This document shows positions 1 to 64,000 of a DNA stretch of 64,000 nucleotides, piece by piece. The translations under genes were made by a program, and so were the position numbers. How positions within the stretch are numbered: the stretch's first letter is position 1; each line of letters opens with the position of its first letter. The notes under the pieces were generated by a model, which was not told the origin of the DNA, did not search any database, and worked only from the letters and a program-made list of their open reading frames with translations. Source of the DNA: Oscillospiraceae bacterium (lineage in GTDB: Bacteria > Bacillota > Clostridia > Oscillospirales > Ruminococcaceae); contig JAAVIC010000033.1 of the NCBI GenBank assembly GCA_014799385.1, positions 62,001-126,000 on the forward strand, read 5' to 3'.

Positions 1-1
1 G

Positions 2-349
2 CTTTCTATCGCGTTCCAGAAGCGCCTTGGCGCAGGATTTTTCGGCGGCGAGGGATTCATTATGCAGCGTCTGCACGGCACGGGTATGGCGTTTATCGAA
101 ATCGACGGATATGTGGTTCAGTACGATTTGCAGCCGGGACAGCAGATGGTAATCGACACCGGTTATCTCGCGGCAATGTCAGGTACTTGCACAATGGATA
201 TTCAGACAGTTAAGGGCGTCGGAAACGTACTGTTCGGCGGCGAGGGTCTGTTCAATACCGTTGTGACCGGTCCCGGTAAAATTTACCTCCAGACGATGCC
301 TATCAGCCATCTGGCGGGCGCAGTTGCCTCGTGCATACCGAGAAGCTGA
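2..349 (+). CDS. AIM24 family protein, C-terminal part (partial)
   Basis: This is the 3' end of a gene that begins before the window; the reading frame is open from base 2 and ends at TGA 347-349. The visible 115 residues contain glycine-rich beta segments such as GAGFFGGEGFIMQRL and VLFGGEGLFNTVVTGPG, followed by YLQTMPISHLAG near the end. These match the C-terminal half of the AIM24 (TIGR00266) beta-barrel family. Bacterial members are cytoplasmic proteins without a settled biochemical role. The family call is from remembered motifs; the function is unknown. No downstream gene is coupled to it, and a strong hairpin follows. Confidence 0.8.
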   Translation, partial: LSIAFQKRLGAGFFGGEGFIMQRLHGTGMAFIEIDGYVVQYDLQPGQQMVIDTGYLAAMSGTCTMDIQTVKGVGNVLFGGEGLFNTVVTGPGKIYLQTMPISHLAGAVASCIPRS

Positions 350-400
350 GCAGCATAACTCTTTATATCAAAATACTACCGCGTGAAAATTTCACGCGGT

Positions 401-550
401 CAGACTGTCGATAAACCTTCGCACCGCCGCTTTGCGGCGGTGCTTACTTCGTCAAGGTTCATGCGGCAGCCACAAAGGCTAGCCGCACGATCCTAGGTTG
501 ACCGCAAGGCGGTCATTCGTCCTCGTCTGCGAGTGTTTCTCGACAGTCTG
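401..550. other. Inverted-repeat-bounded, hairpin-dense block (MITE-like or ncRNA)
   Basis: Bases 401-416 and 535-550 form a 16-base inverted repeat with one mismatch (CAGACTGTCGATAAAC against the complement of GTTTCTCGACAGTCTG). Inside are three compact hairpins: 421-443 (GCACCGCCGC, loop TTT), 462-487 (TGCGGC-AGCC stem, loop ACAAA, one bulge) and 500-514 (GACCGC, loop AAG). The block is GC-rich within AT-rich flanks. No target-site duplication or ORF was seen. Confidence 0.5.
421..443 (+). terminator. Strong hairpin, possible terminator of the AIM24 gene
   Basis: A perfect 10-bp stem GCACCGCCGC / GCGGCGGTGC with loop TTT lies 72 bases after the AIM24 stop. The following sequence TTACTTCG is a poor U-tract, so it may be part of the structured block and not a true intrinsic terminator. 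Confidence 0.4.
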
Positions 551-645
551 GTGGACGAGAATTAAACCTGCTTTATATACAAACTGACCGCGTGAAAATC
601 TCATGCGAATTTTCTTAAAAAATATAAAAAAATATAGAAATCCAC

Positions 646-674
646 TTGCAATTTATGGAATTGTGTGGTAAAAT
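646..674 (+). promoter_or_regulatory. Promoter for glgA
   Basis: TTGCAA at 646-651 and TAAAAT at 669-674 are separated by exactly 17 bases, and the -10 is preceded by TGTGG. The leader to the ATG at 777 is about 95 bases. It contains a small hairpin at 732-749 (TTTCGGA/TCCGAAA) just before the RBS GGAGG at 764-768. Confidence 0.7.
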
Positions 675-776
675 TAAAGTATATAGGAGTAATCTCCAAA
701 AGTTCGATTGATGTCGAGAATTGAAATCGCTTTTCGGAGGTTTCCGAAATTTGAAAGATAATCGGAGGAAGCAGTT

Positions 777-2198
777 ATGAACATTTTATATGCAGCAAGT
801 GAAGCGTTGCCGTTTGCGGCAAGCGGCGGTCTGGCGGACGTTGCAGGCTCTTTGCCTAAGGCTTTGGTTGAAGCAGGCGAGGACGCGCGTGTAGTAATGC
901 CGTACTACGTCAACAATATCAAGCCCGAGCTTAAAGAAAAGATGACATTTATTACCAATTTCACTGTTCCGGTGGGTTGGAGAAGCCAATACTGCGGAGT
1001 GTTTATGCAGAAGATGAACGGAGTGATCTACTATTTCATCGATAATGAGTACTACTTCAAGCGTGATGGCGGTCTGTACGGATATTACGATGATGCGGAG
1101 AGATATGTATTCTTCAGCCGCGCGGTTTTGGAAATGCTCCGTCACATCGACTTCCACCCTCAGATTATCAATTCCAATGACTGGCAGTGCGCGCTGATTC
1201 CGGTATATCATAATCTGTTCTACAAAAACGAGTGGGGATTCGGCGACATCAAGAACGTGTTCACCATTCACAATATCGGTTATCAGGGTCAGTATGGATT
1301 AGATTTGGTGAAGGACATCGTGGGCATTCCGCCGCATAATGTCAACATTATTGAGTACGACCGTGACATCAACTTTATGAAGGGCGCGATAGAGGTTGCC
1401 GACAAGGTGACTACCGTTTCGCCGACATATTCCCACGAGATTCTCGACCCGTGGTTCTCGCATGGGTTGGACAGAATTTTGCGCAGCAAGCAGTACAAGA
1501 CCACGGGCTTCCTCAACGGAATCGATACCGATTTGTACAATCCCGAAACGGACGACACCATTGCGGCGAAATTTTCCGCGAGAAGCCACAAGGGTAAGCA
1601 GGCTTGTAAATCCGCTGTCTTTGAGGAATTTGGAATGCCGCAGTATGACATTCCGCTGATTGCGATGATTTCCAGATTTGCCGACCACAAGGGCTTTGAT
1701 TTGGTAAAATATGTATTTGATGAGATCATCTCTGTTGATGTTCAGGTGGTGATTCTCGGTTCGGGCGAGCAGCAGTATGAGAACTTCTTCCAGGAGATGC
1801 ACTGGCGGTATCCCGACAAGGTTGGATTCTACCGTGGTTACAATCCCTCGTTGGCAAAGAGAATTTACGCGGGCGCGGACATTTTCCTGATGCCGTCCAA
1901 GAGTGAGCCTTGCGGTCTGGCGCAGATGATTGCGGCGCGCTATGGAACTGTTCCCGTTGTTCGCGCAACTGGCGGACTTCGCGACAGCATTGTTGACGCG
2001 GGCGATAACGGTATCGGATTCACGTTCCAGAGCTACAACGCTCATGATATGCTTGAAGCGATTCGCCGTGCTAAGGGCTATTATGACAACAAGAGCGAGT
2101 GGAGCAAGCTCGTTACCCGCGCAATGAAAGCTGACTTTAGCTGGGGCACTTCCGCGAAGTTGTACATTGGCTTGTACAAGGAGCTTTGCGGCGGATAA
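777..2198 (+). CDS. glgA: Glycogen synthase (ADP-glucose type, GT5)
   Basis: Transfers glucose from ADP-glucose to the non-reducing end of alpha-1,4-glucan during cytoplasmic glycogen synthesis. The 473-residue length is normal for bacterial GlgA. The N-terminal ADP-glucose motif appears as ASGGLADVAGSLPKAL (the usual KxGGL loop with S in place of K-T neighbours), and the C-terminal GT-B lobe has SEPCGLAQMIAARYG and VVRATGGLRDSIVD. The start ATG follows GGAGG by 8 bases. No other glg gene is nearby, so it appears to be monocistronic: it has its own promoter and is followed by a hairpin terminator. Confidence 0.96.
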   Translation: MNILYAASEALPFAASGGLADVAGSLPKALVEAGEDARVVMPYYVNNIKPELKEKMTFITNFTVPVGWRSQYCGVFMQKMNGVIYYFIDNEYYFKRDGGLYGYYDDAERYVFFSRAVLEMLRHIDFHPQIINSNDWQCALIPVYHNLFYKNEWGFGDIKNVFTIHNIGYQGQYGLDLVKDIVGIPPHNVNIIEYDRDINFMKGAIEVADKVTTVSPTYSHEILDPWFSHGLDRILRSKQYKTTGFLNGIDTDLYNPETDDTIAAKFSARSHKGKQACKSAVFEEFGMPQYDIPLIAMISRFADHKGFDLVKYVFDEIISVDVQVVILGSGEQQYENFFQEMHWRYPDKVGFYRGYNPSLAKRIYAGADIFLMPSKSEPCGLAQMIAARYGTVPVVRATGGLRDSIVDAGDNGIGFTFQSYNAHDMLEAIRRAKGYYDNKSEWSKLVTRAMKADFSWGTSAKLYIGLYKELCGG

Positions 2199-2209
2199 TT
2201 TAACTGTTT

Positions 2210-2252
2210 AATGCGGCAAGAGCGGTCGAAAGATTGTTTTTGCCGCATTTTT
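2210..2252 (+). terminator. Terminator after glgA
   Basis: A 10-bp stem AATGCGGCAA / TTGCCGCATT closes a 20-base loop and runs into TTT. It lies 12 bases after the glgA stop. Confidence 0.55.
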
Positions 2253-2262
2253 AGGGGGAGTT

Positions 2263-2787
2263 ATGGACAAATTCGATGAATTTGAGGCTTGGGATAAGCT
2301 TGACGAAATCCGCGGTTTGTTGGACGGAATGAATATCAAGTACGAGGTTCACCGTCACGATGATGAGGAGTTTAACTATCTGAAGGATAATGAAATTTGT
2401 ATAAAGATTCCGAATCCGTACAGCGATAGAACAATGTTCATTGATTTACAGGACGAAATTTCGCTGTTTTTCGGTCCCGAGTGGCACGAGCATTACTATC
2501 TAACCCAAGAGTATTTCGGGGAATTTCGTGACACGTTCATAGGAATTTTGAAAAACGAATATTGCAGCGCGGCGGTGTTTATCGGAGAGGATTTGCACTG
2601 GGGCGGCAGTATGCTTGCCGATAGGAAGTCGGTAATCGAAAAGTCGGCGGAGGCGGTTTTTGCCGGTAACACTCCCTCGGACGCGGATGACTTCAAACAG
2701 TCGTGGGAGGAAAGGGGCGCGGAGGTTCGCTTTCGGTTCTGGAATCCCAAGGATGACAAGACGGTGGTTTTTGAAAGGAAGAGTTGA
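2263..2787 (+). CDS. Hypothetical acidic protein
   Basis: I do not recognise this 174-residue protein. It is rich in Asp, Glu and aromatic residues, has no signal peptide or membrane segment, and has a central DEISLFFGPEWHEHYYL stretch typical of small cytoplasmic proteins of unknown function in Firmicutes. The ATG follows an AGGGGGAG Shine-Dalgarno closely. The next gene starts 2 bases after the stop, so these small genes are probably co-transcribed. Its composition resembles other immunity-like small genes seen later in the window, but no family can be named. Confidence 0.75.
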   Translation: MDKFDEFEAWDKLDEIRGLLDGMNIKYEVHRHDDEEFNYLKDNEICIKIPNPYSDRTMFIDLQDEISLFFGPEWHEHYYLTQEYFGEFRDTFIGILKNEYCSAAVFIGEDLHWGGSMLADRKSVIEKSAEAVFAGNTPSDADDFKQSWEERGAEVRFRFWNPKDDKTVVFERKS

Positions 2788-2789
2788 TA

Positions 2790-3224
2790 ATGAAAAAGTG
2801 TTTGAATTATGCGTTAGCATACGCAATTCTGGCAATGTGCGGCGGAGTTTTTTATCGCGAATTTACAAAATTTAACAATTTCAGAGGAGAAACGGCTCTC
2901 GGCAAGGTACATACTCACTTCTTTATGCTCGGAATGTTTATGTATTTGATAATTGCGCTGTTTATGCGGGAGAAAGACTTCTCGGGCGAAAAGCTGTTCA
3001 AAGCGTTCAGAGCTGTTTACAATACCGGAGTTCCGTTAACAGCAATAATGCTTGGAGTCCGTGGAGTGACGGAGGTTCTCGGTTTGGAACTTTCCAAGGG
3101 AGCAAGCGCGGCGATTTCGGGTATCGCGGGAATCGGGCATATAATCACAGGCGTGGGAATCGTCTTGCTGATTGTAACCCTCAAGAAGTGCGCTGTCAAA
3201 CCCTCCGTAAAGGCGGGAAAATAA
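2790..3224 (+). CDS. DUF2871 family integral membrane protein
   Basis: A 144-residue protein with four hydrophobic segments (about residues 5-20, 46-62, 77-95 and 105-130). The conserved-looking stretches YAILAMCGGVFYREFTKF and KVHTHFFMLGMFMYL match my memory of the DUF2871 family. The function is unknown; the paired histidines in VHTHFF could bind metal or haem, which is inference. ATG 2790 was preferred to an in-frame TTG at 2784 because AGGAAG at 2776-2781 spaces better to it. The stop TAA shares its last A with the ATG of the next gene. Confidence 0.85.
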   Translation: MKKCLNYALAYAILAMCGGVFYREFTKFNNFRGETALGKVHTHFFMLGMFMYLIIALFMREKDFSGEKLFKAFRAVYNTGVPLTAIMLGVRGVTEVLGLELSKGASAAISGIAGIGHIITGVGIVLLIVTLKKCAVKPSVKAGK

Positions 3225-3508
3225 TGTGGGTAAAGGGTAAGACCGTCTCGGGATTCCTGACATTGGACAATTCGGAGCTTGCTGCGGAAAATTTGCCGGA
3301 GGTGCTGAATACTCTCAAGGCAAATTTCGGCAATCGGCTGACATCGGGCGGCGAATTTGGTCTAAACGGAGATTCCGCCGCCTTCGAGCTTAGAATTGAC
3401 GAAATCCGCATAACAATAGGATATGACATTTGGAGCGGCGCGTTTATAATGGCATGGGACAGCTCGGGAAATAAGATTATTGAAGAAATTGAAAGTTTTT
3501 TGCGATAA
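3224..3508 (+). CDS. Small hypothetical protein
   Basis: A 94-residue cytoplasmic protein beginning WVKGKTVSGFLTLDNSE. I recognise no domain. ATG 3224 was chosen because it overlaps the upstream TAA by one base (TAATG); an in-frame ATG 36 bases earlier lies inside the upstream gene. The alternating hydrophobic pattern around ELRIDEIRITIGYDIWSG suggests a small beta-rich fold. It is followed by the hom promoter. Confidence 0.7.
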   Translation: MWVKGKTVSGFLTLDNSELAAENLPEVLNTLKANFGNRLTSGGEFGLNGDSAAFELRIDEIRITIGYDIWSGAFIMAWDSSGNKIIEEIESFLR

Positions 3509-3512
3509 ATAC

Positions 3513-3541
3513 TTGAAAAAAAGTCCGAGATGTGATATAAT
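3513..3541 (+). promoter_or_regulatory. Promoter for hom and downstream operon
   Basis: TTGAAA at 3513-3518 and TATAAT at 3536-3541 are 17 bases apart, with TGTGA just upstream of the -10. This is a strong sigma-A match 43 bases before the hom start. Confidence 0.85.
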
Positions 3542-3583
3542 TAATAATATAGGTGTAAATATAGACGGAAGGGATGTTATTTT

Positions 3584-4825
3584 ATGGCAAAGATAGCCGT
3601 TTTGGGCTATGGTGTGGTAGGCTCGGGAACTGTGGAGGTTTTCTACAAAAACAAGGAGAATCTTGAGAAAAAAGCGGGCGAACCACTGGATATCAAGTAT
3701 ATTCTGGACGTTCGGGATTTTCCCGACAGTCCATATGCGGACAAGTTCGTCAAGGACTTCAACGTGATTCTGAATGACCCGGAGATCAGCGTTGTCAGCG
3801 AAGTAATCGGCGGTCTTAAACCGGCGTATGACTTCGTGAAATCTGCGTTGACAGCGGGTAAGAGCGTTGTTACTTCCAACAAAGAACTTGTGGCTGCAAA
3901 GGGCGCGGAACTTCTCAAAATCGCCAAGGAAAAGAACGTGAATTTCTTCTTTGAGGCGAGCGTTGGCGGAGGGATTCCCATCATTAAGCCGATTCACGCT
4001 TGTCTGGAGGCAAACGAGATAGACGAGATCGCGGGTATTCTCAACGGAACAACAAATTTCATTCTCACCAAGATGATTCGTGATGGAATCGGGTTTGACG
4101 AGGCACTGAAAACCGCTCAGGAGCTTGGATATGCCGAGCGTAATCCAACCGCCGATGTTGAGGGCTTCGATGCGTGCCGCAAAATCTGCATTCTCGCATC
4201 GTTGGCATTTGGGCGGCACGTATATCCCGAAAGCGTCCATACCGAGGGCATTACCAAGATCACGCTTGATGACGTAAGCTACATTGACAGCTACAATGCT
4301 AAAATCAAGCTCATTGGCTGTGTGCGCCGTGAGGACAAGGGCGAAATCTCCATTGGAGTGTTCCCAGCGGTAATAAAGGACGAAAGCCAGCTCGCGGGTG
4401 TAAATGACGTATTTAACGCGATTCTCGTGCGCGGTGACGCGACCGGCGATGTTGTATTCTACGGAAAGGGCGCGGGCAAGTTGCCCACCGCTTCGGCAGT
4501 AGTTTCGGATATTATTTCCGCAGTGAAGCACTCAGACACCAGCCGTTCGCTTACATGGGCAGACAGTGAACAAACGTTTGTTCGTCCGTTTGAGGAGTTC
4601 ACCTGTGCGAATTATATCCGCGTTTCGATTAAGGATTCCGAGTCCGCAAAGGCGACTGTGAAGGAGCTTTTTGGCGATGTGGAATATCTTTCGACAAAGG
4701 GTTCAAACAGCGGAGAGTTGGCATTTGTTACCGATGTTATGCGTGAAAAAGACGCGCTGGATAAGTGCGCGGGACTGCCCGATGGATTTGGAGTTCCGGT
4801 AAGGATTCGAGTATTGGATTACTGA
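3584..4825 (+). CDS. hom: Homoserine dehydrogenase
   Basis: Reduces aspartate semialdehyde to homoserine for threonine, methionine and isoleucine synthesis. The N-terminal Rossmann motif is AVLGYGVVGSGTVE (residues 5-18), and the family signature region EASVGGGIPIIKPI and EIAGILNGTTNFILTKM is intact. The C-terminal 75 residues (from about NYIRVSIKDSESAKATV) resemble an ACT regulatory domain, giving the usual 410-430 residue length. Feedback inhibition by threonine is therefore plausible. It has its own promoter, and pyrH follows after 18 bases. Confidence 0.96.
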   Translation: MAKIAVLGYGVVGSGTVEVFYKNKENLEKKAGEPLDIKYILDVRDFPDSPYADKFVKDFNVILNDPEISVVSEVIGGLKPAYDFVKSALTAGKSVVTSNKELVAAKGAELLKIAKEKNVNFFFEASVGGGIPIIKPIHACLEANEIDEIAGILNGTTNFILTKMIRDGIGFDEALKTAQELGYAERNPTADVEGFDACRKICILASLAFGRHVYPESVHTEGITKITLDDVSYIDSYNAKIKLIGCVRREDKGEISIGVFPAVIKDESQLAGVNDVFNAILVRGDATGDVVFYGKGAGKLPTASAVVSDIISAVKHSDTSRSLTWADSEQTFVRPFEEFTCANYIRVSIKDSESAKATVKELFGDVEYLSTKGSNSGELAFVTDVMREKDALDKCAGLPDGFGVPVRIRVLDY

Positions 4826-4843
4826 TTTCGGGAGGGTGAGTCG

Positions 4844-5572
4844 ATGAGCGAGATGGAACCAAAGTATAAGCGCGTTCTGCTGAAGTTGAGCGGAGAGGCG
4901 CTTGCGGGAGAAAAAGGGCAAGGACTGGACTTCCCGACGGTGGAGAACATTTGCCGGAGTATAAAAAAAGCGGCGGATTCGGGAGCGCAAATCGGAATCG
5001 TTGTGGGCGGCGGAAATTTCTGGCGCGGACGCAGTTCTACAAGCTCCGACCGCGCCAGAGCCGACCATATCGGTATGCTGGCAACCACAATGAACGCGCT
5101 TGCCGTTGCGGACGTTCTGGAGAGTATGGGCGCAGTTGTGCGCGTTCAGACCGCAATTACAATGCAGCAGGTTGCCGAGCCGTTCATTCTCGGAAAGGCA
5201 CTGCGCCACCTTGAGAAGAACCGCATCGTGATTTTCGGCTGCGGCACAGGCAATCCGTTTTTCTCGACCGACAGCGCGGCGGCGCTCCGTGCGGCAGAGC
5301 TTAAGGCGAACATCATTCTCAAGGCAACAATGGTGGACGGAATCTATGACAAAGACCCGAAAAAGTTCCACGATGCGGTGAAGTACGATGTTATCACTTA
5401 TCACGAGGTACTTGTCAAGCGGCTTCAGGTTATGGATAGTGCCGCTGCCGCAATCTGCACCGAAAACAACATTCCGATTATAGTGTTCAATCTCGACCGC
5501 CCCGACAATATTTATGACGCAGTTATGGGAAAGACTGTCGGTACTTTGGTTACCAAGCACAGAGATTCATAA
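4844..5572 (+). CDS. pyrH: UMP kinase
   Basis: Phosphorylates UMP to UDP in pyrimidine nucleotide synthesis; the bacterial enzyme is a hexamer of the amino-acid-kinase fold. The motifs [32 protein letters not shown] and [17 protein letters not shown] are all present in 242 residues. The ATG follows GGGAGGGTGA. Its partner frr starts 12 bases downstream, matching the conserved pyrH-frr-uppS-cdsA order, although rpsB-tsf, which often precede it, are absent here and hom stands in their place. Confidence 0.97.
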
Positions 5573-5584
5573 AGGAGAAGAGCA

Positions 5585-6139
5585 ATGAAAGAAATTATTG
5601 ATAATACTAAAGAGCGAATGGGTAAGTGCATTAACGCTCTCGAAAGTGAACTCGGAACGATTCGCGCGGGCAGAGCGAATCCCACTGTTCTGGACAAAAT
5701 CACGGCTGAATATTACGGCACTCCCACACCGATCAACCAGATGGCTTCCGTGTCTGTGGCGGAGGCAAGAATTCTCGTGGTTCAGCCGTATGACGCATCT
5801 CAGCTTAAGGTTATTGAGAAAGCGATTCAGGCTTCCGACCTCGGAATCAACCCTACGAATGACGGACGCGTGCTGAGAATCGCGTTCCCGCAGCTTACCG
5901 AGGACCGCAGAAAGGAGCTTTGCAAGCAGGTAAGCAAAATCTGCGAGGAGAGCAAGGTTGCTGTTCGGAACGTTCGCCGTGACGGAATGGACAAAATCAA
6001 GGCGAAGAAAAAGGCAAACGAAATCACCGAAGACGATGTTAAGGAAGCGGAAAAGAATATCCAGAAGCTGACCGATAAGTTTATCGAAGATATTGACAAA
6101 ATCGGTGAGGCTAAGGACAAAGAAATAATGTCGATCTGA
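5585..6139 (+). CDS. frr: Ribosome recycling factor
   Basis: Splits post-termination ribosomes together with EF-G. At 184 residues it has the family length and the hallmark region GTIRAGRANPTVLDKI near the N-terminus, then ISVAEAR-type sequence (ASVSVAEARILVVQPYD) and a C-terminal helical bundle with RRDGMDKIKAKKKANEI. It has a strong AAGGAGAAG RBS. The stop TGA overlaps the ATG of uppS by one base, so the two are translationally coupled. Confidence 0.97.
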   Translation: MKEIIDNTKERMGKCINALESELGTIRAGRANPTVLDKITAEYYGTPTPINQMASVSVAEARILVVQPYDASQLKVIEKAIQASDLGINPTNDGRVLRIAFPQLTEDRRKELCKQVSKICEESKVAVRNVRRDGMDKIKAKKKANEITEDDVKEAEKNIQKLTDKFIEDIDKIGEAKDKEIMSI

Positions 6140-6843
6140 TGGGAGATACGTTAATTCCACAGCATATCGGATTCATTATGGACGGCAACGGACGATGGGC
6201 GAAAAAGCGTTTGATGCCGCGAAATTTCGGGCACAATCAAGGCGCGGCCGTATTTAAGAAAACCATAAACTGGTGCCGTGAGTTAGGTGTAAAGTGTGCA
6301 ACGTTTTATGCGTTCTCGACTGAAAATTGGAAACGCCCTCCCGATGAAGTCAAGGGTATTATGGATTTGCTGCGGCGATATATCAAGGATATTCGCGAAT
6401 CGGCAAAGGAGGATATCCGTATCATCATTCTGGGCGATATATCTGCGTTTGACGAGGATATTCGAGTAGAGTTGACGGATATAATGGAAACCTCCAAGGA
6501 CAACACCGGATTCATTGTCGGAATTGCGCTGAACTACGGCGGACGCGCGGAGATTTGTCGAGCGGCGAAGATTCTGTCGGAGCGTTGTGTATCCGGGGAG
6601 ATTTCCTCTGCGGACATCACCGAAGACATGCTTGAACAGCTTTTGTACACTGCCGAGATGCCGCCGCTTGATTTGGTGATCCGACCGAGCGGTGAGCAGA
6701 GGCTTTCCAATTTTTTGATCTGGCAGGCAGCATATGCGGAGTTTGTTTTTATGGACGTGCTGTGGCCGGACTTCACAAAGAAAGACTTAGAGTACGCCAT
6801 TAACGAATACGCGGGGCGTTCCCGCAGATTTGGCGGAATCTAA
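6139..6843 (+). CDS. uppS: Isoprenyl transferase (undecaprenyl diphosphate synthase)
   Basis: Condenses isopentenyl diphosphate units in cis onto farnesyl diphosphate to make the C55 carrier lipid for cell-wall synthesis. The catalytic signature MDGNGRWAKKR (Asp15, residues 14-24) is complete, as are ALNYGGRAEI and the C-terminal LVIRPSGEQRLSNFLIWQ and AYAEFVF motifs. 234 residues is normal. The gene is coupled to frr upstream and cdsA downstream. Confidence 0.97.
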   Translation: MGDTLIPQHIGFIMDGNGRWAKKRLMPRNFGHNQGAAVFKKTINWCRELGVKCATFYAFSTENWKRPPDEVKGIMDLLRRYIKDIRESAKEDIRIIILGDISAFDEDIRVELTDIMETSKDNTGFIVGIALNYGGRAEICRAAKILSERCVSGEISSADITEDMLEQLLYTAEMPPLDLVIRPSGEQRLSNFLIWQAAYAEFVFMDVLWPDFTKKDLEYAINEYAGRSRRFGGI

Positions 6844-6846
6844 TGG

Positions 6847-7698
6847 GTGAATTTTATGCTTGTAAGAATTATTTCCGCGTTTATCGGGATTGTTGTTGGT
6901 GTTACCATATTATTTTTCGACAACAAAATCTTGTATGCCGCAGTGTTGGCGATAATAAGCGCAATCGGAACATGGGAGCTTATCCATGCGGTGAAATGCA
7001 ATAAACGCAAGCTCTTGACCGGCTTCTGTGTGGTCTTTTCGGCGTTTGTTCCGTTTATGATGTGTATATCCTTATTTCGTCGGTTTCGCGCTCCTGTATT
7101 TCTGCTTTATGTGGTGGTTCTATTGTCGATTATGCTGTTTAACCACAAGACGATCACATTTGAAAATGTGGCTACCTGCGGCGGTGCGGCTCTGGTTATT
7201 CCAATCTCGCTTAGCTGTATCATTATGCTGAGATATTCTCCGGTAATTCCCCAGGGAAATTTGCCGGGCGTGTTTATGATAGTGTATTTGCTGTTCTGCG
7301 CGTGGTTTGGAGATTCCGGCGCGTATTTTGTCGGAACGTTCTTAGGAAAGCACAAGCTCTGTCCCGAAATCAGCCCCAAAAAGACCGTAGAGGGCTTAAT
7401 CGGCGGAATCGTAACGGTCGGAATTGTCGTGGCGATTCAATGTTTGGTGTATAATTTGTTGCTCCCAAGCGAGGTGAAGATGAACTATCTTGTGCTTATT
7501 CCGATTGGAATGCTCGCTTCCGGAGTGGGTGTTCTCGGAGATTTGTCCGCGTCCGTAATCAAGCGGCAGTACAAGGTCAAGGATTTTGGCAGCCTAATGC
7601 CGGGTCATGGCGGAGTGTTGGACAGATTCGACAGCGTTTTGTTTGTTGCACCGTTTTTATTTGCCGTATTCAGTTTTATTTCGCCGATAATGCAATAA
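6847..7698 (+). CDS. cdsA: Phosphatidate cytidylyltransferase
   Basis: Makes CDP-diacylglycerol from phosphatidate and CTP for phospholipid synthesis in the membrane. The 283-residue protein is almost entirely hydrophobic with seven or eight membrane segments. Near the C-terminus it bears the CDS signature: KRQYKVKDFGSLMPGHGG, then LDRFDS. Two starts are possible, GTG 6847 and ATG 6856; GGCGGA at 6832-6837 spaces better to the GTG. The gene follows uppS by 3 bases. A hairpin at 7709-7730 follows. Confidence 0.95.
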   Translation: MNFMLVRIISAFIGIVVGVTILFFDNKILYAAVLAIISAIGTWELIHAVKCNKRKLLTGFCVVFSAFVPFMMCISLFRRFRAPVFLLYVVVLLSIMLFNHKTITFENVATCGGAALVIPISLSCIIMLRYSPVIPQGNLPGVFMIVYLLFCAWFGDSGAYFVGTFLGKHKLCPEISPKKTVEGLIGGIVTVGIVVAIQCLVYNLLLPSEVKMNYLVLIPIGMLASGVGVLGDLSASVIKRQYKVKDFGSLMPGHGGVLDRFDSVLFVAPFLFAVFSFISPIMQ

Positions 7699-7708
7699 TA
7701 TGAAATTT

Positions 7709-7730
7709 CCCATTCATATGTGTGAATGGG
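7709..7730 (+). terminator. Weak hairpin after cdsA
   Basis: An 8-bp stem CCCATTCA / TGAATGGG with a six-base loop, followed by TGATTTTGTT. It is probably an attenuating or stabilising hairpin, since the operon seems to continue. Confidence 0.4.
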
Positions 7731-7757
7731 TGATTTTGTTCGAGCGGAGGGGTGCTT

Positions 7758-8354
7758 ATGAAACGTGTAATCGATTTGCCATATTACAGCTTTACCGTCT
7801 ACTCGGCGGCAAAAACAGGTATCTGCGTAAAATGCCCTATCTGCGGCGGAGAGGGTATGGTGAGGGTTGATGGCAAGGCATATTTCAAGTGTTTCGATTG
7901 CGGAAGTGTAAAGGAGAAAAGCCTGTCACACTACCGCACGAGCGTTCACGCTCACTGCAAAAACTGCGGAAAGTATTTTCGCCGAGAGGTCGAAGCGTAT
8001 GGAAACTGCGGCGCGGCTCACGTCACTTGTCCCGAATGTGGCGTGGTGATGTCCGGAAAGATTGAACGTGTTCCGATACAAAACGGAGCGTATTTTTCCG
8101 CTGAGATTCATAACGCTTGTGAACCGTTTTTCGGCTGTGAACTGCGGTATTCGGGGAGCTTTGACGGGAAATCCGTCTGGGCACTGAACCGCGAACACCT
8201 TGATTATCTGATAGAATACCTGAGCGCGAATTTGCGTGAAAAACGCGGCATTGTGAAGAAAACTCAGTCCGACCATCTTCCGAAGTTTATGAAAATCGCG
8301 AAAAATCGCGAGGGCGTAGTAAAAGTGCTCATCCAAATGCGTGAAAAGAGGTAG
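7758..8354 (+). CDS. Double zinc-ribbon protein of unknown function
   Basis: A 198-residue protein with four CxxC knuckles in its first 100 residues (CPICGG, CFDCGS, CKNCGK, CPECGV), forming two likely zinc ribbons. These are followed by an alpha/beta region without a recognised domain (ALNREHLDYLIEYLSANL). It starts at ATG 7758 after GGAGGGG; an in-frame GTG at 7752 overlaps the RBS. It sits between cdsA and dxr and ends 2 bases before dxr, so it is in the operon, but its role there is not evident. A nucleic-acid or protein interaction role is inference only. Confidence 0.75.
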   Translation: MKRVIDLPYYSFTVYSAAKTGICVKCPICGGEGMVRVDGKAYFKCFDCGSVKEKSLSHYRTSVHAHCKNCGKYFRREVEAYGNCGAAHVTCPECGVVMSGKIERVPIQNGAYFSAEIHNACEPFFGCELRYSGSFDGKSVWALNREHLDYLIEYLSANLREKRGIVKKTQSDHLPKFMKIAKNREGVVKVLIQMREKR

Positions 8355-8356
8355 TT

Positions 8357-9496
8357 ATGAACGATATTGTGCTGCTTGGTTCAACAGGTTCAATCGGCAA
8401 ACAGACATTAGATGTCTGCCGCGCGCATAATATAAGGGTGAGGGCTTTGTCCGCGAACAAGAGCGTTGAACTTCTTGAAAAACAGGCGCGCGAGTTTTCG
8501 CCCGAATATGTTGCGGTTTCTGAAAAAAAATACTATGGGGATATCAAATCCCGACTTGCCGACACGGAAATTAAGATTCTCTGCGGGACGGAGGGATTGT
8601 GCTCTCTGGCGGCGCTTTCGTGCGGCAAGGTTGTAAACTCAATTGTGGGAATGGCGGGGCTAATGCCAACTCTTGCGGCAATTGAGGCGGGCAATGATGT
8701 CGCCCTCGCGAACAAGGAAACTCTAGTCACGGGCGGAAAGCTCGTTATGGACGCAGTGAATCGCCGCAGTGTGCGCTTGCTGCCGATTGACAGTGAGCAT
8801 TCTGCGATATTTCAGTGCCTTATGGGCGCGGGGGAGAACCGATTTTCCAAGATAATCCTTACCGCCTCCGGAGGACCGTTCTTCGGCAAGAAATGTTCGG
8901 AGCTGGAGAATATTACCAAGGAGCAAGCTCTTAAACATCCCAACTGGAGTATGGGCGCGAAAATCACCATTGACAGCGCGACCCTGATGAACAAGGGTCT
9001 GGAGCTGATTGAAGCGGTTTGGCTTTTTGGAGCAACGCACGAACAGGTGGAAATCGTGATTCAGCGACAGAGCATAATCCATTCGGCTGTGGAGTTTGAG
9101 GACGGGTCTATAATCGCCCAGCTCGGCAGCGCGGATATGCGGATTCCGATTCAGCTTGCGCTCACCTATCCGAAGCGTCTGCCGTGTCTCGCAAAAAGAC
9201 TTTCGCTGTTTGATGTCGGGGAGTTGACGTTCGCGCACGCTGATGAGGAAACATTCACCTGTCTTGCCGCCGCGAAGTATGCAATTGCTAAGGGCGGAAA
9301 CGCTCCGTGCACTGTAAACTGCGCGAATGAAGCGGCAGTGAGGCTGTTCTTAAACGGCAGAATCCGCTTTTTGGATATCGGCGAGGCGGTCAACGGCGCG
9401 CTTGCCGATGTGAAATTCACGGAAAATCCGACCCTTTCGGAGCTGTTGGAGACCCAACAGGCTGCGGAGGAATACGTTCTTGGAAAATTCAACTGA
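8357..9496 (+). CDS. dxr: 1-deoxy-D-xylulose 5-phosphate reductoisomerase
   Basis: Converts DXP to 2-C-methyl-D-erythritol 4-phosphate with NADPH, the committed step of the MEP isoprenoid pathway. The NADPH motif LLGSTGSIGKQTLDV is at residues 5-19. The active-site regions DVALANKETLVTGGKLV, LLPIDSEHSAIFQCL and NWSMGAKITIDSATLMNKGLE (as consecutive parts) are intact. 379 residues is the family length. Together with ispG in the same operon it shows that the organism uses the MEP route. Confidence 0.97.
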   Translation: MNDIVLLGSTGSIGKQTLDVCRAHNIRVRALSANKSVELLEKQAREFSPEYVAVSEKKYYGDIKSRLADTEIKILCGTEGLCSLAALSCGKVVNSIVGMAGLMPTLAAIEAGNDVALANKETLVTGGKLVMDAVNRRSVRLLPIDSEHSAIFQCLMGAGENRFSKIILTASGGPFFGKKCSELENITKEQALKHPNWSMGAKITIDSATLMNKGLELIEAVWLFGATHEQVEIVIQRQSIIHSAVEFEDGSIIAQLGSADMRIPIQLALTYPKRLPCLAKRLSLFDVGELTFAHADEETFTCLAAAKYAIAKGGNAPCTVNCANEAAVRLFLNGRIRFLDIGEAVNGALADVKFTENPTLSELLETQQAAEEYVLGKFN

Positions 9497-9514
9497 TTTG
9501 GAGGAAATATATCA

Positions 9515-10630
9515 ATGCTCAATACGATTTTGAATATATTCAATACAATTTTACCTATAATAATTGCGGTTTTGGTATTTTGTTTCATTATTCTGCTCCA
9601 CGAATTTGGGCATTTCATCGCCGCAAAATTATGCGGGATTTATGTCAAGGAGTTCGCGCTGGGAATGGGTCCCGTAATTCTGCGCAAAAAGGGTAAGGAA
9701 ACGGAATACGTTATCCGCGCGTTTCCGATTGGCGGTTCTTGCTCGTTTGAGGGCGAGGACGGCGGTTATTCCGATGATGATATCGAGAAAAACGCCGAGG
9801 AGGTCAATCCTCGTGCGTTCAACCGCAAGCCCGTCTGGCAGCGAATGATCGTGATTCTTGCCGGACCGTTGATGAACCTGATTCTCGGGTTTATCGTAGT
9901 TATCGTATCGATGTGTACCTCCGAGGCAATAGCTTCCACAACGATTGCCGTATTCCAAGAGCAAAGCGTTTCAAATCAATATCTGATGGAAAACGATGAG
10001 ATTCTGAGCGTTGAGGGTATGACAGTTTTTTCCCTTTCTGACGTTAGCTATAAGCTCCAGAGCAGCGACCGCAAGAACGACAAGGGCAATCTCGTATATG
10101 ATTTTGTAGTACGCAGAAACGGTGAAAAAATCACGATCAAGGACGTTGAGTTTATGACGATGGAGCGCGAGGACGGCTCAACTGGTGTGTATTTCGACTT
10201 CAAGGTTTATCGTGTTGAGAAGAATATCGGCAACATAATCAAAGAGAGCTGGCGCGAAAGCTGCTCTACGGCGCGGCTGATTATAATGACATTGATTGAT
10301 ATGTTGCGTGGGAAATACGGTATTAACGACCTTTCCGGCCCAATCGGTGTAGGCTCGGTAATCAGTGACGCGGTTAAGAATTACACGTTCTCCGACTTTA
10401 TGAGTATCGTTTCGCTTATCACGATAAATGTCGGGGTGTTCAATCTTCTGCCGATTCCCGCACTGGACGGTGCGCGGTTCGTGTTCCTGATAGTGGAGCT
10501 TATTCGCCGCAAGCCCACAAAGCCCCAAGTGGAGGGTATGGTTCATTTCGTTGGATTTGCGGCGCTTATGCTACTGATGCTTGTGGTTACATTTAATGAC
10601 ATTGTAAAGATGTTTACGGGAGGACTTTGA
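9515..10630 (+). CDS. rseP: RIP metalloprotease RseP (site-2 protease, M50)
   Basis: An intramembrane zinc protease that cleaves membrane-anchored anti-sigma factors and signal-peptide remnants. The catalytic HEFGH motif is at residues 29-33 in the first membrane helix, and the third metal ligand lies in LLPIPALDGARFVFL near the C-terminus. Between them is a PDZ-like region (about residues 140-220) and further helices at about 115-135 and 305-330. 371 residues is typical for Firmicutes RasP/RseP. Its place between dxr and ispG is common in Clostridia. Confidence 0.96.
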   Translation: MLNTILNIFNTILPIIIAVLVFCFIILLHEFGHFIAAKLCGIYVKEFALGMGPVILRKKGKETEYVIRAFPIGGSCSFEGEDGGYSDDDIEKNAEEVNPRAFNRKPVWQRMIVILAGPLMNLILGFIVVIVSMCTSEAIASTTIAVFQEQSVSNQYLMENDEILSVEGMTVFSLSDVSYKLQSSDRKNDKGNLVYDFVVRRNGEKITIKDVEFMTMEREDGSTGVYFDFKVYRVEKNIGNIIKESWRESCSTARLIIMTLIDMLRGKYGINDLSGPIGVGSVISDAVKNYTFSDFMSIVSLITINVGVFNLLPIPALDGARFVFLIVELIRRKPTKPQVEGMVHFVGFAALMLLMLVVTFNDIVKMFTGGL

Positions 10631-11661
10631 TGAAAAAAAACGTTAAAGTCGGCGGATTGACGCTGGGAAACGGTAAGATTTACGTTCAGTCAATGCTTAA
10701 TATCCCTGCCGAGAATATCCCGGACAGTGTAAAACAGGCACAAGAGTTGGAAGCGGCGGGTTGTGAGATTATCCGCGCGGCAGTGCCGAGAATTGAGGAC
10801 GCGGCTCTTATTTCCGCACTTAAAGACGCGGTTTCCGTGCCGATTGTCGCGGATATTCACTTTGATTACAGAATTGCGATGGCTTGCGCGGAAGCGGGTG
10901 TGGATAAAATCCGCATAAACCCCGGAAACATCGGCGGAGCGGAGAATGTCAAAGCTGTCGCGGACGCGTGCCGAAAGCGCGAAATTCCAATCAGAATAGG
11001 TGTAAACAGCGGCTCGTTGGAGCGGGAACTGTTGGAAAAATACGGAAGTCCAACTCCCGATGCGTTGGTCGAAAGCGCACTGAATCACGTAAAGTTGTTG
11101 AATGACTGCGATTTTGACGACATTGTGATCAGCATTAAATCGTCTGATGTGCGGCTTATGATCGCTGCGTATCGGCTGCTGGCGCGTCAGACCGATTATC
11201 CGCTGCACCTTGGTGTAACCGAGGCGGGTACGGAGCGCATGGGAATCCTTAAATCCGCAGTGGGAATCGGTTCGCTGCTGTGTGACGGAATCGGCGATAC
11301 AATCCGCGTATCGCTTACCGCCGAACCCGTAAAAGAGGTTTACGCGGCGCGGGATATTCTCAAGGCTTGCGGTATCGGCGGCGGGGTGGAAATCGTTTCT
11401 TGTCCTACTTGCGGACGAACAAAAATCGACCTCATCACACTTGCAAATCAAGTCGAAGATATGTTAAAGAACGTGGACAAGCCTCTTAAAGTTGCAGTGA
11501 TGGGCTGCGTTGTGAATGGTCCGGGTGAGGCTCGCGAGGCGGATATCGGCATTGCGGGTGGAATCGGCGAGGGGATAATCTTCCGTAAGGGAGAGATTCT
11601 GCGGAAAGTCCCCGAAGACAGGATACTTGAAGAGCTTAAAAAGGAAATTGATTTATTGTAG
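10630..11661 (+). CDS. ispG: 4-hydroxy-3-methylbut-2-enyl diphosphate synthase (flavodoxin type)
   Basis: A [4Fe-4S] enzyme converting MEcPP to HMBPP in the MEP pathway. The protein has the N-terminal TIM-barrel sequence VPIVADIHFDYRIAMACAEAG and IRINPGNIGG. Its C-terminal cluster-binding region contains SCPTCGRTKIDL and VAVMGCVVNGPGEAREADIG, which supply the cysteines. ATG 10630 overlaps the rseP TGA by one base after GGGAGGAC; an in-frame TTG three bases earlier is less likely. 343 residues is normal for the short, single-barrel form. Confidence 0.97.
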   Translation: MKKNVKVGGLTLGNGKIYVQSMLNIPAENIPDSVKQAQELEAAGCEIIRAAVPRIEDAALISALKDAVSVPIVADIHFDYRIAMACAEAGVDKIRINPGNIGGAENVKAVADACRKREIPIRIGVNSGSLERELLEKYGSPTPDALVESALNHVKLLNDCDFDDIVISIKSSDVRLMIAAYRLLARQTDYPLHLGVTEAGTERMGILKSAVGIGSLLCDGIGDTIRVSLTAEPVKEVYAARDILKACGIGGGVEIVSCPTCGRTKIDLITLANQVEDMLKNVDKPLKVAVMGCVVNGPGEAREADIGIAGGIGEGIIFRKGEILRKVPEDRILEELKKEIDLL

Positions 11662-11672
11662 GAGGAATTAAA

Positions 11673-14600
11673 ATGTCGGGAACGCTGTCCGAGATATTTG
11701 AAAATATAGAGTTTTCCCCGTTTGTTGCCGGTGGAAATGTGCTTAAAATCGCGCGGAGAACCTCTTTGAACGACCTGAACATCAATCTGGAACTGGACGA
11801 GGTTATTCCGATGGGGGAGCTTTTGAGAACTTCTGCGCTGATTTCGGAGAAGCTGAGCGTTTCCGCGACCGTTTACCCGAAATACCATTCCAGTTTGTTC
11901 AGTCCCGATTATATCTATGATATCATCGAGCTAATCAAAAGTAAAAATGCGTTGGTGAACGGATACTTGGACGGCGCGGATATTTCTTGCGATGATTCGG
12001 AATGTGAAATTACTCTGAAATCCGGCGGCGCGGAAATCTTAAAGGGTATGAGCGTTGACAAGAAAATCGAGGTGTTTATTAAGGGCTTTTTTGACCGTAC
12101 AATGCATGTAACTTTCACCTCTGAAAATGAGATGAACGTAAGTGAATACATACGTCAAGAGAACGAGAAACCTCCAGAAATCGTGTCGATTGTCGAAGAG
12201 AAGCCCAGAAATTCCGATAGCGGAAATTACGGCGGCGGAGCGCCAAGTCGTCCCGCAGGCAGGGGCAGAGGACCTCAGTTTCTGGATAATTCCGAGAAGA
12301 TCACCCTTTCATTTGAAAATGAACATTTTGGAAGAGAGGCAGAGCTGTTCTTTGGAAAGGCGAATTTTGAAGAACCATCGCCGATGTTGGAGTCGTTTAA
12401 TGACCAAGACGAGGCGACCGTCTGGGGTAGCGTTTTCAAGACAGATGAACGTACTTCCCGCGATGGAAATACTTTGATTTATACGGTTTATTTTTCGGAT
12501 AAGACATCTTCAAGAATTATGAAAATCATCACTAATGTAAAAAATACTGATGTGGTGAAGTCAAATCTCAAGGTTGGAAAAGCAGTCATTGTTCAGGGTA
12601 AATTTGAAACCGATTCGTTTTCGGGTGAATTGAATCTTCGCCCGAACTCCATTGCGAGTATCAAAACTCATTCGCGCGCGGACAATGCCGAACACAAGCG
12701 CGTTGAGCTGCATATGCACTCAAGAATGTCCGATATGGACGCGGTTACTCCCGTAGCAGACCTCATAAATCAGGCATACGCGTGGGGGCATAAAGCTGTG
12801 GCAATTACCGATCATGGTAATGTTCAGGCATATCCCGAGGCGATGAATACTATTGAATCCATCAACAGAGATGGAGAAAAGATGAAAATGATTTACGGTG
12901 TGGAGGCATATTTCGTCAATGACAGCGGCTCACTGGTTTCGGGGTGTGGAGATTATTCCGTTGATGGGGAAATTATCGTGTTCGACCTGGAAACAACGGG
13001 GCTTTCTGCGGCAAAAGACAGAATCACCGAAATCGGCGCAGTAAAGATTAAAAACTGCGAAATTGTCGAGGAATTTCAGACTTTTGTAAATCCCGAGAGA
13101 CCGATTCCCGAGGAGATTTCAAAGCTGACGGGAATTACCGATGAGATGGTTGAAAATGCTCCATCGGAGAAAGCGGCTGTCGAGGAGTTTATAAAGTTCG
13201 CGGGTAAAGGAGTTCTTGTCGCGCACAACGCGAAATTCGATACCTCGTTTATTCGTGCGACCTGCGAACGTCAAGAGATTAAGTATGATTTCAATTTCGT
13301 TGATACCGTGGCGCTTTGCCGCGCTGCGCTCCCGCACCTCAAGAATCACAAGCTCGATACGGTTGCAAAGGAGTACAAGCTCGGTGATTTCAATCATCAC
13401 CGAGCGAATGACGATGCAAAGATGCTAGCAATGATATTCCTGCGTCTTTTATCCGATACAAAAAAGTTGGGTAAGCTGGAAACTCTTGGTGATTTGAACG
13501 GTCTGCTCGGTAAGATCGATCCGAAAAAGCTGCCGACTTATCATATGATTATCCTCGTTAAGAACAAGATAGGTCTTAAGAACCTGTACAAACTGATTTC
13601 GCTTTCCAACCTAACGTATTTCTACAAGAAACCGCGAATCCCGCTGTCGGAGCTTAACAAATACCGCGAGGGGCTTTTGATAGGCTCCGCGTGCGAGGCG
13701 GGAGAGCTGTTCAAGGCGATTCTCGACAACAAGTCTGCGGAGGAGATTGACAATATCACCGCGCTGTATGATTACTATGAAATTCAGCCTATTCAGAACA
13801 ACGAGTTTCTGGTTCGCGATGGGAAGGTTTCCGATGATGAGTCACTGCGCTTGTTGAACAAGCGTATCGTCGACCTTGCCGACAGGCACGGAAAGCTGTG
13901 CGTTGCGACCTGTGATGTGCATTTCAAGGACAAAGAGGACGGAATGTTCCGTAGAATTTTGCAGGCGGGTCAGGGCTATAAGGACGCGGATAATCAAGCA
14001 CCACTATATCTGCGGACAACCGATGAGATGCTCGCGGAATTCCGATATCTGGGCGAGGAAAAGGCGTTTGAGGTGGTTGTTACCAATACAAATGCAATCG
14101 CCGATATGATTGACAGTGATATTCGTCCGATTCCGAAAGGAACATATACACCATCACTGCCCGGCGCAGAGGAGGAGCTTCAGGAGCTTTGTTGGGGCAG
14201 AGCGCACGCGTGGTATGGCGATGAACTTCCAGAAATTGTGGAAAAGCGCCTTAAAAAGGAGCTTGACGCGATTATAAAGTACGGCTTTTCGGTGCTGTAT
14301 ATGATCGCGCAAAAGTTGGTTAAATTCTCCGAGGACAACGGGTATCTGGTTGGTTCAAGAGGATCGGTCGGTTCTTCGTTTGTGGCGATAATGTCGGGTA
14401 TCTCGGAGGTTAATCCGCTGCCGCCGCATTATCGCTGTCCGAAGTGCCGTTGGAATGAGTTCGTAAGCGAGATCAACGGTAAGCGTTACGGTTCGGGATA
14501 TGACCTTCCTCCGAAAAAATGCCCGGAGTGCGGCACGGAAACAATTCGTGACGGACACGATATTCCGTTTGAAACGTTTTTGGGATTTAAGGGCGATAAA

Positions 14601-16034
14601 GCGCCCGATATAGACCTTAACTTTTCGGGAGAGGTTCAGGGAAAGGTTCACCGTTACACGGAAGAGCTTTTCGGTAAGGATCACGTATTCAAGGCGGGAA
14701 CAATCTCCGCAGTTCAGGAAAAGACCGCATACGGATTCGTCAAGAAGTACTGCGAGGAGCGCGGGCTTTCGTTCAACAACGCGGAAATCGAACGTCTGGC
14801 GCAGGGCTGTACCGGCGTTAAGCGGACAACCTCTCAGCACCCGGGTGGAATGGTTGTTGTGCCGAATGATTTTGAGGTATATGATTTCACACCTGTTCAG
14901 CACCCCGCCGACAAGACGGAGAGCGATATGATTACTACGCACTTCGACTTCCATGCACTTCACGATACGATTTTGAAGTTAGACGAGCTTGGGCACGATG
15001 TCCCGACGCTATACAAGCACCTTGAAGATATGACGGGTATGAAGATTGCCGAGGTTTCCACTACCGACCCGAAGGTGTATGAATTGTTCACATCGGTAGA
15101 GCCGCTGGGAATCACTAAAGACGACATCGGTGTGGAATGCGGAACGTGGGGGATTCCCGAGTTCGGTACGCCATTCGCTATGGGAATGCTGACTGACGCG
15201 CAGCCGAAGTGCTTTTCCGATTTGCTTCAGATTTCCGGATTATCTCATGGTACGGATGTTTGGCTCGGCAACGCGCAGGATCTTATCAAAAGCAATACCT
15301 GTACGATTTCGGACGTTATCGGAACGCGTGACAGCATTATGGTTTACCTAATGAATAAGGGTTTGGAGCCGTCAATGGCATTTAAGATTATGGAGTTCAC
15401 GCGAAAGGGCAAGGCAAAAAAGGAATTCAATGACGAAATCTATCAGGCATTTAAGGATCATAATGTTCCCGATTGGTATGTCGAGAGCTGCCTTAAAATC
15501 AAATATATGTTCCCGAAAGCGCACGCGGCGGCGTATGTAACCGCCGCTGTAAAGCTGGCGTGGTTCAAGATTTACCGTCCGGCTGAGTTTTATGCGGCAA
15601 CGCTTATCAAGCATACGGGCAACTATGATTATGAAACGGTTGTTGGCGGCAAGGAGTCCATAAAGCGCCGTATAAGTGATATTAAAGCGATGCCAAAGCC
15701 CACGGCTAAGGACGAGGCAAATGTTGACGCATTGCAGTTGATTCTTGAGATGATGCTGCGCGGAATAGACGTTCTGCCTGTTGACGCAAAAAAATCTGCG
15801 GCAGCGACTTACACCGTTGAGGACGGTAAGCTGCGGCTTCCGTTCAATGCGATTGCGGGCTGTGGCGAAAATGCCGCAGTAAAGCTCAAGGAGGCAATCG
15901 ATTCCGATGATAATCTCAGCATTGACGAAATACAGCAGATCAGCGGTGTAAACAGCACGGTTATCGAGAAACTCAAGGAGATGAATGCGTTTAAGGGATT
16001 TCGTCAGTCGGCGCAGTATACTTTGTTTGATTAG
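11673..16034 (+). CDS. polC: DNA polymerase III PolC-type alpha subunit
   Basis: The replicative polymerase of low-GC Gram-positive bacteria, with built-in 3'-5' proofreading. In order the 1453 residues show an N-terminal domain and OB fold (to about 325), the first PHP segment ELHMHSRMSDMDAVTP (about 343), a DnaQ-like exonuclease beginning FDLETTGLS (about 436-600), the rest of PHP, the palm with GDKAPDIDLNFSGE (about 973), a zinc-binding region CPKCRW and CPECGTE (about 925-955), and a helix-hairpin-helix tail. B. subtilis PolC is of similar length. It ends the operon and is followed by a hairpin. Confidence 0.98.
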   Translation: MSGTLSEIFENIEFSPFVAGGNVLKIARRTSLNDLNINLELDEVIPMGELLRTSALISEKLSVSATVYPKYHSSLFSPDYIYDIIELIKSKNALVNGYLDGADISCDDSECEITLKSGGAEILKGMSVDKKIEVFIKGFFDRTMHVTFTSENEMNVSEYIRQENEKPPEIVSIVEEKPRNSDSGNYGGGAPSRPAGRGRGPQFLDNSEKITLSFENEHFGREAELFFGKANFEEPSPMLESFNDQDEATVWGSVFKTDERTSRDGNTLIYTVYFSDKTSSRIMKIITNVKNTDVVKSNLKVGKAVIVQGKFETDSFSGELNLRPNSIASIKTHSRADNAEHKRVELHMHSRMSDMDAVTPVADLINQAYAWGHKAVAITDHGNVQAYPEAMNTIESINRDGEKMKMIYGVEAYFVNDSGSLVSGCGDYSVDGEIIVFDLETTGLSAAKDRITEIGAVKIKNCEIVEEFQTFVNPERPIPEEISKLTGITDEMVENAPSEKAAVEEFIKFAGKGVLVAHNAKFDTSFIRATCERQEIKYDFNFVDTVALCRAALPHLKNHKLDTVAKEYKLGDFNHHRANDDAKMLAMIFLRLLSDTKKLGKLETLGDLNGLLGKIDPKKLPTYHMIILVKNKIGLKNLYKLISLSNLTYFYKKPRIPLSELNKYREGLLIGSACEAGELFKAILDNKSAEEIDNITALYDYYEIQPIQNNEFLVRDGKVSDDESLRLLNKRIVDLADRHGKLCVATCDVHFKDKEDGMFRRILQAGQGYKDADNQAPLYLRTTDEMLAEFRYLGEEKAFEVVVTNTNAIADMIDSDIRPIPKGTYTPSLPGAEEELQELCWGRAHAWYGDELPEIVEKRLKKELDAIIKYGFSVLYMIAQKLVKFSEDNGYLVGSRGSVGSSFVAIMSGISEVNPLPPHYRCPKCRWNEFVSEINGKRYGSGYDLPPKKCPECGTETIRDGHDIPFETFLGFKGDKAPDIDLNFSGEVQGKVHRYTEELFGKDHVFKAGTISAVQEKTAYGFVKKYCEERGLSFNNAEIERLAQGCTGVKRTTSQHPGGMVVVPNDFEVYDFTPVQHPADKTESDMITTHFDFHALHDTILKLDELGHDVPTLYKHLEDMTGMKIAEVSTTDPKVYELFTSVEPLGITKDDIGVECGTWGIPEFGTPFAMGMLTDAQPKCFSDLLQISGLSHGTDVWLGNAQDLIKSNTCTISDVIGTRDSIMVYLMNKGLEPSMAFKIMEFTRKGKAKKEFNDEIYQAFKDHNVPDWYVESCLKIKYMFPKAHAAAYVTAAVKLAWFKIYRPAEFYAATLIKHTGNYDYETVVGGKESIKRRISDIKAMPKPTAKDEANVDALQLILEMMLRGIDVLPVDAKKSAAATYTVEDGKLRLPFNAIAGCGENAAVKLKEAIDSDDNLSIDEIQQISGVNSTVIEKLKEMNAFKGFRQSAQYTLFD

Positions 16035-16049
16035 TAGAAAATTTTCACA

Positions 16050-16092
16050 AAAGTGGGCTTTTTTTGTTCAAAACGGCGAAAAGCCCGCTTTT
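16050..16092 (+). terminator. Probable terminator after polC
   Basis: Complementary arms AAAGTGGGCTTTT (16050-16062) and AAAAGCCCGCTTT (16079-16091) flank a 16-base loop, with one G-T wobble. It closes the polC operon directly before the hisZ promoter. Confidence 0.5.
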
Positions 16093-16094
16093 AC

Positions 16095-16123
16095 TTGACA
16101 AATCCAATTTATTATGGTATGAT
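16095..16123 (+). promoter_or_regulatory. Promoter of the histidine operon
   Basis: TTGACA at 16095-16100 and TATGAT at 16118-16123 are separated by 17 bases. The predicted leader is about 60 bases. Confidence 0.88.
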
Positions 16124-16138
16124 ATTATAGTAATGTAG

Positions 16139-16164
16139 TAGCACGGTATCACATCACTGTGCTA
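16139..16164 (+). promoter_or_regulatory. Hairpin in hisZ leader
   Basis: A 9-bp stem TAGCACGGT / ACTGTGCTA (one G-T wobble) with loop ATCACATC lies near the 5' end of the his transcript. It has no U-tract, no T-box motif and no run of histidine codons, so it is not an evident attenuator. A transcript-stabilising or protein-binding role is possible. Confidence 0.4.
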
Positions 16165-16192
16165 AAGCAACAAAGCATGAAGGAGAATGAAA

Positions 16193-17386
16193 TTGAAGCG
16201 AAATGATTTATTGACTCCCGAGGGAACACGGGATTATCTGTTTGAAGAGTGCGCCGCGCGGCGAACCATTTCCGAGCGCATTACACGTATTTTTGAGAAT
16301 CGCGGGTATTTTGAGGTGATTACCCCCGCGTTGGAGTTCTACGATGTATTTAACGGCAATACACGCGGATTCCCGCAGGAGCTTATGTATAAGCTCGTGG
16401 ACGGAAAGAACCGACTGATGGTGCTTCGCCCTGACAGCACACTTCCGATTGCACGGCTTGCTGCAACAAGACTGCGGTATGAGGAGCTTCCGTTGAAGCT
16501 GTTCTACAACCAGAACATCTATCTTGTAAATCCCAAAGACAGCGGAAGAGATGATGAGATCGCTCAGAGCGGCATTGAAATTCTCGGCGGAAACAGCGAA
16601 TCCGCCGACCGCGAGGCATTGATTCTCGCGGCAAAGGCTCTCTCTGAGTGTGATGATAACTATCGTCTGGAGATAGGCGATTGCGGAATTTTCAAGGAAA
16701 TTATGAGGAGCTTTGACTGTGACGCCAAACTCGCCGAAAATATTCAAAGGTGGATTGAAACGAAGAACTATCCCGAGTTGAATGCACTCAAAGATTCGGA
16801 TAATCCCTCCGCTGCCGCGTTGGTTGAACTTCCCAAGCTGTTCGGCGGTTTTGAGGTGTTTGACGAGGCGAAAAAAGTTCTTCACGGCGATATGGTGGAA
16901 TCCAAGCTGGCACGGCTTCAAAAGCTGTGCGAAGACATCAGTGCTGTTATTCCGCGCGAGAAGATTCGTGTGGATCTGGGCTTGATCAACAAGAAGAATT
17001 ACTACACCGGAATTATCTTCCGCGGGTATGTGGAGGGCTATGGTCAGCCCGCGCTCTCCGGCGGAAGATATGACGCGCTGCTCGGCGATTTCGGCAGAGA
17101 AGCGGCGGCGGTCGGGTTCGCGGTGAACGTTGAGGCGGTCGCGAAGGTGTATATGAGGGCGCATAAGTCCGAGTTGAAGCGCACGTGTGATGTACTTGTG
17201 TTCGGTGAGAATGGAGCGGAGATGGCGGCTTTGGCACATTGCGAAAATCTGATTTCCGAGGGAAAGACGGTTTACAATTTTCTTGGGGAATGTCCGAAAT
17301 GCGCCGCAGAATATGCGAAAGCGCATAATATAAGAAAAGTCGATATTGTGGATAAAGACGGGAAAATCTCGTCCGAGGAGGTGTGA
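16193..17386 (+). CDS. hisZ: ATP phosphoribosyltransferase regulatory subunit
   Basis: A catalytically inactive histidyl-tRNA-synthetase paralogue that forms a hetero-octamer with short HisG and confers histidine sensing. The class II synthetase-like motifs include LTPEGTRDYLFEE, RPDSTLPIARLAA and YNQNIYLV, with later RKVDIVDKDGKIS near the end. ATG 16187 is only one base from the AGGAG RBS (16181-16185), so TTG 16193, seven bases from it, is the better start; this leaves 397 residues. It opens the his operon directly before hisG, as is usual for this pair. Confidence 0.94.
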   Translation: MKRNDLLTPEGTRDYLFEECAARRTISERITRIFENRGYFEVITPALEFYDVFNGNTRGFPQELMYKLVDGKNRLMVLRPDSTLPIARLAATRLRYEELPLKLFYNQNIYLVNPKDSGRDDEIAQSGIEILGGNSESADREALILAAKALSECDDNYRLEIGDCGIFKEIMRSFDCDAKLAENIQRWIETKNYPELNALKDSDNPSAAALVELPKLFGGFEVFDEAKKVLHGDMVESKLARLQKLCEDISAVIPREKIRVDLGLINKKNYYTGIIFRGYVEGYGQPALSGGRYDALLGDFGREAAAVGFAVNVEAVAKVYMRAHKSELKRTCDVLVFGENGAEMAALAHCENLISEGKTVYNFLGECPKCAAEYAKAHNIRKVDIVDKDGKISSEEV

Positions 17387-17389
17387 GCA

Positions 17390-18022
17390 ATGGAAAAATC
17401 AAAGGTAAGAATTGCCCTCACCAAGGGAAGAATCGAGGACAAGGCAGTGAATCTCCTCGAAAAAATCGGATATGACGTGTCGGAACTAAGAAACAAGGGC
17501 AGACGGCTGATCCTGTCGATTCCGAACGAGAATATCGAGGTGGTGCTTGCAAAGGCTGCGGACGTTATCACCTATGTGGAGCATGGCGTGTGCGACTTGG
17601 GCGTGGTCGGCAAGGACACAATTATGGAGCACGGCGGAAAGTTTTTCGAGATTGCGGATCTGGGATTCGGAAAGTGCAAATTCGCGCTCGCCGTAAAGAA
17701 CGGCAGCAAGTTCTATGACGGCTGCGGGGTAAAGACCGTTGCCACGAAATATCCCGCTGTTACACGTAATTTCTTTGAGTCAAAGGGCATTGACGTTGAC
17801 ATTGTGAAAATTGAGGGTTCTGTGGAGCTTGCCCCGTTGGTGGGATTATCGGATGGTATTGTGGACATCGTGGAAACGGGTACAACGCTTAAAGAAAACG
17901 GACTTGAAGTTTACGATGACGTTGCGTATATTTCTGCGCGGCTTATCGTGAATACCGTAAGTATGAAGCTGAAGCAAGAGAGAATTTCGGAGATTGTAAG
18001 ACTTATTGAGGAGAATTTGTGA
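17390..18022 (+). CDS. hisG: ATP phosphoribosyltransferase, short form
   Basis: Catalyses the first step of histidine synthesis, joining PRPP and ATP. At 210 residues it lacks the C-terminal regulatory domain of long HisG, which agrees with the adjacent hisZ. Motifs visible are IALTKGRIEDKAVNLLEK, DLGVVGKDTIMEHG and the PRPP loop region GLSDGIVDIVETGTTLKENG. The start follows GAGGAGGTG, and the stop TGA overlaps the hisD ATG by one base. Confidence 0.97.
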   Translation: MEKSKVRIALTKGRIEDKAVNLLEKIGYDVSELRNKGRRLILSIPNENIEVVLAKAADVITYVEHGVCDLGVVGKDTIMEHGGKFFEIADLGFGKCKFALAVKNGSKFYDGCGVKTVATKYPAVTRNFFESKGIDVDIVKIEGSVELAPLVGLSDGIVDIVETGTTLKENGLEVYDDVAYISARLIVNTVSMKLKQERISEIVRLIEENL

Positions 18023-19317
18023 TGATTAGAATTATAAAAGCAAACGGCGATGAAAAGAAGTTTCTGGCAGAGGTTGAGAAGCGTGCGGGAGAGGTAAATG
18101 TCGAGGTTGAAAAGACCGTGAAGGCAATTCTGGAGGACGTTAAGGCAAACGGCGATGCGGCGGTGAAGTCGTATACAGCGAAGTTCGACTGCCCGAGTGC
18201 GCAATACTACCGCGTCCCCGATGAGGCGATTCAGGACGCGCTCACCGAGGCTAACGAGAACTCCCCCGAATTTGTAACCGCGATGCTGAACGCGGTCGAA
18301 AATATCACCGCGTTCCACACTCGTCAAAAGCGCGAGGGCTTTTGCGTTACCGAAGAAAATGGCGTGATTATGGGTCAGCGCGTGCGTGGGCTTGATAAGG
18401 TCGGATTGTACGTTCCGGGCGGCACGGCAGCTTATCCGTCGTCGGTGCTGATGAATGCGATTCCCGCGAAAATTGCCGGGGTTAAGGAAGTTATTATGGT
18501 AACTCCGCCGCTTAAGGACGGCACGGCGAACAAGGATATTCTCGTTGCCGCCGCGCTTTGCGGAGTGGATAAAATCTTTCTCGCAGGCGGTGCACAGGCT
18601 ATCGCGGCGCTTGCCTACGGCACGGAGGAAATTCCACGCGTTTCCAAAATCGTGGGTCCGGGGAATATCTTTGTGGCTACGGCAAAGAAACTGGTTTATG
18701 GAACGGTTGACATTGATATGATTGCCGGTCCGAGCGAGATTCTGGTGCTTGCGGACGAAAGCGCGAATCCGAAATATCTTGCGGCGGATCTGATGTCGCA
18801 AGCGGAACACGACCGTATTGCCTCCGCGATTATGATTACCACAAGTATGGAAATCGCCGAGAAAACGCGTGATGAAATCGAGCGGCAGTCGGCAACGCTT
18901 TCACGCAAGGAAATCATTGACGAATCGCTCAACAACTACGGCGGAATTATCGTCTGCGATGATATGGATTACGCGGTTGAAATCGCGAACCAAATCGCTC
19001 CCGAACACCTTGAAGCGGTTGTCGAAAATCCGCTTGAATATATCGGAAAACTCGATAATGTAGGCTCTCTGTTCTTGGGACAGTATTCTCCCGAGCCTCT
19101 TGGCGATTACTACGCGGGACCGAATCACGTTCTTCCGACCAGCGGTACGGCGCGGTTTTTCTCGCCTCTTGGTGTGGACAGCTTTGTAAAGCGTTCGAGC
19201 TACATTTCTTACACAAAGGACGCACTGCTTGACGCGGCGGACGACATTATTCTGATAGCGGAACGCGAACAGCTCACCGCGCACGCGAATTCCATCAAGG
19301 TAAGAAAAGAGGACTGA
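18022..19317 (+). CDS. hisD: Histidinol dehydrogenase
   Basis: Oxidises L-histidinol to histidine in two NAD-dependent steps using zinc. The 431-residue protein has the expected GLYVPGGTAAYPSSVLM, KIVGPGNIFVATAKKLV, GPSEILVLAD, LMSQAEHDRIASAIM and APEHLEAVV segments containing the metal ligands. ATG 18022 overlaps hisG by one base; a GTG three bases earlier is also in frame. hisB follows 2 bases later. Confidence 0.97.
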   Translation: MIRIIKANGDEKKFLAEVEKRAGEVNVEVEKTVKAILEDVKANGDAAVKSYTAKFDCPSAQYYRVPDEAIQDALTEANENSPEFVTAMLNAVENITAFHTRQKREGFCVTEENGVIMGQRVRGLDKVGLYVPGGTAAYPSSVLMNAIPAKIAGVKEVIMVTPPLKDGTANKDILVAAALCGVDKIFLAGGAQAIAALAYGTEEIPRVSKIVGPGNIFVATAKKLVYGTVDIDMIAGPSEILVLADESANPKYLAADLMSQAEHDRIASAIMITTSMEIAEKTRDEIERQSATLSRKEIIDESLNNYGGIIVCDDMDYAVEIANQIAPEHLEAVVENPLEYIGKLDNVGSLFLGQYSPEPLGDYYAGPNHVLPTSGTARFFSPLGVDSFVKRSSYISYTKDALLDAADDIILIAEREQLTAHANSIKVRKED

Positions 19318-19319
19318 AT

Positions 19320-19916
19320 ATGAGCAGAACAGCGGAAATCAGCAGAAAAACCAAAGAAACCGACATCACTGTGAAGTTAAATCTTGATGGTGACCCGAGC
19401 CGGGCTGGCGGAGAGGTTAATATCAAGACCGGGATAGGATTCCTCGACCATATGCTCACCGCGCTTGGAGTTCACGGCGGATTCGGGCTGGAGGTGTTTT
19501 GTAAGGGCGATTTGCACGTTGACGGACACCACACTGCCGAGGACATTGGAATCGTTTTGGGACAAGCGTTCGCAAAGGCACTCGGCGACAAGTCGGGGAT
19601 TATGCGCTATGGAAGCGCGTTTATCCCGATGGACGAATCGTTGGGATTTTGCTCTCTTGACATCAGCGCGCGTTCGTTTCTTGTATTTAATGCGGAATTC
19701 AGCAATGAGCGCGTGGGAGAGTTCGACACCTGCCTTACCGAGGAGTTTATGAGAGCGTTTGCTTTCAACGCGGGAATTACACTTCATTTACGTGCGGAAT
19801 ATGGCTCTAACGATCATCACAAAATTGAAGCGCTGTTCAAGGCACTGGCATATGCGTTGAAGCAAGCGGTTAAACCGAATGATGGTGGTGTAATCTCCAC
19901 AAAGGGTACGATATGA
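19320..19916 (+). CDS. hisB: Imidazoleglycerol-phosphate dehydratase
   Basis: Dehydrates IGP to imidazole-acetol phosphate with manganese. The monofunctional 198-residue form carries the duplicated metal-binding motifs: HHTAEDIGIVLGQAF near residue 63 and DHHKIEALFKALAYAL near 163, with GIGFLDHMLTALGVHG between. There is no fused phosphatase domain, so histidinol-phosphate phosphatase must be supplied elsewhere. The stop overlaps the following gene by four bases (ATGA). Confidence 0.97.
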   Translation: MSRTAEISRKTKETDITVKLNLDGDPSRAGGEVNIKTGIGFLDHMLTALGVHGGFGLEVFCKGDLHVDGHHTAEDIGIVLGQAFAKALGDKSGIMRYGSAFIPMDESLGFCSLDISARSFLVFNAEFSNERVGEFDTCLTEEFMRAFAFNAGITLHLRAEYGSNDHHKIEALFKALAYALKQAVKPNDGGVISTKGTI

Positions 19917-20443
19917 ATATATTTGAAATACACAAGATTGGATTTGGGTGGTTTGAGGTTTGCTTTACACCACACGCTGAAAAGCAGGGTTGGCTTATCA
20001 ACTCGGACTATCTGTGTTGTGAAGCCCCCACGATTTTTCTTGACTGTCTCGCGGATATTTTCGATGGTAAGTCAAAAGAGGAGTGGCAGTGCTGGCAGGA
20101 CGAGCCGGGCGCGTATATTCTGCATATGGAGCTTGTTGAGGGCAAATTATTGGTTGAGATTTTCGGTTCAAAGAGCGATTCGGAATACCTCAAGGTAGAT
20201 AGGGGCAAGAGCCTGATGTCTGAGGTTGATGAGCTGATTTATCGGGATACCTTTGAGCCGCAGTATTTGCTTGACGATGTTATAACTCAATTCAGCCTGT
20301 ACGAAAACGGAAACGGGCTGCGGCTGTATGAAAAGCATTGGGGGAAATTTCCGAAGGTGGAATATCATAGGCTGCGCAAATGCGCTGCCGAGATCAACAA
20401 TACATTGGATAAATATAGTAAGATGTTTTGTTTTAAGTACTGA
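19913..20443 (+). CDS. Hypothetical protein inserted in the his operon
   Basis: I do not recognise this 176-residue protein. It is acidic and cytoplasmic, rich in Trp, Tyr and Phe (EEWQCWQDEPGAYILHME, FEPQYLLDDVITQFSLYE), with no motifs of histidine enzymes. It overlaps hisB by ATGA and is followed by hisH 15 bases later, so it is translated with the pathway genes. The composition is like small immunity or SUKH-type proteins, but no family assignment can be supported. Confidence 0.75.
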   Translation: MNIFEIHKIGFGWFEVCFTPHAEKQGWLINSDYLCCEAPTIFLDCLADIFDGKSKEEWQCWQDEPGAYILHMELVEGKLLVEIFGSKSDSEYLKVDRGKSLMSEVDELIYRDTFEPQYLLDDVITQFSLYENGNGLRLYEKHWGKFPKVEYHRLRKCAAEINNTLDKYSKMFCFKY

Positions 20444-20458
20444 CGAAAGGGCAAACGT

Positions 20459-21049
20459 ATGATTGCGATTATAGATTATGGTGCGGGGAATCTGTTCAGC
20501 GTGAAGAACGCATTGGATTTTCTCGGTTTTGAGAACAAGATAACCAAATCTGCGGACGATTTGCGTTCTGCGGACAGGCTGATTCTGCCCGGAGTGGGCG
20601 CGTTCCCAGACGCAATGAGAATGCTGAATGAGAGCGGCTTGGTTGGTGTTATCAAGGAAGAAGTGCAGAAAAAACCGCTGCTTGGGATTTGCCTTGGTAT
20701 GCAAATGCTGTTCGAGAAAGGCTATGAGTTCGGCGAAACTGACGGTTTGGGCTTGATAAAAGGCTCGGTTAAGCTGATGAGGCCCGAAAATCTTCCGATT
20801 CCGCATATCGGGTGGAACGAACTTGAACTCAACGAGAAATGTCCGTTGCTGGACAAAAACAACGAATATGTGTATTTTGTGCACTCCTACGCGGCGGAAT
20901 GCCCCTCGGAGAACGTTGCCGCATATTGCGACTACGGAATGAAGATTCCCGCGCTGGTGTTCAATGGGAACGTTTACGGATCGCAATTCCACCCGGAAAA
21001 AAGCGGCGAGGTCGGCTTGAATATTCTGCGGAGGTTCGAGGCATTATGA
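20459..21049 (+). CDS. hisH: Imidazole glycerol phosphate synthase, glutaminase subunit
   Basis: Hydrolyses glutamine and channels ammonia to HisF. It is a class I glutamine amidotransferase of 196 residues with the nucleophile Cys78 in LLGICLGMQMLF, and the His-Glu pair in GSQFHPEKSGEVG near residues 179-181. The N-terminus IIDYGAGNLFSVKNAL is typical. The stop shares ATGA with the macrodomain gene downstream. Confidence 0.97.
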   Translation: MIAIIDYGAGNLFSVKNALDFLGFENKITKSADDLRSADRLILPGVGAFPDAMRMLNESGLVGVIKEEVQKKPLLGICLGMQMLFEKGYEFGETDGLGLIKGSVKLMRPENLPIPHIGWNELELNEKCPLLDKNNEYVYFVHSYAAECPSENVAAYCDYGMKIPALVFNGNVYGSQFHPEKSGEVGLNILRRFEAL

Positions 21050-21477
21050 CATTTTCCGAGATTCAAGGTGATCTGTTTACGCGAACCGATTGTGCGTTGT
21101 GTCACTGCATAAGCTCCGATTTTGCGCTCGGAGCGGGGATTGCCAAAAAGTTCGCGCAAATGGGTGTGAAAAAGCAGCTCCGCGAGAGTTTCACGAGTGA
21201 GTGGCAGGGAAGCGGATACTGTTTGGTAACCGAAACAAACGGTGTTGTTGTGGGAAATCTGGTTACAAAACAGCGGTATTTTCATAAGCCGACGCTTGAA
21301 ACCCTCCGTCAAGCACTGGAGGATTTTCGGGAACACGCTCTCCAATACGGACTTCGCAAAATTGCCATGCCCAAAATCGGCTGCGGTCTGGACAAACTGC
21401 AATGGGAGGACGTTCGGGAGATTATTCAAGATGTTCTGAAAGATACTGATTTTGAGGTTTTCGTGTATTACCTGTGA
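21046..21477 (+). CDS. TARG1/OARD1-like macrodomain (ADP-ribose ester hydrolase)
   Basis: A single macrodomain of 143 residues. From memory it follows human TARG1/OARD1 closely: GDLF at 8-11, HCIS...GAGIAKKF at 20-36, TKQRYFHKPT at 74-83, and MPKIGCGLDKLQWEDV at 108-123. The TARG1 catalytic lysine and aspartate appear conserved as Lys75 and Asp116. TARG1 enzymes remove ADP-ribose from glutamate and from O-acetyl-ADP-ribose. ATG 21046 overlaps the hisH stop by four bases. Its reason for sitting in a histidine operon is not evident; no DarT-like toxin is adjacent. Confidence 0.9.
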   Translation: MTFSEIQGDLFTRTDCALCHCISSDFALGAGIAKKFAQMGVKKQLRESFTSEWQGSGYCLVTETNGVVVGNLVTKQRYFHKPTLETLRQALEDFREHALQYGLRKIAMPKIGCGLDKLQWEDVREIIQDVLKDTDFEVFVYYL

Positions 21478-21494
21478 TTTGAGAGTGAGGGCTT

Positions 21495-21806
21495 ATGTGG
21501 GGATTGTATCTTGATTCCGAGCGGTTCAATGGGTTTCAGACCGTTATCCAATATGACTATGCAAAAGCGGAGATGCTCGCGCCCGAATACGGAGCGATAG
21601 ATTTGAAGTGTGTAAAGCCGCTGCCCGATTCACCCGAATTTGAGTACAACGCGCGTGTTTCTCCCGTGAATCACCCCGAACTTACCGGGAGAATCGCAAA
21701 AATTTATTGGCACTTCGACAAGCAAAGCTATTACTACATAATAGAGATAAACGGAAAGCTGAAAAGCAAGCGGTATTTTGCGGGAGATTTGGCGGCAGTC
21801 GAATGA
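21495..21806 (+). CDS. Small hypothetical protein
   Basis: A 103-residue protein beginning WGLYLDSERFNGFQTV, with a basic C-terminal part (IIEINGKLKSKRYFAGDL). I recognise no domain. The start follows GTGAGGG after an 18-base gap from the macrodomain gene. A very short ORF overlaps its stop (ATGA at 21803). It may be a small cytoplasmic beta-rich protein; nothing ties it to histidine synthesis. Confidence 0.7.
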   Translation: MWGLYLDSERFNGFQTVIQYDYAKAEMLAPEYGAIDLKCVKPLPDSPEFEYNARVSPVNHPELTGRIAKIYWHFDKQSYYYIIEINGKLKSKRYFAGDLAAVE

Positions 21807-21938
21807 GAAAACTTGCGTGTGGAATTGACAGATGGAATATTACTTTCAAATGGTTCAAGATTTGAGTTTTAATAATGAACTACACAACACAAGATTTGTG
21901 TCGTTTTAAGCGATAGGACGATTTTTAGGAGGCAAATT

Positions 21939-22766
21939 ATGAGAAAATTCTTATCCATGCTGCTCTTGTGCACATTCCTTTTGGTATTAACAACAAGCCT
22001 TACGGGTTGCAAGGGCATAGTTACGGAAGGTCAAATGAAATTAATGCTTGAAAACGCGTTAAGGGAAAAGTATAATGAAGAATTTAAGTGTATTCAGATT
22101 TACGGTTATAATCAGAGCAATTACACTAATGGAACGTGCTATCCTATAAATGACAAGACACTGATGTTTGATGCGGCGATTAATTACGATGGAACTTTGA
22201 ATTACGATTGCTATCCGAACAGCATTGCAGGAAAGCTTTTCTCAAATGTATTTGACAACGCGCTCGGAGACATTTGGGGACATCATTTCACATATTGTTA
22301 CAGGCGGTCGGGACTTATTGATGATGAGGAAACAGCACGTAAAATCGCGGACGGTAATTTTACGTTGGAATATTATTTGAAGCACATCAATGAGACTTAC
22401 ACCGCGGATAAATCAACATTGGCATACTACACAATATGTGTTGATTCCTCAAAAATAAATGCTTCATATGATGAGGAGTGGGATTCGATTTTTGATGCTT
22501 TAAACAGTGTTCATGAGATTGGGCTTTCCTATGGTGCGGATTTGTATTTCACAATGAATATATATTTTGTGCCGCCCGAATTATATGATGACTGTATGAA
22601 TTATTTCAATGACAATGCGGAAGTTAGGTCAAATCTTAAGGAGATGATTGAGGGATATCCCGAAAAGGAGTATCGCAGACATATAGTGTTTAACGTAAAC
22701 AATGCCAAAGACAAATTCTCTCCGACCAAGGAAGAATACATTGAATTAAGAAAGGAAATTGATTGA
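21939..22766 (+). CDS. Predicted lipoprotein of unknown function
   Basis: A 275-residue exported protein. It has a positively charged start, a hydrophobic core (FLSMLLLCTFLLVLTTS) and a lipobox LTGC at about residues 21-24, so it should be lipid-anchored on the outer face of the membrane. The mature part is rich in Tyr, Asn and Asp and has no recognised domain. The gene is more AT-rich in codon choice than the his genes around it, which suggests separate acquisition. RBS is AGGAGG; 132 bases separate it from the previous gene. Confidence 0.8.
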   Translation: MRKFLSMLLLCTFLLVLTTSLTGCKGIVTEGQMKLMLENALREKYNEEFKCIQIYGYNQSNYTNGTCYPINDKTLMFDAAINYDGTLNYDCYPNSIAGKLFSNVFDNALGDIWGHHFTYCYRRSGLIDDEETARKIADGNFTLEYYLKHINETYTADKSTLAYYTICVDSSKINASYDEEWDSIFDALNSVHEIGLSYGADLYFTMNIYFVPPELYDDCMNYFNDNAEVRSNLKEMIEGYPEKEYRRHIVFNVNNAKDKFSPTKEEYIELRKEID

Positions 22767-22767
22767 C

Positions 22768-22827
22768 ATGGAAGAAAACAGAAACATTACTCCAGCGGAA
22801 TACACCGATAAGAAACCGATAATATAA
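22768..22827 (+). pseudogene. Very short ORF, possible gene remnant
   Basis: ATG 22768 opens a 19-codon frame (MEENRNITPAEYTDKKPII) that ends 15 bases before the next gene start. It has no clear RBS. It looks like the N-terminal stub of a lost gene or a leader peptide; confidence is low. Confidence 0.25.
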
Positions 22828-22842
22828 TTTATGGAGGTACAT

Positions 22843-23391
22843 ATGAACATTCTAGTTATTAACTGCAGTCCCGTAAAAACTGGCGCAACTGCCGAAATCG
22901 TAAAATTGGTAAGCCAATTTGTTAATGAGGGAAATCAAGTGAAAACTGTCTGTATAGATGATTACGATATCAAGCTCTGTAAAGGCTGCCGAAAATGTCA
23001 TACGACTGCGGAATGCTTTCAGGAGGACGATACGAAAAACTTAATGGCACAATACGAATGGGCGGATAAAATCGTTTCGGTTTCGCCGTCTTATTGGGCT
23101 GATATTCCGGGGCAGTTTAAGGTGTTCATAGACAGATGTACGCCGTGGTGCAACACGCACGAACCCCACGCAAAGATTCCGAGTGGGAAAAAGGGATACA
23201 CGATTGCATTAAGAACCGGTCCAAGTATGCCCGAATGCGAAAAAATAATCGGCAGTATCGAGCATTTTTACGGACATCTTGAAATAGAATCATCGGGAAA
23301 ACTCGGTTTGTGTTCTATCGAGCAAAAGGAAGATGTTGCCGAAAGAGTTGACGAGATAAAGACGTTCTGCAATGTGATTCTGGATTCGTAA
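22843..23391 (+). CDS. Flavodoxin-fold NAD(P)H-dependent FMN oxidoreductase
   Basis: A 182-residue protein of the NADPH-dependent FMN reductase/flavodoxin-like family. The N-terminal phosphate-binding loop is VINCSPVKTGATAEIV, followed by the cysteine cluster LCKGCRKCHTTAEC, and SPSYWADIPGQFKVFIDRC, which form the FMN site in this group. It probably reduces FMN, quinones or nitro compounds in the cytosol; the substrate is unknown. ATG 22843 after GGAGG was preferred to an upstream ATG that overlaps the RBS. A second member of the family lies at 26821-27492. Confidence 0.88.
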   Translation: MNILVINCSPVKTGATAEIVKLVSQFVNEGNQVKTVCIDDYDIKLCKGCRKCHTTAECFQEDDTKNLMAQYEWADKIVSVSPSYWADIPGQFKVFIDRCTPWCNTHEPHAKIPSGKKGYTIALRTGPSMPECEKIIGSIEHFYGHLEIESSGKLGLCSIEQKEDVAERVDEIKTFCNVILDS

Positions 23392-23417
23392 ATTCCGCTT
23401 TATCATAGGAGAAATTT

Positions 23418-24017
23418 ATGTCGAAACTAACCCATATCTTTTTCGATATCGGTTCAACATTGGTTGACGAAACAGAGTGTTATAACCATCGAATCCGCGA
23501 TATGATTGCGGGAACGGATATAACGTTCGAGAAGTTCAGCGAAAAATCAAGGTTAATCGGATTTGGTGAGGCGATAAAGTTTTTCGGATTAACCAAAACT
23601 CCGTGGCACTCGGAGGACGAAAGGCTCTATCCCGATATAACGGAGATTTTGAGGTATCTTTGCGATAGAGGGTACACGCTCGGAATCATCGCGAATCAAG
23701 CGGCGGGTATGGAACAGCGGCTTGAAAAATGGGGAATACGGCAATTTTTCGGCTCGGTAACGGCATCGACCGAGGAGGACGTTGCCAAGCCCGATTTTGA
23801 GATTTTCCGCAGAGCGTTTGAAAAAGCGGGCTGCTCCGCCGATTGTTCCGTAATGGTTGGTGACAGGCTTGACAATGATATTGCTCCCGCGAAGGCTCTC
23901 GGAATGAAGACCGTGTGGATAAAGCAAGGGTTGAGCGTTTACAGCTCTCCGCAAGGTGATTTCGAGAGGGCGGATTACACGGTTTCCGATTTGATGGAGC
24001 TTAAAAATTTATTTTGA
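23418..24017 (+). CDS. HAD superfamily hydrolase (subfamily IA)
   Basis: A 199-residue phosphatase-like protein. Motif I is FFDIGSTLVDE, in which the second aspartate of the usual DxD is replaced by Gly-Ser in DIGST; this occurs in HAD-IA relatives but reduces certainty of catalysis. Motif II/III are IIANQ and VAKPDFEIF, and motif IV is VMVGDRLDNDIAPAKALGM. The substrate is not predictable. Because no histidinol-phosphatase is seen in the operon, it is a candidate for that step, which is inference from position only. Confidence 0.88.
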   Translation: MSKLTHIFFDIGSTLVDETECYNHRIRDMIAGTDITFEKFSEKSRLIGFGEAIKFFGLTKTPWHSEDERLYPDITEILRYLCDRGYTLGIIANQAAGMEQRLEKWGIRQFFGSVTASTEEDVAKPDFEIFRRAFEKAGCSADCSVMVGDRLDNDIAPAKALGMKTVWIKQGLSVYSSPQGDFERADYTVSDLMELKNLF

Positions 24018-24126
24018 TGATTGGGAGAATTATAACGAAGATAAGCCTTGTCAGACCCACATCGAATACAAAGACAAAGCCGCCGATTTCAAGCGGACAT
24101 CTATCGTATTGATTTTATTTAATTGA
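24016..24126 (+). pseudogene. Possible degraded coding remnant before hisA
   Basis: The gap before hisA keeps an open frame of 36 codons ending TGA 24124-24126, without a start codon. Its codon use looks coding (Asp-, Glu- and Lys-rich, for example PCQTHIEYKDKAADFKR), and it is out of frame with the HAD gene it abuts. It may be the tail of a lost gene. Confidence 0.25.
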
Positions 24127-24146
24127 TTAATTTATGAGGTGATTTT

Positions 24147-24869
24147 ATGGTTATTTTACCCGCAATTGATATTAAGGACGGAAACTGCGTGCGGCTGTTT
24201 AGGGGCGATTACGCGACTGCCGAAAAGGTTGCCGACAACTATCTGGATACCGCGCTGTCGTTTGAAAAAGCAGGCGCGGAATGGATTCATATGGTGGATC
24301 TGGACGGCGCGAAAGAGGGCAGACCCGTCAACACGAAAATCTACACCGATGTTGCTGAGAAAACCTCGCTGAAGGTGGAGCTGGGCGGCGGAATCCGCAG
24401 TCTTGAAACCATTGAAGAGTACTTGAAGATGGGGATTTCCCGCGTGATTTTAGGTTCGGCGGCATTGAAAAATCCGAAGTTGGTGAGCAATTCCGTGGAG
24501 AAATTCGGCGCGGAGAAAATCGTTGTCGGAATCGACGCGAAAAACGGTATGGTGGCGACCGAGGGCTGGCTTGAAACCTCAAACGTGAATTACATCGACC
24601 TTGCCAACAAGATGATTTCCTATGGAGTGAAATACTTCATTTTCACGGACATCTCTAAAGACGGAACGCTTTCCGGAGTAAACGCAGAGCAGCTTAAAGC
24701 GTTGTATTACGGTACTCGCGGTGAGTGTAATATAATCGCAAGCGGCGGAGTACACACAATCGAAGATATCCGAATCTGTAAGGAAATGGGATTGTACGGC
24801 ACGATATGCGGAAAGAGCATCTATTCGGGCAGCCTTGACCTTGCCGAGGCAATAGAGCTTGCCAAATAA
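24147..24869 (+). CDS. hisA: ProFAR isomerase
   Basis: Opens the ring of ProFAR to PRFAR, the substrate of HisF. A TIM barrel of 240 residues with catalytic Asp8 in VILPAIDIKDGNCVRL and the second aspartate in FTDISKDGTLSG, plus phosphate-binding GGGIRSLE and ASGGVHTIEDI motifs. The ATG follows GAGG. The next gene begins 10 bases after its stop, with the RBS overlapping the stop region. Confidence 0.97.
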   Translation: MVILPAIDIKDGNCVRLFRGDYATAEKVADNYLDTALSFEKAGAEWIHMVDLDGAKEGRPVNTKIYTDVAEKTSLKVELGGGIRSLETIEEYLKMGISRVILGSAALKNPKLVSNSVEKFGAEKIVVGIDAKNGMVATEGWLETSNVNYIDLANKMISYGVKYFIFTDISKDGTLSGVNAEQLKALYYGTRGECNIIASGGVHTIEDIRICKEMGLYGTICGKSIYSGSLDLAEAIELAK

Positions 24870-24879
24870 TGGAGGTGCT

Positions 24880-25260
24880 ATGGAATACGAGGGTTTTGTA
24901 TCTATTTGGCTGGGAAATTTTGTCGCCTTAAATGATTTAATGGAATATGCTGCGGATGATACATTCGATGAAGATGGTAATAATATCCCTTCGCGATCTG
25001 CGTCTGACTTTTTTGATGTTGAAAAACAGGCATTCGACCCTGATTTTTTTGAGCTTGGTGTTTTTGAGCCATCCAGCAGCTTAACAGCACTGGTAAAGGA
25101 ATTTTCATACGGCGATTCATTTGAGGTGGGGGGAATCAAGCTGAAAAAGACATACAATGCGGTTATTCTTGTGTACGACTTCAAATACATTCCGAAAAAC
25201 GGTATAAACGCGCCAGTGGATTTTATCGCGTCAGTGCCGTTTGAAAAACACGATTTGTAA
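24880..25260 (+). CDS. Imm22-like immunity protein
   Basis: A 126-residue acidic protein beginning [20 protein letters not shown], followed by DDTFDEDGN and [12 protein letters not shown]. This arrangement matches my memory of the immunity protein 22 family, found beside polymorphic toxins, where members neutralise a cognate nuclease. ATG 24880 has a GGAGG RBS; the longer frame upstream runs inside hisA. No toxin gene is adjacent: it lies between hisA and hisF. An orphan immunity role is inference. Confidence 0.7.
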
Positions 25261-25283
25261 AGAGCACCGTAAAGGAGAAAACT

Positions 25284-26045
25284 ATGCTTGCAAAAAGAAT
25301 TATTCCGTGCCTTGATGTGCGGAACGGAAAAGTGGTTAAGGGAGTAAATTTCCAGGGCGTAAAGGATGTTGGCGACCCTGTGGAGCTTGCGATTGAGTAT
25401 AACAAACAGGGCGCGGATGAACTGGTGTTCTATGATATTACCGCGTCATATGAGGGACGCGGAGTGATGCTGGACGTTGTAAAGCGGACAGCGCAGAACG
25501 TCTTTGTTCCGTTGTGCGTGGGCGGTGGAATTTCCTCGGTGGAGGATTTCCGCGATACGCTGAGAGCAGGCGCGGACAAGGTTTCCGTGAACTCCCAGGC
25601 TGTTAAAAATCCCAAGCTGATAAGCGATGCGGCGGAAATTTTCGGCAGCCAATGCGTGGTTGTCGGAATTGACGCAAAGCGTAACGGCAAGGGCGGGTAT
25701 TCCGTGTATATAAACGGCGGACGCGTTGATATGAATCTTGATTTGGGCGATTGGGTAAAGGAGATTTCCGAGCGCGGCGCGGGTGAAATTTGCCTGAACT
25801 CGATAGATACGGACGGAGTGCGCGGCGGATTCGACGTCGAAATGCTGAACTACGTCTGCGAGCGCGTGACGATTCCCGTAATCGCGAGCGGCGGCTGCGG
25901 CTCGATAAATCACTTCTCGGAGGTGTTCGAGAAAACAAATTCCTCGGCGGCATTGGCGGCGTCGCTGTTCCATTTCAAAGAGCTTACAGTAGGCGAGGTA
26001 AAGGAGCATTTGAAAGCGCATAATGTTTCTGTGAGAACGATTTAG
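25284..26045 (+). CDS. hisF: Imidazole glycerol phosphate synthase, cyclase subunit
   Basis: Forms IGP and AICAR from PRFAR and ammonia supplied by HisH. A 253-residue TIM barrel with catalytic Asp11 in [15 protein letters not shown] and Asp about 130 in AKRNG-containing and [13 protein letters not shown] regions. The phosphate sites [11 protein letters not shown] and [11 protein letters not shown] are intact. The start follows AAAGGAGAAAAC. The DUF4253 gene starts 9 bases downstream. Confidence 0.97.
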
Positions 26046-26054
26046 GAGGACGCT

Positions 26055-26810
26055 ATGTTCGGATTCGGAAAAAAATCCCCGAAAAACGCAGGCAGTAAAA
26101 GCGAAGCTGCTCAGCATTTGATTGAACTGCTGGACTGCCCGTATGAATACTTCCCAAGCGGCACTAATGAGGGCGTGATTATGAGCGCATACAATGAGGC
26201 GTTCGCGCGGCGCGAAATGGACGGCTGCACACCTATGATTATTGTTGCGGATGATATGCTCCTTGAGGATTTCGAGGATTGCGGGAAATCTCCCGATAAG
26301 CTGTTGGGTTCTGCGAAGATTGACGCTCGGAAATGGTTTACCGAAAAGCTCTCGTATTGGAAATCAAATATATCCGGAGAATTTTGGAATGAAACCGTTG
26401 GAGAAATAACACATGAACCGGGAAACATTTCAAAGAGTTTTGTGGGATTTTTGGATTTTGGCTCTCCACGCAAAAGCAAGGAGTGTTTGCTTGCGAAAAT
26501 CCCCGTAACCAATCCGTGGGAGGTGTTCGCGTGGCTGCCGTTCGGCGGTTGGAACGAATGTCCCCCACCCGAGGAAATCATCTGGATTGCTAAGTATTGG
26601 TATGAAAAGTACGGAGCGATTCCCGCAGTTATGACTCATGATATTCTGGAGTTCGCGGCGCGCCCCGTCAAGGATGAAACCGCCGCTTTGGATTTGGCAC
26701 TGGAGCAGTTCGCTTTCTGCTCGGATATTGTGTTCCAAGGGGTGGAAACAATTGGCAGGCTCGCGGGTGGACTTATGCAGTCTTCGGTTTGGTATTTCTG
26801 GTGGGATTAA
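26055..26810 (+). CDS. DUF4253 domain protein
   Basis: A 251-residue cytoplasmic protein. Its C-terminal half (about residues 150-251) matches the DUF4253 pattern: NPWEVFAWLPFGGWNECP, IAKYWYEKYGAIPAVMTHD, LEQFAFCSDIVFQG and a terminal SSVWYFWWD. The domain is common next to polymorphic toxin and SUKH-type immunity genes, so an immunity role is likely but not proven. The N-terminal part has no recognised domain. RBS is AGGAGG. It lies in the his operon after hisF with no toxin nearby. Confidence 0.85.
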   Translation: MFGFGKKSPKNAGSKSEAAQHLIELLDCPYEYFPSGTNEGVIMSAYNEAFARREMDGCTPMIIVADDMLLEDFEDCGKSPDKLLGSAKIDARKWFTEKLSYWKSNISGEFWNETVGEITHEPGNISKSFVGFLDFGSPRKSKECLLAKIPVTNPWEVFAWLPFGGWNECPPPEEIIWIAKYWYEKYGAIPAVMTHDILEFAARPVKDETAALDLALEQFAFCSDIVFQGVETIGRLAGGLMQSSVWYFWWD

Positions 26811-26820
26811 GGTGGCGGTT

Positions 26821-27492
26821 GTGAAAATCATTATTATTAACGGAAGTCTGCGGAAAAACGGAGCAACTGCATACATACTTCACCGAATTGAGAAAACGCT
26901 TTTGGAGCAAGGCACAGAGGTTGTGTTTTACAATCTTGTCGAGCAGAATATTGCTCTGTGTAAGGGTTGCTGTGTTTGCTACAAATCGGGCGAATGTGTG
27001 ATTGACGATGACGCTGAGAAAATATCGCGGGAGCTTGAATCTGCCGACGGCATTGTGCTTGGCTCGTCCACAATTGCCAGCAATGTTTCGGCAGTGATGA
27101 AAATGTTTATTGACAGAGGTCATTTTGTAATCGAGCAGCTTTTGTACAAAAAATATGCGTTGTGTGTTACGACATATGAGAACTATGGCGGCAAAACGGC
27201 TCTTAAAGTTTTAACGGACCTTGTGAAATTATCGGGAGCGGCGGTTTGCGGTTCGATTTCGGCAAAAATTCCGTTTAACGCGAAATGTGCCGATATTCCG
27301 ATGTTGAGCGTCAAAGCGGACAAATGCGCGGAAAAACTGTATTCAAGCATTAAACGCAAAAAACTTTATCCGCTGCAAAGGATTTTTCAAACAATTGCCG
27401 CGAATGTCGGAATAAAACCGCTTATCAAGCGTAAGGGTTCGGCTTATGAGGCGGTCAGCCGAAGATGGAAAGAATTGGGGGCATTGAAATGA
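26821..27492 (+). CDS. Flavodoxin-fold FMN oxidoreductase with C-terminal extension
   Basis: A second FMN-reductase-like protein, 223 residues. Its start is GTG 26821 after GGTGG; GTG 26812 is also in frame. The loop [16 protein letters not shown], the cysteine cluster [13 protein letters not shown] and [20 protein letters not shown] define the family. After about residue 180 it has a basic tail ([20 protein letters not shown]) that could be a membrane-associating helix; this is inference. It overlaps the NUDIX-HisI gene by ATGA. Confidence 0.85.
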
Positions 27493-28208
27493 ATGTTGAA
27501 ATTCCCGAAACATACAAGGACAGCGAACTGAAATATGCCGTAATCCTTGCGAAATACAACGGAAAATATGTCTTTGTAAAGCATAGAGAGCGTGAAACGT
27601 TGGAAATCCCCGGCGGTCATCGCGAACCGGGCGAGAACATCGCCGAAACCGCTGCTCGTGAGCTATACGAGGAAACGGGCGCGGTAAAATATTCCTTGCG
27701 GCAGATTTGCCCGTATAAAGTGAACGACCTCGGAATGTTGTTCTATGCGGAAATCACCGAGTTTGGAGAACTGCCGCAGTCCGAGATTGAAAAGGTGTTT
27801 TTGCTTGACGAACTGCCAAAGGAGCTTTCGCAGTGGACATATCCCGAGATTCAGCCGTTTTTGCGTGAAAAAATTGAAAGTGAGATAAGCAATATGGATT
27901 TGAAGAAGCATTTCAAGAAGTCGGAGTTAATCCCCGCAATCATTCAGGACGCGGAGAACGGCGAGGTGCTTATGCTTGCGTATATGAACGAGGAGAGCCT
28001 TGCTAAGACGCTGGAAACGGGTTACACGTGGTTCTGGAGCCGTTCGCGTCAAGAACTTTGGAACAAGGGCGCGACATCGGGTCACTTCCAGAAGGTGATC
28101 GAGATTTACGGTGACTGCGATGATGACACACTGCTCATCAAGGTGGAGCAGACAGGCGCGGCATGCCATACCGGAAACAGAACGTGCTTTTTTAATAGGA
28201 TAAAGTAA
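27489..28208 (+). CDS. hisI: NUDIX hydrolase fused to phosphoribosyl-AMP cyclohydrolase (HisI)
   Basis: A 239-residue two-domain protein. Residues 1-130 are a complete NUDIX hydrolase with Nudix box G43-x5-E49-x7-REL-YEETGA (to 65). Residues 136-239 are a complete [36 protein letters not shown], metal site DCDDD at 209-213 and zinc ligands Cys226-His227 and Cys233. HisI opens the adenine ring of PR-AMP. Met136 (ATG 27894) is where a stand-alone HisI would start, preceded only by a weak AAAGTGAG, so separate translation is possible. The NUDIX substrate is unknown; HisE is encoded separately downstream. Confidence 0.93.
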
Positions 28209-28804
28209 TGGAAACAAATACTATATTTACCCGAAGAAGCATACGTAAGTTTGTTAAGCGCGAGCTGCCTATAAATCTTATCAATGAGATGTTAAACTCC
28301 GCGAGAATGGCTCCCTCCGCGAAAAACAGGCAGCCGTGGAGGTTTGTTGTTTTCGGCGGAGAGTATAAGGCGGAGCTTGAACGATGTATGGAGCGAGGTT
28401 TGATCAGAGAGGAATCGGGCGTTTCGGTTTTGCCGCGATCACGTTTTGGACTTCCCGATGCGAAAAACACCCTTAAAATTATAAGAGAAGCTCCGATACT
28501 TATCATTATCATAAACTCCAACGGAAGTTCTCCCTTTGTTCCTATTGACAGTGATGACCGTGTTACGGAGATATGCGATACGCTGTCGATAGGCGCGGCG
28601 GTTCAGAATATGCTGCTGACGGCGGAGCGTTTGGGTTTGGGAACATTGTGGATAGCCAACACCTGTTTCGCATATCCCGAACTGACTGAATTTCTGAAAA
28701 TCGATGGGCAATTAATTGGTGCTGTAGCTGTGGGATACCCAAATGAAAATCCGCCGGAGCGCTCCCGCAAAAGCATTGATGAAATATCCGAATTTAGAGT
28801 TTGA
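28208..28804 (+). CDS. Nitroreductase family protein
   Basis: A 198-residue FMN-dependent nitroreductase-fold protein. The N-terminal FTRRSIRKFVKRELP and ARMAPSAKNRQPWRFVV segments are the canonical FMN-binding start, and IGAAVQNMLLTAERLGLGTLWI is the conserved central helix. It ends with VAVGYPNENPPER. The substrate is unknown. It overlaps the hisI stop by one base (TAATG), so it is coupled to it, but has no known role in histidine synthesis. Confidence 0.92.
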   Translation: METNTIFTRRSIRKFVKRELPINLINEMLNSARMAPSAKNRQPWRFVVFGGEYKAELERCMERGLIREESGVSVLPRSRFGLPDAKNTLKIIREAPILIIIINSNGSSPFVPIDSDDRVTEICDTLSIGAAVQNMLLTAERLGLGTLWIANTCFAYPELTEFLKIDGQLIGAVAVGYPNENPPERSRKSIDEISEFRV

Positions 28805-28843
28805 ACAAGTACAGAGGGCGTTTTGTGAAATCACTCAAATGAC

Positions 28844-28872
28844 TTGACAAAAGGAGGAAAATCTGGTATAAT
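28844..28872 (+). promoter_or_regulatory. Consensus promoter overlapping the HAM1-like start
   Basis: TTGACA (28844-28849), 17 bases, TATAAT (28867-28872) with TGG before the -10 is a perfect sigma-A match. Its expected start point, about 28879, falls inside the downstream coding region. An AGGAGG at 28851-28856 within the spacer is 17 bases from the ATG. Confidence 0.65.
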
Positions 28873-28873
28873 T

Positions 28874-29497
28874 ATGAGTAAAGGTTTAACATTGCTTTAC
28901 GGTACGGGAAATCCCGCGAAGCTTCAAGTAATGAGAGAAACTTTAAGTTCGCTCAATTTGGAGATAATCGGTTTGGGGGATATGGACAAAGCTCCGCCCG
29001 AAGTTGCTGAAAACGGTAACGATCCGTTGGAAAATGCATACGAAAAGGCGATGGCTTATTACCGATTCTACGGCATTCCCGTGTTTTCGTGTGATAGCGG
29101 TCTGTATTTTGACAACGTTCCCGATGAGGAGCAGCCCGGAATCCACGTTCGGAATATCGGAGGAAAACGGCTTTCCGATTCCGAGATGATCATATATTAC
29201 GGACTGAAAGCAATGGAATACGGCGGAAAGCTGACTGCGCGCTACAAAAACGCGATCTGCCTTGTTTTATCGGAGAACGAAATCCATAAGAGCATGGACG
29301 AGAGCCTTTGGGGCAAACCGTTCTACATAGTCGGCAAGCCGCACGAAAAGCGTGTGGAGGGATTTCCGATCGACAGTCTTTCGGTTGATATTTCAAGCGG
29401 AAAATATTGCTATGATTTGCCCGAAACCACGCAAAAACACTATGTCGAGGGCTTTGGAAACTTTTTTGAAAATGCGTTAAAGGAGAAATTGCTATGA
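28874..29497 (+). CDS. HAM1/RdgB-like nucleotide pyrophosphatase
   Basis: A 207-residue protein of the ITPase/RdgB fold that in known members hydrolyses inosine and xanthosine triphosphates. LLYGTGNPAKLQVMRETL corresponds to the usual SxNxxK start, and FSCDSGLYFDNVPDEEQPG to the DDSGL metal region; the C-terminus GFPIDSLSV replaces the usual FGYDPIF. It is therefore a divergent family member. The start ATG 28874 lacks a well-spaced RBS and directly abuts a promoter -10 element; an in-frame TTG at 28844 is an alternative. It overlaps hisE by ATGA. Confidence 0.8.
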   Translation: MSKGLTLLYGTGNPAKLQVMRETLSSLNLEIIGLGDMDKAPPEVAENGNDPLENAYEKAMAYYRFYGIPVFSCDSGLYFDNVPDEEQPGIHVRNIGGKRLSDSEMIIYYGLKAMEYGGKLTARYKNAICLVLSENEIHKSMDESLWGKPFYIVGKPHEKRVEGFPIDSLSVDISSGKYCYDLPETTQKHYVEGFGNFFENALKEKLL

Positions 29498-29820
29498 GTG
29501 AAGCGTTTAAGGAGATGTATGATGTGATTGTCAATCGCCGCGACAATCCGCAGGAGGGCAGCTACACCTGCTATCTGTTCGATAAGGGGCTTGATAAAAT
29601 CCTCAAGAAGTGCGGCGAAGAGTGCACCGAGATGGTAATCGCTGCGAAAAATCACGACAATGACGAGCTTGCCAACGAAATCAACGACTTGTTTTATCAC
29701 GTTGCGGTTTTGATGGTGGAAAATGGACTTACCGTAGAGGAGGTCGATGAGATCATGCGTGAGCGCAGTAAGAAAATCGGCAACCTTAAACAGTTCCACA
29801 CGAGCGACCACAATACATAA
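29494..29820 (+). CDS. hisE: Phosphoribosyl-ATP pyrophosphatase
   Basis: Removes pyrophosphate from PR-ATP, the second step of histidine synthesis. A 108-residue MazG-like four-helix protein with ILKKCGEECTEMVIAAKN and ELANEINDLFYHVAVLMVE carrying the acidic metal ligands. It is separate from hisI here, whereas many bacteria fuse hisI and hisE. Overlaps the HAM1-like gene by four bases. Confidence 0.96.
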   Translation: MSEAFKEMYDVIVNRRDNPQEGSYTCYLFDKGLDKILKKCGEECTEMVIAAKNHDNDELANEINDLFYHVAVLMVENGLTVEEVDEIMRERSKKIGNLKQFHTSDHNT

Positions 29821-29830
29821 GGGGAATCTT

Positions 29831-30160
29831 ATGTCGCGGATAAAATGCAAATGCGGAAATATTCTGCATGATAATGGCGATAACATCAGCTATAAAGGTA
29901 GAATTATTTCCGATAAGGAGTATTTCCCTCTGCTTGATCTTGCCGATGAGATAATTGAGCGTGAATCCGATGACAGAGAAAAGCTCTCTATGGAATTTAG
30001 GCGCAATATCGGCGGGTATATTCGGCTTAAAGATGTTTTTCAGTGTTATGAGTGCGGTCGGTTGGCTGTTGAGGGCGAGTTCGGGGAGTTCTTCTTTTTC
30101 ACTCCCGAGAATCACAATGAAATAAATCTTTTGGACTTTGAGCCGGGAGATCGAAAGTGA
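29831..30160 (+). CDS. Small zinc-ribbon hypothetical protein
   Basis: A 109-residue protein beginning SRIKCKCGNILHDNGDN and later FQCYECGRLAVEGEFGEFFFF, so it has two cysteine pairs that could bind one zinc. No family name can be given. ATG 29831 follows GGGGAAT, 10 bases after hisE; a longer frame would run into hisE. It is the last gene of the his operon. Confidence 0.72.
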   Translation: MSRIKCKCGNILHDNGDNISYKGRIISDKEYFPLLDLADEIIERESDDREKLSMEFRRNIGGYIRLKDVFQCYECGRLAVEGEFGEFFFFTPENHNEINLLDFEPGDRK

Positions 30161-30182
30161 ACCTTTGAGTTATCCGTGAAAA

Positions 30183-30213
30183 ATTTGCCAAAAGGTATTG
30201 CATTTTGGCAAAT
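30183..30213 (+). promoter_or_regulatory. Palindrome overlapping the fba -35 (operator candidate)
   Basis: Perfect 11-base arms ATTTGCCAAAA and TTTTGGCAAAT flank a nine-base spacer that contains the -35 element TTGCAT. There is no U-tract, so an operator is more likely than a terminator for the upstream gene. Confidence 0.6.
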
Positions 30214-30226
30214 AATGTGTTATAAT
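30198..30226 (+). promoter_or_regulatory. Promoter for fba
   Basis: TTGCAT at 30198-30203 and TATAAT at 30221-30226 with a 17-base spacer and TGTGT before the -10. AGGAG at 30261 serves the ATG at 30276. Confidence 0.85.
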
Positions 30227-30275
30227 TATTATATGGGTTTATCCTATATCACAATTAAAAAGGAGATTGTTTATT

Positions 30276-31139
30276 ATGTTGGTTTCCGCTAAAGAAATGC
30301 TGAACAAGGCTCGTGACGGCAAGTATGCTGTTGGTCAGTTCAACATCAACAACCTTGAGTGGACAAAGTCCATTCTGCTTACCGCACAGGAGCTGAAGTC
30401 CCCTGTAATTCTCGGTGTATCCGAGGGCGCGGGCAAGTATATGTGCGGCTACAAGACCATTGTTGGTATGGTTAAAGGTATGATTGAGGAGCTGAACATC
30501 ACTGTTCCCGTTGCACTGCACCTTGACCATGGCACCTTTGAAGGCGCAAAGGCTTGTATCAACGCCGGATTTTCGTCGATTATGTTCGACGGTTCGCACT
30601 ATCCGATTGAGGAGAACATCGAAAAAACCACCGCGCTTGTAAACGCTTGTGACGTTCTTGGAATCTCCCTCGAAGCTGAGGTAGGCTCTATCGGCGGCGA
30701 AGAGGACGGCGTAATCGGAGCAGGCGAGTGCGCTGATCCTAAGGAGTGCAAGGCAATTGCGGATCTGGGCGTTACAATGCTTGCTGCCGGTATCGGCAAT
30801 ATCCACGGTAAGTATCCCGAAAACTGGGCGGGACTTTCGTTTGAAACTCTCGAAGCTGTCAAGAAGGAAGTAGGCGATATGCCGCTCGTTCTGCACGGCG
30901 GTACCGGAATCCCCGCAGATATGATCAAGAAAGCGATTTCGCTCGGCGTTGCGAAGATCAACGTTAATACCGAGTGCCAGCTTGCGTTCCAGGAGGCTAC
31001 ACGCAAGTATATCGAAGAGGGCAAGGATCAGCAGGGCAAGGGCTTCGACCCGAGAAAGCTGCTTGCTCCCGGCGCGGAGGCTATCAAGGCTACCGTCAAG
31101 GAGAAGATGGAACTGTTCGGTTCTGTCGGCAAGGCTTAA
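30276..31139 (+). CDS. fba: Class II fructose-1,6-bisphosphate aldolase
   Basis: Zinc-dependent aldolase of glycolysis and gluconeogenesis, 287 residues. The metal site is in VALHLDHGTFEGAKACI and the following SSIMFDGSHYPIEENI; the later LVLHGGTGIPADMIKKAI contributes the third histidine and phosphate site, and AKINVNTECQLAF is conserved. ATG 30276 was chosen over an in-frame TTG that overlaps the RBS. It is a single-gene unit between its own promoter and a strong terminator, with codons typical of a highly expressed gene. Confidence 0.97.
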   Translation: MLVSAKEMLNKARDGKYAVGQFNINNLEWTKSILLTAQELKSPVILGVSEGAGKYMCGYKTIVGMVKGMIEELNITVPVALHLDHGTFEGAKACINAGFSSIMFDGSHYPIEENIEKTTALVNACDVLGISLEAEVGSIGGEEDGVIGAGECADPKECKAIADLGVTMLAAGIGNIHGKYPENWAGLSFETLEAVKKEVGDMPLVLHGGTGIPADMIKKAISLGVAKINVNTECQLAFQEATRKYIEEGKDQQGKGFDPRKLLAPGAEAIKATVKEKMELFGSVGKA

Positions 31140-31156
31140 TAGATTTTGTACAAGAG

Positions 31157-31189
31157 GGCATTGCTAAGCGGCAATGCCTTTTTCTTTTC
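31157..31189 (+). terminator. Terminator after fba
   Basis: An 8-bp stem GGCATTGC / GCAATGCC with a six-base loop, followed by TTTTTCTTTTC. It is a textbook intrinsic terminator. Confidence 0.9.
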
Positions 31190-31233
31190 ACTTTGGGCGC
31201 AAGCAAAAAAATTCAAAAATTTTAGTAAAATCC

Positions 31234-31262
31234 TTGAAAAAATTATACAAATGTGTTATAAT
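31234..31262 (+). promoter_or_regulatory. Promoter for tyrA
   Basis: TTGAAA at 31234-31239, 17 bases, TATAAT at 31257-31262, with TGTGT before the -10. The leader to ATG 31296 is about 25 bases. Confidence 0.85.
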
Positions 31263-31295
31263 ATAATTATATAGTAAATTTAAGGGGATTGTTAA

Positions 31296-32150
31296 ATGAA
31301 TATTGCTGTAATTGGTCTGGGGCTTATCGGTGGTTCTATCTGTAAGGCTCTTAAGGCTAACACGTTTCATCATATAATGGGTATCGACACCGACCGCGAT
31401 ACCGTCCGCAAGGCTCTTGAGCAAGGTGCAATTGACGAGGAAATCACCGCTGACAGGCTCGGAGAGGCGAATCTGACAATTGTCGCGTTGTATCCCTTGG
31501 CGATTGTGGATTTCGTGCGCGAGAATGCCGGCAAATTCCGCAAAGGCTCTATTGTGATGGACATCTGCGGAGTAAAGGGTTACATCGTCCGCAATTGTAC
31601 GCCGATTTTGGACGAAAGAGGTGTCATCTTCATTGGAACACACCCGATGGCGGGCACGGAGCATTCGGGGTTTGATTACGCGACCGCCGATCTCTTCAAA
31701 AAGGCAAGTTTCATTATCACGCCCTCAGAGAACACTCCGCAAATTGCAGTTGACTTGGTTTCAACATTGGGAGCGTGTATGAATTTCGGACAGGTGGTAA
31801 TTGCCACTCCCGAACAGCACGACAGCAATATTGCTTATACCTCGCAATTGGCGCATGTGGTTTCCAACGCGTATGTAAAAAGTCCGTCGCTGTTCAGGGC
31901 GGACGGATTCTCCGCGGGGAGTTTCCTTGACCTTACGCGTGTTGCGTACCTTAATGAGGAGATGTGGTCGAGTCTGTTTATGTGCAACAAAGAGGCTTTG
32001 TTGTATGAGATTAACAATATAATCCAATCGCTTACGGAATACCGCGACGCGATGGTGAATGAGGATGTCGATTTACTGCGGGAGCTGCTTAAAGTAGGTC
32101 GCGAACGCAAGGAAAAAAGTATGGAATTTTACGGACAGGAGCGGAGATAA
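31296..32150 (+). CDS. tyrA: Prephenate dehydrogenase
   Basis: Oxidatively decarboxylates prephenate to hydroxyphenylpyruvate for tyrosine. The Rossmann motif AVIGLGLIGGSICKALK opens the protein, with THPMAGTEHSGFDYA as the substrate-binding histidine segment. At 284 residues it lacks a C-terminal ACT domain, so feedback by tyrosine may be absent or different. RBS AAGGGGAT. The stop overlaps the membrane gene by one base. Confidence 0.95.
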   Translation: MNIAVIGLGLIGGSICKALKANTFHHIMGIDTDRDTVRKALEQGAIDEEITADRLGEANLTIVALYPLAIVDFVRENAGKFRKGSIVMDICGVKGYIVRNCTPILDERGVIFIGTHPMAGTEHSGFDYATADLFKKASFIITPSENTPQIAVDLVSTLGACMNFGQVVIATPEQHDSNIAYTSQLAHVVSNAYVKSPSLFRADGFSAGSFLDLTRVAYLNEEMWSSLFMCNKEALLYEINNIIQSLTEYRDAMVNEDVDLLRELLKVGRERKEKSMEFYGQERR

Positions 32151-32716
32151 TGGCGGAAAAGCAAAATCCGCAAATCGGATATGTGGTTTCGCTGTGCGGT
32201 ATTATGAGCGGTCTGGCATTGGCACTGATGTTTATTTTGGGAATGATTCCCGCGTTTGAGTACATCAGCCCCGCGACTGCGGGAGTGCTGATTTGGATAA
32301 TCCGCGACAGGCTGGGAGTAAAGTACGGAATGACGAGTTACCTCACGGTGGGTATTTTGTGCCTTTTGGTAACACCGAACTATGAGGCTGCTATGATGTT
32401 TTTGTTTCTGTTGGGCTACTATCCTATAATCCGTGAATATTTGCAGAAAATCCGCTTTATATTTCTGCGAGGGCTGACGAAGCTGGCGATTTACGCTGTG
32501 GCGGGAGTCGCGGCATACGCGCTGTTGATAAACCTGTTCGGAATGAGCGAGCTTCTTGATGAAGCAAACGAATTTGGTAAGTACGGAACGCTGATTCTGT
32601 TCGGTATGGGCGCGGTCGCGTTTGGTCTGTATGATAGGTTTTTGGGGCTGTATAAGCCGGTTTATGAGAAGATAATCAAACCCAAAATTAATAAGAGAAT
32701 GGGTAATTTAAGGTAA
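32150..32716 (+). CDS. Small integral membrane protein, ECF S-component-like
   Basis: A 188-residue protein with about five membrane helices, starting after a short soluble N-terminus with SLCGIMSGLALALMFILGM. The arrangement of helices and the ISPATAGVLIWIIRDRLG region recall small vitamin or substrate-specific S components of ECF transporters, but the family is not certain. It ends with a basic cytoplasmic tail (IIKPKINKRMGN). Translational coupling with tyrA suggests joint expression; no energy-coupling ATPase is present in the window. Confidence 0.7.
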   Translation: MAEKQNPQIGYVVSLCGIMSGLALALMFILGMIPAFEYISPATAGVLIWIIRDRLGVKYGMTSYLTVGILCLLVTPNYEAAMMFLFLLGYYPIIREYLQKIRFIFLRGLTKLAIYAVAGVAAYALLINLFGMSELLDEANEFGKYGTLILFGMGAVAFGLYDRFLGLYKPVYEKIIKPKINKRMGNLR

Positions 32717-32728
32717 GGAGATTTTGAT

Positions 32729-34528
32729 ATGTCCGAAAGAATCCCTCAGCGTGCGGAGGTTGCCGCAGAGAACAAATGGAAAATTGAGGATATTTACGCA
32801 AGTGATGAGCTTTGGGAGGCAGATTTTACCAAGGCTGGCGAATTTTCGGAAAAGATCGTGTCATATAAAGGTATGCTTTGCAAGTCTGCGGGGAAGTTAC
32901 TGGAATATCTGCGGCTTGATGACGAGCTGTCGGTGCTTTTTGACAATATCGTAAACTATGCTCAGCGAAAGAGTGATGAGGATACTCGTGTGGCAAAATA
33001 TCAGGATATGGTAAGCCGCGTGGAGATGTTGTATGTACAGATTGCGGGCGCTGCGGCATTTGTTACGCCTGAGATTCTTTCCATTTCCGATGAAGATATG
33101 GAGAGGTTCTATAAGGAAACTCCCGATCTGGAACTTTACCGCGTTTCGTTGTCCAGAATCCGTAAACAGCGTGAACATATTCTTTCCGAGAGTGAGGAGC
33201 GAATCCTCGCGCTGGCGGGTGAGATGATGGGTACGCCCGATACCGTTTTCTCGATGTTCAATGACGCGGATTTGAAATTCCCGGACGCAGTCGATAAAGA
33301 CGGAAACGCTCATCAAATAACACACGAGAGCTACATTCCGTTGGTTCAGAGCAGTGACAGAGTGCTCAGAAAATCAGCATTTGATAATCTTTACCACACC
33401 TACGCGGATTTCAAAAACACTTGTGCCGCAACGCTTGCCGCGCAGGTAAAGACTTTGGTATTCCGTGCGCGTGCAAGAAAATACCCGTCCACGCTGGACG
33501 CGGCTCTGGACAGTACCGAGGTCGACACCGCTGTTTATCGCCGATTGATTGAGGCTGTTCACGAGAATATGGGGCTTATGCACCGGTATGTCAAGCTCCG
33601 TAAAAAGGCGTTGGGCGTTGATGAACTTCACGCATATGATTTGTACACTCCGATTGTTGGATGTGTGGAGGACAACGTTCCGTTTGAAACGGCGAAGAAA
33701 GAGGTTTACGATTCCCTCGCACCGATGGGTGAGGAATACCGAGCGATTTTTAAGCAGGGAATCGAGGGTGGTTGGATCGATGTTTGTGAGAACGAGGGCA
33801 AGCGCAGTGGAGCTTACTCTGCGGGCGCGAGAGTCCACCCATTTGTGCTGTTGAACTACAAGAATACCCTCAACTGGGAATTTACGCTTGCGCACGAGAT
33901 GGGTCACGCGATTCACTCATATCTTTCCAATAAAAATCAGCCGACCGCATATGCGGATTATGTGATTTTTGTTGCAGAGGTTGCGTCAACTTGCAATGAG
34001 AGCCTTCTTATGCAGCATCTGCTGAAAAGCACAACCGATAAAAAGCGCCGCGCGTTCTTGGTGAACTACTTCCTTGAACAGTTCAGAACCACACTGTACC
34101 GTCAGACAATGTTCGCGGAATTTGAACTGATGATTAACGAGAAAGTGGAAAACGGTGAGAGCCTAACCGCTGAGAATCTCTGCGAAATGTATCACAAGCT
34201 GAATGTGGAATATTACGGTGAGGATTTGGTTGTTGATTCCGAGCTGGATATGGAATGGGCACGGATTCCGCACTTCTACTACAATTATTATGTATACCAA
34301 TATGCAACGGGTTTTTCCGCAGCGATCACATTGTCGCAGCGGATTCTGAACGAGGGAGAGCCTGCTGTTCGGGATTACATCGGATTTTTGAGCGGCGGCT
34401 GCTCGAAAGATCCGATTTCGCTGCTGAAAGGCGCGGGCGTGGATATGACTTCCAAGTCTGTTGTTGAGAATGCGCTAAAGCTCTTCTCTGAGCTTTTGGA
34501 CGATATGGAAGAACTTTTGAACGAATAG
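32729..34528 (+). CDS. pepF: Oligoendopeptidase F (M3 family)
   Basis: A cytoplasmic zinc metallopeptidase that degrades oligopeptides of about 7-17 residues. The 599-residue length is that of PepF. The active site is LAHEMGHAIHSYLS (HExxH at about residues 389-393), with the third ligand glutamate in FVAEVASTCNESLL. An N-terminal oligoendopeptidase domain precedes it. The gene follows the membrane protein by 12 bases, and the kinase-like gene starts 14 bases downstream. Confidence 0.96.
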   Translation: MSERIPQRAEVAAENKWKIEDIYASDELWEADFTKAGEFSEKIVSYKGMLCKSAGKLLEYLRLDDELSVLFDNIVNYAQRKSDEDTRVAKYQDMVSRVEMLYVQIAGAAAFVTPEILSISDEDMERFYKETPDLELYRVSLSRIRKQREHILSESEERILALAGEMMGTPDTVFSMFNDADLKFPDAVDKDGNAHQITHESYIPLVQSSDRVLRKSAFDNLYHTYADFKNTCAATLAAQVKTLVFRARARKYPSTLDAALDSTEVDTAVYRRLIEAVHENMGLMHRYVKLRKKALGVDELHAYDLYTPIVGCVEDNVPFETAKKEVYDSLAPMGEEYRAIFKQGIEGGWIDVCENEGKRSGAYSAGARVHPFVLLNYKNTLNWEFTLAHEMGHAIHSYLSNKNQPTAYADYVIFVAEVASTCNESLLMQHLLKSTTDKKRRAFLVNYFLEQFRTTLYRQTMFAEFELMINEKVENGESLTAENLCEMYHKLNVEYYGEDLVVDSELDMEWARIPHFYYNYYVYQYATGFSAAITLSQRILNEGEPAVRDYIGFLSGGCSKDPISLLKGAGVDMTSKSVVENALKLFSELLDDMEELLNE

Positions 34529-34542
34529 GCGGGGGAAGCGTT

Positions 34543-35613
34543 TTGGACGCAAAAATGTTTGAGAGGATAAAAAAGCATCTGCGGTTGTTTTCAAATCCTG
34601 TTTTGCTGATTGACAGAGATGCAAAATGCGTTTACTGCAACAGGAAGAATTTCTGCAGAACTGGAACATCGCTGTTGAAATGCTTTCATCAACCGTTTGT
34701 GATACATGATAACAAGGTTGATGAGGCGCTGTTGATTTTTAAGGGAAAGTCATACTGCGCAAGGATTTCCCCGTTTATTGAGAATTTATTTGTCTGTGAG
34801 CTTTTCACCACTGATAACATAATGAAGATGGCGGAACGCACGGACATTTACGCAAGGATTGTTCCGATGCTTTTTTCCGTTGACAATAATGTTACAATCG
34901 TACGGGATAAGCTCGAAAGTATTCAGACAATGCTCCGCAGAGATAATCAACCCGATTATTACGAAAGTCTTGCCGCTCTGGAAAAGCCGCTTGTCAAAAT
35001 TGAGATGGCAATCAAGAACATTTCGGAATATACCAATATGTGTTTGCTGGTTTCCGATAATGATGTGATTGAGGTGCGGGGTCTAATCGCTGATTTACAG
35101 AATCGTGTGAACGATGCTTTGTCTTCACGCGGAAGATGTATCTATGTTTTTGATACATTGGATATGCTTTGTATTTCCGCGAATAAGCGACATCTGATTA
35201 TCGCACTGCTGAATGCCGTTCATAATGCGGTGTATTTCTCTCCGATGGATTCTGTTCCTGTTGTTACACTATATGATGAAAGGCAGGAGGAATCCGGCGA
35301 AAGAATGGTTGTAATTCAAGTTGAGAATGATACAATTGTAAGTGTTGACGAAAACGGCAAATACAGATATGAACTTAACGATGTTCACACCGGTCTTGGA
35401 ATCCCAATAATTAAGCGTTTTGCCAAAGATATTGGCGGTGAGGTAATTATTGAAAATTCCAACGGCAAGTTCCGCCTTAGCATCAAAATTCCCGAATATC
35501 GCGCGAAAATTAGCTCTGAATATCAGCTCAACAGCAGTGAAGCTGTTCAATACACTTACGAGGAGATGCAAATAGTTAATATATTTATGCGCCCCGATAT
35601 ATTTTTTTATTGA
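34543..35613 (+). CDS. Degenerate histidine-kinase-like protein (PAS plus HATPase)
   Basis: A 356-residue protein with a PAS-like N-terminus (NPVLLIDRDAKCVYCNR, residues 18-34), a helical middle region (about 100-170) and a HATPase-like C-terminal domain. The N box (LIIALLNAVHNAVYFS) and G2 loop (HTGLGIPIIKRFAKDIGG) are recognisable. The G1 DxGxG motif is absent, replaced by VENDTIVSVDENG, and I see no H-box histidine in the helical region. It is soluble. It starts at TTG 34543, five bases after GGGGGAAG; ATG 34555 is too far. Kinase activity is doubtful; a regulatory or ATPase role is inferred. Confidence 0.75.
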   Translation: MDAKMFERIKKHLRLFSNPVLLIDRDAKCVYCNRKNFCRTGTSLLKCFHQPFVIHDNKVDEALLIFKGKSYCARISPFIENLFVCELFTTDNIMKMAERTDIYARIVPMLFSVDNNVTIVRDKLESIQTMLRRDNQPDYYESLAALEKPLVKIEMAIKNISEYTNMCLLVSDNDVIEVRGLIADLQNRVNDALSSRGRCIYVFDTLDMLCISANKRHLIIALLNAVHNAVYFSPMDSVPVVTLYDERQEESGERMVVIQVENDTIVSVDENGKYRYELNDVHTGLGIPIIKRFAKDIGGEVIIENSNGKFRLSIKIPEYRAKISSEYQLNSSEAVQYTYEEMQIVNIFMRPDIFFY

Positions 35614-35638
35614 GATTACACATAAATATTTACATAAT
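35610..35638 (+). promoter_or_regulatory. Promoter of the 22-codon mini-gene
   Basis: TTGAGA at 35610-35615 (overlapping the preceding stop codon) and CATAAT at 35633-35638 have 17-base spacing. The predicted start point is about 35645. Confidence 0.5.
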
Positions 35639-35667
35639 ATTCAATACCTTTTCACGGAGTTATCATA

Positions 35668-35736
35668 ATGAGACATTATAATTATATTGTCGGAGCAATC
35701 CGGCGCAATGTTCATCATTTCCTCACTGTGGAATAA
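35668..35736 (+). CDS. 22-residue small protein (or small RNA) unit
   Basis: ATG 35668 follows GGAG (35656-35659) by eight bases and opens a 22-codon frame that ends TAA 35734-35736. The peptide begins MRHYNYIVGAIRRNVHHF and is basic and amphipathic. The terminator hairpin starts at the very next base, and a plausible promoter lies just upstream, giving a free-standing unit of about 130 bases. It may equally be a small RNA. No homologue is known to me. It sits between the degenerate kinase and a two-component system. Confidence 0.5.
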   Translation: MRHYNYIVGAIRRNVHHFLTVE

Positions 35737-35776
35737 GGCGTTCTTCTCACACTATTGAAAAGAACGCCATTTTTTT
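35737..35776 (+). terminator. Terminator before the two-component operon
   Basis: A 9-bp stem GGCGTTCTT / AAGAACGCC with a 14-base loop, followed by ATTTTTTTGG. It begins at the base after the mini-gene stop. Confidence 0.85.
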
Positions 35777-35891
35777 GGATTTTAATAAATGAAAATCTGT
35801 ATAAACTTGCGGTTCTCTCAGCCGTAAGCGGGGAAACGACATAAAATAAAGGCTGTTTTCTACAAGCCGATAAATGATTGGAGGCTATGCG

Positions 35892-36569
35892 ATGTATAAA
35901 ATATTGGTTGTTGATGATGAGGCAAATATACGCGAGGTCTTAAAAGAATACGCGGAATTTGAGGGTCATCAGGTTGACGAGGCAGGCGATGGTATGCAGG
36001 CTATCGAGCTTGCAAAGAAAAACGACTATGATGTGATTATTATGGACGTTATGATGCCGCGTCTGGACGGATATTCAGCGTGCAAGGAAATTCGCAAGTT
36101 TAAGCAGACACCCGTTCTGATGCTTTCTGCGCGCGGTGAGGAATATGACAAGCTGTTCGGCTTTGAATTGGGGATCGATGATTATGTAGTAAAGCCGTTC
36201 TCCCCGAAAGAGGTTATGGCGCGGATCAACGTGATTGTAAAGCGTAATTCCACTGCTCAGGTTCTTGCGGTGACTCCCGAAATTGAGCGCTTTGAGGGAT
36301 TGGAAATAAATTTCACATCCCGAGATGTGATAATTGATGGTGAAAAGGCGACCCTTACTCCAAAAGAGTATGATTTGCTGTTCTTTCTGGTCCACAATAA
36401 GAATATCGCGCTTACTAGAAACAAACTTCTTGAAGAGGTTTGGGGATATGACTTTTTCGGTGATGATCGCACGATTGACACGCATATCAAAATGCTGCGC
36501 AATAATCTCGGTCCTTACCGCAAGTTCATCGTGACTTTGCGCGGTCTGGGATACAAATTTGAGGCGTAA
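35892..36569 (+). CDS. OmpR/PhoB-type response regulator
   Basis: A 225-residue transcription factor of a two-component system. The receiver domain has the acidic pocket DDE at 8-10, phosphoacceptor Asp52 in IIMDVMMPRLDG, Ser79 and Lys101 in VVKPFSP. The C-terminal winged helix (about 130-225) shows LTPKEYDLLFFLVHN, RTIDTHIKMLRNNLG and TLRGLGYKFEA. ATG 35892 follows TTGGAGG by seven bases; an upstream in-frame ATG at 35874 lies before the RBS. The cognate kinase overlaps by one base. Confidence 0.95.
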   Translation: MYKILVVDDEANIREVLKEYAEFEGHQVDEAGDGMQAIELAKKNDYDVIIMDVMMPRLDGYSACKEIRKFKQTPVLMLSARGEEYDKLFGFELGIDDYVVKPFSPKEVMARINVIVKRNSTAQVLAVTPEIERFEGLEINFTSRDVIIDGEKATLTPKEYDLLFFLVHNKNIALTRNKLLEEVWGYDFFGDDRTIDTHIKMLRNNLGPYRKFIVTLRGLGYKFEA

Positions 36570-38074
36570 TGATGAATTTTTTCCGCAGTATTAAGGTTCG
36601 CGTCTGGGCGCGGTTTGAGGTCGTGGTTATCGCGATGCTTGCGTTTACCTATGTGTTTTTGATTGCTATGTTTCCTAACTTCTATGAGTGGATGAAAACA
36701 TATGAAATCAGCGAGGCACTTGTGGAAATCCGTTCCAACTGGCATAGTGATGAAATCGTCACGATAGTCAACAATCAGGCGTCAAGCAAAAAGATGTATA
36801 TTGAAATTTACTTTCCGCAGAATGGATACTCATATAAAGCGGATAAGCTTGGCGGCAGCATATCACTCGCTGTAATTGCCAAGGACAGTTTGTTGAGGGA
36901 GATCAATGCCAGCGAAAAGGGTATAATCTATAAGCGATTCCGCGATGAGCAGGAAGATAACTCCGTGTTAATGATGGGCAGCTACATTGGCGCAAACAGA
37001 GATAATCCAGATGCGTATATAATCATCTGCAACTATCTGCAGCCAATTGGTTCTACGGTGAGCATTTTTGTACGGCAATTTATGTTTGTCGGACTGATTA
37101 TGATTATCCTGACGATATTTATGTCGGCGTTGTTTTCATACAAGGTTTCCGAGCCGATTATCCGCATAAATAATTCTGCCAAGGAGTTGCCGCAGGGAAA
37201 ATTCAACGCAAAGGTCGGCAAGCACGACTACGCGGAGATTAAGCAGCTCGCCGGGACATTGGAATCCGCGTCACACGAAATCGCCAAAGCGGACGATCTT
37301 CGCCGTGAATTGATGGCAAATATTTCACACGATTTGCGCACTCCGTTGACAATGATCAAGGCTTATGCCGAGATGATTCGCGACCTGTCAGGGGATAATC
37401 CCGAAAAGCGCGAACGACATCTGAAGGTAATCATTGATGAAACCGATCGTCTTTCATCGTTGGTAAACGATATTCTGGATTTGTCGAAGCTCCAGGCGGG
37501 GGTTACGGAGATAAATCCGGAAACATTTAATTTCAGCGAACGGCTGTCGGGTGTGATTTCGCGGTTTGATATAATGAAAGAGAGTGATGGGATAATTATC
37601 GAGCTTCACAAGGACGATGATATTCTCATTACGGCAGACGTCACAAAGCTCGAACAGGTGGTGTACAACCTTATCAATAACGCGGTTACTTACACGGGTG
37701 AGGACAATACGGTGATTGTGCGGTTGTTCCGCAAAGAGAACGGTTCTGTACGCTTTGAGGTGGAGGATCACGGTGAGGGAATTTCCCCCGAGAATCTCCC
37801 ATATATCTGGGATCGGTATTACAAGGTAAGTCAGCGCAACAGCACTCACAAGCGCGCTAAAATGGGCAGCGGAATCGGATTGTCGATTGTAAAGAGCGTT
37901 CTCGAACAGCATAAGTTCGCGTTCGGTGCGGAAAGTGAGCAGGGGAAGGGGAGTGTCTTCTGGTTTGAAGCCCCCGAATATTCCGAAGCTCCCCCCGAAC
38001 CGCAAAAAAACACATATTTAAGAAGATTTATCCCCGAGAAAAAACACGATAACAATAAAAAAGGCACTTATTAA
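36569..38074 (+). CDS. Sensor histidine kinase (HAMP type)
   Basis: A 501-residue membrane kinase partnered with the upstream regulator. Two membrane helices (about 15-33 and 173-193) enclose an extracellular sensor domain of about 140 residues without cysteines of note. HAMP follows, then HisKA with phosphoacceptor His254 in NISHDLRTPLTMIKAYAEM, and HATPase with N box NLINNAVTY, G1 VEDHGEGISPENL and G2 GSGIGLSIVKSVL, all intact. The signal is unknown. TAATG overlap with the regulator; the gene ends inside a bidirectional terminator. Confidence 0.95.
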   Translation: MMNFFRSIKVRVWARFEVVVIAMLAFTYVFLIAMFPNFYEWMKTYEISEALVEIRSNWHSDEIVTIVNNQASSKKMYIEIYFPQNGYSYKADKLGGSISLAVIAKDSLLREINASEKGIIYKRFRDEQEDNSVLMMGSYIGANRDNPDAYIIICNYLQPIGSTVSIFVRQFMFVGLIMIILTIFMSALFSYKVSEPIIRINNSAKELPQGKFNAKVGKHDYAEIKQLAGTLESASHEIAKADDLRRELMANISHDLRTPLTMIKAYAEMIRDLSGDNPEKRERHLKVIIDETDRLSSLVNDILDLSKLQAGVTEINPETFNFSERLSGVISRFDIMKESDGIIIELHKDDDILITADVTKLEQVVYNLINNAVTYTGEDNTVIVRLFRKENGSVRFEVEDHGEGISPENLPYIWDRYYKVSQRNSTHKRAKMGSGIGLSIVKSVLEQHKFAFGAESEQGKGSVFWFEAPEYSEAPPEPQKNTYLRRFIPEKKHDNNKKGTY

Positions 38075-38086
38075 TAGTGCCTTTTT
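38058..38086. terminator. Bidirectional terminator between kinase and argF
   Basis: An 11-bp stem AAAAAGGCACT / AGTGCCTTTTT with a seven-base loop. It has T-runs in both directions and serves the convergent kinase and argF operons. Confidence 0.9.
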
Positions 38087-38099
38087 ATTATCCGATTTT

Positions 38100-39017
38100 T
38101 TACCGCTCAGACGACATCAAGCGTACCATAACCGCTTTCTGTGCGTGCAGACGATTCTCAGCCTCATCGAAAATCTCATTTGCGTGAGCCTCGAAAACCT
38201 TTGCGGTTATCTCCTCTTCGCGGTGTGCCGGCAGACAGTGAAGCACAATAGCGTCTGATTTCGCGGATTTCATCACATCATCATTGATTTGATAAATTCC
38301 CTGGAATACCGCCTTGCGCTTTTCGGATTCGCCCTCTTGACCCATGGAAGCCCACACGTCTGTGTATACAGCGTCCGCGTCTGCGGCAGCTTCTACGGGG
38401 TCGGAAACGAGTTGGAACTTGTCGCCGTATGCTTTTGCAAACTCCAGAACCTTCGGGTCGGGGTGATAACCCTCGGGGCAGGCAAGCGAAACGCGCATTC
38501 CAACTTTAAGACCGCCTACGGTAAGCGAGTTTGCCATATTGTTTCCATCGCCGATGTAGCACAGCTTCAATCCGTCCAGTTTGTTCTTATATTCGCGAAT
38601 CGTCTGTAAATCCGCAAGAACCTGACAGGGGTGGCAGAAGTCGGTAAGTCCGTTGATAATCGGGATTGAGCCGTATTCCGCCAGATCCTCAACTTCCTTT
38701 TGCGCGAACGTGCGAATCATAATGCCGTTCAGATAGCGCGAGAGTACGCGAGCGGTGTCCTGAACAGGCTCGCCGCGTCCGATCTGGAGGTCGCGCGATG
38801 ATAGGAACAGAGCCTGACCGCCGAGCTGGTACATTCCCGTTTCAAACGAAACGCGCGTACGTGTGGAGGACTTCTGGAAAATCATTCCCAACGTCATTCC
38901 CTCCAACGCGTGGTGCTTGATTCCGTGCTTCAGCTCGTACTTGAGTTGGTCTGCCAAGTTCAGCAGATCCACAATTTCCTCCGAGCTGAGGTCCAACAGT
39001 TTTAACAAATGTTTCAT
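38100..39017 (-). CDS. argF: Ornithine carbamoyltransferase
   Basis: Makes citrulline from ornithine and carbamoyl phosphate. 305 residues, with the carbamoyl-phosphate motif FQKSSTRTRVSFETGMYQLG, FCHPCQVLADLQTI and VLHCLPAHREEE near the C-terminus. It is the last gene of the long minus-strand arginine operon, 21 bases after the GNAT gene. The ATG follows AAGGAAAA. Confidence 0.97.
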   Translation of the reverse strand: MKHLLKLLDLSSEEIVDLLNLADQLKYELKHGIKHHALEGMTLGMIFQKSSTRTRVSFETGMYQLGGQALFLSSRDLQIGRGEPVQDTARVLSRYLNGIMIRTFAQKEVEDLAEYGSIPIINGLTDFCHPCQVLADLQTIREYKNKLDGLKLCYIGDGNNMANSLTVGGLKVGMRVSLACPEGYHPDPKVLEFAKAYGDKFQLVSDPVEAAADADAVYTDVWASMGQEGESEKRKAVFQGIYQINDDVMKSAKSDAIVLHCLPAHREEEITAKVFEAHANEIFDEAENRLHAQKAVMVRLMSSER

Positions 39018-39038
39018 AGCAATTTTCCTTTCAAAATA

Positions 39039-39479
39039 TTATGTATCAATTCGGATAATCTCTGTGAGGGATTGATTCCTGTAAATCAAATCCTCTCGAA
39101 CCGAAAATCCGAGTTTCTCCCAAAACGCGTTGCCGTCTTTGTTTCTGTCAAAAACAACCAAAGCAACCTTGTTTATTCCTTGTTGTTTAAGCGCGTTCAA
39201 GGATGCTTCAACAAGCCGGCTTGCAATTCCCATACGGCGGGATTCCGGATTTACAGCAGTGTGATAGATATAGCCGCGCCGGCCATCGTGTCCCGTAAGT
39301 ATTATGCCAATAACTTTTCCGTCTGATTCGGCAACAAAGCAGGTTTCGGGATTGCGTTCCAAAAACTTCGCAATGCCATCCTTGGAATCGTCAAGATTGT
39401 TCAGCCCCATCCCCTTACAGGAGAGCCACAGCGCATAAACCGCGTCATAATCGGCGATTGTCATTATTCTGATATTCAT
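39039..39479 (-). CDS. GNAT family N-acetyltransferase
   Basis: A 146-residue acetyl-CoA-dependent acetyltransferase. The acetyl-CoA loop is VNPESRRMGIASRLVEASL (motif A), with AFWEKLGFSVREDLIY as motif B. The substrate is unknown. The gene starts ATGA-overlapped with the flavodoxin gene and precedes argF. It is not ArgA-like, since argJ in this cluster supplies N-acetylglutamate. Confidence 0.9.
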   Translation of the reverse strand: MNIRIMTIADYDAVYALWLSCKGMGLNNLDDSKDGIAKFLERNPETCFVAESDGKVIGIILTGHDGRRGYIYHTAVNPESRRMGIASRLVEASLNALKQQGINKVALVVFDRNKDGNAFWEKLGFSVREDLIYRNQSLTEIIRIDT

Positions 39480-40009
39480 GGGTTTTCCTCCTTTATAAAT
39501 TGGATAAGCTCATTAAGGTGCGCTTTATCTGTCCAGTCGCATTTCTGTCCAACAGCACACATCAGTGCTTTTTGCCAAGGCGCATAGGTTGCCGGGTCTT
39601 GCTTTGCGACCGCTTTTTGGAGCATTCTGCACAGGGTTCTGTCCTTGAAGGTCATCGATTCCTCGTCCCATGCGCCCCGCGCATAGAAACATTTTATGCC
39701 AGAAAGTTCGCCCTTGAAACTATGCTCATATATTTCGTTAAAAGCATCTTCATTATACGGGGAAGCTCCCACACAAAGCACTGCAATTTTTTTGTTTTTC
39801 AGAACGTCAATATTCCTTTTCAAAAACGACAGCCCCGCGATGCCACCGGCATAAATCCCGCCCGCAAGAATTACGGTATCATATTTTGAAATATCGCCAA
39901 AATTTGCTTTCTTTGTTTCAATAATATCAAAAGCTGTTTCTTCGGCAAGCCAGTCAACGTATTTCTTAGTCGCTCCGTATTTTGATTGATACAGAATAAT
40001 ACCGCTCAT
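39476..40009 (-). CDS. Flavodoxin-domain protein
   Basis: A 177-residue flavodoxin-fold protein. The phosphate loop is LYQSKYGATKKYVDWLAEE, then VILAGGIYAGGIAGLSFLKRN, which resembles HemG-like/flavodoxin_5 proteins. Electron partner and role are unknown. It lies inside the arginine operon, ten bases after the CdiI_2-DUF4303 gene and coupled to the GNAT gene by ATGA. Confidence 0.88.
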   Translation of the reverse strand: MSGIILYQSKYGATKKYVDWLAEETAFDIIETKKANFGDISKYDTVILAGGIYAGGIAGLSFLKRNIDVLKNKKIAVLCVGASPYNEDAFNEIYEHSFKGELSGIKCFYARGAWDEESMTFKDRTLCRMLQKAVAKQDPATYAPWQKALMCAVGQKCDWTDKAHLNELIQFIKEENP

Positions 40010-40018
40010 AGTGCCTCC

Positions 40019-40954
40019 TTATTCGCTGAACTCATCTTCCGCCGCCTCGTCAAGCCATTCCTTGAATATCTTTGTATTGCTGTCATTGAGGCGGTATGCC
40101 CGCTCGGTGTTTGTATAATCGGGCGGAATCACCTCAACAAGAACCATAACTTCGCTTCTGGGTTGATTCTTCGAGAACAGCCCCTCTGAATCAAGCTCCT
40201 TCATAGCTTCTTCCATTGCAGAGAATCTTAACTCAATCTCATCATCGAAATGTTCATCATCGGAATCCATTAAATCATCTCTTTCGGCAAGCATTTCCGC
40301 AACCTTATCAAAGTGCTCCTGTTCCCAACAATTGTAGGGTGAATCCGCTTCCGACCATTTGATAATATCCACATCATCATCGTTTTCGGATACACGCTCA
40401 AACGCTTCATATGACCATGCCGAGATGTACGGAGTATTCGCAAGCCCGTCCGTGGCAAGCGTAATGTAATAGTAATGCTCGCCGTTTGCGAAAAGGCTTT
40501 GGAATGCGTTTCTTGCGGCTATGACTATCTCATTTTTCAATTCTTCCTTGAAATCCATAGTTACCTCTTGTAAAAGATATTTATTCACCAAGTCGGCGGA
40601 AATTTCCTCGCAGGAAACGATTAAGGTTCTATTGGCGCGCAGAAGCGATTGAAATTCACGAAAATCCACAGAGTTTTCTCTCCAGTCGGATAGTGATAAT
40701 CTCAATACACAGGACAACAAATCACCTTCATAAAGCCTTACATTTGCTAGGGGATTGCGTTTAAGTATTGCGACCGCCATAGGCAAAACATATTTTAATC
40801 CGACTTTTTGTCCTGTTAAAACGCGTATCTCTTCGTTCGACAACTCGGACAGAAGCTTTTTTCTCGCCGTCTGAACGGTTTGTACCACATAGGAGTCAAA
40901 ATCGCTGTCCACCCAACGAGAGTTTTCCAATTCCTCGATAGATTTGTTCATCAT
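40019..40954 (-). CDS. Fused immunity-type protein: CdiI_2-like plus DUF4303
   Basis: A 311-residue acidic protein with two immunity-associated parts. Residues about 1-105 (LENSRWVDSDFDSYVVQTV, then VGLKYVLPMAVAILKRNP and YEGDLLSCVLRLSL) look like CdiI_2, the immunity partner of contact-dependent toxins. Residues about 130-270 (ARNAFQSLFANGEHYYYITL, DIIKWSEADSPYNCWE) look like DUF4303, common in polymorphic toxin loci. Both calls are from memory. No toxin is adjacent. The RBS is weak and the start is a double ATG. Confidence 0.7.
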   Translation of the reverse strand: MMNKSIEELENSRWVDSDFDSYVVQTVQTARKKLLSELSNEEIRVLTGQKVGLKYVLPMAVAILKRNPLANVRLYEGDLLSCVLRLSLSDWRENSVDFREFQSLLRANRTLIVSCEEISADLVNKYLLQEVTMDFKEELKNEIVIAARNAFQSLFANGEHYYYITLATDGLANTPYISAWSYEAFERVSENDDDVDIIKWSEADSPYNCWEQEHFDKVAEMLAERDDLMDSDDEHFDDEIELRFSAMEEAMKELDSEGLFSKNQPRSEVMVLVEVIPPDYTNTERAYRLNDSNTKIFKEWLDEAAEDEFSE

Positions 40955-40960
40955 CTTATT

Positions 40961-41287
40961 TTACCAATCACGCGCGCCGAGAGCGTCCTCAATATCGATA
41001 TCAATATCAAACCACTTGAGAATATACATCACGGACACAGCGATACTGTCACGGGCAACTGTTTCAAGCTCGCTGTCGTTGTCATCAAACTCTTCTTCAA
41101 GATCGTTTATCGCGAGCGTCATTTCATCGAACTTTTTTTGGATTTTGTTCAAATCCCGCTCGCCCGTTTCCAGAAAATCAATGACATTCTGAATCAACGC
41201 TTTGACCTTATCAACCAGAAAATCGGGGAAATATCCATCACGGTACATTTCCGCAAGCAGTCGGTAATTCTCATCAAACCTTTTCAT
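40961..41287 (-). CDS. DUF5713 family protein
   Basis: A 108-residue helical acidic protein. MYRDGYFPDFLVDKVKALI, TLAINDLEEEFDDNDSELET and ARDSIAVSVMYILKWFDIDI match the DUF5713 pattern as I recall it. The function is unknown; members are scattered beside small immunity-like genes. It starts after GAGGAACTG and ends 6 bases before the CdiI_2/DUF4303 gene. Confidence 0.85.
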   Translation of the reverse strand: MKRFDENYRLLAEMYRDGYFPDFLVDKVKALIQNVIDFLETGERDLNKIQKKFDEMTLAINDLEEEFDDNDSELETVARDSIAVSVMYILKWFDIDIDIEDALGARDW

Positions 41288-41298
41288 TAGTCAGTTCC

Positions 41299-41565
41299 TC
41301 AATCGTTTGAACACTTCAAAGAATCGCTGAATCCCTTGAGTTCTTTCTTCTTGTCCTCGGAAAGCCTGTTGTATTCGGTATTGTAAATCGCGCCTTCAAG
41401 CGTGTACAAATGCACTAAGCAAACGTTGGGATATGCCTCTTTGAGCTTTGCAAACGCTTTCTTTGAGCCAAGCTCTATCAGCTTTTCGGGCGAATCGATA
41501 CCAACGGAGGTGAGTTTTCTAGCCATTTCCTTGCCGATATTCATCATTGCGGTTAGTTCAGACAT
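41299..41565 (-). CDS. TfoX C-terminal domain protein
   Basis: An 88-residue protein consisting of a TfoX/Sxy C-terminal domain (helix-hairpin-helix-like): MNIGKEMARKLTSVGIDSPE, then FAKLKEAYPNVCLVHLYTLEGA. In Proteobacteria the full protein activates competence genes; the isolated C-terminal domain in Firmicutes has no demonstrated role. It may bind DNA by its HhH motif, which is inference. Located between argD and DUF5713. Confidence 0.85.
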   Translation of the reverse strand: MSELTAMMNIGKEMARKLTSVGIDSPEKLIELGSKKAFAKLKEAYPNVCLVHLYTLEGAIYNTEYNRLSEDKKKELKGFSDSLKCSND

Positions 41566-41589
41566 ATTTCCCCATTTCCCGTAACATTT

Positions 41590-42762
41590 TTATTTGAGCA
41601 GCTCTCCGAGAATCGCCAAACCCTTGTCAATCTCCTCATAGGAAATCGTAAGCGGTGGCAGCAGACGTACCTTTGTTTTGGCAGTGAGCAGCAGCAAACC
41701 CTTATCCAGAGCCGCTTTGACGACTTCGCCCGCGTTTTTGGATTTAAGCTCTATGCCAATCATCAAGCCGATTCCGGAAACGGATTTCACCTCGGGAATT
41801 TTAAGGAGCTTTTCGCGGAAGTATTCGCCCTTTTTGGTGATCTCATCAAGGAATCTCGCAGAGGTTACTTTGTTCAGCACTGCAAGCCCTCCCGCGCAGC
41901 AAATCGGATTACCGCCGAATGTTGAGGCGTGAGTTCCGGGAGTGAACACGTCTGCGCATTTTTCGCCCGACAAGCACACACCAATCGGAAGTCCGCCAGC
42001 CAAGCCTTTTGCAAGCGTAGTCAAATCCGCTTTGTGACTGAAATGCTCGCCGCAGAGAAATTTTCCGGAGCGTCCGATGCCCGTCTGAACCTCGTCTGCG
42101 ATGGTGAGGATGTCCTTTTCGGCGCAGAGCTTGAAAATCTCGTCCACGAAATCCTTTTCCAGAGCCATAACTCCGCCTTCGCCCTGTATGTACTCGAACA
42201 TAACGGCGCATACGGTATCGTCCAGCTTTTCACGCAGATCCGAGATATTATTCGCTTCAACGTTGACAAATCCCTCCACAAAAGGGAAGAAGTAGTTGTG
42301 GAAAACATCTTGACCCGTAGCGGAGAGCGTACAAAGCGTTCTGCCGTGAAACGAATTAACGAGCGTGATTATTTTATGGCGACCCTTGCCGTACTTGTCA
42401 AAGCTGTATTTACGAGCGATTTTGATTGCACACTCGTTTGCCTCCGCGCCGGAGTTTCCGAAAAACATATTGGTGTAACCCGTGACTTCGCACAGACTTT
42501 TTGCAAAATCCGCCTGAACCTTGGTGTAGTAGTAGTTTGAGGTGTGCTGAATCTTGTGAGCCTGTTCACAGACCGCGTTCACCCAGTCATCATTACAGTA
42601 TCCGAGGGAGTTTGTTCCGATTCCCGAACCGAAATCGATATATTCCTTGCCGTTCTCATCGGTGGCAGTTTCATGTGCACCCTTGTCAATTACGAGGTCA
42701 TACCGCCCGTAAGAATGCATTACATATTTGTTGAATTGTTCAATTGTCTGTAATTTGATCAT
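41590..42762 (-). CDS. argD: Acetylornithine aminotransferase
   Basis: A PLP enzyme converting N-acetylglutamate semialdehyde to N-acetylornithine. 390 residues, with FGNSGAEANECAIKIARKY, LTIADEVQTGIGRSGKF and the PLP lysine in ADLTTLAKGLAGGLPIG. ATG 42762 follows AAGGAGAG; an upstream in-frame ATG overlaps the argB stop region. The order argJ-argB-argD-argF is preserved, with insertions. Confidence 0.97.
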   Translation of the reverse strand: MIKLQTIEQFNKYVMHSYGRYDLVIDKGAHETATDENGKEYIDFGSGIGTNSLGYCNDDWVNAVCEQAHKIQHTSNYYYTKVQADFAKSLCEVTGYTNMFFGNSGAEANECAIKIARKYSFDKYGKGRHKIITLVNSFHGRTLCTLSATGQDVFHNYFFPFVEGFVNVEANNISDLREKLDDTVCAVMFEYIQGEGGVMALEKDFVDEIFKLCAEKDILTIADEVQTGIGRSGKFLCGEHFSHKADLTTLAKGLAGGLPIGVCLSGEKCADVFTPGTHASTFGGNPICCAGGLAVLNKVTSARFLDEITKKGEYFREKLLKIPEVKSVSGIGLMIGIELKSKNAGEVVKAALDKGLLLLTAKTKVRLLPPLTISYEEIDKGLAILGELLK

Positions 42763-42772
42763 TTTGCTCTCC

Positions 42773-43627
42773 TTATGCAACTATCATAGTTCCCGCGCCG
42801 AGGTCGGTCAGCAACTCAATCAGAATCGAGTGCGGAATCCGCCCATCGATAATATTCGCTTGCTTAACGCCGCGCCTAACCGCCTCAACGCAGCAGTCGA
42901 TTTTGGGAATCATTCCTCCCGAAATAATTCCTTGTTTTTTGAGGTAAGGCACTTCGCTTACTCCGACAGTAAGAATCAGCGTATTCTCATCATCCTTATC
43001 CTCAAGAAGCCCCTTGGTATCTGTCATCAGAATAAGGCTCGGAGCCTTCATTTCCGCAGCAATACGCGCCGCTGCGGTATCGGCGTTGATGTTGTACACC
43101 GTGCCGTCTTTGCCGCGCCCGATGGTGGAAATTACGGGAATATATCCGTTGTCCAACGCGTTTTGGATAATCTCAGGGTGAATCGCGGTGATTTCGCCGA
43201 CATACCCGAGATTCGGGTCAAGCTGTTCCGCTTCAATCATATTACCGTCCAGACCGCACATTCCGATTGCTTTGCCATCGTGAGTTTCCAACATAGATAC
43301 AAGGTCTTTGTTGACTTTGCCCGCCAGAACCATCTGAACAATGTCTATGGTTTCCTCATCGGTGTATCGCAGACCATTCACGAACTTGCTCTCCTTGCCG
43401 GTTTTTCTGAGCATTTCGTTGATTTCGGGACCGCCGCCGTGAACCAGGACCACCTTGATTCCCACAACGGACAACATCACGACATCGCGCATTACCGCCT
43501 GTTTCAAGACGTCATTTGTCATTGCGTTGCCGCCATATTTGACAACAACCACCTTGTTATTGTACTTCTGAAGATAGGGAAGAGCCTCTATCATCACGTT
43601 TGCTCTAACATCATAATCTATCTGCAT
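42773..43627 (-). CDS. argB: Acetylglutamate kinase
   Basis: Phosphorylates N-acetylglutamate, the second step of arginine synthesis and the usual target of feedback by arginine. The 284-residue protein has VVVKYGGNAMTNDVLKQ, VLVHGGGPEINEMLRK, NINADTAAARIAAEM and the C-terminal GGMIPKIDCCVEAVRRG. An N-terminal helix of about 25 residues before the kinase core (ANVMIEALPYLQKY) is the type found in arginine-sensitive hexameric enzymes. Confidence 0.97.
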   Translation of the reverse strand: MQIDYDVRANVMIEALPYLQKYNNKVVVVKYGGNAMTNDVLKQAVMRDVVMLSVVGIKVVLVHGGGPEINEMLRKTGKESKFVNGLRYTDEETIDIVQMVLAGKVNKDLVSMLETHDGKAIGMCGLDGNMIEAEQLDPNLGYVGEITAIHPEIIQNALDNGYIPVISTIGRGKDGTVYNINADTAAARIAAEMKAPSLILMTDTKGLLEDKDDENTLILTVGVSEVPYLKKQGIISGGMIPKIDCCVEAVRRGVKQANIIDGRIPHSILIELLTDLGAGTMIVA

Positions 43628-43628
43628 T

Positions 43629-43868
43629 TTATCTCTCCTCTGTTATTTCCTTTATGAAGTTAAACTTATCATCAACAATACTGACGGAAAATTCAACTGC
43701 GCTGTCCTTCGCCCTGTTCTTGAGTAAACAATAAACGGCAATCGCATCCGATTCCTCGGAGCTGCTTGTAAAATAGCAGTCAAAGCAATCTTCATCATCA
43801 TATGGAAAATCCATACAGTCAAAGCTGAGTGACGGAATCTTTTCAATCAGCCAGTCCTCAAAATCCAT
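43629..43868 (-). CDS. Small hypothetical protein
   Basis: A 79-residue very acidic protein beginning MDFEDWLIEKIPSLSF, with CMDFPYDDEDCFDCYFTSS. I recognise no family. ATG 43868 follows GGAGGGAG closely and was preferred to a longer frame. It ends one base before argB, so it is coupled to it. Confidence 0.65.
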   Translation of the reverse strand: MDFEDWLIEKIPSLSFDCMDFPYDDEDCFDCYFTSSSEESDAIAVYCLLKNRAKDSAVEFSVSIVDDKFNFIKEITEER

Positions 43869-43960
43869 ATTCTCCCTCCAACCGCTCTCTAATATTGGGA
43901 GTATATTGGAAAATCTCACTCTTATCATAGTTGTTATTTTCCCTTTGCAGTTTATGTTTT

Positions 43961-44482
43961 TTACGCCAGTTCGCTGTCCACAAAGCCATCAAGCGTTTTA
44001 CCGCTTTCGGCGCATTTCAAGTCTATTACTATCCAGCTCCAAATATTTACGCGGTCGTCTGGGGTGAAGCTCATTCCATCGGGCGAATCCTCGACTACCT
44101 CCTCGGTGAACTGCTCCTCGTCGTCAAACTCAATCGACATCTTGACTTCGAAATCGCGTTCGTTATCGGCGGCAGCGTCAATCAGCTCCTCATCGGGCAC
44201 GGAGACCCCATCGCGGTAGCCAATCAAGCCGTCATAGCCGTGTTTCGCGTAATCATACAACAGCCATTCTTTTCCGCATTCCCGGCATACCGCTTTAACG
44301 GTATGCGCATATTTTCCGTTGTATTCGCCCATACCGATACAGCCCGGGCGGAACACCTCTCCGAAATACTTTATCCCAAAGGTCTCGCAGCCGCATTCGC
44401 ATACGATTTGTCCGCTTAATGTGCCAAGGTCGTCATATTCGCTTACACGAAGTATTTTCTCGAGATGTTTTGGAATTAACAT
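43961..44482 (-). CDS. Hypothetical protein with cysteine-pair motifs
   Basis: A 173-residue protein with CECGCE near residue 28 and CRECGKEW near 66, which could form a zinc ribbon, and an acidic C-terminal half (FDDEEQFTEEVVEDSPDG). I know no name for this family. It starts 9 bases after the argJ stop and is followed by 92 non-coding bases before the 79-residue gene. Confidence 0.7.
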   Translation of the reverse strand: MLIPKHLEKILRVSEYDDLGTLSGQIVCECGCETFGIKYFGEVFRPGCIGMGEYNGKYAHTVKAVCRECGKEWLLYDYAKHGYDGLIGYRDGVSVPDEELIDAAADNERDFEVKMSIEFDDEEQFTEEVVEDSPDGMSFTPDDRVNIWSWIVIDLKCAESGKTLDGFVDSELA

Positions 44483-44491
44483 AGCGTCTCC

Positions 44492-45727
44492 TTATGTCCG
44501 ATATTCCGCGTTGATTTTTACATAGTCGAATGTCAAATCGCAGCCCCACGCAATCGCGCTCTCATCGCCGTCATGAAGGTCAATGAGAATCTTGATTTCG
44601 TCCTCGGAGAGGATTTTACTAGCGGAATCCTCCGAGAAGCTGATTCCCGAACCGTCCGTGCAAACGGTGAGTTTGCCTTTTGCGCTCGCAAGCTCCACGG
44701 AGGTCCTGCTGATGTCGAAATCCGCGTCTGCGTAACCGAGTGCGCAGAGGATTCTGCCCCAGTTTGCGTCCGCCGCGAACAATGCCGCCTTAACAAGATT
44801 AGACGAGATAACCGACTTTGCGGCAGCTCTTGCTGCTTTCTCGCTCGGTGCGCCGTTTACGATGCACTCAATAAGCTTTGTCGCGCCCTCGCCGTCACGA
44901 GCCGTTTCGCGCGCGAGGTTCATCATAACGGCATACAGAGCGTTCTCAAATTTCTCGTAGCTCTTGTCCTCGCATAGGATCTCTTCGTTTTTCGCAAGTC
45001 CCGAGGACATCAGAACGATCGTGTCATTCGTAGAGGTATCGCCGTCCACACTTACCATATTATAGGTGAGGTCATTCACCTTACGGAGCGCCTTTTCAAG
45101 CAGTTCGCGGTTAATGCACACATCTGTGGTTATAAATGCCAGCATTGTCGCCATATTCGGGTTTATCATACCGCTGCCCTTGGAGATTCCGCCGACATGG
45201 CACTTTCTTCCGTCCATTTCAAATTCCACCGCGACTTCCTTTTTGCGGGTATCGGTGGTCATGATTGCTTCCAATGCGTCGCCGCTGTTTTTCGGGGAGA
45301 GTGATTTCGCAAGCGTAGGAATCATAATCCGAATCGGCTTAATATCCAGCTTCTGACCGATAACTCCCGTAGAACCGACAAGGACATCGTCAACGTTGAT
45401 TTCCAGAGCCTCGGCGGTAAGCTCGCACATCTCCTCGGCAATTTCGATTCCGTCGGGATTGCAGGTGTTTGCGTTTCCGCTGTTGACAATGATCGCTTGC
45501 GCGTAACCGTCCGAGAGATGTTCCTTAGAAACGATAATCGGCGCGCCTTTAACCTTATTTGTGGTGAACAGTGCGGCGGTTTTGCAGCGTTCTGCGCAGT
45601 AAATCATCGCCAGATCGCGTTTGGTGGTGTTTCCCGCCTTGATTCCCGCAATCACGCCGCCTGCGGTGAATCCCGCAGCCGCGCAAACGCCGCCGTCCAC
45701 AAATTCATAACCCTTAAACTTAACCAT
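44492..45727 (-). CDS. argJ: Bifunctional ornithine acetyltransferase/N-acetylglutamate synthase
   Basis: Recycles the acetyl group from N-acetylornithine to glutamate, and can use acetyl-CoA. 411 residues with FTTNKVKGAPIIVSKEHL, NSGNANTCNPDG and the self-cleavage site MINPNMATMLAFI, where the Ala-Thr bond before the nucleophilic threonine separates the two chains. ATG 45727 has AAGGAGG eight bases upstream; an in-frame ATG further upstream overlaps the previous gene. Confidence 0.97.
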   Translation of the reverse strand: MVKFKGYEFVDGGVCAAAGFTAGGVIAGIKAGNTTKRDLAMIYCAERCKTAALFTTNKVKGAPIIVSKEHLSDGYAQAIIVNSGNANTCNPDGIEIAEEMCELTAEALEINVDDVLVGSTGVIGQKLDIKPIRIMIPTLAKSLSPKNSGDALEAIMTTDTRKKEVAVEFEMDGRKCHVGGISKGSGMINPNMATMLAFITTDVCINRELLEKALRKVNDLTYNMVSVDGDTSTNDTIVLMSSGLAKNEEILCEDKSYEKFENALYAVMMNLARETARDGEGATKLIECIVNGAPSEKAARAAAKSVISSNLVKAALFAADANWGRILCALGYADADFDISRTSVELASAKGKLTVCTDGSGISFSEDSASKILSEDEIKILIDLHDGDESAIAWGCDLTFDYVKINAEYRT

Positions 45728-45747
45728 CACAAAAACCTCCTTGATAG

Positions 45748-46050
45748 TCATTCATTAAAGCCGAAATTTTCATCTATCTCACGAATTATATCCCAATCAA
45801 TCTCAAACATACCCTCGATTACTTGAAAGAGCTGCTGTTTTGCCCCCGGATCATTTTGCAAATCACGCTCCTTGATGAGCGAATGCAGCTGATAATATTC
45901 ACTGTAATACAAATCCTTCGGTGTGAATTTGTCGGTTCGGGCAGCGATTTCGCTTTTGTTGAGCCGAAGAAACTCGCATAAATCATAAAGTGAGCCGCCA
46001 CTTTCGGAGAGTTCCCAAAAATCCTCCATTGAAAACAGCTTAAAGTCCAT
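45748..46050 (-). CDS. Small hypothetical protein
   Basis: A 100-residue acidic, probably helical protein (FSMEDFWELSESGGSLYDLC, then IEGMFEIDWDIIREIDENFG). I recognise no domain. It lies 20 bases upstream of argJ in the operon. Size and composition are similar to other orphan small genes in this cluster, but no family can be named. Confidence 0.65.
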   Translation of the reverse strand: MDFKLFSMEDFWELSESGGSLYDLCEFLRLNKSEIAARTDKFTPKDLYYSEYYQLHSLIKERDLQNDPGAKQQLFQVIEGMFEIDWDIIREIDENFGFNE

Positions 46051-46082
46051 ATTTCACACCTTTACCCCATCTAGTACAGTCA

Positions 46083-46493
46083 TTAAAGCAAGCCGTCCTC
46101 CATCTGCTCGATTACCACCGACCAGAAGTTCTCCTCGTACAATAAAGCGTCTTTATCAAGTGACGCAATTTCCCGCGCGAATTGCCGCGCGTTTTCCTCG
46201 TTTACTTCATCGGAAGCGTCTAGGGGAAGGGGATTCCAATCGCGGTAAAGCTCGAGTTGATCAACAAAGGTCTTTAGTCCCTTTGAAGTATACATTTCAA
46301 ATTCGTCAAATGTGTCCAAGAACCACACTTTGCCGTCAATGTCGACTCCAATCAAGTTGCCGACATCATCACCGCCGACTATGGTATACTTTTTATCATT
46401 AAATTCCATTGAACGAAAGTTCTCATATTTCAGGAATTTGATTTCAAGAATCGTGTCGTTGGGGATTGAAAATCCCAAATCCTTGCAATACAT
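46083..46493 (-). CDS. SUKH-like hypothetical protein
   Basis: A 136-residue acidic protein. The central part (KKYTIVGGDDVGNLIGVDID, then VWFLDTFDEFEMYTSKGLKT and FVDQLELY) resembles the SUKH-4/SMI1-KNR4 type of immunity fold, in which a glycine-rich strand pair precedes an aromatic helix. This is a low-certainty guess from pattern only. RBS AGGGTGAT. It lies between the YjbR gene and the 100-residue gene. Confidence 0.6.
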   Translation of the reverse strand: MYCKDLGFSIPNDTILEIKFLKYENFRSMEFNDKKYTIVGGDDVGNLIGVDIDGKVWFLDTFDEFEMYTSKGLKTFVDQLELYRDWNPLPLDASDEVNEENARQFAREIASLDKDALLYEENFWSVVIEQMEDGLL

Positions 46494-46509
46494 TAAATCA
46501 CCCTACCTA

Positions 46510-46878
46510 TTATTCGGATTTCAGCTCTCTTTGAACTTTTTTTGTCAGCTTACTTACCACATATTGGTATGAACCGTCTGTCATTCGCAGAATTTCCTCA
46601 TCGGGAACGCTTCCATTCAGATTTACCGTGTTGAAATACGGCTGCTGAACGGGCGGGCAATGATAGCCCCTCTTTACATCGTTTGGGTACATTTTACGGT
46701 AAAAATCTCCCGTTAAGGCATCGCCGTTAAAGGTGAACATCGGCTCACCCTTAAGATAAAAAAGCTGCGCAAAAATCCGATTTTTAACCTTTACACAAAT
46801 CGTTTCATTGCCGAAAGGAAAATCTTTGTATGCGCCTTTTTTAGTCAAACAATATTCCAGAATTTCCTTGTGTGTCAT
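46510..46878 (-). CDS. MmcQ/YjbR family protein
   Basis: A 122-residue protein of the YjbR/MmcQ fold, found in many bacteria as a small DNA-binding-like protein without an assigned role. It shows CLTKKGAYKDFPFGNETICV, then FAQLFYLKGEPMFTFNGD and YPNDVKRGYHCPPVQQPYFN near the middle. It overlaps the argC stop by one base (TAATG), so it is translated with argC. Confidence 0.9.
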   Translation of the reverse strand: MTHKEILEYCLTKKGAYKDFPFGNETICVKVKNRIFAQLFYLKGEPMFTFNGDALTGDFYRKMYPNDVKRGYHCPPVQQPYFNTVNLNGSVPDEEILRMTDGSYQYVVSKLTKKVQRELKSE

Positions 46879-47810
46879 TACACAAGCCCCGTTTTTTCGT
46901 CAATGCCCATCATAATATTAAGGCACTGAACCGCCGCGCCGCTTGCGCCCTTACCTAAGTTGTCCAGACGCGAGCAGATTATCAGCCGCTCATCGTTACC
47001 GTTCACGAAAATTTCCATCATATTCGTGCCGCTGAGATTATTTGCGCCGATAAATCCGTCCTCAGGATCTCCCTCGGGCATTACCTTTACGAAGAACGAA
47101 TCCTTGTAATAATCCGCGAGAGAGTTCCGAATATTGGCAGGGGAGTACTTCTTTGCAAGCAGCCGCGTATGAATCGGCAGAGAAACCACCATTCCGCAGA
47201 AGTAATCGCACACAAGCGGATTAAACGCGGGAGCATATTCCAATCCGTTTATTTTCTGCATTTCGGGAATGTGCTTGTGCTGCTGAGTAAGCGCATACTG
47301 ACGCGGAGTGTCATAATCCGCCGGGCGACTCTCGCCCTCGTAAACCGCGATAGCTTTTTTCCCTGCGCCGCTGTATCCCGATACCGCGTGAGCGCATACG
47401 GGATAGTCTTTCGGCATTATTCCGAGCTTTACAAGCGGGTAAACCATTGAAGCAAAGCCGCTCGCATAACACCCCGGCACGGCAACACGATTTGATTTCG
47501 CGATTTTCTCGCGAAAATCCGCGCCAAGCTCCGGGAATCCGTATGCCCAATCTGGATTGGTTCTGTGCGCGGTGGAAGCATCAATTATACGGACGTTCGC
47601 ATTCGCCATTGCCACAGCCTCTTTTGCCGCCGCGTCGGGCAGGCACAAAAAAGTATAGTCGGAGGAATTGATTAATCGTTTACGTTCATCATTGTCCTTG
47701 CGCTTATCTTCCGAGATTCGCAGCAGTTCAATATCGTTTCTGTCCTTAAACCGCTCAAGAATTTTCAGCCCTGTTGTACCTTCTTGACCGTCAATATAGA
47801 CCTTAACCAT
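46878..47810 (-). CDS. argC: N-acetyl-gamma-glutamyl-phosphate reductase
   Basis: Reduces N-acetylglutamyl phosphate with NADPH. This is the shorter type 2 form (310 residues) with VYIDGQEGTTGLKILERF as nucleotide loop, the catalytic cysteine in NRVAVPGCYASGFASM and HAVSGYSGAGKKAI. ATG 47810 follows GGAGG; the extended frame would lie within argH. It overlaps the argH stop by eight bases. Confidence 0.95.
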   Translation of the reverse strand: MVKVYIDGQEGTTGLKILERFKDRNDIELLRISEDKRKDNDERKRLINSSDYTFLCLPDAAAKEAVAMANANVRIIDASTAHRTNPDWAYGFPELGADFREKIAKSNRVAVPGCYASGFASMVYPLVKLGIMPKDYPVCAHAVSGYSGAGKKAIAVYEGESRPADYDTPRQYALTQQHKHIPEMQKINGLEYAPAFNPLVCDYFCGMVVSLPIHTRLLAKKYSPANIRNSLADYYKDSFFVKVMPEGDPEDGFIGANNLSGTNMMEIFVNGNDERLIICSRLDNLGKGASGAAVQCLNIMMGIDEKTGLV

Positions 47811-49191
47811 TGTAAAGTTCCTCCAGTTTCTTGCGCGTAAGTTCAATTTGTTCTGTCACTTTTTCGGGAGCGGGTCCGCCGTATGATTTGCGCTCCTTAA
47901 CGCAGGTATCAAGACTTATCGCTGTGTAAACATCGTTATCAAACAACTCGCTCTGTTGCTTGTAATCCTCAATCGGAAGCTCCTCAAGCGTTGTATTCTT
48001 GGAAATGCACATCGCCACCAGTCCGCCAGTGATTTTATAGGCAGTGCGAAACGGCATACCCTTTTTAACCAGATAATCCGCGCAGTCGGTCGCGTTGATA
48101 AAGCCCTTTGCGGCGGAATTTCGCATATTGTCTTTAAGAACCGTCATAGTGTCCAACATCGGAATAAACGTCACGAGGCAGAGCTTGATATTGTCCACCG
48201 CGTCGAAAATCGCCTCTTTATCCTCTTGCATATCCTTATTGTACGCAAGCGGCAAACCTTTCATCATCGTCAGCAGCGTCATATTGTCGCCGATAACACG
48301 CGCGGTTTTTCCGCGTATAAGCTCGGTAACATCGGGATTTTTCTTTTGCGGCATAATGCTCGAACCTGTTGAGAACGCATCGTCCAACTCAATGAACTTA
48401 AACTCCCAACTGCTCCACAGAATTATCTCCTCGGAGAACCGCGAGAGGTGCATCATACATACAGACAATGCGCTTGCAAGCTCTATGCAGAAATCACGGT
48501 CGGAAACACCGTCCAGAGAGTTTGACATAGGCTCGGTCATTCCGAGCAGGGAAGAGGTGCGGAAGCGGTCAATGTTGTAGGTAGTCCCCGCGAGCGCGCA
48601 GCTACCAAGAGGATTCACGTTCATACGTCTTTCGGTATCATTCAGTCTGTCAATATCACGCAGCAGCATTTGCGCATAAGCCATCATATGATGACCGAAC
48701 GTAATGGGCTGCGCTCTTTGCAGATGAGTATACCCCGGCATAATGGTATCGGCGTGCTGTTCGGCGATTTTGCAAAGAGTTTCAATAAGCTGCTTTATAA
48801 GCAGTCTTATTTCCTTGATTTCATCACGAAGATACAAGCGGATATCCAATGCCACCTGGTCGTTTCTCGAACGCGAGGTGTGAAGCCGCTTTCCTACATC
48901 TCCGAGACGTTTGGTAAGTTCCGCCTCAATAAACATATGAATATCCTCGGCATTGGAATCAAATTCCAGTTTTCCGCTTTCAATATCATCGAGAATCTCT
49001 TTCAGTCCGCCGATAAGCTCCAGCGAGTCGCTCATACTTATTATGCCCTGTTCGCCGAGCATAGTCGCATGAGCAATGCTCCCCTCAATATCCTGCCGAT
49101 ACATTCTCGCGTCAAAAGCGATTGACGAGTTAAAAGCGTTGACTTTGCTGTCAACCTCCTTGGAAAATCTTCCAGCCCACATCATTGACAT
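47803..49191 (-). CDS. argH: Argininosuccinate lyase
   Basis: Splits argininosuccinate to arginine and fumarate. 462 residues, with WAGRFSKEVDSKVNAFNSS at the N-terminus, TSRSRNDQVALDIRLYLRDE and the family signature GSSIMPQKKNPDVTEL. The ATG follows GGAGG. It begins the argH-argC-...-argF group, downstream of the DUF3592-like gene and away from argG by a terminator. Confidence 0.97.
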   Translation of the reverse strand: MSMMWAGRFSKEVDSKVNAFNSSIAFDARMYRQDIEGSIAHATMLGEQGIISMSDSLELIGGLKEILDDIESGKLEFDSNAEDIHMFIEAELTKRLGDVGKRLHTSRSRNDQVALDIRLYLRDEIKEIRLLIKQLIETLCKIAEQHADTIMPGYTHLQRAQPITFGHHMMAYAQMLLRDIDRLNDTERRMNVNPLGSCALAGTTYNIDRFRTSSLLGMTEPMSNSLDGVSDRDFCIELASALSVCMMHLSRFSEEIILWSSWEFKFIELDDAFSTGSSIMPQKKNPDVTELIRGKTARVIGDNMTLLTMMKGLPLAYNKDMQEDKEAIFDAVDNIKLCLVTFIPMLDTMTVLKDNMRNSAAKGFINATDCADYLVKKGMPFRTAYKITGGLVAMCISKNTTLEELPIEDYKQQSELFDNDVYTAISLDTCVKERKSYGGPAPEKVTEQIELTRKKLEELYNG

Positions 49192-49245
49192 AATAAAATT
49201 CCTCCGGTTTGTTATTTTGTTATTTTGAACGAATATAAACTCTGC

Positions 49246-49716
49246 TCACTGTAATTTGCGAATCATCGCCGAAATGCCATAATAGCTGTTGTAAAAATCC
49301 TCCGGTACATTGTTTTGAGATGCAAATCCCAATAATAAAGGGAGCAGCGTCAGCAATAGAAGAAACAGTCCCACAAGTGAGAAAAACGCTCCGATAACGA
49401 TTCCTGCAATTTTTAAGGCAAAGGAGCTTTCAAGACCGCCTCTGCTGTAAATAATCGTGGTTGGATTATCAAGAGTGCCTTTTAATGTGACATTCTGCCC
49501 GACTTTTGGCCTTGGCATAAGGGGGTGAATCGGCTTCCACTCGAAATCCTTATAGTAAACCTTTCCCTTTATTTTATATCTTACTGTAATCATTCCTTCT
49601 CCGCTTAAATGAACCTTTGCTTGAAACGGTTTTCCCTCATGATATTGCAAAGAAAGGATACCGACTATCAAAAACGGAACTCCGATTGCAAGACATACAA
49701 GTGCAGCAATTAACAT
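49246..49716 (-). CDS. DUF3592-like membrane protein
   Basis: A 156-residue protein with an N-terminal membrane helix (LIAALVCLAIGVPFLIVGIL), a beta domain of about 70 residues (ITVRYKIKGKVYYKDFEW, then VGQNVTLKGTLDNPTTIIYS) and a second hydrophobic stretch (about 103-130). This layout is like DUF3592 proteins; the assignment is tentative. No function is known. It precedes argH by 54 bases and follows the argG terminator, so it may depend on readthrough or an unseen promoter. Confidence 0.65.
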   Translation of the reverse strand: MLIAALVCLAIGVPFLIVGILSLQYHEGKPFQAKVHLSGEGMITVRYKIKGKVYYKDFEWKPIHPLMPRPKVGQNVTLKGTLDNPTTIIYSRGGLESSFALKIAGIVIGAFFSLVGLFLLLLTLLPLLLGFASQNNVPEDFYNSYYGISAMIRKLQ

Positions 49717-49744
49717 ATTGCTCCTCCTTTATTAGAAATAAATA

Positions 49745-49775
49745 TCAAAGCGGGAAAAGCCGTTTCCCGCTTTGA
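49745..49775 (-). terminator. Terminator of argG
   Basis: A 13-bp stem TCAAAGCGGGAAA / TTTCCCGCTTTGA with a five-base loop lies 20 bases past the argG stop. On the minus strand it is followed by TATTTATTTC. Confidence 0.85.
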
Positions 49776-49794
49776 ATTGAAAAATCTCCAAAAA

Positions 49795-51018
<1,224 letters not shown>

Positions 51019-51062
51019 AATAATTCTCCTTTTTTGTCTTAAAAATGAATTTTACATATTCT

Positions 51063-51091
51063 ATTATACATATTTTTTTGAAAAAAGTCAA
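51063..51091 (-). promoter_or_regulatory. Promoter for argG
   Basis: On the minus strand TTGACT (51091-51086), 17 bases, TATAAT (51068-51063). The leader to the ATG at 51018 is about 38 bases, with AAGGAGAA as RBS. Confidence 0.88.
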
Positions 51092-51094
51092 GCA

Positions 51095-51130
51095 AAAATA
51101 TTCACTTTTTCAGATAATATTCATAATTTT
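51095..51130. promoter_or_regulatory. Candidate ARG box pair upstream of argG
   Basis: Two copies of AATATTCA-like half-sites (51097-51104 and 51117-51124) lie just upstream of the argG -35. ArgR/AhrC sites in Firmicutes are weakly conserved around TGAAT/ATTCA. Assignment is by pattern and gene context. Confidence 0.45.
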
Positions 51131-51168
51131 GCGCGTTTTTTGCGAATTTTTTAGAAAATGCTCGAATA

Positions 51169-51191
51169 TTTCGTGAATAATATTCACGAAA
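51169..51191. promoter_or_regulatory. Near-perfect 23-bp palindrome between argG and XRE
   Basis: Arms TTTCGTGAATA and TATTCACGAAA meet at one central A. A further ATTCACGA half-site occurs at 51243-51250 inside the XRE promoter spacer, and AATGAATATT at 51191-51200. It fits an operator for the XRE protein or ArgR. Confidence 0.6.
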
Positions 51192-51228
51192 ATGAATATT
51201 GGCTTTTTTCAAAAAATAAAAATAGGGG

Positions 51229-51257
51229 TTGACAAATCATCAATTCACGAGTATAAT
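51229..51257 (+). promoter_or_regulatory. Promoter for the XRE/ImmA genes
   Basis: TTGACA at 51229-51234, 17 bases, TATAAT at 51252-51257: a perfect sigma-A promoter. Its spacer contains the ATTCACGA half-site found in the palindrome 60 bases upstream. Confidence 0.9.
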
Positions 51258-51306
51258 ATAAGTGTGAAGTAAATTTTTCCATATCTTTTCTAGGAGGATA
51301 ACAATT

Positions 51307-51714
51307 ATGAAGTTGAACGAAAAACTGGATATTCTGTTGAACAGAAAGCGCATAAGACGCGTTGATTTTGCGGAGAGCGTAGGTATTACATACCGTGCGT
51401 TTGCATATTATATGAGTGGTACGCGCAATCCGAGAAAATCCGTGATGGAGAGAATTGCGAAGCAGCTTGATATGACCCCCGAGTTTCTGCTTGATGAGAA
51501 GCAGGATCTGGAGCTTACCAATGAAGAGAAGTTCATCAAGAGCATTGCCACAAAGGGCGGAGATTCCGTTGAGGCGATGAAGTTCCTGAATAAGTCGCGT
51601 GGTCTTTTTGCGGGCAATTCGCTGTCCGATGACGACAAGAGCTGCCTGATGGCTGTACTGAGCGAGATTTACGAGGATTCCAAGAAGAACGGCGAGGCGG
51701 ACGGTAAGAAATAA
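51307..51714 (+). CDS. XRE-family transcriptional regulator
   Basis: A 135-residue regulator with an N-terminal helix-turn-helix (about residues 5-60): RVDFAESVGITYRAFAYYMS and NPRKSVMERIAKQLDMTPEF. The C-terminal part is acidic and helical. It has a strong promoter carrying a likely own-operator half-site, and it overlaps the ImmA-like gene (its TAATG contains the next start). In ImmR/ImmA pairs the peptidase cleaves the repressor; that the same occurs here is inference. Confidence 0.93.
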   Translation: MKLNEKLDILLNRKRIRRVDFAESVGITYRAFAYYMSGTRNPRKSVMERIAKQLDMTPEFLLDEKQDLELTNEEKFIKSIATKGGDSVEAMKFLNKSRGLFAGNSLSDDDKSCLMAVLSEIYEDSKKNGEADGKK

Positions 51715-52217
51715 TGCCTCAAATCGGGCACATTATCTCTATTGCCGAGCGCGTTCTGGAAGAATTTGGCGGGAGGAATATTTTCGAAACCGCCGAAAAT
51801 TCCGGGGCAAACGTGTGGTTCAAAGACCTCGGCGGGCTGAAAGGGTTTTATCTCTGCGAGAACCAATGCCGTTATATCGTTATAAACGAGAATCTGGACG
51901 ATATAACCAAAGCGGTGGTCTGCGCGCACGAATTGGGTCATGATATGCTTCACAGGGAGCTGTCTGCGGGAGGAATCCGTGAAAACACGCTTCTTTTGTC
52001 GGGCAACAAAACCGAGCGTGAGGCGAACCTTTTCGCCGCCGCCGTGCTTATATCCGATGATGAAATCATTGCGGAAACGGAATTTCAATCAGATGCTGCG
52101 GCTCTCGCGAAATGTCTTGGATTTCCGCAGGAGCTTGTTCTCTACAAATTGGAAACGCTGAATTTCAAGGGCTTTGACTTTAATCTCGGAGAGGTTGAAA
52201 ACGACTTTTTGAAATAG
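51714..52217 (+). CDS. ImmA/IrrE-type metallo-endopeptidase
   Basis: A 167-residue zinc peptidase of the ImmA/IrrE (DUF955) family. The active site is HELGHDMLH (HExxH at residues 72-76), with a downstream REANLFAAAVLI segment providing the third ligand glutamate. Members inactivate a partner XRE repressor by cleavage. The gene is coupled to the XRE gene by one base. No integrase or mobile-element genes are near, so it is not clearly part of an ICE. Confidence 0.92.
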   Translation: MPQIGHIISIAERVLEEFGGRNIFETAENSGANVWFKDLGGLKGFYLCENQCRYIVINENLDDITKAVVCAHELGHDMLHRELSAGGIRENTLLLSGNKTEREANLFAAAVLISDDEIIAETEFQSDAAALAKCLGFPQELVLYKLETLNFKGFDFNLGEVENDFLK

Positions 52218-52230
52218 AAGGGGTGCTGTT

Positions 52231-53256
52231 TTGAATATCAAATCAACTCTTAAAACGCTTACTGAACAGATAGGTGTTTCGGGAGATGAGTTTTCCGCAG
52301 CAAATGTTGCGGCAGAACTATTGAAAGAGTATGCCAAAGAAGTATCCGTTGACGCTTTCGGAAATGTTACGGGATATGTAAAATCCCCGAATCCCGATGC
52401 GAAAACGCTTATGCTTGACGCGCATATCGATGAGGTGGGCTTGATTGTAACCTATGCCGAGGAACACGGATTCCTCTGTGTGGGTTCATGCGGTTCGCCC
52501 GATATTCGCACGTATTTGGCGCAGTCGGTTACCGTTCACGGCAGAAAGCCGATTCAAGGCGTGATTTCAACACTTCCGCCGCACGTTTCAAAGGACAATT
52601 CCGCCCCCGAAATCGGCGATATTTATGTTGATATCGGAATGCCGCGCGAGAAAGCTGCGGAATTTGTTGCGCTCGGCGACAGAATAACGATCAATTCGCG
52701 CTTTCGTGAACTGTGCGGAGGCGTGGTAAGTGCGCCCTCAATTGATGACCGCAGCGGTGTCTGCGCGATTTTGGCAGCGTTGGACAAGCTGCGCGGCAGA
52801 GAATTGGCATATAATCTGGCAATCTGTTTCTCCGCACAGGAGGAAACGGGTGAGCGAGGTGCAAAGCAAGCAGCATTCTGTATTCAACCAGATGAGGCGC
52901 TTATAGTGGACGTTTCGTTCGGCAGAACCCCGGACAGCAGCCCCAAAGAAACCGCGCCGCTCGGAAGCGGCGTGATGATTGGTTTCTCGGCTGCTCTTGA
53001 CAAGCAGATGTCCAATGCTTTACGTAGTCTTGCGGAATCAAAGAATACCTCATTCACCTGTGAGGTTATGCCGACTTCAACAGGCACAAACGCGGACGCA
53101 ATCAGCGTTTCTGGCAATGGAACACGGTGTTGTACGCTGTCGTTCCCAATCAGATATATGCACACTCCTGTGGAATGTGTGAACTTAAATGACATCGAAT
53201 CCACGGCAAGTCTTATTTGCGAATACGCTGCGGGAGGTGCTCAAAATGCTCGATAA
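52231..53256 (+). CDS. M42 family metallopeptidase (first of tandem pair)
   Basis: A 341-residue dinuclear-metal aminopeptidase. Ligands lie in MLDAHIDEVGLIV, SIDDRSGVCAILAAL, QEETGERGAKQAAF (catalytic Glu-Glu) and YMHTPVECVNLNDI. Such enzymes form dodecamers that clip N-terminal residues from peptides. It starts at TTG 52231 after GGGGTG; no better start is seen. Its 3' end overlaps the second M42 gene by 11 bases. The two copies differ considerably, so different specificities are likely. Confidence 0.92.
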   Translation: MNIKSTLKTLTEQIGVSGDEFSAANVAAELLKEYAKEVSVDAFGNVTGYVKSPNPDAKTLMLDAHIDEVGLIVTYAEEHGFLCVGSCGSPDIRTYLAQSVTVHGRKPIQGVISTLPPHVSKDNSAPEIGDIYVDIGMPREKAAEFVALGDRITINSRFRELCGGVVSAPSIDDRSGVCAILAALDKLRGRELAYNLAICFSAQEETGERGAKQAAFCIQPDEALIVDVSFGRTPDSSPKETAPLGSGVMIGFSAALDKQMSNALRSLAESKNTSFTCEVMPTSTGTNADAISVSGNGTRCCTLSFPIRYMHTPVECVNLNDIESTASLICEYAAGGAQNAR

Positions 53257-54259
53257 ACTGGAAGAAATCTGTAAATTGAACGGCGGCTCCGGAGATGAGG
53301 CGCGGGTTCGCGATTTCATTGCCGCAAATATCCACGCTGACGAGGTGATTACCGACAATCTCGGAAATCTGTTGGTATTCAAAAAAGGCAAGAAAACACC
53401 AAAAAACAAAATAATGTTCGCGGCACATATGGACGAGGTCAGCTTTATAGTCACCCATATCGGAGATGACGGATTTCTGAGCTTTGATGCGGTAGGCGGC
53501 GTGAATCCCGGTGTGGTGCTGGGGAAGGCACTTCGGTTGGAGCGCGGCGCGCTTGGTGTGGTCGGTGTAAAGGCGATTCACCAACAGTCAGCCGAGGAGC
53601 TAAAGAAAATTCCCGATTTCTCCGAAATGTATCTTGACATTGGTGCTTCCTCGTGTGAGGAGGCTGAAAAAGTTGTGTCGCTTGGTGACAGAGCGTATTT
53701 TGATACAGATTATTTCGGATTCGGAAATGGGTTTGTCAAGGGCAAGGCTATTGACGACCGTGCGGGTTGTCTAATTATGATGGAAATGATTAACGGCGAG
53801 CCGGAATATGACGCATGGTATGTGTTCACCGTTCAAGAGGAAATAGGAACGCGCGGCGCGAAAGCAGCTGCGTTCACAATTGCACCGGACATCGCAATCG
53901 TACTGGAAACCACCACCGCGTGTGACATTGCGGGTGTTTCGGGTTCTAAGAAGGTCTGCGAGTTGGGCAGCGGCGCGGTTGTATCTTATATGGATCGCAG
54001 CACAATTTATGATCGCGGATTATATGCGTTGGCGGTTGAAACAGCGCAAAAATGCGGAATCCCGGCTCAGACCAAGACCTTGATTGCAGGCGGAAACGAC
54101 AGCGGCGCGATTCACGTTAGCCGCGGTGGAGTGCGCACTTGCGCGATTTCAGTACCGTGTCGGTATCTGCACTCGCCATCTTGTGTCATCAAGGAAAGCG
54201 ATTTTTATGCCGTTAGCGCACTTGCCGAGAAGATGCTGTCCGCTGTGGCAGAGCTATGA
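53246..54259 (+). CDS. M42 family metallopeptidase (second of tandem pair)
   Basis: A 337-residue paralogue of the preceding gene. It retains FAAHMDEVSFIV, AIDDRAGCLIMM, QEEIGTRGAKAAAF and YLHSPSCVIKESDF at the metal positions. ATG 53246 follows GGGAGG; an earlier in-frame ATG lies inside the first gene. Tandem M42 genes are known in Clostridia, where they may form mixed dodecamers of different specificity. It shares ATGA with the GNAT-like gene. Confidence 0.92.
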   Translation: MLDKLEEICKLNGGSGDEARVRDFIAANIHADEVITDNLGNLLVFKKGKKTPKNKIMFAAHMDEVSFIVTHIGDDGFLSFDAVGGVNPGVVLGKALRLERGALGVVGVKAIHQQSAEELKKIPDFSEMYLDIGASSCEEAEKVVSLGDRAYFDTDYFGFGNGFVKGKAIDDRAGCLIMMEMINGEPEYDAWYVFTVQEEIGTRGAKAAAFTIAPDIAIVLETTTACDIAGVSGSKKVCELGSGAVVSYMDRSTIYDRGLYALAVETAQKCGIPAQTKTLIAGGNDSGAIHVSRGGVRTCAISVPCRYLHSPSCVIKESDFYAVSALAEKMLSAVAEL

Positions 54260-54960
54260 TACGGCGCGCACAGTTTTCGGAGGAACTTGCCAAGTTGCCC
54301 GATTCGGGAATTTTGGCGCAGAAAATCCGTGCATTGTTGCTCTCTTACGGAATAAAATATGAATTTTGCCGCTTTTTCTATTCGGATGATTTTATAATTT
54401 CGGAGTTGGGCGGCAGTTTTGTTGTGTCTGAAATCGGATGTAATTCCGATTTTGACGAGCTTGCGGAGTTTTTTTCTTTCTGTGGATTTTCGGAAATTTT
54501 CTGTTCGGAGCGCGTGGGTGAACAGCTCTCCAAAATGATATATTGCAAAAACGAAATCGTGAATCTGATGCGGTTTATGGGTTGCAAAACTCCATGTGAA
54601 ACGGAGCACAATCCGCCGCTTTCGGAGATATATGAAGTTCTGAAATCCGCGTTTGATATTGAGTTTGAGCCGTGGTATCTGGATATGTCACATCGAATAC
54701 GTCACGGAATATCCGCCGCGCAGCGGTTAGGGGATTCCGTTCTTGTAATTCAGCACAATCTGAATGGCGAGGCTCTTTTGTCGCAAATTGCGACTTCTGC
54801 ACAAAAAAGAAATAAAGGGAATGCCACACAACTGATACGCGCGGTCTGCGCGGAGCTTTCTCCAAGCGATGTTTTCGTCCTATGCCGTGACGATTTGACA
54901 GGATTCTACATAAATGTCGGTTTCTCGCCGCAAGGCAGATACTGCCAATTGAGTAAATAA
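54256..54960 (+). CDS. GNAT-like acetyltransferase
   Basis: A 234-residue protein whose C-terminal third has a GNAT pattern: QIATSAQKRNKGNATQLIRA (acetyl-CoA loop region) and VLCRDDLTGFYINVGFS. The N-terminal half is unrecognised. Overall it resembles GNAT proteins with an extra N-terminal domain. The gene overlaps the second M42 peptidase by four bases, so the three form one unit; a terminator follows. Confidence 0.8.
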   Translation: MIRRAQFSEELAKLPDSGILAQKIRALLLSYGIKYEFCRFFYSDDFIISELGGSFVVSEIGCNSDFDELAEFFSFCGFSEIFCSERVGEQLSKMIYCKNEIVNLMRFMGCKTPCETEHNPPLSEIYEVLKSAFDIEFEPWYLDMSHRIRHGISAAQRLGDSVLVIQHNLNGEALLSQIATSAQKRNKGNATQLIRAVCAELSPSDVFVLCRDDLTGFYINVGFSPQGRYCQLSK

Positions 54961-54969
54961 ATGTCACTG

Positions 54970-54998
54970 ATCCAAAGATTTTTCTTTGGATTTTTTTA
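54970..54998 (+). terminator. Terminator after the M42/GNAT unit
   Basis: An 8-bp stem ATCCAAAG / CTTTGGAT with loop ATTTTT and a T-run TTTTTTA. Confidence 0.9.
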
Positions 54999-55048
54999 TA
55001 GTGACAAGGAAATATCTGTGAATTTTTTGAAAAAAATCGTAATAAATA

Positions 55049-55077
55049 TTGACTATTTGTCAAGAATATGATACAAT
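55049..55077 (+). promoter_or_regulatory. Promoter for tmk operon
   Basis: TTGACT at 55049-55054, 17 bases, TACAAT at 55072-55077. It is followed by a leader of about 55 bases to the tmk ATG with TTGGAG as RBS. Confidence 0.8.
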
Positions 55078-55137
55078 ATATGTATATATGTCAGTGATTT
55101 TGATATTGCGATATACAGAAAATTTGGAGATGTAATA

Positions 55138-55806
55138 ATGAGCAAGGGCAAAATTATTGTGATTGACGGGCTGGACGGAAGTGGAAAATCCACTCAATTG
55201 GAGCTTGTTGCCGAATATTTACAGTCGCGTGATGTCAAATGCCGCGCAGTCAGTTTTCCGAACTATGATTCGCTGAGCGGCGCACTCATCAAGGACTACC
55301 TGAACGGGAAAATTCCGTGTGAGGACATAAACGGTGCGTACACGGCATCTACATTGTATGCCATTGATCGATATGTAAGCTATGTGACGGATTGGAAAGA
55401 GTTTTACAACCACGGTGGAATCATCCTTTGCGGGCGCTATACCACGTCCAACGCGATTTATCAATTGACAAAGCTACCGCCCGATGAGCAGGAGAAATTC
55501 CTCGATTGGCTGTTTGATTACGAGTACAACAAGTTGGGACTTCCCGCGCCGGATTTGGTGCTGTATCTTGATATGCCGATTGAGGTGTCGCAGAGGCTGC
55601 TCTCGGAGCGGTATATGGGCGATGAGCAAAAAAAGGATATCCACGAACGTAACGTACGGTTCTTGGAAGCGTGCCGCTCGAATGCGCTGATTCTGGCGCA
55701 GCGTTGCGGTTGGAACGTGATTGAATGCGCGGAGGACGACTTGCCGCTGCCAATCGAGGATATCTACATACAAATTTGTTCCATTTTGAAGGTGTTGTTT
55801 TTATAA
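55138..55806 (+). CDS. tmk: Thymidylate kinase
   Basis: Phosphorylates dTMP to dTDP. The P-loop is IDGLDGSGKSTQL (residues 9-21), with DRYVSYVTDW as the DRY motif region and an LSERYMGDEQKKD lid-like segment. At 222 residues it is of normal length but somewhat divergent in the lid, which lacks the usual run of arginines. It heads the last operon; the DUF2156 gene overlaps it by one base. Confidence 0.92.
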   Translation: MSKGKIIVIDGLDGSGKSTQLELVAEYLQSRDVKCRAVSFPNYDSLSGALIKDYLNGKIPCEDINGAYTASTLYAIDRYVSYVTDWKEFYNHGGIILCGRYTTSNAIYQLTKLPPDEQEKFLDWLFDYEYNKLGLPAPDLVLYLDMPIEVSQRLLSERYMGDEQKKDIHERNVRFLEACRSNALILAQRCGWNVIECAEDDLPLPIEDIYIQICSILKVLFL

Positions 55807-56711
55807 TGGCTGAGTTGAAATTTCGTGAAATTGAGTTGAGTGACAAGTCCCGCGCGGACGAATTACTGCGTTGTTCTGATTTTCGCGGCTGCGAGTACAC
55901 GTTCGGGAACAATTTCGTATGGAGTAACGAATATAATGTTGAGGTTTGCTTTGCCGAGGAGATGTACTTTCTTAAACGAGGCAGCGGCGATTCAATCGGA
56001 TTTGTATATCCCGCTGGGTGTGGGAATGTTCAAACCGCTGTGGAACTGCTCTCCGAGTACGCAACCGAAAACGGATTTCCGCTTCGTATCTCCGCGAACG
56101 CGGAAATCACGCGGAAAATCACCGAGCTTTATCCTGAGGCATCTGCCGAATTAAACCGCGATTTGTGCGATTATGTGTATCTGGCGGAGGATTTGGTGAA
56201 TCTCAGCGGCAGGAAATATCACGCAAAACGCAACCATTTAAGCCGATTTTACGAGAACGACTGGAGCTTTGAGCCGCTCACCGCCGACAATATCAACGAA
56301 TGTCTTGAGATGAACAACGCTTGGGCAGAGCAGAGCATTGATTACAGCAATCCGAATGATGTGAGGGATAAGTGTGACGAGCTTCAGGTCGTGGTGCGCT
56401 CGCTGAAGAATTTTGAGCAGCTGGGGTACATCGGCGGGGTAATCCGCGTGAACGGCAAGGTGAACGCATATACATTTGGAGAGCCGTCCTCGGCGGACTG
56501 CTTTGTGGTTCACGTTGAGAAGGCTCTGCGGGATTTTCAGGGAACATACGCGGCAATCAACCGCGAATTTGTAAAATTTCTTGGCGGGAAATACAAGTAT
56601 ATAAACCGCGAGGAGGATACCGGTTCGGAGAATCTGCGCAAGGCGAAGCTGTCCTATCACCCCGTGTTTCTGGAGGAAAAGTATAATATAACTTTTGGAG
56701 GAAAACCATGA
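55806..56711 (+). CDS. DUF2156 domain protein
   Basis: A 301-residue protein with the DUF2156 fold, related to the aminoacyl transferase domain of lysyl-phosphatidylglycerol synthases and to GNAT enzymes. RSIS-type features include GCEYTFGNNFVWSNEYNVEV near the N-terminus, KYHAKRNHLSRFYENDWSFE in the middle and YKYINREEDTGSENLRKAK near the C-terminus. There is no membrane domain, so it acts in the cytosol; the substrate is unknown. Start ATG 55806 overlaps the tmk stop. Confidence 0.9.
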   Translation: MAELKFREIELSDKSRADELLRCSDFRGCEYTFGNNFVWSNEYNVEVCFAEEMYFLKRGSGDSIGFVYPAGCGNVQTAVELLSEYATENGFPLRISANAEITRKITELYPEASAELNRDLCDYVYLAEDLVNLSGRKYHAKRNHLSRFYENDWSFEPLTADNINECLEMNNAWAEQSIDYSNPNDVRDKCDELQVVVRSLKNFEQLGYIGGVIRVNGKVNAYTFGEPSSADCFVVHVEKALRDFQGTYAAINREFVKFLGGKYKYINREEDTGSENLRKAKLSYHPVFLEEKYNITFGGKP

Positions 56712-57253
56712 TTTACGTATTTTTAGCAGACGGATTTGAGGAAACTGAGGCGATCGCGCCGATCGATATGATGCGCCGCGCTGGTTTGGACGTTGTTACG
56801 GTTGGTATCAAGAATGATGGCGTTAAAAGCTCTCATGGCGTACCCGTATTGTGTGACATCACGGATATGCAGGTGGAGCTGGACGAACGATTGCAGCTTA
56901 TTGTGCTGCCCGGCGGAATGCCCGGAACGCTGAATCTTGAGGCAAATCCCGTGGTTCAGAGCGCGATTGATTACTGCGTGGAACACAATATCCCGATTGG
57001 GGCGATTTGCGCCGCGCCGTCAATCCTCGGCAAGAAAGGGCTGTTGGCGGGCAAGGAGGCTATCTGCTTCCCGGGATTCGAGAAGTTCCTTACGGACGCG
57101 AAGCTCTCCGACAAGAAAGTGGTTACGGACGGAATCTTCACCACTGCCGCAGGCGCGGGAGTGGCTGTCGAGTTCGGTCTGGAGCTTGTTAAAGTGCTTA
57201 AAGGCAAGGAAGAATCCGACAGCGTTCGCGCGGCTATTCAATGCGTGAGCTGA
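56708..57253 (+). CDS. DJ-1/PfpI family protein (DJ-1 type)
   Basis: A 181-residue DJ-1/YajL-type protein. The reactive cysteine Cys101 is in GAICAAPSILGKKGLL, and the conserved glutamate in DGFEETEAIAPIDMMRRAG. Such proteins are glyoxalases, redox sensors or chaperones; the precise role here is not known. It overlaps the DUF2156 gene by four bases and the cyclo-ligase gene by 13. Confidence 0.94.
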   Translation: MIYVFLADGFEETEAIAPIDMMRRAGLDVVTVGIKNDGVKSSHGVPVLCDITDMQVELDERLQLIVLPGGMPGTLNLEANPVVQSAIDYCVEHNIPIGAICAAPSILGKKGLLAGKEAICFPGFEKFLTDAKLSDKKVVTDGIFTTAAGAGVAVEFGLELVKVLKGKEESDSVRAAIQCVS

Positions 57254-57780
57254 AATCCGCCTTGCGGCGTGAGCTGATTGCCCGCCGCAAGGAGATGGAC
57301 GTTAATCTGAAATCGGCATGGGATTCGGACATCTTTGAACAGTTAAAGTCATTTCTTGACAGTGCCGAATCGGTTTTCACATATGTATCCACTGAAATCG
57401 AGGTGGATACGCGGCGGCTTATCGCATACTGCTTTGAGCGGGGAATCCCTGTAGCAGCACCCGTAAGCAGCGACACCGAGCTTACGTTCCACTACATAAG
57501 CCGTTTGGAGGATCTGATTCCGGGCAGCTTCGGGATACTTGAACCGAAACGTGAAAGAATCGCTATTGCGGACGAGCGCACATTGTGTGTAGTTCCGGCA
57601 TTGTGTGCGGACGGTGATGGATTTCGACTGGGTTATGGGCGCGGGTATTATGACAGATTTTTAAGCGGTTTTCGCGGAACAAGCGTTATTTTATGCTATG
57701 AATCATTCAGGCAAAATGTTCCGCGTGAATCACATGATATAAAGGCTGATTTGACATTATTTAACAGAAATCCGATTTGA
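57241..57780 (+). CDS. 5-formyltetrahydrofolate cyclo-ligase
   Basis: Converts 5-formyl-THF to 5,10-methenyl-THF with ATP. The 179-residue protein has the conserved N-terminal LRRELIARRKEMD and the signature GDGFRLGYGRGYYDRFL. The start ATG lies within the end of the DJ-1 gene. MltG follows 12 bases downstream. Confidence 0.93.
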   Translation: MRELKSALRRELIARRKEMDVNLKSAWDSDIFEQLKSFLDSAESVFTYVSTEIEVDTRRLIAYCFERGIPVAAPVSSDTELTFHYISRLEDLIPGSFGILEPKRERIAIADERTLCVVPALCADGDGFRLGYGRGYYDRFLSGFRGTSVILCYESFRQNVPRESHDIKADLTLFNRNPI

Positions 57781-57792
57781 CGGAGGAAAACT

Positions 57793-59187
57793 ATGGACAA
57801 CGAAAACAAATATTCCGACTGGGAAAACCAGGAGGAAACAGGCGAATTTGATAAAACACAGGAGATGAACAGCGTTCCGCTTTCATCGGTTTCCGATGAT
57901 GAAATTCGCGGAATTACACCCAGAGAAGAGTTCATTGAGAATAATTCTGCGGAGAATATGGAGAAAACAATGCGTATGGATTCACTGAGAAACGGTGTTC
58001 CAACGCCGAATCGTCCGTCCTCCGCGAATCCTGTGAAGAAACGCAGGAAAAAGAAAAAACAGACCAATCACACCCGCACAATGGGACAGATTTTCTTGGG
58101 TTCGGTTATCTCGGTGGGGGCTATTGGAATCGGTGTGGCTCTGGCAATAAATGTAATCGGCGGAATCCGCGATTTTACCGGAATGTCCAAGCCGAGCAAC
58201 AAGATAGAAATTACCATTTCGGATACTATGACTCCCTCGTCAATCGCCGAAACACTTCATAGCAGTGGGGTTATTGAGTCCCCGTGGCTTTTTAAGACAT
58301 ATCTGAAAATCTCTAAAAATGAAGATTCTTTCCGAGAGGGGATTCATATCGTAAGCTCTAATATGAGCTACGGTAGTATCATCAACGCTCTTGCGACTCA
58401 AATGAGTTACAACACCGAAACAGTAGACGTTGTAATTCCCGAAGGATTGACAGCTAACGAGATTGGTAAAATACTTGAAGATAATATGGTTTGCCGCGCG
58501 GCGGATTTTGTGAAGTGTTACAAGGATAAGATCAATGAATATGACTTTGAGGAAGGGATTCCGAACAACCCGAACCGCTTTTACGCTTTAGAGGGATATA
58601 TTTTCCCCGATACCTACCAATTTTATGTAAATGAAGACCTTAAGCGAAATCCCAATTTCGATACCTCGGAGTATGCGCTGAAGATCGTAGACAAGATGTA
58701 TGATAACTTCGAGAATAAGATCACCAAGGATATGAAAAAGCGTATGGCGGAGCTTGATATGACGCTTGACGAGGTTATTACGCTCGCGTCGTTGATTGAA
58801 TGGGAGGGTACAAACGAGGAAAATATGGCAAATATTTCCTCCGTATTCCACAACCGCTTGAATGATCCCGAAAACTTCGCGGAGCTGCAGTCCGACACTA
58901 CCGATACCTATATTAAACGTGTTATTGAGCCGAATACAAAGTCGCTGAGCGCCGATAAGCGCCAGGAAATTGAGGACGCTTACGATACCTATAAATGCGA
59001 GGGATTGCCGCCCGGACCGATTTGCAATCCAGGAATGATGGCTATAAAGGCAGCTCTCTACCCAGCGCAGACCAACTATTACTACTTCCTTGCAAGTAGC
59101 GATGGTGTGTTCTATTGGGCGCGTACTCTCGAGGAACACGAGCAGAACATTAAAGACGCGGCATTGCATGCGGAGGAAGAGGAGTGA
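57793..59187 (+). CDS. mltG: Endolytic murein transglycosylase
   Basis: A membrane-anchored YceG/MltG family lytic transglycosylase that cleaves nascent glycan strands and so sets their length. The 464-residue protein has an acidic cytoplasmic N-terminus of about 75 residues ending in a basic patch (KKRRKKKKQ), one membrane helix (about 100-125), then a LysM-like region and the catalytic domain with LASLIEWEGTNEENMA (catalytic glutamate) and VFHNRLNDPENFAELQSD. The start follows CGGAGGAAAAC. Confidence 0.94.
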   Translation: MDNENKYSDWENQEETGEFDKTQEMNSVPLSSVSDDEIRGITPREEFIENNSAENMEKTMRMDSLRNGVPTPNRPSSANPVKKRRKKKKQTNHTRTMGQIFLGSVISVGAIGIGVALAINVIGGIRDFTGMSKPSNKIEITISDTMTPSSIAETLHSSGVIESPWLFKTYLKISKNEDSFREGIHIVSSNMSYGSIINALATQMSYNTETVDVVIPEGLTANEIGKILEDNMVCRAADFVKCYKDKINEYDFEEGIPNNPNRFYALEGYIFPDTYQFYVNEDLKRNPNFDTSEYALKIVDKMYDNFENKITKDMKKRMAELDMTLDEVITLASLIEWEGTNEENMANISSVFHNRLNDPENFAELQSDTTDTYIKRVIEPNTKSLSADKRQEIEDAYDTYKCEGLPPGPICNPGMMAIKAALYPAQTNYYYFLASSDGVFYWARTLEEHEQNIKDAALHAEEEE

Positions 59188-59192
59188 GCGCG

Positions 59193-60449
59193 ATGACGAA
59201 CAAAAAGGCTGAGCTGCTTGCTCCTGCGGGCGATGAGGAAAGTCTGCTTTCCGCGTTGGATTTCGGTGCGGACGCGGTATACCTCGCGGGGAAGTCCTAC
59301 GGAATGAGAGCGGGCGCGAAGAATTTCGATGAGGATGGCTTGTGCAGAGCCGTACAGACCGCCCACGCTCGCGGAGTAAAGGTCTATGTAACCTGTAACA
59401 CCGTTCCGTTGAATGAAGAGGCGGACAGATTTCCGGAGTTTATTTCGATGGTTCAAAACGTAGGTGCGGACGCGGTTATCGCGGCGGACATTGGGGTAAT
59501 CGCAATGATTCGGGAGTTTGCGCCGGGGTTGGAAATTCACGCTTCCACCCAAACAGGAATAGTGAACTATCGTACCGCGTGTGAATTGTATAAAATGGGC
59601 GTAAAACGCGCAGTTCTCGCGCGTGAGGTCAACCTCGAAAATATCAGAGTAATCCGCGAGAAAATTCCAAGTGATATGGAGATTGAAGTGTTCGTTCACG
59701 GGGCAATGTGCGTCAGCTTTTCGGGGAGATGCTTGATATCCGAGTATCTTACGGGACGGAATGCCAATCGCGGCGAATGCGCTCAGCCTTGCCGCTGGGG
59801 ATACTATCTGATGGAAGAAAAGCGTCCGAATGAGTTCTACAAGGTGTTTGAGGACGAACGAGGAACATTCATTCTCAACGCGCGTGATATGTGTATGATT
59901 GAGCATCTTGACGATCTTATTGACGCGGGCGTTTACAGCCTTAAAATCGAGGGAAGGGCAAAGTCCGCGTACTATACCGCGCTTACCACCAACGCTTACA
60001 GAGCCGCATTGGACTGCGCGCTGAACGGAGAACGTCCGCCGCAGTGGGTATTGGATGAGGTAAACAAAATCAGTCACCGTCCGTATTGCACCGGATTTTT
60101 CTACGGACACCCGAATGACGGCAGCGAATCGCAAAATCCGAACGAAATCACCAACGGCGGACAATATTTCACCGATAGCGGTTATATGCGCAAATATGAC
60201 TTCGTGGGAACGGTTGATTGCTGTGAAAACGGCATTATGACTTTAACTCAACGAAATCATTTTACGCTCTCGGACGAACTGGAGATTTTAGCGCCGAAAA
60301 CCGCGCCGATTCCGTTTTCGCCGACTAAAATGTTCAGCGAGAGCGGAGAGGAAATTGACACGGCGCGTCACGCGATGATGAAACTCACAATCCCATCGGA
60401 TATTGTCGTTCCTCCACATTCATTGCTCAGAAAGAGAGTTTGGTTATGA
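59193..60449 (+). CDS. Peptidase U32 family protein
   Basis: A 418-residue member of the U32 family, whose tRNA/rRNA-modifying members (TrhP, RlhA) hydroxylate nucleosides. The signature EVFVHGAMCVSFSGRCLIS, then ANRGECAQPCRWGY, carries the cysteines for an iron-sulfur cluster. The N-terminal AELLAPAGDEESLLSALDFG is typical. ATG 59193 fits the GGAG RBS; a GTG at 59184 overlapping mltG is an alternative. A protease role, historically assumed, is less likely than RNA hydroxylation. Confidence 0.93.
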   Translation: MTNKKAELLAPAGDEESLLSALDFGADAVYLAGKSYGMRAGAKNFDEDGLCRAVQTAHARGVKVYVTCNTVPLNEEADRFPEFISMVQNVGADAVIAADIGVIAMIREFAPGLEIHASTQTGIVNYRTACELYKMGVKRAVLAREVNLENIRVIREKIPSDMEIEVFVHGAMCVSFSGRCLISEYLTGRNANRGECAQPCRWGYYLMEEKRPNEFYKVFEDERGTFILNARDMCMIEHLDDLIDAGVYSLKIEGRAKSAYYTALTTNAYRAALDCALNGERPPQWVLDEVNKISHRPYCTGFFYGHPNDGSESQNPNEITNGGQYFTDSGYMRKYDFVGTVDCCENGIMTLTQRNHFTLSDELEILAPKTAPIPFSPTKMFSESGEEIDTARHAMMKLTIPSDIVVPPHSLLRKRVWL

Positions 60450-61096
60450 ACAACAGCGAAATTTTTCCACACATAGATCACACATTACTTAAAGCCACAG
60501 CAACCGAGGAGCAGATAACGCGGTTGTGTGAGGAAGCATTGAAATTCCGCACAGCAAGCGTCTGCATACCGCAGAGCTATGTAAAATTCGCGCACGAAAG
60601 ATTTCCTGAGCTTAATATCTGTACTGTAATCGGATTCCCGCTTGGATATTCCACCACGGAGGTCAAGTGCTTTGAGGCTCAAAACGCGATTCAAAACGGA
60701 GCGTCCGAAATCGATATGGTGGTGAATCTTGGTTGGGTCAAGGACGGTAGATTTGATGATGTTCGTGATGAGATTGCAAGAGCGAAAGCCGCTTGCGGAG
60801 ATAAGATCCTCAAGGTAATTATCGAAACCTGTTATCTCACGGAGCAAGAGAAAATCGAGCTGTGTAAGTGTGTAACCAATGGTGGCGCGGATTTTATCAA
60901 GACCTCCACGGGATTCGGCACGGCGGGCGCGGATATAGAGGACATTCGACTTTTTAAGCGGCATATTGGCGAGAATGTGAAAATCAAGGCGGCGGGTGGT
61001 GTAAAAACCAAATCCGACCTTGAGATGTTCCTCAATGAGGGCTGCGAGCGCATTGGAACAAGCTCCGCCGTTAAACTTCTTACAGAGGGTGAATAA
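60446..61096 (+). CDS. deoC: Deoxyribose-phosphate aldolase
   Basis: Splits deoxyribose 5-phosphate to acetaldehyde and glyceraldehyde 3-phosphate in deoxynucleoside breakdown. 216 residues with FPHIDHTLLKATATEEQI, the class I aldolase lysine in FIKTSTGFGTAGADIED, and IKAAGGVKTKSDLEMF. The start overlaps the U32 stop by four bases. It sits with deoB two genes downstream, completing the pathway. Confidence 0.96.
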   Translation: MNNSEIFPHIDHTLLKATATEEQITRLCEEALKFRTASVCIPQSYVKFAHERFPELNICTVIGFPLGYSTTEVKCFEAQNAIQNGASEIDMVVNLGWVKDGRFDDVRDEIARAKAACGDKILKVIIETCYLTEQEKIELCKCVTNGGADFIKTSTGFGTAGADIEDIRLFKRHIGENVKIKAAGGVKTKSDLEMFLNEGCERIGTSSAVKLLTEGE

Positions 61097-61098
61097 AT

Positions 61099-61551
61099 TT
61101 GTGTTGGACAGAAATTACAGATGAAGCAGCGATAAAAACGCTTATGAGCGAATATGGCGGATTTCACGATACCTGCATTGTGTCGATAAACTACAACAGC
61201 GGGAATTATGTTGATAAGAACGGCGGTATGGGCTGCGGAGATTCGGACGAGCACACAATTTCCATGATATTGCACAGCCAGTGGAATAAGCCGATAGAGT
61301 TATTCTTTTCGGGTGTGAGAAAATGCGTAATAACAGGTTTTCGCGATTCTTTTTTTTGCGAAATTTTAGACGCGGCTCTTGAATTTCGCACCGATTTGCT
61401 CGGGAAAACGCGCGATGACAGGCTTATCGTATGGGCGGACTGGAGTGGATTCAATCCACTGACTCACACAGAGCGTTATCCGCTTAACAACGGTCATGAA
61501 ACAAATTATATAATTGCCGAAAATCTGAAATACAGATTTTTGGAGGGGTAG
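61099..61551 (+). CDS. Conserved hypothetical protein in deo operon
   Basis: A 150-residue protein. It has GGFHDTCIVSINYNSGNYVD, FFSGVRKCVITGFRDSFFCE and DRLIVWADWSGF, a pattern that I recall from uncharacterised Firmicutes proteins but cannot name. The start TTG 61099 lies 2 bases after the deoC stop with GAGGGTGAAT as RBS; no ATG lies near. It lies between deoC and deoB and is another unannotated small gene inside a metabolic operon. Confidence 0.7.
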   Translation: MCWTEITDEAAIKTLMSEYGGFHDTCIVSINYNSGNYVDKNGGMGCGDSDEHTISMILHSQWNKPIELFFSGVRKCVITGFRDSFFCEILDAALEFRTDLLGKTRDDRLIVWADWSGFNPLTHTERYPLNNGHETNYIIAENLKYRFLEG

Positions 61552-61559
61552 GTGATATT

Positions 61560-62720
61560 ATGGCTAAACGAGTATTCTGGATAGTTCTGGATAGCTTTGG
61601 TGTCGGCGAAATGTCCGACGCGGCTGATTTTGGCGACAGGGGAGCGAATACTTTGCGTTCTTGCTTCAATACGGGAAAGCTGAATGTTCCTAATATGCAA
61701 AAACTTGGACTTTTCAACATTGACGGTGTAGAGGTAGGAGAAAAATCGGAATCTCCGATGGGCGCGTTTATGCGCATTTCAGAACGCTCTAAGGGTAAGG
61801 ATACCACTACGGGGCATTGGGAAATGGCGGGCTGCGTGTCCGAGAAGCCTTTTCCAACGTTTCCGGACGGATTCCCCCCGGAGGTAATCGGGAAATTCGA
61901 GCAGGCAACCGGACGAAAAGTTCTCTGCAACAAGCCGTATTCGGGAACAAAAGTCATTGCTGATTATGGCAAAGAACACGTTCAAACGGGTGCGCTGATT
62001 GTGTACACCTCCGCGGACAGCGTTTTCCAGATTGCCGCTCACGAGGACGTTGTTCCTGTTGAGAAGCTGTATGAATATTGTCGTATTGCCCGGGAAATAC
62101 TTACGGGAGATTATGCGGTAGGACGTGTTATCGCGCGTCCGTTTGAGGGGGAACACCCGTACACGCGAACTCCTCGCCGACACGATTTCTCACTTGAGCC
62201 GCCGCGTGATACCGCGCTTGATATTCTCAAAGCAAACGGCAAAGAGGTAATCGGAATCGGCAAGATTTACGATATTTTTGCGGGAAAGGGAATCACTAAG
62301 TGTGACCGCCAAATCGGTAATAATGCTGATATGAAAATAACCGCGAAGTACCAACAGCAGGATTGGAGCGGTCTATGCTTTACGAATCTGGTGGATTTTG
62401 ATATGCAGTACGGGCATCGCCGCGACCCCGAGGGCTACGCTGCCGCGCTGAATGAGTTTGACAGCTGGCTGGGCGGATTTATGCGTGATATGAATCCCGA
62501 GGACGTGCTGATTATCACTGCCGACCACGGCTGCGACCCGTGCCATTCGGGTACCGACCACACGCGCGAGTATATCCCCGTGATGATTTACGGCAATGAG
62601 ATCCGTTCGGTAAATCTCGGCACGCGAAACGGATTCGGCGATATTGGGGCAACGGTTTTGGAGCTTTTGAACGTCAGCGGAAAGGTTGACGGCGAGAGCT
62701 TTGCCAGTTTAATTTTATAA
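61560..62720 (+). CDS. deoB: Phosphopentomutase
   Basis: Interconverts (deoxy)ribose 1-phosphate and 5-phosphate. The 386-residue protein of the alkaline phosphatase superfamily has the metal-binding IVLDSFGVGEMSDAADF with phosphoacceptor Thr in KGKDTTTGHWEMAG, and C-terminal TADHGCDPCHSGTDHTREY. ATG 61560 follows GGAGGGGTAGG. Together with deoC it feeds deoxynucleosides into glycolysis. Confidence 0.97.
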   Translation: MAKRVFWIVLDSFGVGEMSDAADFGDRGANTLRSCFNTGKLNVPNMQKLGLFNIDGVEVGEKSESPMGAFMRISERSKGKDTTTGHWEMAGCVSEKPFPTFPDGFPPEVIGKFEQATGRKVLCNKPYSGTKVIADYGKEHVQTGALIVYTSADSVFQIAAHEDVVPVEKLYEYCRIAREILTGDYAVGRVIARPFEGEHPYTRTPRRHDFSLEPPRDTALDILKANGKEVIGIGKIYDIFAGKGITKCDRQIGNNADMKITAKYQQQDWSGLCFTNLVDFDMQYGHRRDPEGYAAALNEFDSWLGGFMRDMNPEDVLIITADHGCDPCHSGTDHTREYIPVMIYGNEIRSVNLGTRNGFGDIGATVLELLNVSGKVDGESFASLIL

Positions 62721-62731
62721 GGAGATTTTTT

Positions 62732-63559
62732 ATGAGCGAATGTACACATGATTGCAGCAGCTGCGGAGAGAGCTGCTCGGAGCGTAAGCCCGAAAGTATG
62801 ATTGAAAAGCCGCACGAGCTGTCGCATATCAAAAAGGTAATCGGCGTTGTAAGCGGAAAGGGCGGAGTCGGCAAGTCGTTAGTGACTTGTCTTTCTGCTG
62901 TGCTGATGAATCGGCGCGGATTTAAGACCGCCGTTCTTGACGCGGATATTACCGGTCCCTCCGTTCCGAAGGCTTTCGGACTTACCGAAAAGGCTGAGGG
63001 CAATGAGAACGCGATTTTCCCTGTTGTAACGAAAAAGGGAATTAAGGTTATGTCCGTGAACCTGCTGCTGCCCGATGATACAGACCCCGTAGTCTGGCGC
63101 GGTCCGATTATCGCGGGCACGGCGAAGCAGTTCTGGACGGACGTTATCTGGGACGATGTGGACTATATGTTCGTGGATATGCCTCCCGGAACAGGAGATG
63201 TTCCGCTTACTGTATTCCAGTCTATCCCGCTGGACGGAATTATCGTTGTAACCTCGCCACAGGAGCTTGTTTCCATGATTGTAGGCAAGGCGGTTAAGAT
63301 GGCGAATATGATGAATGTTCCGATTATCGGTCTTGTTGAGAATATGAGCTACGTGCTCTGTCCCGACTGCGGAAAGCACATCAGCGTGTTCGGAGAGAGC
63401 CACATTGACGAAACAGCCAAGAAGTTTGACCTCAAGGTTTTGGCAAAACTGCCGATTGATCCCGAGATTGCGAAACTGGTGGACAGCGGAATGCTGGAGC
63501 TTACTGAAACGACTGCGGCGGACCCGATTGTTGATTCGATTGAGGAGTTCTGCAAGTGA
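62732..63559 (+). CDS. Mrp/NBP35-type P-loop ATPase (Fe-S carrier)
   Basis: A 275-residue ApbC/Mrp-type protein that carries or assembles iron-sulfur clusters. An N-terminal cysteine-rich segment (CTHDCSSCGESC) precedes the deviant Walker A GVVSGKGGVGKSLVTCL, FVDMPPGTGDVPLTVFQ as Walker B region, and the CxxC pair CPDCGKH. The start follows AAGGAG. The cluster-binding role is family knowledge. The next gene overlaps it by four bases. Confidence 0.95.
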   Translation: MSECTHDCSSCGESCSERKPESMIEKPHELSHIKKVIGVVSGKGGVGKSLVTCLSAVLMNRRGFKTAVLDADITGPSVPKAFGLTEKAEGNENAIFPVVTKKGIKVMSVNLLLPDDTDPVVWRGPIIAGTAKQFWTDVIWDDVDYMFVDMPPGTGDVPLTVFQSIPLDGIIVVTSPQELVSMIVGKAVKMANMMNVPIIGLVENMSYVLCPDCGKHISVFGESHIDETAKKFDLKVLAKLPIDPEIAKLVDSGMLELTETTAADPIVDSIEEFCK

Positions 63560-64000
63560 GCAATAAGGGCGATAAGGCATACAAAAACTTTTTGTCGGGA
63601 TATAACTGCACGCAAGCCGTGGCAGTCACATTTGCCGAGGAGCTGGGTTTGGACAAGGAAACCGCCGCGCGGCTGTCAAGCGGCTTTGGCGGCGGTATGG
63701 GCAGACTGAGAGAAGTGTGCGGCACATTTTCCGGTGTAGTCTTTGTTTTAAGCTCGCTGTATGGATACTCCGACCCAAAAGATACTGCGACAAAAAAGGA
63801 ATTATACGAGAAAATCCGCGCTCTTGCCGCGAAATTCCGCGAGGACAACGGGAGTATAATCTGTCGTGAGCTGTTGGGTCTGGATAAACCGGAAGATTCG
63901 GCGACTCCCGAAGCGCGCACTCCGGAATACTACAAGAAACGCCCTTGCCCCGAACTGTGCCGATATGCGGCGAATCTGCTGGAGGAGTATATTAGGGAAA
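63556..64000 (+). CDS. C_GCAxxG_C_C family protein (partial)
   Basis: The gene starts with GTG 63556 (GTGA overlap with the Mrp stop, GAGGAG upstream) and is still open at the window end, giving 148 visible residues. The family's cysteines are seen in YNCTQAVAVTF, SSGFGGGMGRLREVCGTFSG, the CREL segment, and CPELCRYAANL. The family comprises probable redox-active small proteins often near Fe-S or selenium genes; function is unproven. It probably ends just after the window. Confidence 0.88.
   Translation, partial: MSNKGDKAYKNFLSGYNCTQAVAVTFAEELGLDKETAARLSSGFGGGMGRLREVCGTFSGVVFVLSSLYGYSDPKDTATKKELYEKIRALAAKFREDNGSIICRELLGLDKPEDSATPEARTPEYYKKRPCPELCRYAANLLEEYIRE

Follow-up and report, generated by a model that had tools for sequence, protein, structure and literature searches.

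A NUDIX domain fused to HisI in the histidine operon of one genus of uncultured Clostridia

Fusions of HisI, with HisIE as the example, have served as a standard instance of gene fusion that makes metabolic sense, and the window described here (the whole stretch of 64,000 nucleotides of Oscillospiraceae DNA that was analysed) carries a hisI gene that, in one genus, is fused to an enzyme without a known place in the histidine pathway. Relatives in which the Nudix part is fused, separate and degenerate, or absent form a small natural series on which the question can be put whether such a joining reflects a functional link or mere gene order. The comparisons presented below point, with moderate confidence, to an active housekeeping Nudix hydrolase that was fused to HisI by read-through within the operon, without adding a new step to the pathway.

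The fused gene and its operon

The gene (Table 1) is predicted to give one two-domain protein. Its N-terminal half matches the Pfam NUDIX family with an E-value of 7.3e-11 (42.7 bits, cut-off 21.1) and contains an exact Nudix box, G43-x5-E49-x7-R57-E58-L59-x-E61-E62-x-G64, which fits the pattern GX5EX7REUXEEXGU. The C-terminal half matches PRA-CH (PF01502) with an E-value of 2.3e-37 (127.1 bits, cut-off 27) and scores above the cut-off of the NCBIfam HisI model NF000768 (168.7 bits, cut-off 126), and its residues D209, C210, D211, D213, C226 and C233, which we take to be the DCDxD metal site and the three zinc-site cysteines of HisI, align with the solved HisI 1zps. Like known HisI in score and in metal-site alignment, and differing from it by the added N-terminal Nudix domain, this half is probably an ordinary PR-AMP cyclohydrolase, the enzyme of the third step of histidine synthesis. 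The start at 27489 is the counterpart of the one assigned to the other fused genes; an in-frame ATG eight codons upstream, at 27465, would add eight residues and is at least as good in the pairing of the 16S tail upstream of it (-11.9, compared with -10.2 for 27489). The window genome (2.69 Mb, 33 contigs) has a single match to the fusion at an E-value of 0.001 and five further PF00293 matches.

From their translated frames, we take the his genes of the operon to be hisZ at 16187, hisG at 17390, hisD at 18019 and hisB at 19320, followed, still 5' of the fusion, by hisA at 24147 and hisF at 25284; hisH at 20459 is a Pfam glutamine amidotransferase match. Genes outside the pathway are interspersed among them, identified by Pfam as a macro-domain gene, two FMN-reductase-like genes, a HAD hydrolase, a nitroreductase and a Ham1-like gene. 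The macro-domain gene (21049-21477) lies directly 3' of hisH, occurs also in G062, G020, G027 and G036, and matches the NCBIfam DarG model with an E-value of 1.5e-13, below its cut-off.

Table 1. Features of the fused gene and its neighbours in the window, with loci (L numbers) from other genomes in the last six lines
Feature	Position	Strand	Remarks
NADPH-dependent FMN reductase-like gene, upstream	26812..27492	+	Pfam; 4-base overlap with the start at 27489
NUDIX-HisI fusion gene	27489..28208	+	239 codons plus stop; frame open throughout
NUDIX domain	27537..27824	+	Residues 17-112; Pfam PF00293
Nudix box	27615..27683	+	Residues 43-65
Linker	27849..27893	+	Residues 121-135; weak constraint
AAAGTGAG, possible internal Shine-Dalgarno	27877..27884	+	Translated within the linker; duplex energy -8.9 kcal/mol
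ATG of Met136	27894..27896	+	Start site of stand-alone HisI in relatives; possible internal start
HisI part	27894..28208	+	Pfam PRA-CH at residues 162-235 (27972-28193)
Nitroreductase-family gene, downstream	28208..28804	+	Pfam
Divergent Ham1/RdgB-like gene	28874..29497	+	Pfam; between hisI and hisE
hisE (PR-ATP pyrophosphohydrolase), separate gene	29494..29820	+	PRA-PH E 3.1e-21; catalytic motifs intact
Nudix-subfamily join to another partner, L234	1516-3480		Joins in L234, L226 and L227 include one to a second Nudix domain
Nudix-subfamily join to another partner, L226		-	
Nudix-subfamily join to another partner, L227	249-1079		
Divergent HisI, L152	7049-7327		
Divergent HisI, L153	3441-3698		
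Divergent HisI, L154	7931-8206		

Spread, conservation and origin of the fusion

The single 239-residue frame with a complete Nudix box and a complete PRA-CH domain that the preliminary description reported was correct in coordinates, strand and length, and the in-frame fusion is present in 9 of the 43 genomes of the genus (G000, G062, G019, G020, G014, G029, G023, G027, and G030), the other eight proteins being 80-95% identical to that of the window. The remaining genomes comprise 24 with a standard unfused HisI, three with a divergent HisI and seven without a HisI match at an E-value of 1e-10, among them G009, where only the end of hisI is present at a contig edge. The three divergent HisI proteins (35-37% identity) occupy the same place in the operon, as if replaced. 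A homology search for the spread of the fusion, which had been suggested beforehand, found none beyond the genus members: not among the matches listed (to about E 6e-36) in a family sample of 297 genomes from 126 genera searched at E-values up to 1e-20, nor in order (394 genomes, up to 1e-53), class (391 genomes, up to 1e-58) and phylum (398 genomes, up to 1e-53) samples, which overlap, each contain the window genome, and were searched at thresholds that would miss a fusion to a distant Nudix. Among the loci of the best 80 of 578 relatives, NUDIX is fused to HisI in two (L035 and L036, which are G020 and G014 of the nine), and viral contigs gave no relative. As far as seen, the fusion is thus confined to one genus of uncultured Clostridia. 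A publication on it was not found in the literature searched, which largely left out subscription journals; the word Nudix is absent from the available portion of the main text of a paper on fusions among his genes (PMC1963479), another source, in its accessible part, assigns HisI and Nudix to separate groups within the beta-grasp fold and has no NUDIX-HisI fusion (PMC1949818), and the fusions in the available part of a third are other ones (PMC4921024).

Two findings named in advance as able to undo the fusion were a frameshift error in the assembly and separate genes with a stop codon in close relatives. The first is contradicted by the same open fused frame in nine genomes, and an assembly or sequencing artefact was rejected. 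The second was found in three relatives, which have separate genes with a stop at the junction, but their Nudix box is degenerate; because nine genomes keep the fused frame, the fusion stands. That the two halves are translated separately as two genes draws on those three stops and on the Shine-Dalgarno-like site and ATG that remain in six of the nine fused genes, and together with an artefact it is hardly credible given the shared open frame and the lack of a junction ATG in G030. By sequence comparison, NUDIX-HisI is a genuine combination of two known enzymes that has been kept in evolution.

Both halves are well conserved. All eight Nudix-box, five family and ten HisI residues tested are identical in 9/9 fused proteins, as are D209, C210, D211, D213, C226, and C233, whereas Met136 is found in seven, with the Met of G019 one codon earlier and none in G030. 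Across the 36 pairs of fused genes, pN/pS averages 0.198 in the NUDIX part, 0.40 in the linker and 0.086 in the HisI part, values from which purifying selection is judged to act on the NUDIX and HisI halves alike. The synonymous distance between the fused genes is mostly near saturation, and a fused frame kept for so long exceeds what would be expected from bare accident, which counts against the favoured reading.

In three of the 24 unfused genomes (G004, G015, and G021) a separate Nudix-like gene lies directly upstream of hisI; the first base of its TGA stop is 16-17 bases ahead of the hisI ATG. The other 21 have no Nudix match upstream of hisI at an E-value of 1e-6. The boxes of the three separate genes have lost G43, E58 and E62, read D, D and E at position 61 and keep E49 and R57, and their products are therefore probably inactive. 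Constraint on them is weaker than on the fused genes (pN/pS of the three pairs 0.27, 0.45, and 0.51), but the value of 0.27 between G004 and G015 shows a degenerate box that is still constrained, which suggests a non-catalytic or hisI-related role and again weighs against the favoured reading. Non-catalytic Nudix domains are typically found within multidomain proteins, according to the accessible part of one source (PMC5389931). Both this habit and the three relatives that keep a hisI-adjacent Nudix-like gene without G43, E58 and E62, at a pN/pS of 0.27-0.51, would fit a Nudix part that is mainly a bound domain stabilising or regulating HisI, a reading that is unlikely given that every tested Nudix-box residue is kept in all nine fused proteins.

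A three-residue insertion close to the C terminus, ahead of the T/S-Y/F motif there, is shared by 12/12 hisI-linked Nudix sequences and found in 0/17 stand-alone relatives (19 matches minus two fragments under 120 amino acids), which makes a single origin of the linkage probable. In the Nudix tree the nine fused domains group against the 17 stand-alone ones, with support of 95/88 without and 83/91 with the three separate sequences; a topology holding fused and separate Nudix together was not rejected (p-AU 0.51), a result that does not by itself establish the grouping. Five changes are needed to place the fused state on the PolC tree of 41 genomes, and likewise five on 35 rows; the simplest reading is one origin followed by losses or some transfer within the genus. 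The HisI DNA tree, with few well-supported branches, and the concatenated his tree, with an odd pairing of G004 and G022 that is probably due to missing data, were not relied on. The NUDIX part of G023 is nearest to the G019 clade, whereas the PolC tree puts G023 elsewhere; this conflict may reflect transfer within the genus.

The favoured reading, that of an active housekeeping Nudix hydrolase fused by read-through, would run as follows. Once in the genus, a Nudix gene would have settled directly upstream of hisI; its stop codon would then have been lost or its frame changed, so that translation ran on through the old hisI ribosome-binding region, which became the linker, into the hisI start. 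Later the Nudix part would have been lost in several lineages; in one clade it is a gene of its own, its box degenerate. An origin by read-through is not proven, as fission of an older fusion would give the same picture.

Both partners appear to join readily to others. Stand-alone Nudix relatives within the genus occupy other neighbourhoods, in which a presumably NadB-like gene precedes in G061 and G026 and what we take to be SpoVS-, YmdB- and PurA-like genes lie beside it in G012 and G015. Subfamily relatives in other genera (G068, G051, and G176) are joined to other partners, in G176 to a second Nudix domain, so that the subfamily seems prone to fusion. As for hisI, a continuous HisA-HisI frame was recognised by eye in nine of the best 80 loci of the 578 relatives, and in four of the 80 a HisA/F-like barrel is followed by HisI and about 100 more codons, taken by eye as HisIE. 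The product of HisI is the substrate of HisA, and a HisA-HisI fusion is thus metabolically sensible. In HisA/F-HisIE fusions, as the available part of the source describes them (PMC11237513), and in the HisA-HisI frames, HisI likewise has an N-terminal partner, but that partner is a histidine-pathway enzyme or its lookalike, unlike the Nudix domain here. A fusion-prone Nudix subfamily and a fusion-prone hisI together favour fusion by gene order over a pathway role. As separate observations, Clostridia loci in which a HisA-like frame of about 240 codons runs into HisI without a stop are L049, L051, L054, L055, L056, L061, L064, L072, L082, and L242; an apparently degenerate HisA/HisF-like barrel leads, as judged by eye, into HisI with a HisE-sized tail in the Lachnospiraceae loci L088, L097, L102, and L103, and into HisI without a tail in L099.

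Activity of the Nudix half and a role in the pathway

The best NCBIfam Nudix family for the N-terminal half is TIGR02705 (YtkD), at 54.5 bits far below the equivalog cut-off of 154.4, and the MutT equivalog TIGR00586 gives 21 bits (cut-off 97.9). By profile the closest solved relative is RppH of B. subtilis (BsRppH, 4jzu; E 1.1e-15, the next other protein 3.6e-7). With its box intact, the half is probably a Nudix pyrophosphohydrolase that belongs to a clostridial subfamily with kinship to RppH/YtkD of B. subtilis, from which the window protein differs by the fusion to HisI and by its low equivalog score. A full-length model, built as a monomer from 41 sequences of which three have the Nudix half, reaches pLDDT values of 86-96 in the HisI blocks and 44-70 in the Nudix half, with a low stretch at residues 132-135 between the domains; a fold search with it returned HisI enzymes first and BsRppH as the first Nudix protein (E 0.007), a match from the low-confidence half, and a model of the Nudix half alone had a mean pLDDT of 42.7, too low for use. 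The accessible part of the source names dGTP as an assayed substrate of YTKD_BACSU and mRNA as its physiological substrate (PMC5158307). The Nudix half most likely would have nucleoside triphosphates or the 5' ends of RNA as its substrates and work apart from the histidine pathway. That it acts on PR-ATP or ADP-ribose, as the preliminary description had considered, is no more than a possibility after a comparison in which RppH/YtkD is the nearest characterised relative. An ADP-ribose hydrolase found no support, since ADP-ribose pyrophosphatases score far below BsRppH; given the macro-domain gene in the same operon, an ADP-ribose activity remains conceivable.

Nudix enzymes, like HisE, can cleave between the alpha and beta phosphates. 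The Nudix half might thus be a second PR-ATP pyrophosphohydrolase, and the fusion an analogue of HisIE in which joining to the next enzyme would channel PR-AMP to HisI. HisIE (6j22, 7bgm; NF002747) also combines HisI with a nucleotide pyrophosphohydrolase, but its HisE part has an unrelated all-alpha fold and is C-terminal, whereas the fusion described here has a Nudix partner at its N terminus and leaves hisE as a gene apart; NF002747 gives 163.3 bits, over the HisI part only, against a cut-off of 187. All of the fused operons (9/9) have hisE as a gene of its own with its motifs intact, so that the Nudix part does not replace HisE, in line with the earlier view that it was no obvious replacement; replacement was rejected as the main reading. 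As 21 relatives moreover have hisI and hisE without an adjacent Nudix match and three with a degenerate one, an analogue of HisIE is very unlikely.

The divergent Ham1-like gene stands between hisI and hisE in 11/12 NUDIX-linked operons (all except G021) compared with 0/21 others (Fisher p 6e-8, ignoring descent). Once descent is allowed for, 4-5 of 5 independent pairs follow the association and none runs counter to it (sign test p 0.0625-0.125). This company hints that the two act together within the his operon, against the favoured reading, and the association could be hitchhiking or a functional pair. As a damage-control pair, NUDIX-HisI and the Ham1-like protein would remove damaged ATP or PR-ATP before or after HisG, the Nudix half taking oxidised ATP and the Ham1-like enzyme deaminated or otherwise altered ATP or PR-ATP. 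Histidine synthesis consumes the adenine ring of ATP and incorporates it into its product, so that removal of damaged nucleotides would protect the pathway, and both classes are nucleotide pyrophosphohydrolases. Such a pair offers a specific hypothesis of how histidine synthesis might be guarded against damaged nucleotides. The C-terminal part of the Ham1-like protein carries a G(F/Y)P(L/I)D motif and is presumably a departure from the usual Ham1/RdgB motif. That unlikeness speaks against the pair, as do a sign test that does not reach 0.05, the 21 operons without either gene, the chance that the two genes just travel as one piece, and four genomes with a Ham1-like gene outside the his operon, around which no his-operon gene was found in the four stretches; its neighbour in G008 looks to us like uvrB. 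A Nudix domain is also joined to a biosynthetic enzyme in the Tnr3/Nudix fusion of thiamin metabolism, which the available part of the source lists as a case of this kind with a pyrophosphatase function, citing a reference titled damage pre-emption (PMC4921024). On balance, damage control by such a pair is rather unlikely.

A possible second product from the junction

The Met at the junction noted in the preliminary description is indeed present in the window protein, and internal initiation there, raised as a possibility, is consistent with the duplex energies. The energy of -8.9 kcal/mol at the window junction lies within the range of 24 stand-alone hisI starts (-5.7 to -10.2), while 25 internal ATG codons of the his genes of the window, used as a control, have a mean of -4.5 (sd 2.6, lowest -11.8). 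In G000, G062, G019, G020, G014, and G029 AAAGTGAG or a version that differs by one base lies in the linker, 6-9 bases ahead of an ATG, and the duplex energies are between -7.2 and -11.2 kcal/mol, so that the linker resembles a ribosome site that has come to be translated; values elsewhere are -4.4 in G023, -3.9 in G027, and -4.8 in G030. In G030, which lacks the junction ATG, HisI would need the fused form or a weaker start. Judged from these sites, a second, HisI-only product from an internal start is possible in six of the nine fused genes, including that of the window species, where it would begin at Met136.
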